Origin: a virus
Reading direction: 5' to 3' (one strand)
Length of the DNA stretch: 29,160 bases
IMG/VR virus record: IMGVR_UViG_3300032047_002220
Span: 1 to 29,160 of that record
The position numbers and the translations under genes are program-made. Shown in pieces: positions 1 to 29,160 of this stretch (position 1 is its first letter; the number at the start of each line of letters is the position of its first letter). The notes beneath the pieces are model-generated. The model was not told where the DNA came from. It worked only from the letters and a program-made list of their open reading frames with translations, and searched no databases.

Positions 1-401
1 CTCAACGAAGCGACGTCTCCCTCGGGGACATCAACCTCGATGTCTTCCATGTCTCCACCCTCTTCAGGGGCATCCATAGGATCCTCTTCCATCTCCGAGT
101 CCATCTCCATTTCTGCGTCTGCAGGAGATTCCTCTTCTGCTTCCATTTCGTCCTCTGCGGCGTAACGCATTTCTTCAAGGTCGTCAGTATCCTCTTCCAT
201 CTTCTTTCGACCTTCTTCGTCTTCTTTGGACGCTCGCATCTCTTCGATGTCTTCCCCCTCATCGAGTTCTTCGTTCTCTTCGAGTTCATTTTCTTCGTCA
301 AAAACGTATGCTTTTTCGTGAATTGGTCTCAGTCCGGCAATTTGCCAAAACCTTCTTGTGGTTGCCTCGTTTAAGAGTGCTTTCTTTGTTCTATTAGACA
401 T
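1..401 (-). CDS. Very acidic phage protein, partial (candidate prohead core/scaffold or internal head protein)
   Basis: The reading frame opens with ATG at 399-401, after a good ribosome binding site (AAGGAG on the minus strand), and runs off the left edge, so only the first 133 residues are visible. The N-terminus (MSNRTKKALLNEATTRRF) is basic and helical. From about residue 34 on, the chain is roughly half Glu and Asp, with many Met and short EEM-type runs and almost no hydrophobic core. From memory, short basic starts of the LLNEATxRRF type followed by acidic tails occur in small structural or prohead-core proteins of marine T4-like phages. That is inference; the visible part holds no catalytic motif. 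It is the last gene of the transcribed series and has its own 78-base AT-rich leader, which is unusual in this window. A scaffold, an acidic inhibitor or a DNA mimic are all possible. Confidence 0.7.
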   Translation of the reverse strand, partial: MSNRTKKALLNEATTRRFWQIAGLRPIHEKAYVFDEENELEENEELDEGEDIEEMRASKEDEEGRKKMEEDTDDLEEMRYAAEDEMEAEEESPADAEMEMDSEMEEDPMDAPEEGGDMEDIEVDVPEGDVASL

Positions 402-479
402 GTCTTTCTCCTTTTAGAAAAATAGTATTTTTGTTAACAATAATAAATAGAATAAACAGTATGAAAAAGAATAGTTAAA
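402..479 (-). promoter_or_regulatory. AT-rich leader, possible promoter for the acidic-protein gene
   Basis: These 78 bases separate the sigma region 4-like gene from the acidic-protein gene, in a genome where most genes overlap. The stretch is very rich in A and T and ends in a clear ribosome binding site (AAGGAG). I see no good TTGACA/TATAAT pair and no exact T4 late element (TATAAATA) on the minus strand. The best pairing is a weak TTAACT-to-TATTCT arrangement about 18 bases apart. A late promoter with an unfamiliar consensus would fit a structural gene here, but the sequence alone does not prove one. Confidence 0.25.
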
Positions 480-752
480 TTATTCTACAAACTGTTTAAG
501 GTTCTTTTTGTGAGTTAGTTTTCTCAAAGCATTAATCTCTATCTGCCTCACCTTCAAATAGTTGATCTGCAAGCGGTCTGCAACTTCATGTAATGTCAAC
601 CCTTTATCACAACCTCCTTTTCCCTTTTCCTCAATCGATATCAAACTACAGTTGTACTCGTCTGGGTAGTCAATCCATTTTCTGCATCCTCCATTTGGAC
701 ACTCTGTTGTCAATTCTTTGCACAGTCGTGCGCACTTTGGCAATTCGCTCAT
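480..752 (-). CDS. Small Cys-rich protein with sigma-70 region 4-like helix-turn-helix
   Basis: This 90-residue protein has two parts. Residues 51-79 match the C-terminal DNA-binding region of sigma-70 factors: a GLTLHEVADRLQ helix, a turn, then VRQIEINALRKL, the typical recognition helix that reads the -35 element. Residues 7-48 hold six cysteines (7, 11, 18, 23, 35, 48), which could bind zinc; the N-terminal CxxxC...C...C arrangement is not part of normal sigma factors. There are no regions 2 or 3, so it cannot be a complete sigma factor. Its likely role is a phage transcription regulator that contacts RNA polymerase or promoter DNA, perhaps switching to middle or late genes. Its ATG shares one base with the stop of the upstream gene (TAATG), and GAGGAG lies upstream. 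Similar small proteins are, from memory, common in marine phages. Confidence 0.75.
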   Translation of the reverse strand: MSELPKCARLCKELTTECPNGGCRKWIDYPDEYNCSLISIEEKGKGGCDKGLTLHEVADRLQINYLKVRQIEINALRKLTHKKNLKQFVE

Positions 753-1090
753 TATATATCTTCATCTCCTCTCTCAATTAAGTCGAAAACAAAGTCAATA
801 TCACACTCAGTTAGACCGAGATCTTGCAGGATTTGGTTACCTTCCTGCATGTCCTCCTTTGTCTTTGCTATCTTTCTCTTACCGATTCTTGCACTCCTCT
901 CTTTCACTTCTGTCACAAATGATATCAAGTTGGGGTCGTTACTTATGTATCCAGTTATGATCGCTCTGAAAAACTGTGACTTGGATAACCCATCTCGGCG
1001 CAACCTCACCACTAGGTCCGCATGTCGCTTGTCAGTGTCCGAGAACATTATTGCCTTCTCGTCACGACCGTATCCGCCACGATAACTCAC
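752..1090 (-). CDS. Conserved phage protein of unknown function, possible ribbon-helix-helix type
   Basis: This is a basic-then-acidic protein of 112 residues. Residues 16-55 (SDTDKRHADLVVRLRRDGLS followed by KSQFFRAIITGY) have the rhythm of a short strand followed by two helices, as in small DNA-binding regulators where such a segment selects the operator. This is only a resemblance. Residues 60-80 are strongly basic, and the C-terminus is acidic. It starts with an ATG that overlaps the GMP reductase-type stop by four bases (ATGA) and is followed by the sigma region 4-like gene with a one-base overlap, so the two proteins should be made together. That pairing suggests a regulatory role, but no function can be assigned. 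I recall related sequences in other large marine phages. Confidence 0.7.
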   Translation of the reverse strand: MSYRGGYGRDEKAIMFSDTDKRHADLVVRLRRDGLSKSQFFRAIITGYISNDPNLISFVTEVKERSARIGKRKIAKTKEDMQEGNQILQDLGLTECDIDFVFDLIERGDEDI

Positions 1091-2085
1091 CTTACCCCCA
1101 AAATGTGCGTACTGCTCTCTACTTGCGATGCTGAAGTTTGTACGATAAATTCAGCACATGCTTGTAGTTGAGTTATATTTCTTGCACCACTGTAAGATAG
1201 TCCGGACCTGATGTTCTGCGTGAGATCATTTATTATATCGATAACAGACCCCTTGTGAGATATTGTTGTAGATATACCCTCCAATGATCTTGCTTCACCT
1301 CTCCAGTCCGTCTGAGCTTCAACTGATGCCATTCCCCTGTATACTTTATATTTATTTCCGTCATTCCCCTGGAACACCTGACCGGGACTCTGATCCGTTC
1401 CCGCCAACATTGAACCAAGCATGACAAAGTCTGCACCAGCAGCGAGGGCCTTGACAATGTCCCCGGCGGTCTTAATTCCGCCATCGGCAATGATTGGTAC
1501 CCCATCCTCATACCCACAAGTCAACACAGATTCGAAAGTTGGAACTCCATGACCTGTCTGTATCCTAGTAGAGCAAATTGATCCGCCACCAATACCGACT
1601 CTCACAGCGTCTGCACCCCATTCCGAAAGTGCCTTATACCCTTTGGGCGTTGCGACGTTGCCAGCAATTATAGTTATTCCTTCCCCATACTTGTCTCTCA
1701 GCGACTTTAAAGCTCGCTCAACCAAACTATGGTGCCCGTGAGCGACATCTAAACAAAAGATGGAGACTTTTGAGTGCTCATGTAGATGAGCGACCCTTTC
1801 CAAGTAATCTCCACTGGCGCCGATTGCTGCAGCAGCATTAAGTGGTGTCATTTGCGCCTGTTCAGATATTGAACAGTACCTATGCGTCACGGCAAGTCCT
1901 CCGAGTTCACCTATCGCTGAAGCCATCTCTGCACCTGTAACTGTATCCATTGGACTGGATATGATCGGTAGTTGATATCGGCGGTTGCGAATATTTCTAG
2001 AGATATCAACCTCAGACCTGGACTCGATGTTACTAAACTGTGGTGCCAACAGCACGTCGTCAAAACTATGCGTCGGTCTTCTCAT
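1087..2085 (-). CDS. guaC: GMP reductase / IMP dehydrogenase family enzyme, GMP reductase type favoured
   Basis: A 332-residue TIM-barrel enzyme of purine nucleotide interconversion. The family signature [11 protein letters not shown] lies at residues 164-174, with catalytic Cys171 and Thr173. SSPMDTVT (43-50), DVAHGH (113-118), [10 protein letters not shown] (200-209) and MLGSMLAGT (222-230) complete the barrel. There are no CBS domains, which most cellular IMP dehydrogenases carry. Between YRGMAS and the conserved Glu269 there are only about 14 residues. IMP dehydrogenases have a longer mobile flap there, with an Arg-Tyr pair that drives hydrolysis, and that pair is missing here. This favours GMP reductase (GMP to IMP with NADPH), which would recycle host guanylate towards other purines. 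The assignment rests on that reading alone. ATG start with a strong AGGAGG; it overlaps the upstream gene by 20 bases. Confidence 0.85.
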
Positions 2086-2341
2086 TGCGTACCTCCTCTT
2101 GCAGATCTTTTATGAACTTAGTTGCTGATTCCCAACAAGTTGGGCAGTAAAGATTTACCTTATCTTCTTTTTCTCTCACCACTACATTCCAGGTCATCGC
2201 TTGCTCTTTGTTAGATCGATCATATGGTTCGAAGCACGTCAAGCAGTGGTCTGGTATTTTGTCGAAAAGGTTCAATGTCCGCTTCATATCTTTTTTGGAC
2301 TGCTTTTGTTTCGACCTTCTGATCTTTCTAGACGCTCCCAT
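2066..2341 (-). CDS. Small zinc-ribbon-like conserved phage protein
   Basis: This 91-residue protein has a very basic N-terminus (residues 5-22), then two CxxC pairs at residues 33/36 and 66/69. They are separated by 29 residues that include a conserved-looking TWNVVVREKE stretch. The arrangement is that of a small zinc ribbon able to bind one Zn2+. Such folds are often found in nucleic acid-binding or protein-adaptor proteins. I recall very similar short proteins in many T4-like marine phages, but without a known role. The start chosen is the ATG at 2339-2341, which shares one base with the dUTPase stop (TGATG). A GTG one codon earlier would add one residue. It sits between dUTPase and the GMP reductase-type gene in the nucleotide-metabolism run. 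Confidence 0.75.
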   Translation of the reverse strand: MGASRKIRRSKQKQSKKDMKRTLNLFDKIPDHCLTCFEPYDRSNKEQAMTWNVVVREKEDKVNLYCPTCWESATKFIKDLQEEVRNEKTDA

Positions 2342-2802
2342 CACAAACCCGTGGATCCAAACCCGCCGTGGCCACGAGAAGTGTTGGTTGGATATATTTT
2401 ATCCTGCTTGATCTCACGAAGACCCGGTTGCTCTATTCTCACAAAAACTCCCTGGGCGATTTTTTGACCAGGTTCGATATATTGAATGTTTTTGCCTACG
2501 TTTTGCAGATTTACAAATATTTCTCCATCATAACCTTCATCAACAACACAGGCGCCTGTAATCAATTGTGTCTTCGTAGCTATGCCAGACTTGTTCATTA
2601 TCTGTAGCATGCAACCCGATGGGACCTCCATTTTTATCCCCGTCTCCAACAACATACTGTCTCCCGGTTTGACCCTGACTGCTGCGCCTTCGACGGGACA
2701 AAAGAAAAAGTCCATCCCAGCATCAGTTCTATGGGCACGTGACGGAATCTTTGCTTCTGGTCGAACTTTATAAACATTGACAAAATTCTCTTCCCAAGTC
2801 AT
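2341..2802 (-). CDS. dut: dUTP diphosphatase (dUTPase)
   Basis: A 153-residue homotrimeric-type dUTPase, the usual length, that converts dUTP to dUMP and pyrophosphate. This keeps uracil out of phage DNA and feeds dUMP to thymidylate synthase (ThyX is also encoded here). All five family motifs are visible: DAGMDFF (27-33) with the metal-binding Asp; NKSGIA (70-75) with the catalytic Ser, although the usual Arg before it is Lys; the motif 3 block GACVVDEGYDGEI (83-95) with the catalytic Asp and the uracil-stacking Tyr; PGQKIAQGV (111-119); and the glycine-rich arm RGHGGFGSTG (143-152), which closes over the nucleotide. ATG start with GAGGAGGT upstream; four-base overlap with the HAD phosphatase gene. 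Confidence 0.95.
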   Translation of the reverse strand: MTWEENFVNVYKVRPEAKIPSRAHRTDAGMDFFFCPVEGAAVRVKPGDSMLLETGIKMEVPSGCMLQIMNKSGIATKTQLITGACVVDEGYDGEIFVNLQNVGKNIQYIEPGQKIAQGVFVRIEQPGLREIKQDKIYPTNTSRGHGGFGSTGL

Positions 2803-3179
2803 CTTACCACCTCCTCTGTAGCACCTACCACCACTCTCTTCAATCCCTTATCTCTCTCTACATTGAACGCAATTGCACGATATCCCTTGTTTGCTGGATC
2901 CATGTCGTTAATCAAATATCTGGGTCCTCTCTCGATGCCCATCAGCAACTTATCCCATGGAACGTCCCTCAGGAGAAGTTCCTTTACGGTATGATTCCGA
3001 TACTCTTCTGGTCTGGCGGTTGTGAACACAATCATACACCCCTCTCTTTTCCACTTCTTCAACTTCTCCAATGCTCCTGGAGTCATGACTGGTTTCGTAG
3101 TCTTAAGTGTCTCAAACTTTCTATACTCAAATATCGTCCCATCAATATCGCAAAATATTGTCCTATTCTTCTTTGTCAT
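2799..3179 (-). CDS. HAD-family phosphatase (phage polynucleotide-phosphatase-like)
   Basis: A compact 126-residue haloacid dehalogenase-fold hydrolase. Motif I is DIDGT (residues 11-15), whose first Asp is the nucleophile and whose second is the acid/base. Motif II is TTAR (53-56), with the phosphate-binding Thr. Motif IV is in INDMDP (about 90-95), which would hold the Mg2+-binding acidic residues. There is no cap insertion, as in the phosphatase half of T4 polynucleotide kinase and in small phage HAD proteins. The substrate cannot be read from the sequence: a nucleotide, a nucleic acid 3' phosphate or a sugar phosphate are possible, and its place beside dUTPase suggests nucleotides. ATG start behind TAGGAGG; the stop overlaps the dUTPase start by four bases. 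Confidence 0.85.
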   Translation of the reverse strand: MTKKNRTIFCDIDGTIFEYRKFETLKTTKPVMTPGALEKLKKWKREGCMIVFTTARPEEYRNHTVKELLLRDVPWDKLLMGIERGPRYLINDMDPANKGYRAIAFNVERDKGLKRVVVGATEEVVR

Positions 3180-3188
3180 ATGTACCTC

Positions 3189-3821
3189 CTAGCACACGCT
3201 CTTGTTCAAATCTTGTTCACTTATCAATGTATATGTAAATGAGTTGCCCCACTTGTCAGCAGACTTGTTACAAGTGTCCATAAACTCATAGAAGTCCTTG
3301 CTACTCTGAAACACCTGACATCCTGCCGATACTCCGCCGGTATACTCTCGCTCGTCTGAACCGAACTGTCGGTGAATGTTGATGCCGTACATGCCCTCGT
3401 CTTCTGGTCCCACATAGTCTGGCGTAGAGTCCCTATTGTCGTCTCGCCACACACGTACCTTGCCAGAGCGCTGGCAGAGTGCAGTGTATTTTCGTTTACC
3501 TCCGTGGGTATCGATCTTATATGTCGAACGATATTGCCCCGGAACTAGGATCGCTGTGCCCTTTGAGTTGATTGGGCGCTTGAGAATATTCATACCAGGT
3601 TCAGTTGTCGCTGGGTAAATATCACACACCCACTCTCCACCTACCTTATACAAGAGGTTGATGAAGTCATCAAACTTTGTTGCATCACCTGATTCATTTC
3701 TCACTCCGACGATGTTCAAGTTGTAGTCGCCATTTTCAAAAAAGGCGTAACCCTTACTCTCAAAAGCAACCTTATATTGGTCAGCAATAATCTTTGCCGA
3801 CAGTCCCTTAAGTCTAGACAT
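3189..3821 (-). CDS. L,D-transpeptidase (YkuD)-like protein, candidate cell-wall enzyme
   Basis: A 210-residue protein whose C-terminal half carries an L,D-transpeptidase-like catalytic signature. His150 in GINIHR is followed 14 residues later by SAGCQVF, with Ser165 and the predicted nucleophile Cys168. The classic signature is HxGT...S.GC. The usual His before Gly-Cys is replaced by Ala, as in a branch of phage and bacterial proteins I recall only loosely. Middle residues (PGQYRSTYKIDTHGGKRKYTAL and RDDN) look like the beta-rich part of this fold. The family forms or cuts 3-3 crosslinks in peptidoglycan; a lysis or entry role in a phage is inference. There is no signal peptide, so it would need a holin or virion delivery. 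It starts at ATG behind a strong AGGAGGA, ten bases downstream of the polymerase gene. Confidence 0.65.
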   Translation of the reverse strand: MSRLKGLSAKIIADQYKVAFESKGYAFFENGDYNLNIVGVRNESGDATKFDDFINLLYKVGGEWVCDIYPATTEPGMNILKRPINSKGTAILVPGQYRSTYKIDTHGGKRKYTALCQRSGKVRVWRDDNRDSTPDYVGPEDEGMYGINIHRQFGSDEREYTGGVSAGCQVFQSSKDFYEFMDTCNKSADKWGNSFTYTLISEQDLNKSVC

Positions 3822-3832
3822 TGTGTTTCCTC

Positions 3833-6800
3833 CTATGCTAATATCTTAAACATTTTTCTAACCGACCTTGTACTAAATCCCCACTGAGCATCCCAGTTCA
3901 ATCTAGCCATATAAGGTCTGTTAATATAAATCTTGTCCTTATTGGGGTCCACACCCCAACACTTAATTGTATTTTCTTCCGAATTAGTGTCAATCACTTT
4001 TACCAGATAAAACAGTTTACCATTTTTCGTCTTCTTTTGCAAGACTTCTCTTGGTATAAACCAACAAACTTGCAATTCTTGATCAAACTCCGAAATAGGG
4101 GGTATCATCATTTCATCGAGGCGAGACTGAAGCGCTTCGTCGACAACAGAACTGACAGGGAAAACACCAACCAAATTGACAAGATGTTGTAACTTCTCCG
4201 CCTCAGTGAAATCTCCTTCGGGTTCAAATCGTTCTATGTTTTCAAGCAGGTTCTTCTCCTTTCTTGGGCGTTCGACAGCAACTGCGGACCAAAAGTGCTT
4301 TAATCCCGAAAATCTTTCATCCATGAGGCAGTTAAGTGCCTGACTTAGTGTCAACGCATTAACCGCCTTCTTATTCAGTTTGGAATATACAATATTCTCG
4401 TTAAATAGAAACTCCTCTACCGTACTAAACGGTCTGTTTTCTATGATTTGTGCAATAGCGGTTGACCCCAAACCTTTAATTGACGACAAGGGTTGTATAA
4501 GAGTCTTACCGTCTTTGCTGATCTCCCACCTCACGCCAGACGTGTTAACGTTTAGTGGTTCAATGTTATATCCATATGATTTCGCAACATTGATTGCTCG
4601 CTCCTTTCTCTTGTCCGGTTCCTTATCTAAAAATGCTGCCAACCAGCATTCAGGATAATAGTTAAGAAGATAAGCACACTGATAAGACAGCACGCAATAG
4701 GAAACAGCGTGAGACTTATTGAAACCATATCCAGAAAAATATTCAAACTTTTCCCACAATTCTTTCGCTTCATGTTGCTTCAACCCCCTTTCTATACATC
4801 CTCTACGAAATTTATCGTAGATCTTATCTTTTTCTTGTTGTACGGCACCAGTTCCCTTCTTGGTGAGCAACTTACGTAGTTTGTTACCCTCATCTAGGGA
4901 CAGGTTTTTGCCAAGTTTGTGGGCAAGCATGGCAATCTGTTCCTGAAAGATGAGAAATCCATAAGTTTCAGAGGTTATGTCACGCACCTCTTCACTCAAA
5001 TATTCCACATCTCCCGGATTCTCTTTCGCCCCTATGTACATCTTATCCACACCTGCTGACAGTGGTCCTGGGCGATAGATCGACGTGATTGCCGCTAGGT
5101 CTGTGATGTTGTTTGGTTTAGCGTGCTTACAGAAAGATTGAGCACCACCTTCGGTAAATTGAAAAATACCTGCCCACTTACCTTCATGAAATACATTTTT
5201 CCATACCGCATCGTCCGCCAGGTCAATTCTCTCTGGATGTAAATTGGTCTCATAAAAAGATTTTATGTCCTCAAATGTAGGATTTTCGATATTCTCGTAT
5301 CGCACAAGTATGTGTCTAATTGCATCTTCCATCATTCTCAAAGATGCTAATCCGAGAATGTCAAATTTGATAAAACCCATGGGTTCAAGGTGTCGAACGT
5401 TTTGACCCTCTGACCAAGGGGTTTGTCGTACACCGCCTGAGTTGATAAGAGGCATCCACTCATTCAGGTTCTCCCCAATAACGACGCCACCGGCATGTCT
5501 AGAAGCAGACCTCGTTTGACCATACAGTTTGTTTACATGTGTTTCCACTTCCGGGTACTTTTCCAGAAACTTCTGTAAAGACTCTGAGTATTGCATGAGT
5601 TCTTCAAACGTAGGATTGTACACACCAGCGGTTATACCGTGCGCTTTTTTTGCCAAAGGTGTTGCCTCATAGACCATCTTGTTTGTAACTGCGTTAACCT
5701 CAGAAAACTCTATCTTGTAGAACTTTGAGATATCTTTCACGAGGGATCTAAGTTGCAGTGTATTCCAATTTGTGATAGGCACCACAACGTTATCGCCCCA
5801 TTCTTCGATAAGTTTTTCTTTCAGGACCATCGGGTCGGAAACGTCATAATCGATATCGGGATATCCCGTGCCACCTTTTGTCATAAAACGCTCAAATTGG
5901 AGTCCGTAACGAATCGGATCAATTTGAGTGATACCTAAGGCATAGGCAACCAGAGAACCCGCCGCAGAACCTCTTCCTGGCGCTGTGAGTTGCATTCTCG
6001 TTGCCTCTTCTGCAATCTTCTTCATAGTCAAGAAATACTTGCTAAACCCACGATCCTCAATCACATTGACTTCATATTTAAGTCTCTCTATGTACTCATC
6101 CTTGTCATGAAACCCTTTCTCTTTGGCACCAGCTACGCATAAGACTGCTAATGCTTGACCGGCAGACTGTCCTTCGGGCACAACAAAATCAGGAAGTCGT
6201 ACAGTATTATCTGGCATGAATTCATCTATCAGATCGTGAGCGATGTCGTACGTACTAGTAATCGATTTAAGCACTAAGTCGTCATCGTATTCAACACCCG
6301 CTTCCGCTGAGTACTTCTTGTAACTCTCCCACATTTGTTGTCCATTCTTAGGGTATAGTTCATACCCAATTTCCTCGACATCAATGGGCAGTTCATCACT
6401 TAACCACTCCACCTTTCGACCAAGAAATCCAAGGCGTTTATATAACTCTCTATCCTTCCACGCTTCTGGTGAATAGTAGTGTGAGTCCGCTGTGGAAATC
6501 AATTCGATACCAAACTCATAGTGCATCTGAATGATAAACTGGTTCAGCGTATGCTGTTCTGGAACATTGTTCCATTGCAATTCACCGTACCACCTGCCAC
6601 CAAAGATAGACTGCATCTTCTGCGTTGTCTTGCGCATAGCGTCAAGAACGGCGTCCTCACCATCATCTCGATTTTGCCAATAGTCTCCAGCATACACACC
6701 ACCGAGGCATGCCGACGCTGCTATCACCCCTTCGCTGTGCTTTCTCAGCAAGGCATAATCAATGCGAGGATATCGATAAAAGTTATCACCCGTGTAAGAC

Positions 6801-7264
6801 TTTGATATCATCTTATAGATATTTTGAAGTCCCTTCTGGTTTTGTGCTAAGAGAATCATGTGACTTCTTCTGTTCAGCGCTGACTTCATCTTCTTTTTAG
6901 AAGCTTCGTTCTCCACCGTTGTGCCAGACTGAGCATCCTTCAGTTTTGATCCCCGCTTATTCTTGGTCTCCTCCCTTGCCTTATCGTATTCCTGTTTCCA
7001 GTTAGCAATGCTTGGCACAAAGTATGCTTCACAACCAAAAATCGGTTTAAAGTCACGACCCTCGCTCTTCATCTTCTTTGCGTGTAGTACCTGATATGCC
7101 AAACCATTTGCATTGCCATGATCAGTCAGGGCGAGAGCGTCCATCCCGTTTTCATATGCAAAGTCCATGTGCTGCTGGGGATACCCCAAGGCATCAAATA
7201 TGGATCCCGCAACAGAGTGTGCATGCAACCCAACAAATGGGATCGACGTTTGTACGTCAGTCAT
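3833..7264 (-). CDS. dnaE: DNA polymerase III alpha subunit (C-family replicative polymerase with PHP domain)
   Basis: An 1143-residue polymerase, close to the length of bacterial DnaE. The N-terminal PHP domain (about 10-265) keeps all nine residues expected to bind metals in active PHP domains: His14, His16, Asp48, His49, Glu79, His135, Cys186, Asp260 and His262. The palm has PGRGSAAGSLVAYALG (429-444), PDIDYD (469-474) with Asp470 and Asp472, and KFDILGL (633-639) with Asp635, which together give the three catalytic Asp. The fingers include an SYRPGPL-like segment (SIYRPGPLS) and GYGFNKSHAVSY. A helix-hairpin-helix (SSIKGLGSTAIAQI) and an OB-like C-terminus follow. It replaces the family B polymerase that T4 uses. 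No separate proofreading subunit is seen in the window. ATG start; eight-base overlap with the upstream gene. Confidence 0.97.
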   Translation of the reverse strand: MTDVQTSIPFVGLHAHSVAGSIFDALGYPQQHMDFAYENGMDALALTDHGNANGLAYQVLHAKKMKSEGRDFKPIFGCEAYFVPSIANWKQEYDKAREETKNKRGSKLKDAQSGTTVENEASKKKMKSALNRRSHMILLAQNQKGLQNIYKMISKSYTGDNFYRYPRIDYALLRKHSEGVIAASACLGGVYAGDYWQNRDDGEDAVLDAMRKTTQKMQSIFGGRWYGELQWNNVPEQHTLNQFIIQMHYEFGIELISTADSHYYSPEAWKDRELYKRLGFLGRKVEWLSDELPIDVEEIGYELYPKNGQQMWESYKKYSAEAGVEYDDDLVLKSITSTYDIAHDLIDEFMPDNTVRLPDFVVPEGQSAGQALAVLCVAGAKEKGFHDKDEYIERLKYEVNVIEDRGFSKYFLTMKKIAEEATRMQLTAPGRGSAAGSLVAYALGITQIDPIRYGLQFERFMTKGGTGYPDIDYDVSDPMVLKEKLIEEWGDNVVVPITNWNTLQLRSLVKDISKFYKIEFSEVNAVTNKMVYEATPLAKKAHGITAGVYNPTFEELMQYSESLQKFLEKYPEVETHVNKLYGQTRSASRHAGGVVIGENLNEWMPLINSGGVRQTPWSEGQNVRHLEPMGFIKFDILGLASLRMMEDAIRHILVRYENIENPTFEDIKSFYETNLHPERIDLADDAVWKNVFHEGKWAGIFQFTEGGAQSFCKHAKPNNITDLAAITSIYRPGPLSAGVDKMYIGAKENPGDVEYLSEEVRDITSETYGFLIFQEQIAMLAHKLGKNLSLDEGNKLRKLLTKKGTGAVQQEKDKIYDKFRRGCIERGLKQHEAKELWEKFEYFSGYGFNKSHAVSYCVLSYQCAYLLNYYPECWLAAFLDKEPDKRKERAINVAKSYGYNIEPLNVNTSGVRWEISKDGKTLIQPLSSIKGLGSTAIAQIIENRPFSTVEEFLFNENIVYSKLNKKAVNALTLSQALNCLMDERFSGLKHFWSAVAVERPRKEKNLLENIERFEPEGDFTEAEKLQHLVNLVGVFPVSSVVDEALQSRLDEMMIPPISEFDQELQVCWFIPREVLQKKTKNGKLFYLVKVIDTNSEENTIKCWGVDPNKDKIYINRPYMARLNWDAQWGFSTRSVRKMFKILA

Positions 7265-8075
7265 CTAATTTCCTTTCTTGCTTCTTGAAAGCGCTTGTAA
7301 AACAAAACCTATATTTTGGATATATGTCGATGGGATCGATCCACATATCTTTGTATCCGGACCATTGCTGTATGTTATGATACTTATCTACTCCGCAAGT
7401 CCTTATATTCTTTCTTACTATATCATTATCTAAAATTAAGTCAAGAGTAAAATCAGAATTTACACTATTTTTTTTAAATAAATAAGAGCAGTGCTTGACC
7501 TCATCCACGCCCAAACAGAACCCTAAGTTTTCGCCGTCCAAAGCAGTGAGTCCATCATGCTCCAGAAAGAAACTTCCCTCTTCCTTGATTAGAGACCTCT
7601 TGACTTCCGGATTATACACTCCGTAGGGACTTGATATGTAATATCGATGAGGCGCAACCCACTTTGATATGTTACTACTCACATGAAAACTAGCATGTAT
7701 ACCATCGATGACAGACACGCCCAGGCCTGACTTATCCTGGTGTTTGAACGAAAGCGGTGCATACATAATAGGCACCACCCTCCTGTTCTCTTGAGGGTAT
7801 TTTGAGTGATGCGAACGTTCGTAATCGTGCATGTTCATGACAAATTCTCCACAGATCTTTTTCAACAAGAGTGCCTGCGAGTCATCACAAACAACCCAGA
7901 TCGTGTTACATCCCGCATATGCACATTCCACTATCGATCTTTGAATGTTGTAAAATCCGTTAGCAATTGGCAGAGCCGATGGTGGCAATATCAAATCGAT
8001 GTCCGACTGGACTCTAGATATTGGTATGATTCCTGCGATATGTTTTGAGGATGATGCCTCTGTCATGGTGCTCAT
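7257..8075 (-). CDS. Nucleotidyltransferase-like conserved marine-phage protein
   Basis: This 272-residue protein begins like a nucleotide-sugar or NTP transferase: HIAGIIPISR (residues 12-21), LPIANGFYNIQRSIVECA (35-52), then GCNTIWVVCDD (55-65). This is the order of an N-terminal Rossmann-like strand and a second strand with an acidic end. The canonical GxGTRLxPLT loop is not preserved, so catalysis is uncertain. The middle part KWVAPHRYYISSPYGVYNP (137-155) is, from memory, highly conserved in T4-like cyanophages and other marine phages, where the protein is usually left hypothetical or called a nucleotidyltransferase. ATG start at 8073-8075; it overlaps the upstream unknown gene by 62 bases. 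A second ATG at 8066 is possible. It overlaps the polymerase gene by eight bases, so it is coexpressed with replication. Confidence 0.75.
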   Translation of the reverse strand: MSTMTEASSSKHIAGIIPISRVQSDIDLILPPSALPIANGFYNIQRSIVECAYAGCNTIWVVCDDSQALLLKKICGEFVMNMHDYERSHHSKYPQENRRVVPIMYAPLSFKHQDKSGLGVSVIDGIHASFHVSSNISKWVAPHRYYISSPYGVYNPEVKRSLIKEEGSFFLEHDGLTALDGENLGFCLGVDEVKHCSYLFKKNSVNSDFTLDLILDNDIVRKNIRTCGVDKYHNIQQWSGYKDMWIDPIDIYPKYRFCFTSAFKKQERKLDD

Positions 8076-8772
8076 AATACTTTACCCTCTCCGTACTTTC
8101 ATAAACAACCTCTTCCATTGGCATGACAACCCGCTCCTGCACAACCGGTTTTGGTTTGCGTGGACCACGGGAAGGCGATATCAGAGGTCTGATCAACCCA
8201 CTCTCATTTAGCAGCGATTTCTCTACATATATCCTAGACATAGTATCAGAATAGTCAAAGCTAGTCAACTGCTCTTTCGATAAAAAAGAAATACTAACAA
8301 TCTTTTTCTTCCCGTAAAACCTCACCTCCTCAATAAAGGATTCAGGTATCCTAATGTCTTTCATTTTCTCAACGTTACAGAAAGGCAGTTTCATCATGTC
8401 AAGCACACGAAACACGCCCACATTGTCTCGGCGTTTTATGTCCAGATTCGTATTTATCGAATCGGACGGAAAGAGATGACACATATCAAAGGTCGCCTCA
8501 GAGCGTCCAAACCGAACAGTGTCATCCTCTATACGTACAGAGAATGGTTCCTCCGGGTTGACAACTAACCCTTTCATGGATATTAAAAATCTTAAAAAAC
8601 TCCACGCATCTGACACTGTGTGGAATTCCTGCCCCTCTATTTCCAGGGGAGGTTCTAACCTGTCGATGAAACTTGGAGGACTGAACTTGGTTAGCACAAT
8701 CTTTGTGCCGTCGCAATAACTTTTGATTAATGCGTATAAACAATGACCAACAATTAATCTATTGAATGTCAA
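8014..8772 (-). CDS. Conserved phage protein of unknown function, TTG start
   Basis: I do not recognise a known domain in this 252-residue protein. The N-terminus MTFNRLIVGHCLYALIKSY is hydrophobic and looks like the first strand and helix of a Rossmann-like fold, but the glycine pattern is poor. WSFLRFLISMKG (about 57-68) and FSVRIEDD are segments I recall from unnamed marine-phage proteins that lie near the nucleotidyltransferase-like gene. The last 50 residues are basic and proline-containing and probably flexible. No ATG is available: an in-frame stop lies just upstream. The start must be TTG, either at 8770-8772, where TTGA overlaps the lipoprotein stop, or two codons earlier at 8776-8778. 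No good ribosome binding site is seen, so it probably depends on translational coupling. Confidence 0.65.
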   Translation of the reverse strand: MTFNRLIVGHCLYALIKSYCDGTKIVLTKFSPPSFIDRLEPPLEIEGQEFHTVSDAWSFLRFLISMKGLVVNPEEPFSVRIEDDTVRFGRSEATFDMCHLFPSDSINTNLDIKRRDNVGVFRVLDMMKLPFCNVEKMKDIRIPESFIEEVRFYGKKKIVSISFLSKEQLTSFDYSDTMSRIYVEKSLLNESGLIRPLISPSRGPRKPKPVVQERVVMPMEEVVYESTERVKYYEHHDRGIILKTYRRNHTNI

Positions 8773-10841
8773 TAGCAAACACCGTTCGCATAGTCATACC
8801 GTTTGCTGTGGGACACTAGAGCAAAAGGACTCGATAAATAATCGTTCATGCCCATCTGCACTTCGGCGCCTGCACATATATCATCGATTATGCTCATCAG
8901 ATCATTGTACATTCTTTGTTGATTTCTCGAAAGTTCAAAAACAAATCCGCCTGTTGGATTAGCGTATACTTCCCACCTATTAGAATACAGTCCTTCTGAA
9001 AAAACATATAACTTCAAATTCGGTGTAGCAGTCAACATATCCAACAGTTGTTGATTTGTCACATTCGGTGACAAATACGTCTGCTCCTCCTCATCAGTAA
9101 AGAGTATGATTATTCGATCAGCGTTAGGGCGCCAATTTAATACGAACCTATCAAGTTCTGGTTCTGATCCTATTGAAGGCAGGGACCACGCTGCACGCCT
9201 TCGGTCGTAAGAAGGGTTGCCTGTTATGTTATAGATCGCCAACATCAAAGCATCCTTCATCATCTCCTTGCTCGTGCCGCCAAACTCTCCAGCGTTTGCA
9301 AGTTCAATCAGGAATTGTTCGAACTCTGATATGTTAGCATTTAGAATCAGCATTTCCTTTGACGTGCCGCCGAACATTTGGGTTGGATGTTCTTTCGGGC
9401 CAATTACCAAACCCCATTTTATATTGTCCTCTGCAGAAAAGTGTTGTGCGAAGCGGTTCAGTGCTGCACTCACCGCTCTAATATAATCTTCCATTGATCC
9501 AGACCAGTCAATTATAAATAAGATATCTGTGTCTGGTATCTCTTCCCCATAGTCTGTTATTCCATCACAGTCATTATCTGACCCATCACAAACTTCTTCT
9601 GTTGGTAAAACCTCACCAGAACAAAAGTCTACAAGAACATTGCCCTCATTGTCCTGCGCTGCCCACTGCCCTCTGTCACAGTATTGCTGTCCATTGGTGC
9701 AGACACCTATACCAACCGTTTCTGCTGGTCCTGAATAGCAGTCCCTGAATAGGTCCTCGTCTATTACCGTGTCACAGTCTTCATCAAAGTCGTTACAAAC
9801 CTCTGGATTGATAGGTAGTCCAACAAGCGGGTCGCACTCCTGATCTGGGACCTGGATTTCTTCGAACCAGTGACAAGGAGCAAAGCACTCTGACATACTT
9901 GTCACGGTGCACTCCTCATCTTCACACTCACATGTCTTAAATCCCAATCCGCACGACAAGGGTGGTTCCATGCAAGGTATCAGGGCGCCTACTATCTCCG
10001 GCGGGCACTCACAACTCACACCCTCATCAATAAGTTGATCGCAATCATTGTCTTGTCCATCACACTGCTCTACGGACGGTTGCCGAGCAGTACAACTAAC
10101 CCACTGACCAGACTGGCAGGTCTCTATCCCCCTGTTGCAGGCAGTACTGCACTCACGAACCAACTCTTCGTCGACGATATCATCACAGTCGTTGTCAAGA
10201 CCGTCACACATATCCTGAGGGACATCACCACAACCGTTACAGACGTTTCTTTTGTTCTCATCTGTATTGCCATCGCAGTCGTTATCTACAAAATCACAAA
10301 TCTCATCTGATACAACACAAGTTATACACTCCCCATAATACAACCTACCTTTATCACACTTGACTTCTTGAGTTCCACTAACTCCATCCACCTCGCAGTC
10401 GTAAATAAGTACAAACTCTTCGTTGATACCCGGAGGACAATCAAACGCATGTTGACATGCTGACTCGTAAATTATTTCAGCGGGTGGACAATCAAGGTCA
10501 ATGTTCCTGTCGCAAGGTACCAGATCTTCACCACAAATATCTAGGACGGCTGTCTTTGCCTGGATTTCAGTACCAAGCGGTGGGCAATACCAGGTCTGCC
10601 GCTGACAACAACGAGGAAAACACTCACAATAGTCTTCGTCTATGTTCCGAACGTCGGCGCAGGGGTCGACATAAGCGTCGACGGTGATGTCTGGGATTTC
10701 TATAATTTGCACATCTGGAGACAAAAGGTCTACACTTATGCCTACCTGGAGATCCCTCACCTCTCCTTGCTGTGGGACGGAATCAGCACAACTAGCAACC
10801 GTCAGTAACAGTATCGTAAACTTGCTTAACTTTCTTAACAT
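8769..10841 (-). CDS. Secreted Cys-rich lipoprotein with five MopE-like metal-binding repeats and a VWA domain
   Basis: A 690-residue protein unlike any standard phage gene. Residues 1-17 form a signal peptide (basic start, ILLLTVAS) ending in the lipobox VASC, so Cys18 should be lipidated and the protein anchored in a bacterial membrane. Residues 60-425 hold about 45 cysteines. Five acidic repeats of the form CDGxDNDCDGxxDE lie at about 180-196, 210-226, 258-274, 347-363 and 416-432. They resemble the putative metal-binding motif of MopE proteins and also fit a DxDxDGxxD calcium loop. A von Willebrand factor A domain follows (438-655), with MIDAS residues DWSGS (445-449), a Thr in GGTSKEM (493 or 523) and Asp583 in LFTDEEE. 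ATG start with a modest AAAAGG; 50-base overlap with the transglycosylase gene. It probably binds metal and a surface ligand; the role is unknown. Confidence 0.85.
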   Translation of the reverse strand: MLRKLSKFTILLLTVASCADSVPQQGEVRDLQVGISVDLLSPDVQIIEIPDITVDAYVDPCADVRNIDEDYCECFPRCCQRQTWYCPPLGTEIQAKTAVLDICGEDLVPCDRNIDLDCPPAEIIYESACQHAFDCPPGINEEFVLIYDCEVDGVSGTQEVKCDKGRLYYGECITCVVSDEICDFVDNDCDGNTDENKRNVCNGCGDVPQDMCDGLDNDCDDIVDEELVRECSTACNRGIETCQSGQWVSCTARQPSVEQCDGQDNDCDQLIDEGVSCECPPEIVGALIPCMEPPLSCGLGFKTCECEDEECTVTSMSECFAPCHWFEEIQVPDQECDPLVGLPINPEVCNDFDEDCDTVIDEDLFRDCYSGPAETVGIGVCTNGQQYCDRGQWAAQDNEGNVLVDFCSGEVLPTEEVCDGSDNDCDGITDYGEEIPDTDILFIIDWSGSMEDYIRAVSAALNRFAQHFSAEDNIKWGLVIGPKEHPTQMFGGTSKEMLILNANISEFEQFLIELANAGEFGGTSKEMMKDALMLAIYNITGNPSYDRRRAAWSLPSIGSEPELDRFVLNWRPNADRIIILFTDEEEQTYLSPNVTNQQLLDMLTATPNLKLYVFSEGLYSNRWEVYANPTGGFVFELSRNQQRMYNDLMSIIDDICAGAEVQMGMNDYLSSPFALVSHSKRYDYANGVCY
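9546..10304 (-). repeat. Region encoding five degenerate CDGxDNDCDGxxDE protein repeats
   Basis: Within the lipoprotein gene this stretch encodes five copies of an acidic, paired-Cys motif. The cores read DNDCDG, DNDCDD, DNDCDQ, DEDCDT and DNDCDG. Spacing between copies ranges from 30 to 89 residues, so this is a set of dispersed domain repeats rather than a tandem DNA repeat. The last copy abuts the VWA domain. The second to fourth copies have lost the Gly of the calcium-loop pattern, which may alter metal choice. Confidence 0.8.
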
Positions 10842-11268
10842 AATACAACCTTTTGTAAAATCCTTTCTCTCTAATGCATTTCATTCCTGCGTTATAAACA
10901 CACAACCCCTTCTCAACATTCCCCTTCGCATAAACTCTTATGCTGTAAGAGAGAATTCTGGCACCTGCTTCAATCGCAACTTTGGGATTCTTGAGTTGTT
11001 TGCAGGTATATTTCTTGCCCCCTGTCTCTTTGCCGCCGGTCCACTTAGGTATTACCTGAGTTAACCCACAAGCGTTTGCACTGCTCACAACGTGAGGGTA
11101 AAAAGAACTCTCAACAAACATAACAGACGCTAACAACGTTGGTTCGATTTTGTTAATTTTTGCCTGCTTCTTTATCTCACTCTCATAACTACATATGTTC
11201 GCTTTCTGTGTAGGCGACAAGTCGTAATGCTGCGAGAACAATAAACAAAGCGACAGTGCATGAACCAT
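10792..11268 (-). CDS. Lytic transglycosylase (SLT-type) cell-wall hydrolase
   Basis: A 158-residue SLT/goose-lysozyme-like enzyme that cleaves the MurNAc-GlcNAc bond of peptidoglycan without water, forming 1,6-anhydro ends. The catalytic Glu53 sits in FVESSF (51-56). The substrate-cleft motifs GLTQVIP (68-74) and VYNAG (124-128) follow in the right order. A short hydrophobic N-terminus (VHALSLCLLFS) could be a weak signal peptide that takes it to the periplasm; five or more cysteines in the domain would fit an oxidising location. It could be the endolysin or act during DNA entry. Its ATG shares a base with the stop of the cytidylyltransferase-like gene (TAATG). The lipoprotein gene starts inside its 3' end, so both are coexpressed and both appear to be exported. 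Confidence 0.9.
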   Translation of the reverse strand: MVHALSLCLLFSQHYDLSPTQKANICSYESEIKKQAKINKIEPTLLASVMFVESSFYPHVVSSANACGLTQVIPKWTGGKETGGKKYTCKQLKNPKVAIEAGARILSYSIRVYAKGNVEKGLCVYNAGMKCIREKGFYKRLYYVKKVKQVYDTVTDGC

Positions 11269-11690
11269 TATTTACTCTTCTTTCTAGATTTCTCCGAGTT
11301 CGACACCAAGTCCGAACTACTTTGGATCTTGCCGCCGCCGACATTCCACATAAGTGCAATCCCTAACTGATTGCACAAATCAACTTCAGGCGTATTGTTT
11401 CCCTTCCTGTCTCCTCCGTTTGCGAACACATCAGGTCTGCAGCGATCAATTGCCTCACAAACCGTATTGTCTTGATCGTCTACGTGTTCAACCGAAACAA
11501 CCCCCTCAATTGACCTTATGATCTCTGCTCGCTCGGTCCAAGGCATAAAAATGTATCCCTTCTTTCTTAGCAACCAGTCATCAGAATTTGCAACCACAAT
11601 CACACCACCATGCTCTGCTGCTTCACGGATCATACGCACGTGACCCACATGTATAGGATCAAAACCACCAGATACCATTATCTTTTTCAT
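11268..11690 (-). CDS. Cytidylyltransferase-like nucleotidyltransferase (HxGH family)
   Basis: A 140-residue nucleotidyltransferase of the TagD/RfaE/PPAT superfamily, which joins CTP or ATP to a phosphorylated small molecule. The ATP/CTP-binding motif HVGH is at residues 14-17, after a GGFDPI strand-turn. ANSDDWLLRKKG (34-45), WTERAEII (51-58), NGGDR (91-95) and a KIQSSS segment near the end (121-126) complete the family pattern. I chose the ATG at 11690, which overlaps the ThyX stop (TAATG) and gives the usual MKK-V-S-GGFD start; a further ATG at 11711 lies inside thyX. The substrate cannot be read: glycerol-3-phosphate, heptose-phosphate or a nucleotide-like cofactor precursor are options. 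It may modify a surface sugar or nucleotide pool. Confidence 0.85.
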   Translation of the reverse strand: MKKIMVSGGFDPIHVGHVRMIREAAEHGGVIVVANSDDWLLRKKGYIFMPWTERAEIIRSIEGVVSVEHVDDQDNTVCEAIDRCRPDVFANGGDRKGNNTPEVDLCNQLGIALMWNVGGGKIQSSSDLVSNSEKSRKKSK

Positions 11691-12394
11691 TACTTCTTTT
11701 CCATTTTGCATTTAATGTATGATTCCACTGAGTGTGGAAAGTGCCTTCTAACTATGTCCAAGCACGCTTTGGCGACTTGCTGTATCTCCCACTGCGCACC
11801 CTCATGAACTCGCAATGAAATGAATTTAAGAAGGTTGTGCAAATTTACAGTGCCATAATACTGAGTGTAAAGGTTTTGCGGCAGGACCCCCCTAGCTTGC
11901 TCTCTGCACACCCCAGAATCAACCAATGCATTGTATAACGATACACTGTTGGTATTGTGCTTCGCAACAGCATTTGAGGCGGTCTCAAACCCACTGGCAA
12001 GATATGCAGAGTCCAAAGTAGGGTTGATCAAATCATCACTACTTGCTTGACGATTTGACTTATGTTGCGTCCTGAACTCGCTCGGAGAATAGAACTTCAT
12101 ATCCACACTAGTATATCGTCTACTAATCTCATTATATGCCCAAGTACGATGTCTGTGGTGCTGACTACGTATAAAGAGAGGCACTGTGAACCTAAGTGTG
12201 ATAGCACAGTGCTCAAAAGGAGAACTGTGATTATGTTCCATGAGGTAGTTGATAAGTTTAACATCTTTGTCATCTACTTCTTTCTTTTCTGATCCGAAAG
12301 AGACCCTTGCCGCATTAACGACCGACAAATCAGTACCCATATGCGAAATGTATTCCACCGCACCGTATCCATCACCAAACAATTCTACCTTCAT
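11690..12394 (-). CDS. thyX: Flavin-dependent thymidylate synthase ThyX
   Basis: A 234-residue ThyX, which makes dTMP from dUMP using FAD, NADPH and methylene-tetrahydrofolate. The signature RHRTWAYNEISRRY (81-94) fits RHRxxSxNExSxRY, except that the first Ser is Ala; the Ser at 91 is present. The FAD/dUMP site residues HNHSSPFEH (54-62) and a C-terminal RVHEGAQWEIQ block are also typical. Start at ATG 12394 (TGATG junction with the GroES-like gene); a GTG one codon upstream is possible. With dUTPase, thymidine kinase and class II RNR in the same window, it lets the phage make dTTP independently of host ThyA. Confidence 0.97.
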   Translation of the reverse strand: MKVELFGDGYGAVEYISHMGTDLSVVNAARVSFGSEKKEVDDKDVKLINYLMEHNHSSPFEHCAITLRFTVPLFIRSQHHRHRTWAYNEISRRYTSVDMKFYSPSEFRTQHKSNRQASSDDLINPTLDSAYLASGFETASNAVAKHNTNSVSLYNALVDSGVCREQARGVLPQNLYTQYYGTVNLHNLLKFISLRVHEGAQWEIQQVAKACLDIVRRHFPHSVESYIKCKMEKK

Positions 12395-12705
12395 CACGGT
12401 CCTCTATATATGCCCAACACATAATTTTCCAATATAACGTAATGCTTCCTATTATCGACGTCAATCTCTTCGATCATCGTCTTGTCGATAACAATCTCAC
12501 TTTGAGGATTCCTTCCATATTTCAACTTTCGCAAATCCTCCTTACAATCACTCGCAACATTGACAACTGTTGCCTTGATGTATCTCGCTTCTTCCTTTTT
12601 AAAGTCATCTGGCAACAGTACGCCTGAATCTGTCTCGTCTTTTTCAAAATGCGGAACAATAGATACATACCTGTTAATTGGTTTGAATATTCTTATCTTA
12701 CTCAT
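12394..12705 (-). CDS. GroES-like co-chaperonin (gp31-type)
   Basis: A 103-residue protein with the plan of GroES. The N-terminal strand FKPINRYVSIVPHFEK (7-22) matches the RPLxDRVLVKP start. A GVLLPDDF segment (28-35) occupies the place of the mobile loop that docks on GroEL. The C-terminus HYVILENYVLGIY (88-100) matches EYLILREDDILAV. T4 gp31 replaces host GroES so that the major capsid protein fits under the chaperonin lid; a similar job is inferred here. ATG start inside the upstream gene with an eight-base overlap; ribosome binding site weak, so translation is likely coupled. The chief alternative, a structural beta-barrel protein, is less likely given both ends match. Confidence 0.8.
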   Translation of the reverse strand: MSKIRIFKPINRYVSIVPHFEKDETDSGVLLPDDFKKEEARYIKATVVNVASDCKEDLRKLKYGRNPQSEIVIDKTMIEEIDVDNRKHYVILENYVLGIYRGP

Positions 12706-12970
12706 ATTCGCTGCCGCCGAAGTTTTGTTTCAAGTGCTTGAAATAATCACTAATCATCTCCAGGTCATCACCCTGCTTAAGCATGCGATATACCTTTACT
12801 GCCATCTTCATATCTTCCCTCGTCAACCAGTCGTTTTCACAATAACTTGCTCGAAGATCTCTAATGTGTTCCCGTAGGGGTTTTATCTCTTCTTCAATGG
12901 CGACGAAAGACTTTATAAAATTAACAATGTGCTCGTCCTTGGTTAGCTGACTTTCTTCTTCGTTAAACAT
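12698..12970 (-). CDS. Small helical protein of unknown function (possible GapR/DUF2312-like)
   Basis: This 90-residue, charged, largely helical protein has no catalytic motif. Residues 15-45 (IVNFIKSFVAIEEEIKPL and following) have heptad-like spacing, suggesting a coiled coil, followed by YCENDWLTREDMKMAVKVYR (43-62) and an acidic C-terminus. The pattern of an E-rich coiled coil, then a turn with a ND-L-K motif, resembles small DNA-architecture proteins of the GapR/DUF2312 type. This is a guess by shape. It is the first gene after a promoter candidate and carries a good AAGGAG ribosome binding site, so it heads the GroES-thyX unit. Confidence 0.65.
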   Translation of the reverse strand: MFNEEESQLTKDEHIVNFIKSFVAIEEEIKPLREHIRDLRASYCENDWLTREDMKMAVKVYRMLKQGDDLEMISDYFKHLKQNFGGSEYE

Positions 12971-12998
12971 CTGTTCTCCTTTTTCTTAATGTACGAAT

Positions 12999-13027
12999 AC
13001 AATAATACATTATATCAGTATTGTCAA
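12999..13027 (-). promoter_or_regulatory. Sigma-70-like promoter candidate before the GroES-thyX unit
   Basis: On the minus strand there is a perfect TTGACA (13022-13027), followed after 17 bases by TATTGT (12999-13004). A TATAAT also occurs within the spacer, but only seven bases from TTGACA, too close to serve as its -10. The site lies in the 65-base gap between the RNR stop and the next start, as do the two identical promoters at 19292 and 20530. The -10 match is modest. Confidence 0.5.
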
Positions 13028-13035
13028 GCATTTTT

Positions 13036-14898
13036 TTATACAAATTTGACTTCACAAGCACCTCCGGCGCAAGCGACTTCACCCTTTAGATCCGTGTTGT
13101 CCTCTTCTTCTGTAATCTTTGTGAGGTCCACTTTTTTAAGAGAATTAAGCATCACTTCATATGTCTCTTTGGAACAGTCCTCGAATGGTGCCTGTGTGTA
13201 TGTTCCTCCGTCGTAAGGCAATACTGAAAGTCCGTTATAACTCTCTCTGTTTTCCCACATCCACTCGCCTACGTCGACCCATTCAGCATCCCTAATGGAC
13301 ACCGTTGCCGAGATGTTGTGAGTGTTTTGACCTTTTCGAAACCCCGGTTTTACCCAACCGTCAGTCACCGATTTAACTCTTCGAAGAAGTTGAAGAGCGG
13401 ATTCTGTTCTCAAGATTGAACCCTCCGGTGCGCTTTGAGGTATAGATATAACGGCGGTGCTGTGTGGACTGAAATATTCATCTTCGACCAACTCCGGGTG
13501 ATTTTTCTCTAGATAAGAGTAGATCGGTTCATTCTTTCCCACACGGATTCTGCGGATATAGTAATCCGAATGCCAAGCATGAATACCCGAAGAAGTTCCA
13601 AGGGCGAGACTGGTTGTTCCTGCTGGTTTGACGCAAGTGGTGCGTGCGGCAGGTTTGATACCAATTAATTCTGCCACCCTTGTATTCTCTTTTTTAACTG
13701 CTTCTGCTGCAGACTTCATATCCAAATCCATAACAGCGCCTGATGCAATACCTGTCATAGACACGCCAATCAGGGCGTCCTTCTCGGTGGTTCTGCGCCA
13801 GATATCACGAAGATAATGAAAGTCCGTATAACTTGCTTGAAGCGTCCCAATGAAAGTAGCAGCTTTCACCCTCTCCTCATAATCTTCCTGCGATTCTAGA
13901 TCGGAAACGTTAACCTCAGTGAGATTACAAAACTGATATGGTCGCAACCCTATCTCACAACAAGGGTTTGTGCCCCAGTCTTTGTCGTTCGAAAAATAAA
14001 ATCCAGGTTCTCCGGCGCCCGAAGCTTTTACTCGTTCCCACAATCCCATAAAATATTCTCTGTCAATCTTGTGACGAAGAAGCACCACAGAGTTATTTGC
14101 TCTGCCTCTTTGGGGGTTAGTTTCCCACCAGTTTCCCGTCTTTGCTGCTATCATATCCTCATCATCTGCTGAAAATAAAGATATTAGTGCCGCTCTTCTA
14201 ATTCCGCCAGCAAGAACAGCGTCTGCAATGTGGCAAACCATGTCGTGTACTTCGATTGTAGATAGTTTGTCTCCATTCTCCTTCTCCGACAGCATGCCTT
14301 CTAGTTTAACCAAACACTCCCTGAGGGGTTGTGGTCCGGGCGCTTTGCCGCCAGACGTTACGAGCGCTGCCCCTTTGGGTCTGATGTCTGTAAAGTCAAA
14401 CCTTAATTTAGACCCACCCAAGAAGTAACTTCTCACCAAAGCTTTGACTGCATCTGCCCAACCCTCGATCGAGTCGTTTATCAAAAATCGGCGGGTGCGG
14501 TTAGCGTTTGGTTTCTGTATCTCTGGCAAGGATTCCACGTGATGCTTCTGCACACTATATCCAACTCCAGTGCCGCCCAACAACAAAAACATTGCTTCAC
14601 CGAAGGTTCTCCAATCATTGATTGGCATAAACGCACAGTTAAAAATCCTGTTCGGTGCAACCTCAATAGGTTTACCTCCGAATTGTAAAGATCTCATCGA
14701 AGGCAAAACCTTCTTGTCATAAACTAATTTATAGTTCTTTCTTATTTGCAATTCTAGCTCTGGAAATTTCTTTAAATGCATTTGCATATTCCTTGTAACC
14801 AAATCTTCCCAGGTCTCTCTCCTACTCTTCTCCGGTAGGTACTTTGCGTACTTCATGTGCACTGTTATTTCTGACAAAATATCATTTGATAAACTCAT
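13036..14898 (-). CDS. nrdJ: Class II (adenosylcobalamin-dependent) ribonucleotide reductase
   Basis: A 620-residue reductase that makes deoxynucleotides from ribonucleotides via a cobalamin-generated thiyl radical. The key residues can be placed: Cys88 (NCAFMP) pairs with Cys324 (QFCNLTE) as the active-site reducing pair; Cys313 in NPCCEI is the thiyl radical site with Glu315 beside it. The 11-residue spacing from 313 to 324 equals that of the Lactobacillus leichmannii enzyme (408 to 419). A C-terminal CAGGAC (Cys610, Cys615) is the shuttle pair. LLLGGTGVGYSVQ (105-117) and KPAGTTSLALG (424-434) are further signatures. It works without an NrdB partner and without oxygen, but needs B12. An extra Cys follows the radical Cys. 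ATG start; TAATG overlap with the helicase and a strong GGAGGAAG. Confidence 0.95.
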   Translation of the reverse strand: MSLSNDILSEITVHMKYAKYLPEKSRRETWEDLVTRNMQMHLKKFPELELQIRKNYKLVYDKKVLPSMRSLQFGGKPIEVAPNRIFNCAFMPINDWRTFGEAMFLLLGGTGVGYSVQKHHVESLPEIQKPNANRTRRFLINDSIEGWADAVKALVRSYFLGGSKLRFDFTDIRPKGAALVTSGGKAPGPQPLRECLVKLEGMLSEKENGDKLSTIEVHDMVCHIADAVLAGGIRRAALISLFSADDEDMIAAKTGNWWETNPQRGRANNSVVLLRHKIDREYFMGLWERVKASGAGEPGFYFSNDKDWGTNPCCEIGLRPYQFCNLTEVNVSDLESQEDYEERVKAATFIGTLQASYTDFHYLRDIWRRTTEKDALIGVSMTGIASGAVMDLDMKSAAEAVKKENTRVAELIGIKPAARTTCVKPAGTTSLALGTSSGIHAWHSDYYIRRIRVGKNEPIYSYLEKNHPELVEDEYFSPHSTAVISIPQSAPEGSILRTESALQLLRRVKSVTDGWVKPGFRKGQNTHNISATVSIRDAEWVDVGEWMWENRESYNGLSVLPYDGGTYTQAPFEDCSKETYEVMLNSLKKVDLTKITEEEDNTDLKGEVACAGGACEVKFV

Positions 14899-16277
14899 TA
14901 ACTACTTCCTCCTTTAAACTTGTCGTATTTTTCTTTAAGCACTTCCTTCTGTCTTTTTGCGGCATTCTTTACCACATCTTCCATCTCTTCACTTGTCAAA
15001 ACCTTAGGCAAAACCTTTATGTTGACGTTAGAGGTATCCATAAATATAGGGTAAATGAGTCCATCGGGCCCATTTCTGTTCTTCGCAATGAAAATTCTTC
15101 CACTGTTCACGGATTTGTCGTCAATGGTTCTTGAAACAGAAAAGATAAAATCAGCAACAAAACACTTATTGAATGCTTCAGATATCGCCTCCATTGTTAT
15201 AACTTCAGCGTTCAATCCAGAGCGATTAGTCTGTGATGCGGTCCAAAGTGGACATTTGGATTCTTGAGATATGCCTCTGAGTTCTTCATATATCGACTCC
15301 AACTGGTGGCGCTTCTCTTCCTTTGATGACCCCTCTGGTTTTAGTAAGTCCGCATAATCAACAATAATGAGGTCCGGTACAAAATCTTGGTTTCTCATTT
15401 TCTCTATGTGATTTTTTATAGTTTGTATGCTCGCAGATCGGGTAGGATACTCCTTCACTATTAACTTTCCTGGTACATCCTGAAGTTTGTCGTAGATCTG
15501 CTCTTTAAAAACTGTGATTTCGTTAAGGTGATATCCAGTTATGCAACTGTCGTACCTATTCGCCACGACGGTATCCGCTAACTCCAAAGTATAGTGCACC
15601 ACATTTTTCCCATTCAGCAAGGCATGAGCGCCGAGATGAACAAGCACCATTGATTTACCTGCGCCTGTTGGTGCGATGACAACGCCGAGTTCACCTTTGC
15701 CTAGACCACCCTTCGTTATGTCATCCAGTGGTTGCCACCCTGTAGTGACGGGGTTTCTCGCTTTCTTCTCGAATCTTCTTTCAAAGTCTGCCATATAGTC
15801 GTACCCCAAGTCATTTGAGGTGCCCATCTTCAATGCATCGTTAATTACTTTCGCAACCTCGTCGAAAGAAGATTTTTGCAAAAGTGGAACTGACTTTATC
15901 ATCGCTTCTTGTAACTTCTGCTTTTTACAGAAGTCCAAGGCAGTGTCCTTAATGTATCCAGACTCCTTAAGATCGATCTCTTGAGACAGGACCCTAGCGT
16001 AATAGTCTCTTAGCATCTTTTTCACTGAATCCTGCTCATTGAGCAAGTCAGTCCTCAAGATACTGGTCATTATCTTTCTGGTTGGGTGTATGCTGTATTT
16101 CTTTTTATACTGCTTTATTTTAGTCACGAAGACACGTAAATAAGAGAGTTCTAAAAAGTTTATATCTAAAACTTCAAAGATCTGATCTGCGAACGGGCGA
16201 TCGTCCAAAATTAGGTGACATAAACTTTCCTGAAAACTTTTTCCAAATTTTGAAAAGTCTCTCTTAATTTGTTCCAT
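14898..16277 (-). CDS. Replicative DNA helicase (DnaB / T4 gp41-like)
   Basis: A 459-residue hexameric 5'-3' helicase for the replication fork. Residues 1-150 form the N-terminal helical domain. The RecA-like motor follows: Walker A APTGAGKS (202-209), YTLEL with Glu231 (229-233), Walker B DLIIVDYADLL (302-312), the sensor segment TASQTNRSG (346-354) and an IAKNRNGPDG arginine-finger region near residue 410. DnaB and gp41 share all of these. In this phage it would work with the C-family polymerase rather than with a T4-type one. No primase is seen in the window. The ATG shares a base with the exonuclease stop (TAATG), so exonuclease, helicase and RNR are one run of coupled genes. Confidence 0.95.
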   Translation of the reverse strand: MEQIKRDFSKFGKSFQESLCHLILDDRPFADQIFEVLDINFLELSYLRVFVTKIKQYKKKYSIHPTRKIMTSILRTDLLNEQDSVKKMLRDYYARVLSQEIDLKESGYIKDTALDFCKKQKLQEAMIKSVPLLQKSSFDEVAKVINDALKMGTSNDLGYDYMADFERRFEKKARNPVTTGWQPLDDITKGGLGKGELGVVIAPTGAGKSMVLVHLGAHALLNGKNVVHYTLELADTVVANRYDSCITGYHLNEITVFKEQIYDKLQDVPGKLIVKEYPTRSASIQTIKNHIEKMRNQDFVPDLIIVDYADLLKPEGSSKEEKRHQLESIYEELRGISQESKCPLWTASQTNRSGLNAEVITMEAISEAFNKCFVADFIFSVSRTIDDKSVNSGRIFIAKNRNGPDGLIYPIFMDTSNVNIKVLPKVLTSEEMEDVVKNAAKRQKEVLKEKYDKFKGGSS

Positions 16278-17245
16278 TAACTAAAACCTACCCAAGAATT
16301 CGTCATTGAATTAAACGTGGTCGACAAGTGACCCAAGTTCAACGTTGTCTGCCCATCCACTGACAACATTTTATTAACCTCTGTCTTGTTGTACAAAGGA
16401 GAATATTCTTCAAACCTTTGCTCAATCCTGTTAGCACACTGGATGGATATGAGTGGTGTGCTTAACTGCATTATGGAGTAATTATTACATACTTTAGCAT
16501 ATTCTTCAAGAACTTTCTCATAAATTGACAAACCCGATTCTGTCGATTCTGAATGTTGCTTGACATCTTGTAACAAATAGTCCTTATCTTCGGCCAAAAA
16601 CGGAAATGCTTTCGCCACAGTCTTGAGTCCGACGCCATGAATACCATCAAGATTATCACTCTTATCACCGACCATCGATCTTGCGAGTGCAAAATTCCTA
16701 GGATGAATCTTGTGCTCCTCAAGCACCCTATTCCTATTTAGAACCTCTCCTTGTGTTGGTCTCATCAGCACCGTCTTTTCATCCAGCAGTTGGATAAAGT
16801 CCTTATCGCTAGAAATTATAACCTTATTATAATCCTCGAATGTTTGCATTGATTTTACGTATGATATGACATCATCCGCTTCGACGCCGGGTTCTCGAAA
16901 TTGAATTATCGGCGTCTGATTCAAGTATTCAATAAGTCGAACCTGCTGATATATCTGATTAGTTCTTAGTTGGTCAGCAGACATACTGCTACCCCACCTG
17001 TTCAATTTGGGCGGTTTACGACCTGCCTTGTAGTTTTTATTTTTCTTCTTTCTCTTGTTTGATCCACCTTCACCATCCCACACCACCACGAGGACATCTG
17101 GGGATATCATCCTACAAAACTTGTTCATACTTTGCAGAAAACCTACTACACCGCCGCAAGGATCTCCATGGGGTGTCAAAGTTGGATTAACAATATACGA
17201 CCTCATAAACTGATTTTGTCCGTCGACGAGCATTATTCTTTTCAC
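16277..17245 (-). CDS. 5'-3' exonuclease / flap endonuclease (T4 RNase H-like), GTG start
   Basis: A 322-residue FEN-type nuclease, expected to remove RNA primers and 5' flaps from Okazaki fragments. The acidic metal site is complete: Asp8 (LVDGQN), Asp57 (VVWDGEG), Glu122-Asp124-Asp125 (VEADDV), Asp147 and Asp149 (SSDKDF), Asp194 and Asp197 (GDKSDN). The helix-hairpin-helix GIHGVGLKTVAKAF (201-214) binds the duplex. A Lys/Arg-rich stretch (64-80) is the helical arch. The start is GTG at 17243-17245, set by AAGGAAG six bases upstream. It sits immediately after the terminator behind recA, with no clear promoter between, so it is probably expressed by read-through. Confidence 0.93.
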   Translation of the reverse strand: MKRIMLVDGQNQFMRSYIVNPTLTPHGDPCGGVVGFLQSMNKFCRMISPDVLVVVWDGEGGSNKRKKKNKNYKAGRKPPKLNRWGSSMSADQLRTNQIYQQVRLIEYLNQTPIIQFREPGVEADDVISYVKSMQTFEDYNKVIISSDKDFIQLLDEKTVLMRPTQGEVLNRNRVLEEHKIHPRNFALARSMVGDKSDNLDGIHGVGLKTVAKAFPFLAEDKDYLLQDVKQHSESTESGLSIYEKVLEEYAKVCNNYSIMQLSTPLISIQCANRIEQRFEEYSPLYNKTEVNKMLSVDGQTTLNLGHLSTTFNSMTNSWVGFS

Positions 17246-17261
17246 AGCAAACTTCCTTTAT

Positions 17262-17290
17262 AAAAAAACGCCCCTGGTTTCCCAGGGGCG
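17262..17290 (-). terminator. Rho-independent terminator after recA
   Basis: On the minus strand, nine bases (CGCCCCTGG) pair perfectly with CCAGGGGCG across a loop of about four bases (17269-17290), and a run of seven T follows (17262-17268). The stem is very GC-rich against an AT-rich neighbourhood. It lies eight bases beyond the recA stop. No T run follows on the plus strand, so it acts in one direction only. The next gene's ribosome binding site begins only four bases after the T run. Confidence 0.92.
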
Positions 17291-17297
17291 GACTGAC

Positions 17298-18443
17298 TTA
17301 AGCATCAGTCTGTGGTGGGACTTCTTCCTGGTCATAAAAGTCAGATGCTTTGCCTGACTTGTTACTGAACTTCATGATAACATCTTCGTCCATCATCTGC
17401 AAGACTCTCTTATGAAACTTTTCGTCTTCCAATTTCTTTAACCAGTGCGCACGTTGAAACTTCTCTTCTGACCCATCTTCGTGCACTAATGCATACCAGG
17501 CGCCGGATTGCTTTAGGTTTTCAGAAATTTGAATAGCATCAAACCAACTCTCCTTGTCTTGAACTCCAACCTCGTCCGAGTCGCCCCAGAGAATTTTAAA
17601 GTTACACATTCTACCTGTCGAACCAAAGCGAGATTTTTCTATCTTGCACTTTACCTCGGACCCAATCCTGAACCCGTTCTCATCTGTCACAAACGAAGCT
17701 TTTGCCTTTCTTCCCGTTAACCATATCCTTAAGGAATAAGAATAAGGCAACGTTTTGCCACCCGGTGTCATGTATGGTGTCGTAAGCGCTTCCGATGGAG
17801 ACCTTGTTATATTGGTCTTCAATTGATTGAGAACCAGCAGTGTTGCGCCTGCGTTGGCAATTGGTTGCACCAACTTTGGCATACCTTTTGAGAGCACTCT
17901 CGCTTTCATCGCCATTGATGATTGCGGGTTGTAGTCTGACTCGATATCATGCTCTGAAGGTGTCAGCGCTAGAGAATCCCATATGAACAACCACTTCTCT
18001 GGTAGTTTTAATAGATTTTCTATTGTCTCCATGACCATTTCGACAGAGTGCGCTTGAATATAAATCAAACCACTCTCTTCATCATCAAGTTCGCATCCTG
18101 CTCTTCTCAAAAAGTCTGGATCGATTGCTGATTCAGAGTCAAAATAAGCGACACGACAACCCATCTTTTGAGCATTCGCTGCAACCTGGGCCGCCATGAA
18201 TGATTTGCCCGTCGCCTCAAGTCCCGCTATCTCAGATATTTTACCAATAGGTATACCTGCATATCTACCCTTGCAAGTAATTGAGTCCAACCAGCGAGAA
18301 CCAGTTGGAATCCACTCCTTAACTTGAGTAGGGTTTTCCTCCCCCAAATTATAAGCCACAGTTTCACCTGCAGACTTATTCAGGGAGGCGATGATATCCT
18401 TTGTGGATAGAGCACCGGACTTTAGTTTTGTTACTTTTGCCAT
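17298..18443 (-). CDS. RecA/UvsX-like recombinase
   Basis: A 381-residue strand-exchange protein for recombination-dependent replication and repair. Walker A is GLEATGKS (74-81). The catalytic Glu104 is in FDSESAID (101-108), matching DAEHALD of RecA. Walker B is LFIWDSLAL (152-160) with Asp156. The L2 region and DNA contact follow in LLVLNQLKTNI (202-212), and PGGKTLPYSYSLRIWL (227-242) is the subunit interface. The C-terminal 60 residues are charged and end in an acidic tail. The reading frame is open further upstream, but the ATG at 18441-18443 is chosen because the frame before it lies over the SSB gene and it begins one base after that gene's stop. It is coexpressed with SSB from the 31-base promoter. 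Confidence 0.95.
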   Translation of the reverse strand: MAKVTKLKSGALSTKDIIASLNKSAGETVAYNLGEENPTQVKEWIPTGSRWLDSITCKGRYAGIPIGKISEIAGLEATGKSFMAAQVAANAQKMGCRVAYFDSESAIDPDFLRRAGCELDDEESGLIYIQAHSVEMVMETIENLLKLPEKWLFIWDSLALTPSEHDIESDYNPQSSMAMKARVLSKGMPKLVQPIANAGATLLVLNQLKTNITRSPSEALTTPYMTPGGKTLPYSYSLRIWLTGRKAKASFVTDENGFRIGSEVKCKIEKSRFGSTGRMCNFKILWGDSDEVGVQDKESWFDAIQISENLKQSGAWYALVHEDGSEEKFQRAHWLKKLEDEKFHKRVLQMMDEDVIMKFSNKSGKASDFYDQEEVPPQTDA

Positions 18444-18444
18444 A

Positions 18445-19212
18445 CTACCCCAACAACTCATTAAACGCCGCAGTGACCTGATCTTGGTCGCTAGAGGTCG
18501 TAGAAGTTGTACTGTTACCACCGCCGCCGCCACGAGTCACTTCACGGTCTGGAGTTTCGCCAGAAAGGTGTGAGTCAAGAATCGCTCGAACTTCATCTGT
18601 GGACTTACGGTCGAAGAGAGTGTCAAACTTAGGTACAGTTTCAAGCAACTCAGCACATCGCTCGTCTCCACCAACTGCGTCGTCACAAAGTGCAGACTTT
18701 CGAGGTCGTGGTCGAATATCAGTAGTCGGATAAGAGGCGCCAGGTTGCTTACCATACATCAACTTAAGATCGTTGCCATCCTCAGGGTCGGTAATATCGC
18801 CATAGTCAGGATCCAATACGATGCCGAGCAGTTTTTGATATGCCAACTTGCCATATCCCCACACCTTTACACCCTCGGATTCTTCGCCACGAACAAGCAC
18901 TGGGGAGAAGAATCTTTGTTTTGCAAACATGCCCTTAGCCAGGTTCTTACTGTCATCCGTACCTTCATTCCACAACTCGTTTGCAAAATTACAAACAGGA
19001 CAATCATCTCCATAATTTCGCTTAGGGCAGAGAAAGGATTGTTCTCCAACTCCATAGTGGAAGAACTTTTCCTTGAATGGGTCACCATCCGCAGTCGGAA
19101 CAATTCGAATGTTGTTCTCTCCGTCTTGAGGTCTCCAGAAGTTATTCTTCTTTCCACCCTTGTCTGTTAAAGAAGCCATCTTTTGCTTCATGAGATCTAA
19201 ATTCAGTGCCAT
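18445..19212 (-). CDS. Single-stranded DNA-binding protein (T4 gp32-like, zinc-containing)
   Basis: A 255-residue gp32-type SSB that coats single strands and loads partners at the fork. The zinc site is visible: His52 (FFHYG), Cys62, Cys71 and Cys74 (LCPKRNYGDDCPVC), as in T4 gp32, where His and three Cys bind one Zn2+. The N-terminus is basic (MKQKM...KGGKKNN), as in the cooperativity domain that binds the neighbouring protomer. Residues 225-255 are a Gly/Ser/Thr linker followed by a tail ending FNELLG, which is likely the partner-docking tip. The start is the ATG at 19210-19212 behind AGGAGGT; an upstream ATG would add 11 residues but lacks a site. It has its own promoter and a leader with a hairpin. 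Confidence 0.93.
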   Translation of the reverse strand: MALNLDLMKQKMASLTDKGGKKNNFWRPQDGENNIRIVPTADGDPFKEKFFHYGVGEQSFLCPKRNYGDDCPVCNFANELWNEGTDDSKNLAKGMFAKQRFFSPVLVRGEESEGVKVWGYGKLAYQKLLGIVLDPDYGDITDPEDGNDLKLMYGKQPGASYPTTDIRPRPRKSALCDDAVGGDERCAELLETVPKFDTLFDRKSTDEVRAILDSHLSGETPDREVTRGGGGGNSTTSTTSSDQDQVTAAFNELLG

Positions 19213-19291
19213 TTTATTACCTCCTATGGTATTGTTTTTTTGCACACTTTCGGCTATAGCAGGTCAGCAAATCTTCTGACCAACTTTCTAT
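19213..19291 (-). promoter_or_regulatory. Leader of the SSB gene with a hairpin, possible translational operator
   Basis: From the promoter to the ATG is a leader of about 75 bases, long for this phage. It holds a hairpin of GGTCAG pairing with CTGACC around an eight-base loop (19262-19281), a GCTATAGC palindrome (19253-19260) and an A-rich unstructured stretch just before the ribosome binding site. T4 gene 32 is controlled by its own product through a 5' pseudoknot and an unstructured leader; the layout here is similar. A pseudoknot is not proven. Confidence 0.45.
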
Positions 19292-19320
19292 ACTATACTA
19301 AATGTTTTATTGTTTGTCAA
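19292..19320 (-). promoter_or_regulatory. Sigma-70-type promoter of the SSB-recA unit (copy 1)
   Basis: On the minus strand a perfect -35 TTGACA (19315-19320) is followed, after exactly 17 bases, by TATAGT (19292-19297). The -35 overlaps the stop codon of the ParB-like gene. The whole element is identical to the one at 20530-20558. A transcript would start near 19285 and end at the terminator at 17262. Confidence 0.88.
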
Positions 19321-19322
19321 TT
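19292..19322 (-). repeat. 31-base direct repeat, copy 1 (promoter repeat)
   Basis: This stretch is identical at all 31 positions to 20530-20560, in the same orientation, 1238 bases apart. Both copies hold a complete -35/17-base spacer/-10 promoter. The flanks differ at both ends, so the repeat is limited to the promoter plus two bases beyond the -35. Confidence 0.92.
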
Positions 19323-20498
19323 TAATTTTTCAAGTTTCTCTAAAATGTCTTCCAAGGAATAGAGAACTTTTTCGTCTTCATACATATCTTTTGTCTTAAT
19401 TTGACCAAAGAAAAGTACCTTAAACTTGTTCTTTAGATTTGGTCTTATAAAGGTGACGTAATCGGTAGTCTGCGTGGCAAACTTCTTGCGCATAGATAAC
19501 AGGTCCCTATTGGATGATGCTCCAGATAAATGCACTGCTAAAATAAATTCATCTGGGTCTTCCCCATTCTTCTCATAGTGATCCTTGATCATCTTACCAA
19601 CTTCACCAAATATCTGACGGTCGTCGACAGCGTTGTTGCCAATGGTTTGCCCAAACCTCTTTGAAAGAATCGATTTGCCAGGTTTGCTTAACTTGTATTC
19701 TTTCATGTGCTTGACTAGTAAAGTGTCTGCGTCTTTCTTATCAGGAACATACATCTTCGTGTTCTCGCTGTTGTTCCAGTTATTATAAGCACGAGTGGCG
19801 ATGGTGCTGACATTTGAGCTAGACAAAGTTGATGCTGACCATCTATTAATGCGCTTTCTTAAATCAGATTTAATCTCTTCCTTAATGGGATCCATTTGTG
19901 ATAGAATCACATCTTCCTGTTCTTTGGATAAGTGTGCGCCCGCTTCGTCCAAAAGAGACTGATACTCTTTAATTAAATTCCTAGACCTAGACATGTATGT
20001 CTTCGAACTCAAAGTTCGGGACAATGCTTGGAGAAGAGACTTTCGGTCAGACGGCATGCCATTGTCACCATGAGCATTATCATTCATCATAATGTCCATC
20101 TGTGATTCTTCTGACATATCGAAAAAACCATCAATGACCTTACAAATCAGATAGGCATAACCCGCTTTTATTGCCACCAAGTATCTGTGATGTCCACCAA
20201 GACCTTTAAATAATTCCTTACCTTTTAAAGGATTCTTCGTGACCATAATAGGCGTTCTGATGCCGTAGTTTCCCTCAAAACCATTAACTGCTTGATGGTG
20301 GTAAGTGGAAACAGATTTGTGATCTACACTTTCCGTTCTTGGTTGGCAAGACATGTCTGAATAATCAAAACTGATGTCTGACACTTTGATCGCCACCAAC
20401 CCTCTTTCTTTAAGTTTTTCTGGTGTAAAATTAGTATGCTCTTTACATGCCTCTTCTGCATTGTTCAAAGCGCTAATAGCAACTACGTTGTGGAGCAT
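19317..20498 (-). CDS. ParB/sulfiredoxin-like domain protein, 393 residues, function unknown
   Basis: Residues 79-122 hold a short block, RTPIMVTKNPLKGKELFKGL followed by GGHHRYLVAIKAG and ICKVI. This is the pattern of ParB/sulfiredoxin-fold domains, where the GxHR-type motif binds a nucleotide phosphate. The usual GNRR or GEHR reads GGHHR here. The remaining 270 residues have no known motif: a helical charged region (140-270) and a beta-rich C-terminal end. ParB-like folds act as CTPase clamps in partition, as nucleases or as modifiers; none of these can be assigned. It is the only gene on a short unit: own promoter (20530-20558), strong AGGAGG, ATG start, and another promoter right behind its stop. 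This suggests early, independent expression. Confidence 0.72.
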   Translation of the reverse strand: MLHNVVAISALNNAEEACKEHTNFTPEKLKERGLVAIKVSDISFDYSDMSCQPRTESVDHKSVSTYHHQAVNGFEGNYGIRTPIMVTKNPLKGKELFKGLGGHHRYLVAIKAGYAYLICKVIDGFFDMSEESQMDIMMNDNAHGDNGMPSDRKSLLQALSRTLSSKTYMSRSRNLIKEYQSLLDEAGAHLSKEQEDVILSQMDPIKEEIKSDLRKRINRWSASTLSSSNVSTIATRAYNNWNNSENTKMYVPDKKDADTLLVKHMKEYKLSKPGKSILSKRFGQTIGNNAVDDRQIFGEVGKMIKDHYEKNGEDPDEFILAVHLSGASSNRDLLSMRKKFATQTTDYVTFIRPNLKNKFKVLFFGQIKTKDMYEDEKVLYSLEDILEKLEKLN

Positions 20499-20529
20499 TT
20501 GTGCCCTCCTTTTTCTTTTTTGTTTTTAC

Positions 20530-20558
20530 ACTATACTAAATGTTTTATTGTTTGTCAA
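20530..20558 (-). promoter_or_regulatory. Sigma-70-type promoter of the ParB-like gene (copy 2)
   Basis: A perfect TTGACA (20553-20558) and TATAGT (20530-20535), with a 17-base spacer, lie on the minus strand. The -35 lies within the last codons of the thymidine kinase gene. The leader to the ATG at 20498 is about 25 bases of A-rich sequence ending in AGGAGG. Identical in every base to copy 1. Confidence 0.87.
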
Positions 20559-20560
20559 TT
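20530..20560 (-). repeat. 31-base direct repeat, copy 2 (promoter repeat)
   Basis: Identical to 19292-19322 in all 31 positions. Here part of the copy codes for the end of thymidine kinase, so both coding and promoter constraints act on it. The match extends through the 17-base spacer, which is normally not conserved between promoters. Confidence 0.92.
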
Positions 20561-21099
20561 GTTTTTCTATAATGTTTGAAACATCTTGGTTCATACATTT
20601 CTGATCCGCCAATTAGCAACTCCCTATCGTCATCAAACTTCCTAAATGTGAAATAAGCATCCCTACCACACTTAGAACAAACAGATGGACATTTCACCAC
20701 ACTAGTTGCCCAGGGCATCACCCTAGACACCTCCTTGAACGGTTTTGCCTTGGAAGACAAGTCCAGACTTGATATTAACACAGATACACCCGATTTGTAA
20801 AGACTTATCACAGCATTACTCACATCTTTTATCATAAACGCCTCATCAATGGCAACCACTTCTGCTGGACTTTCCTGCAGGTGCTTGACGATATCCGACC
20901 CAGATGTGACACACTTTGCTTCGATGCGGCCGCCATTGTGTGTCACTATCTCTCCAGCAGAATACCTGTCATCAATCATTGGTTTAAATGCTGAGATCGT
21001 CTTGCCTTGATATTTGTATCTTTCCAGTGCTGCGATGAGTCTTGTTGTTTTTGATCCGAACATCGGACCAACGAACATGACTAGATCAGGATTTTTCAA
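20545..21099 (-). CDS. tdk: Thymidine kinase (TK1 type)
   Basis: A 184-residue TK1-family enzyme that phosphorylates thymidine to dTMP with ATP, salvaging host DNA precursors. The P-loop GPMFGSKT is at residues 11-18. DEAFM (residues 83-87) provides the catalytic Glu region. The zinc-binding lasso holds CPSVCSKCG and a late Cys before FKHY. The start chosen is TTG at 21097-21099, because AAGGA lies six bases before it and it directly follows the upstream stop. An ATG seven codons later would leave only two residues before the P-loop strand and has no binding site. Such a TTG start may keep expression low. Confidence 0.92.
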   Translation of the reverse strand: MKNPDLVMFVGPMFGSKTTRLIAALERYKYQGKTISAFKPMIDDRYSAGEIVTHNGGRIEAKCVTSGSDIVKHLQESPAEVVAIDEAFMIKDVSNAVISLYKSGVSVLISSLDLSSKAKPFKEVSRVMPWATSVVKCPSVCSKCGRDAYFTFRKFDDDRELLIGGSEMYEPRCFKHYRKTIDKQ

Positions 21100-21110
21100 C
21101 TTATTTCCTT

Positions 21111-21947
21111 TTAAAATTCTTGTACTTTTGAAGAGTATGACTTTACGTAACAAAAGTCTGATTCGTATTGAGTCTCATAGACTCCGTAACTGTACTTACA
21201 AAGTTCAGTGTTCTTGCTTTTTATTAATTCTATAATGTTTCTTTGTAGTTTTTTATCATTATTTAAACTCTCTTTGGATATGCCATAGTAGAGTCTTGAC
21301 TCCATGGTATCCTGCATGGGAAAGAAGAGAGTCTCCTCTCCACTCTTCATATCTAGAATTCCCAAAGTGCATATCCTACGAGCTTCATTAACTTCAGATA
21401 AATTACCAACCACGCAGTCCTGATGTTCGAAAACCATCACCATATGAAATACAGAAGAAATCAATTCGTTTATTGTTGGGTAGTATTCTTTGATGCTCGC
21501 ATCTTCAACAAGAGTATCCATTTTTGCATTGCTTGTCAAGAAAATATCTTTAAATAATCCAGAACGTGTATACTCCTGCAATACAGAAAAAACCATCCTT
21601 TCCTGCATCACTTTCCTCTCTTCTAGCAGATCGTGTTCAGGGCGGACGCAAAGAATAGTGACACTCCTATCTTTAAGTTGGTGCAGCATCTTGAGGGATA
21701 TTGCACAAACAGTGCTGGCGCCACTCAAGACCAGTATAACATCACTCTTAATCTTGTCTTTGACCTTTTTGGGGATTACCTTGAAGTTGGATTCATAATC
21801 CTCAGATGTCTTTTCTTTTTTAATCACAAATTGATCATCCCAGCTTGAATCTTGATCATCCACACAAACAACGTTATATTGATCATATATCTGAAACTTT
21901 TTTGCAATTCGGCAACCGACAGTACCGAGACCTATAACTGTATACAC
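21111..21947 (-). CDS. Conserved phage protein with Rossmann-like N-terminus, function unknown
   Basis: This 278-residue protein starts with MYTVIGLGTVGCRIAKKF, a strand-glycine loop-helix as in dinucleotide- or nucleotide-binding folds. VVCVDDQD (26-33) is a second strand with acidic end, and SDVILVLSGASTVCAISLKM (68-87) a fourth strand and helix. From memory, closely similar proteins, with the segment VLQEYTRSGLFKD (122-134) nearly unchanged, occur in many T4-like cyanophages and other marine phages, always unnamed. A distant tubulin/FtsZ or dehydrogenase-like fold is possible, but the tubulin signature GGGTGSG is absent. It begins with GTG, whose G is shared with the stop of the polymerase gene (TAGTG). 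It sits between polymerase and thymidine kinase genes. Confidence 0.75.
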   Translation of the reverse strand: MYTVIGLGTVGCRIAKKFQIYDQYNVVCVDDQDSSWDDQFVIKKEKTSEDYESNFKVIPKKVKDKIKSDVILVLSGASTVCAISLKMLHQLKDRSVTILCVRPEHDLLEERKVMQERMVFSVLQEYTRSGLFKDIFLTSNAKMDTLVEDASIKEYYPTINELISSVFHMVMVFEHQDCVVGNLSEVNEARRICTLGILDMKSGEETLFFPMQDTMESRLYYGISKESLNNDKKLQRNIIELIKSKNTELCKYSYGVYETQYESDFCYVKSYSSKVQEF

Positions 21948-23065
21948 TAAACTTCTCTCATTTCCCCAAAATTATTGCCTATAGAAGCATTGACTCTATA
22001 TTGCCCAAACCTAGTGCACCCAAAAATACTCTTTGCGTCCAAAAATTTGTTAACATCTTCCTTTGCAAAATCTAGTATAACAGAATCATGCAACAAATAA
22101 CAAATTTTTGTTCTAGAATCTTTAAAAAAATCTCTCAACTTATAAGACTGTTCAATACACACATCGCTACTGGTACTCTGTACGATATAGTTTAGTGCTC
22201 GGCGGTCGTCTGTTTGAATATTGCGAAAAAAGGGGGTTTTAACGCTTCCATTCTCGTAGTACTGACTCTTGACTCGGTCTCTGTTATAAATGCCCTCTAG
22301 CAGCGGATCTGACGCCTTAGGATTGTATAACCACGCAAACGTTCTCTTTTTCACTTCTTCTCTGGTTGTGGACTTCGTCGCAACGTGCGAAAGGTTCCAT
22401 TCATGAATATCCTCAAGTGGTTGCTCCCTGTCTGATAGTGCAAGTAACGTTCTTAGTTCAGCAGCGTTGAAATCAAATTCTACAAACAAGTCGTTTACAG
22501 GAGTCAGGTGCGCTCTCTCTTCCTTCTTCATCGTCAAGATAGGTATTGATGATTTAGCGTTCGAAAGGCGACCTGTTCGTGTGCTGAAAATGTCATAATT
22601 TGTATTACTCCACTTCCCTTTGTATAGATTCTTAGAGGAGTTCATCTCCTCTGTCAATATGTGTGCTTTCTTGAGTATTTCATAATGCGGTGGTCGTGAG
22701 ACTGATTCGAACGTATGCTGGATTATTGCATGCCTGCTTTTCAAATACTTTTGCAAAATACTATCAGGTACATAATCATAGATACATGAGTTCTCTATAT
22801 CACACCGTGCATTATGTATAGATTTGACTATAGAGGATACCCTGGTGGATATTTCTTGCCACTGCTCTGTCATATATCCGGGACACACCGAATGTATGTC
22901 GCCGTTCGCATATATGTATGCATACTCCACATCTGGACGATCAGATAAGTGCGTGGAATGCTTCCATGTCTTGATTAGACCCGCACAGTTTTCATAGTCT
23001 ACTAGACTTGACCCATTGTATGTTTTTTTGCATCTCTGACTGTTGTCAACTATTTGAAAGTACAT
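21947..23065 (-). CDS. Minimal family A (Pol I-like) DNA polymerase
   Basis: A 372-residue protein with the palm and fingers of DNA polymerase I. Motif A is DFNAAELR (198-205): Asp198 is the first metal ligand and Glu203 the steric-gate Glu. The O-helix has Arg235, Lys239, Phe243 and Tyr247, with the exact four-residue spacing of Arg754, Lys758, Phe762 and Tyr766 of E. coli Pol I. TRTGRLSN (162-169) and NYIVQSTSSDV (292-302) match conserved family segments. Motif C is LHDS (325-328): the catalytic Asp327 is kept, but the usual Glu is Ser. There is no 3'-5' or 5'-3' exonuclease domain; the first 150 residues are unassigned, and the thumb must be small. It may fill gaps or bypass lesions. ATG start, one-base gap after the structural gene. 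Confidence 0.85.
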   Translation of the reverse strand: MYFQIVDNSQRCKKTYNGSSLVDYENCAGLIKTWKHSTHLSDRPDVEYAYIYANGDIHSVCPGYMTEQWQEISTRVSSIVKSIHNARCDIENSCIYDYVPDSILQKYLKSRHAIIQHTFESVSRPPHYEILKKAHILTEEMNSSKNLYKGKWSNTNYDIFSTRTGRLSNAKSSIPILTMKKEERAHLTPVNDLFVEFDFNAAELRTLLALSDREQPLEDIHEWNLSHVATKSTTREEVKKRTFAWLYNPKASDPLLEGIYNRDRVKSQYYENGSVKTPFFRNIQTDDRRALNYIVQSTSSDVCIEQSYKLRDFFKDSRTKICYLLHDSVILDFAKEDVNKFLDAKSIFGCTRFGQYRVNASIGNNFGEMREV

Positions 23066-23066
23066 T

Positions 23067-24185
23067 TTACCTATACTTGCTTTTGTTCATTCCTGAATTT
23101 AAATTTAATTTTGAAGATGCGTAATCATGCATGCTCTCAAAATTGTACTCACTATAAAGATAGTAACAGTCTTCCATAATCGAGTCAAGTAAAATCTTTG
23201 GAACTTTTTTCTTAGACTCAATAACAAGGATCGAGAGATAAAGCGATATCCAATTTCGTTTTTTATAACGAACTGAGGGATTTGTCTCTACTGGTGGCAT
23301 TTCCCTCATTATGCTTCTTAGACTATCGTTCTTGCACGCTTCCACTATCCTTCGTGTGCTCGTAAGATCAATAAACTTTGTATAGTTTGACACCAACGCA
23401 CTCTTTAAGTGATCTATGTCGTACCTTCGACACTCTATATAGTAAGAACTCATCAACTCAGACTTTTCGAATACATCATATTCAACAGCATATCCGTGCA
23501 TTATATCAGAATTCAAATTTGCCATCAAGCACCATGGTGCATATTTTGGAACAACAAATCCATACTTTCTCGCAAGGGATACAAATCCATCCAGATCTAC
23601 CAAAGCGGACGTCTCGATCTTTTTCTCCATGTCGTCATGCTTAATCTCCGCAAGTTCTATCAATAATCCCGAACAGTGCGGTGGGCATAAGGTAGACCTA
23701 ACAAAGGCAGAAAAAGTTATGGGGACGCCATACTGCAATTCGGCATACTTGACAAACCTGTGCACAAACTCGTCAAACGTCTTAATCTTGGACGCATCAT
23801 CATCCATATCCAGATCGTGATATAAAAAAGATACGAACATTTCGTCGATATATTCACGGTACAGAGTTCTAGGGTCTTCATACGCTTTTACTGGTTTGAG
23901 ATTGCTAGAATCGGATTTTCCAAACGTTTCCATCCCTAACTCGAAATACTTTCTATTCAAATCTCGAAATGCATCGGCGACAAAGTCCAATGCATAGACT
24001 GTCGTATCGTCTGGCGTCAACTGCTTGTACGGTTGGTTGGATAATGGAATAACACTTTGGTTATCCGAATTAACTCTTCCATAAAGAATTTGGGTGGGGT
24101 CCAGATTATCAAATACTACATCCTCGTCATATTCAGCGGCGTATGAAACATAATTGTCGAATTTGCTTTTTGTACTCACTCCCAT
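23067..24185 (-). CDS. Conserved marine-phage protein, probably virion-associated
   Basis: A 372-residue acidic protein without a catalytic motif. Recognisable blocks are VYALDFVADAFRDL (63-76), a helical FDEFVHRF segment (138-145), then CPPHCSGLLIELAEIKHDD and YGFVVPKYAPWCLMANLNSD. From memory, this chain of blocks is kept in structural proteins of many T4-like marine phages, where the protein precedes or follows tail and neck genes; its exact place in the virion is unknown. Two starts compete: ATG at 24183-24185, only two bases after AGGAGG, and GTG two codons later, which has a better eight-base spacing. It follows the hub-like gene after six bases and leads into the polymerase gene. Confidence 0.72.
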   Translation of the reverse strand: MGVSTKSKFDNYVSYAAEYDEDVVFDNLDPTQILYGRVNSDNQSVIPLSNQPYKQLTPDDTTVYALDFVADAFRDLNRKYFELGMETFGKSDSSNLKPVKAYEDPRTLYREYIDEMFVSFLYHDLDMDDDASKIKTFDEFVHRFVKYAELQYGVPITFSAFVRSTLCPPHCSGLLIELAEIKHDDMEKKIETSALVDLDGFVSLARKYGFVVPKYAPWCLMANLNSDIMHGYAVEYDVFEKSELMSSYYIECRRYDIDHLKSALVSNYTKFIDLTSTRRIVEACKNDSLRSIMREMPPVETNPSVRYKKRNWISLYLSILVIESKKKVPKILLDSIMEDCYYLYSEYNFESMHDYASSKLNLNSGMNKSKYR

Positions 24186-24191
24186 TTCCTC

Positions 24192-26810
24192 CTATTTATT
24201 TTTCAGTATCGCCATAGACTTTAGAGTTGTATTAAATCCATTCTGATCCAACTTGTGATTAACGGTAATTGCTACATTCAAACAATCCAAACCCAACCTC
24301 TTTAAAATTCCGCCCGATGCGTAAGGTGGATTCTTGCGATTGCCTGCTATCTTGGGTGCGAACGGTTTAACGTTAAAGTAATACCCCGGTGTGAATCTAA
24401 CATTTCCTATCATGTCCATGTCAATATTATATAGGTGTGGTATAATGCCACCCTCTTCGTCCTTCGCAACAGCGGCGACGTTATCTGATTCTATAGCCTT
24501 TTGAGTCGCAGTTTGTACACGTGTATATTTTGCCCTTTTCACTACCGTGTGTATGTCTCCAATATAATACGTGTCATACTTCTCTTCATTCGCACCTGCA
24601 GGTTGTGGTGACGGTCCTGTATTTCCAACATTCACAACAAAAATGCTGGCAGTTTCTGTTGGTGTAGTAGACCCTTTTGCCTTCTGTCCAGAAGTTGGCT
24701 TGCGAAAATCTGTTACCTCTATCTTCCTCAAACTAAGACTTCTGTCTTTACTGAGTTTCTTCCCCACGGATGTAGGCGCCGTATACATATTCATAGACAC
24801 AGCATTCGACGGGTGATTAACTTTTGCCTGTGTTAGCGGATCTCCAACCAAATAATACTTTCTAACGATTTTTAACAAATTATCCATAAAGGACTGAAAG
24901 GTTATTCTGCTTGCAGATTTGTTGATATAGTTTTCGTTTATCATGTTTATGAACTCATTCTTTTCAATCGCAATGTCATATAGTGGGAAATTCCCCGTCT
25001 GATATTTTCGATTATTGAAATACCCATCAAAAGTCGTCGAGTTAAATCTGGACTTCACACGGCACGTTCCCAGAAAGACAGAAAGACCCTGATCTTCGAA
25101 TGCTTGACGTCCCGACGTGACAGACAAAAAAGACTCCAATAAATCACCAAACCTGTAAAAATATGCATGCTCGTAGTAAAAATTATCCTCTGCTCGCCCT
25201 TCAACTGTCGAAGGCTTAAAAGCGGTCGCAAACCGTGATAACGATTGGTTCAGGTCAATCATACCTGCAGCAGCATATTGACTTGCCGTTTTAGTTATCG
25301 CAAAGTAATCATCTGTGTATTTGCCTTGTTCTGCTGTTTGGGCAGCGAGCAGCGGAATACTGGTGTCGTTAAGATTCCGAAAGATAGTTGTGCCCTGCAA
25401 TTGAGGGTTGGCGTCTTCATTGTTTGCAACCACCGCAGTTTGGTAAAAATCATGCTTACTGACCACTTTGGATTCCGGAGAGTCCATTGCAAGAACTCCA
25501 GTGACATTTTTATAAAAATCAGGAAACGTGTACGCTGCGCCGCCGAGTTCCAGTGAGTGAGGGTCGGACTGAGCCATCATGTCAAGATGAGATGCAATGA
25601 TGGCACACCTGAGATAGTGTGCACGTTTTTTAATGTGAGGAATCGTAATCAGGAATTCCAACTGATTGCTTCTTAGTAGTGCGGGGATAGTCTTCACTTT
25701 AGAAAGTGCCATCGATTGAATTTGCTGTTTTCTGCTTTCAAACAGTTGATCTGATGTTGATGAATTCTGGTAGAAGTAGTTTTTTATAATCGACCTTTCA
25801 TGTTCACCGGCGCCTGGGTGCGTATCTTCTATGTACTTGTATATTTTTGAATCCAGGTCGTCATTCTTAGTCACCCCCTTTTTAGGAAATGCATCACTGC
25901 CGTACAACTTAGTAAATTCACTTCCTGCAGGCATCCCCAAGTCAACGTTCTTCAACTCTTGAGTAGCACGAGCAATATACCCTACCGTCAAAGTAAAGGA
26001 ACCGTCCTGCTCCACATTAAGGTCGTGCTTGTAATAATACAATGCACATGTCATTCTCTGCCTCTCCATCTCCTTTACTTGAGAATTAGAAAATTTCAAA
26101 TTCTTAATTGTCTGTGCAGACAAGTCATTATAACCATACTCCAGCATCAACTGGTGCCCCATCATGTTGTTTTTTTCGTAATGTGGCATAATTAATGGCA
26201 AATAGGTCTCATTGTCCAGCAGGTGCAAGGTGTTGCCAGCAAAAACCACGTCAACTTTTATGTCAGAATACTTGGTCTCTTCATACTTTCCCGCCAACTC
26301 AATATCCACACTCTTTAATCCCAAGAATCCGAATATTGCGTTTGAGCGACCCATTGCGTAGTCTGCATGATTTTTGACCTTAATGGATGGATGCACGTTC
26401 TGCATAGGTATTGACTCATATGTTACGTTCCCTCCAGAATTGTCAGTGAACTTCGAGTAAAAGTTTACATAAGGTGTCAGACTCGTCAGTTGAGCGTTAT
26501 TAAAAGTATTCCAAACTTGACGTCCATTTTTATCTTTGTTTACAGAAAATGCACCATCAACAGTTCTTGGTGAGTCTTCGCCTGGATACCTTATTATTGC
26601 TGGTCCTATCTTGGAGTGTATTTTGTGCCCGAGCGGTGTTGCGCTTTTGTATGCAGATTGCCCCCTCCAAATCCTGGGGTACAAAGACGAAACAAGGTAT
26701 TGCCTGTTTGCGTCAGAAACTATCTTGGCATACATAGCTTCGGACAATCTAAGAAGTCGATCAGCATCAAAGATCTGAGATAATTGTTCTGATGTGAATT
26801 TTACGGGCAT
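24192..26810 (-). CDS. Large baseplate hub-like tail protein
   Basis: An 872-residue structural protein, with no enzyme motif. The segment around residues 220-290 (YNDLSAQTIKNLKFSNSQVK, then YYYKHDLNVEQDGSFTLTVGY) has the look of the hub beta-domains that form the tail tip ring. The C-terminal 80 residues (LDCLNVAITVNHKLDQNGFN and following) match the ending I know from phage hub proteins: a NHKLDQNGFxT motif just before the last strand. Residues 740-790 hold a low-complexity Pro/Gly/Thr insertion. The gene follows the gp53-like gene by five bases. Alternatively it could be a wedge protein. The hub of such phages organises the tail tip and the spike that pierces the cell envelope. Confidence 0.72.
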   Translation of the reverse strand: MPVKFTSEQLSQIFDADRLLRLSEAMYAKIVSDANRQYLVSSLYPRIWRGQSAYKSATPLGHKIHSKIGPAIIRYPGEDSPRTVDGAFSVNKDKNGRQVWNTFNNAQLTSLTPYVNFYSKFTDNSGGNVTYESIPMQNVHPSIKVKNHADYAMGRSNAIFGFLGLKSVDIELAGKYEETKYSDIKVDVVFAGNTLHLLDNETYLPLIMPHYEKNNMMGHQLMLEYGYNDLSAQTIKNLKFSNSQVKEMERQRMTCALYYYKHDLNVEQDGSFTLTVGYIARATQELKNVDLGMPAGSEFTKLYGSDAFPKKGVTKNDDLDSKIYKYIEDTHPGAGEHERSIIKNYFYQNSSTSDQLFESRKQQIQSMALSKVKTIPALLRSNQLEFLITIPHIKKRAHYLRCAIIASHLDMMAQSDPHSLELGGAAYTFPDFYKNVTGVLAMDSPESKVVSKHDFYQTAVVANNEDANPQLQGTTIFRNLNDTSIPLLAAQTAEQGKYTDDYFAITKTASQYAAAGMIDLNQSLSRFATAFKPSTVEGRAEDNFYYEHAYFYRFGDLLESFLSVTSGRQAFEDQGLSVFLGTCRVKSRFNSTTFDGYFNNRKYQTGNFPLYDIAIEKNEFINMINENYINKSASRITFQSFMDNLLKIVRKYYLVGDPLTQAKVNHPSNAVSMNMYTAPTSVGKKLSKDRSLSLRKIEVTDFRKPTSGQKAKGSTTPTETASIFVVNVGNTGPSPQPAGANEEKYDTYYIGDIHTVVKRAKYTRVQTATQKAIESDNVAAVAKDEEGGIIPHLYNIDMDMIGNVRFTPGYYFNVKPFAPKIAGNRKNPPYASGGILKRLGLDCLNVAITVNHKLDQNGFNTTLKSMAILKNK

Positions 26811-26815
26811 TACTA

Positions 26816-27166
26816 CTAGTACTCCAGATTATGCTCTGCTATGGCGTCAAATATCGGATGCCATCTTGTGGGTATATAAACCACGTCTCCTAATGATACA
26901 TGAGAATCTGTAGGTTTTTTGTTAAAGTAGGCGATTACCCACCAAAGGCGAGGATCGCCATAGTGTTCAGATGCGAGTTTGTAAAATCTAGTTCCGATTT
27001 TCCATACGTGATATTCCAACTGCTCCGAATCATATAAGTCATTTGATATTTTATCAAATGTTGGTCCCACGTAGTGAACTATATTCTTATTTCCTCTTTT
27101 CTTGACATTTTCGCTATCACGTGAGGTTGTGACTTTCACTGGGCGATTCTCGTATCTAGATGTCAT
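26816..27166 (-). CDS. Baseplate wedge protein (T4 gp53-like, LysM-like end)
   Basis: A 116-residue protein matching the gp53 family of baseplate wedge subunits. The core is FYKLASEHYGDPRLWWVIAY (62-81), then FNKKPTDSHVSLGDVVYIPT (82-101). This pattern of a LysM-like fold, with a YGDPRxWW turn and a V.LGDV.YIP strand, is what I recall from gp53 of T4-like phages. The N-terminal 40 residues are basic and without a motif. gp53 links neighbouring wedges of the hexagonal baseplate. ATG overlaps the stop of the upstream tail gene by four bases (ATGA). Confidence 0.85.
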   Translation of the reverse strand: MTSRYENRPVKVTTSRDSENVKKRGNKNIVHYVGPTFDKISNDLYDSEQLEYHVWKIGTRFYKLASEHYGDPRLWWVIAYFNKKPTDSHVSLGDVVYIPTRWHPIFDAIAEHNLEY

Positions 27167-27975
27167 AAGATGTCTTCCCCGCTAAATATCCTGTCCAGTG
27201 CCTTTTTTGATACTTCTTCAGCAGTTTTTTGATCGATCATGGCAGTTCCGTAATCAGTGTTTTTTTCTGTGAATCCCTTATAAGCTCCATATGGAAACTT
27301 TCTATTCTTAGAGATCCATTTGCTGTCCTTCCATCCCATTTTGTGCTCATGAACAACCCGGAGAGAGAAACTAATCTTCCAGACTTTCGGATATAATACA
27401 CCCCCCTGGGGTTCTTCGCTGCCTTTCGATGGCACAAAACCAGGTCTGCTATGAAAACCTGCCTCTAAGTCTGGATTTATGCTCAAACTTGGTATCCACC
27501 CAGTAAGACCACTATCGATTGGAAGATTGGAGTTTTTGACATTTGAATTTCTGATTAGATTAGCAAACTTGACTTTAACGAGTGGGTAGGACTTCATTAC
27601 GTTAACGCCTTTGGTCGGTTCTTCATACGATGGATACATCGTTGTGGTTAAGTGCTCAATTTGATGCAAATTCAACCTTGCTTCTTCGGCACTATAAGAA
27701 GGCAGGTCAATTGAGAGATTGATGGTTCTAGATGTACCAGCGAACCTACCAATCTTATCGTTTCGACCAAAATAAGTATCTTCATTCCAGTCACTCTGAA
27801 ATGTCTCTGAGTAATCTGTAATAAACGCAGGAAAAGAAGCACCAACACCAGAGTCTATATGAATCACCGAAACTTGCCAGTTGAACATTCCCCGAGCGAA
27901 ATCGACAATAGGATCTCGTTGTTCGCCAGTCGCATGTTTAAAGAAATTGTCTTTATGACCCTTAGTACCTGACAT
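27163..27975 (-). CDS. Tail/baseplate protein (tube-baseplate junction family)
   Basis: A 270-residue beta-rich protein. FPAFITDYSETFQSDWNEDT (48-67) followed by YFGRNDKIGRFAGTSRTINL (68-87) is a signature I recall in marine myovirus tail proteins that lie next to gp53- and hub-type genes. The pattern of a strand, an FGR-D-I turn and a T-R-I-L strand resembles tail-tube-like folds, so it may sit where tube and baseplate meet. The rest (HQIEHLTTTMYPSY, WKISFSLRVVHEHKMGW) is beta-rich. No enzyme motif is seen. ATG start with AGGAGA about ten bases upstream; 13 bases separate it from the upstream stop. Confidence 0.75.
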   Translation of the reverse strand: MSGTKGHKDNFFKHATGEQRDPIVDFARGMFNWQVSVIHIDSGVGASFPAFITDYSETFQSDWNEDTYFGRNDKIGRFAGTSRTINLSIDLPSYSAEEARLNLHQIEHLTTTMYPSYEEPTKGVNVMKSYPLVKVKFANLIRNSNVKNSNLPIDSGLTGWIPSLSINPDLEAGFHSRPGFVPSKGSEEPQGGVLYPKVWKISFSLRVVHEHKMGWKDSKWISKNRKFPYGAYKGFTEKNTDYGTAMIDQKTAEEVSKKALDRIFSGEDIL

Positions 27976-27988
27976 ATTATATTGTCTC

Positions 27989-29160
27989 CTATATTCCGTA
28001 CGCAGTAAACTGTTCTTTTACCGCTCTGTATAATTCTTTACCTGTTATATCTAGTTCTGGATTTGAATTTTTTTGCTTCTGAAGTAGTGTTTGCACTGCT
28101 GCGTTCAACTCCATCAATGCTGACATTATGTCGCCTCCAGGTTTAGCGGCAATCAAATTGTAAAACTTATCGTTCTTATTGAACGTAGGTTGAATGTAAT
28201 TTGCTTCGGAGTTAGAAGTAACGTTATTGGACCTAACGCTCATAGATCCACCCTTTATATTTACTGACGATGGGCCCGCCTCAACTGAGTCATTGCTCTT
28301 TGTTTGTTGCATCGGACGCTGAGGTCTGCGAGAAGTTGGTCTTGCACCGGAACTCGGTATCGAAAGACCCCCAGGAGCGATAGAACCCGCATCAGGAATT
28401 CCCGCAGCAGGGTCTTGAGCGGCAGGTGTGCCCATGTTAGATATTGCCCCCAAAGAGGCGGCGCTTTTGCCCAAGTCTTGACTTGCATTGCTTACCTTGG
28501 ATTGCTGGTCCATTAATGCTGCTTGACTTTCCGAAAGCGCCTGTTGCTTCTTTAAGTTCCCCTCTATCATCTCTGCCTGACCTGAATCTTTGGAACTTAG
28601 CGCCATGTATCCCAACCCTGCAACAGCAGCAACAGCAGCGACTTTGCCAGCGGCGCCTCTTAATCCGCCTGCGACGGCGCCGCCTGCACCGCCCATAACA
28701 TCTCTGACTATAACTGGAAATGCGACGCCTTTGAGCGCAGCGCCAATCGAAAATGCCTTTAACAAAACAAGACCGGCAACTATCTTTCCAAGATGATCTG
28801 CAACGAACGTAAGTCCAGTATCAAGAGCGTCCAGCATTGTTTTAAGTGCGCTATCAGCGCCGAGGCGGCCACCGAGGTCTCTAAATATTTTCTCTAAATG
28901 CGAGTTGATAGTTGTTTGGATGTCTAAATTATCCTTGATCTCTCCTTGTGTCTTTGCTGCATTTTCTGCAGCGGTCTTTTCTTCAAACTTTGCGGCATTG
29001 AGGGTCCCAGTCGACACCTGCTTGGTAGAATGCAGTATTTGAAGAAGTTTTTGCGGATCCAGACCTGCGTCTTGTGCCATTCCTCTGATTTGACGTTGAG
29101 AGAGTTTCAACCCACCGGCTGATGCCTTATCAAATGCATCTTTTATTAGTTTGTATTTGT
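27989..29160 (-). CDS. Probable tape measure protein, C-terminal part (open at the window edge)
   Basis: The frame is open to the right edge without a stop; 389 residues are seen and the true start lies outside. A TTG at 29108-29110 could look like a start but lies inside the coding frame. The N-terminal visible part is helical and hydrophilic. Then comes a long Ala/Gly-rich hydrophobic stretch (GKIVAGLVLLKAFSIGAAL, then GGAGGAVAGGLRGAAG and AAVAAVAGLGYMAL), typical of tape measure proteins, which may cross the membrane during DNA injection. A Pro/Ser/Ala low-complexity part and a short helical end (KELYRAVKEQF) follow. Tape measure proteins set the tail length and usually precede baseplate genes, as here. 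A hub-associated internal protein is the alternative. Confidence 0.7.
   Translation of the reverse strand, partial: KYKLIKDAFDKASAGGLKLSQRQIRGMAQDAGLDPQKLLQILHSTKQVSTGTLNAAKFEEKTAAENAAKTQGEIKDNLDIQTTINSHLEKIFRDLGGRLGADSALKTMLDALDTGLTFVADHLGKIVAGLVLLKAFSIGAALKGVAFPVIVRDVMGGAGGAVAGGLRGAAGKVAAVAAVAGLGYMALSSKDSGQAEMIEGNLKKQQALSESQAALMDQQSKVSNASQDLGKSAASLGAISNMGTPAAQDPAAGIPDAGSIAPGGLSIPSSGARPTSRRPQRPMQQTKSNDSVEAGPSSVNIKGGSMSVRSNNVTSNSEANYIQPTFNKNDKFYNLIAAKPGGDIMSALMELNAAVQTLLQKQKNSNPELDITGKELYRAVKEQFTAYGI

Follow-up and report, generated by a model that had tools for sequence, protein, structure and literature searches.

The window, that is, the whole stretch of DNA that was analysed, is a virus record of 29,160 bases classed as linear, and it is probably part of a larger genome. 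It encodes, from an ATG start, a 372-aa family A DNA polymerase, together with a number of further replication proteins:

3833–7264, minus strand: family C (DnaE-type) replicase with PHP domain, 1143 aa (PF07733, E 5.9e-51; PF17657, PF02811, PF14579; phrog_405)
14898–16277, minus strand: DnaB-like replicative helicase (PF03796, E 2.8e-19)
16277–17245, minus strand: FEN-type 5′-3′ exonuclease, the proposed partner of the mini polymerase (PF02739, E 5e-27)
17298–18533, minus strand: UvsX/RecA-like recombinase (phrog_97, E 3.1e-61)
18445–19245, minus strand: gp32-like single-strand DNA-binding protein (SSB), a member of the cassette (PF08804, E 2.4e-14, with 18445–19200 as query)
21111–21947, minus strand: downstream conserved neighbour with a nucleotide-binding-like N-terminus (88 of 95 loci; TrkA_N, E 0.04)
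21947–23065, minus strand: mini family A DNA polymerase, putatively divPolA1-type (PF00476, hhalign to Klenow, AlphaFold model)
23067–24185, minus strand: upstream conserved neighbour, a separate gene (82 of 95 loci) and not a missing polymerase domain

A search of IMG/VR with the 372-aa protein gave 16 relatives, and one with the family alignment confirmed at least 583 related stretches, the best 80 of which were retained as relative loci; the conservation counts given below cover 81 distinct family sequences, the neighbourhood counts 95 relative loci. In the relatives the genes follow each other on one strand in the order gp53-like baseplate, 23067 family, mini polymerase, 21111 family, gp32-like SSB, UvsX, FEN, DnaB and NrdJ. 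A search of a phage collection returned no close cultured relative, only distant matches of about 20–28% identity and partial coverage; Rhodothermus phage RM378 was considered as a relative and rejected, as the family profile gave no match there.

The 372-aa protein matches PF00476 (DNA_pol_A) with an E-value of 4.5e-11, exceeding the gathering score, and the same Pfam search found no match to a 3′-5′ exonuclease domain, which bears out the first-pass annotation in its reading of the gene as a second, small and exonuclease-free family A polymerase. The protein is indeed small next to the Klenow fragment to which it had been compared, with the caveat that the latter retains its exonuclease domain. 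Alignment of the 81-sequence family profile to Klenow by hhalign (E 5.9e-10, residues 154–367) pairs R166 with R668, D198 with D705, E203 with E710 and R205 with R712, R235, K239, F243 and Y247 with R754, K758, F762 and Y766 of the O-helix, and N292, Q296, H326, D327 and S328 with N845, Q849, H881, D882 and E883. Thus, motifs A, B and C are present with the two metal-binding Asp, the O-helix Arg/Lys/Phe/Tyr stand in the register claimed for them, and a Ser does replace the Glu following the motif C Asp. The equivalents of D705, E710, R712, R668, R754, K758, Y766, Q849, H881 and D882 are invariant in 81/81 sequences; that of F762 is Phe in 79 and Leu in two, that of N845 is Asn in 79 of the 81, and that of R841 is not conserved among them.

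The residue after the D882 equivalent is Ser in 68, Glu in eight and Asn in five of the 81 distinct sequences, and these states require four changes on the tree. As Ser is the majority state, it is a family trait rather than a local defect; what had been presented as a special change of this phage is the commonest condition in the family, and in a branch of phage polymerases comprising at least 583 IMG/VR stretches it is a stable evolved state. Ser328 is probably tolerated since both metal-binding Asp are retained. Purifying selection acts on the polymerase family, with dN/dS of 0.04–0.23 in 22 close pairs (80–98% identity); because the window's own dS is saturated, selection was measured in relatives only and the evidence applies at the level of the family. 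The protein might nevertheless be a catalytically dead relic with a structural or regulatory role, its loss of activity marked by Ser328, and the departure of motif C from HDE as well as the small size would fit such a loss. This is very unlikely: the other catalytic residues are nearly all invariant, dN/dS lies well below 1, and Glu and Asn occur in the same position with only the few changes mentioned. The loss-of-function option raised at first is thus contradicted by the conservation and the dN/dS values of the family, and the gene is probably functional.

The AlphaFold model of the protein (pLDDT 80.7, pTM 0.78) is of low confidence around the tip of the thumb, where residues 148–173 have a pLDDT under 50. 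The top PDB matches found by Foldseek are family A polymerases with a modest TM-score (0.47 on the query), and VIA-align superimposes 331 residues on KlenTaq with a Z of 21.9 and an rmsd of 4.5 Å. Structure prediction and superposition, the check proposed in the first-pass annotation, therefore point to a family A fold with palm, fingers and thumb, the thumb tip being uncertain; aligned with most relatives, the protein shows a 20-residue gap. The N-terminus aligns structurally within the vestigial exonuclease domain of Taq and Bst, residue 1 falling at Taq 306, and the first ~60 residues may be an eroded exonuclease remnant. One residue near the N-terminus, Asp7, is the same in all 81 sequences despite the loss of the exonuclease; it may be a leftover of that domain or have taken on a new role. 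Measured between the O-helix Tyr and the NxxxQ Asn (N845), the fingers are 45 residues long in the window protein, as against 79 in Klenow and 56 and 55 in the proteins of immuto and Mel-JY01; the comparison does not extend to Oceanotoga, AppleCloud, Misomonster and the full PolA of immuto. While the protein resembles Klenow, KlenTaq and the Bst large fragment in palm, O-helix, catalytic residues and overall fold, it differs from them in having no working exonuclease, about 34 fewer finger residues than Klenow, Ser in place of E883 and an unconserved R841 position. The nearest engineered counterpart is HoLaMa, an exonuclease-free Klenow sub-fragment of 47 kDa, which folds and is able to extend primers, its efficiency being 10-fold lower (PMC6457538), and which makes activity of the mini polymerase plausible; both consist of a polymerase part of similar size, but HoLaMa has Klenow's own fingers and motif C. 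As a small, naturally occurring enzyme, the window protein lends itself to the question of what a family A polymerase can do without.

The small size could also mean that a full-length PolA has been split or frameshifted, with the missing domains encoded in 23067–24185, a region which the first-pass annotation had itself named as the place to look and which is adjacent to the polymerase gene, on the same strand and of equal length. This explanation can practically be discarded. In uncut relatives the polymerase occupies an open frame of its own, about 370–464 aa long; the product of 23067–24185 belongs to a separate family without any Pfam or PHROG match and without a match to a polymerase or exonuclease, its predicted fold showing a weak likeness to VanXY/VanY-type peptidases (E 9e-4, TM 0.43–0.44 on the target); and PF01612 was found in only one of 13 records, within the full-length PolA of immuto. 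The gene 21947–23065 is neither broken nor split. On the other side of it, the N-terminus of the 21111–21947 product (IGLGTVGCRIA) looks nucleotide-binding, with TrkA_N as the only Pfam match; its LSGAST stretch presumably recalls FtsZ/tubulin-like proteins. Neither a 21111 nor a 23067 relative was detected beside the polymerases of Mel-JY01 and immuto, and both genes may therefore be specific to the branch of the window.

An extra PolA of this kind was named divPolA1 by Yutin et al. in 2024, in 14 phages of the immuto group (PMC11348598). These phages have a regular polymerase of family A, B or C besides, and the replication genes downstream of divPolA1 are fixed; the protein has an intact palm, a truncated thumb and an inactivated exonuclease (PMC11348598). 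A profile made from the proteins of Flavobacterium phage immuto, Microcystis phage Mel-JY01 and the 484-kb phage record LR756508.1 scored the window protein at 64.6 bits and canonical PolAs at 21.6 at most. Two trees separate the window family together with these three from canonical PolAs (support 100/99 and 99/96), albeit on long branches; the second was built without T7 and the grouping was unchanged. The named member compared in these tests was immuto; MK892584, LR796625 and MK892766 were left out. The protein further shares with divPolA1 that it is extra to a regular polymerase (the DnaE at 3833–7264), that the replication genes downstream keep their order and that the catalytic residues of the palm are retained; the exonuclease appears inactivated, as there is no family match and the N-terminus is too short for the domain, aligning only inside it. 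Genomes with divPolA1 are 155–190 kb in size; the window record, a probable fragment, is 29,160 bases and the records of relatives reach 203,859. Going by these comparisons, the window protein is best regarded as a member of the already described divPolA1, a kind of polymerase known since 2024. Within this group it differs from the immuto protein in length (372 versus 441 aa) and finger length as given above, and in keeping the motif A Glu and the motif C His where immuto has His and YDA, respectively. A literature search on immuto and Mel-JY01 yielded nothing relevant.

In family A polymerases, E710 is the steric gate and D705 and D882 are metal ligands; the invariance of the steric-gate Glu (E203) implies that dNTPs are favoured. 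This bears on the idea that the protein could have evolved from family A into an RNA polymerase or an enzyme that makes primers. In favour of it, family A palms have been co-opted as T7-type RNA polymerases. Such a function has also been raised for divPolA2 (PMC11348598). With E203 unchanged in all 81 sequences and DNA polymerases making up all of the top structural matches listed, this idea is exceedingly improbable. The divPolA2 of barbaviruses is likewise an extra divergent PolA without exonuclease, but it has no homologous thumb, a globular N-terminal domain of its own taking the thumb's place, and is found in variable neighbourhoods (PMC11348598); it is set apart here by this description, the neighbourhood of the window family being fixed.

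As to the main replicase, the first-pass annotation was right that a family C enzyme is co-encoded; the gene at 3833–7264 has PHP, DNA_pol3_alpha, finger and HHH domains. Besides the window, eight relative records contain DnaE; where a relative lacks it, the record is incomplete, and nothing can be concluded from the lack. Records with a family C enzyme yielded no second PolA. Immuto encodes, besides its 441-aa relative of the mini polymerase, a full-length PolA and gave no DnaE match; Mel-JY01 combines its relative with a family B polymerase, and LR756508.1 contains, besides its divPolA1 relative, a fragmented family B polymerase and a 575-aa frame with a DnaE-like match. The mini polymerase is hence independent of the replicase family, the main replicase being C, A or B in different phages. 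It could be argued that the mini polymerase itself is the main replicase (for one strand) and that the family C enzyme is the auxiliary one, since the former is located in the replication cassette, whereas in divPolA1 phages the regular polymerases have functionally mixed surroundings (PMC11348598). However, this appears unlikely for an enzyme without proofreading and with reduced fingers, of which immuto-type members have lost yet more (His for Glu in motif A, YDA in motif C), and which is encoded together with a DnaE having PHP, NTPase, finger and HHH domains.

That the protein is an accessory DNA polymerase belonging to divPolA1, catalytically competent but without proofreading, is, in our view, very probable. 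What it does is suggested by the genes SSB-UvsX-FEN-DnaB, which lie downstream of the polymerase not only in the window and its relatives but also in immuto, Mel-JY01 and LR756508; of 13 records, 11 have FEN, and in the two lacking it the polymerase is near a contig end. The mini polymerase might supply the polymerase activity of a “Pol I in two pieces”, whose other half would be the FEN nuclease encoded apart from it. In this scheme FEN takes away RNA primers or flaps, short gaps on the SSB-coated lagging strand are filled by the mini polymerase, and long high-fidelity synthesis would be left to the family C enzyme. PF01068 and PF01653 detected no DNA ligase in the 13 records, so that nicks would have to be sealed by a host enzyme or an undetected ligase. 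In favour of this role are the invariant catalytic set, the purifying selection, the fixed linkage to FEN, SSB, UvsX and DnaB and the varying replicase; against it count the unconserved R841 position, the lack of a detected ligase and the low-confidence thumb tip, and that host Pol I could do the same job. Further, SSB and UvsX are closer to the polymerase than FEN, which would fit recombination equally well. Identity and gap-filling or primer-replacement role together are given about an even chance of being correct.

The main rival is a polymerase coupled to recombination or repair, which would extend the 3′ end in UvsX-made D-loops or bypass lesions in recombination-dependent replication. 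In most loci the first replication genes that can be recognised downstream are those for the gp32-like SSB and UvsX, and an enzyme that has lost proofreading and has shortened fingers would be suited to short or tolerant synthesis; against this, FEN and DnaB are part of the same cassette, and the steric gate and nucleotide-binding residues are those of an ordinary family A enzyme. Such a polymerase is possible without being probable. Returning to gap filling with FEN, it is tentatively proposed that mini polymerase, SSB, UvsX, FEN and DnaB form a self-contained “Pol I in two pieces” maturation module, kept while the replicase swaps among families A, B and C, and that the branch of the window is its most compact active form. 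With the window protein, the question posed by divPolA1, why phages with a replicase of their own keep a second polymerase, becomes testable.

Two further genes of the window deserve mention. Between the DnaE gene and the cassette, a GroES-like chaperonin is encoded (12394–12705, minus strand; PF00166, E 4.3e-7), a position in agreement with the chaperonin genes reported near the regular polymerases of divPolA1 phages. The gene at 8769–10841 (minus strand) encodes a 690-aa protein with a lipoprotein-like start, repeated CDGxDNDCDG and, by eye, a von Willebrand A-like part, which is unusual in a replication region. Outside of virus records, the run 23067-polymerase-21111-SSB-UvsX is found in the chromosome of a WOR-3 bacterium MAG (CP070664.1, 2242049–2263236), with other genes around it and a run of N adjoining; this locus is either a chimera or an integrated phage.
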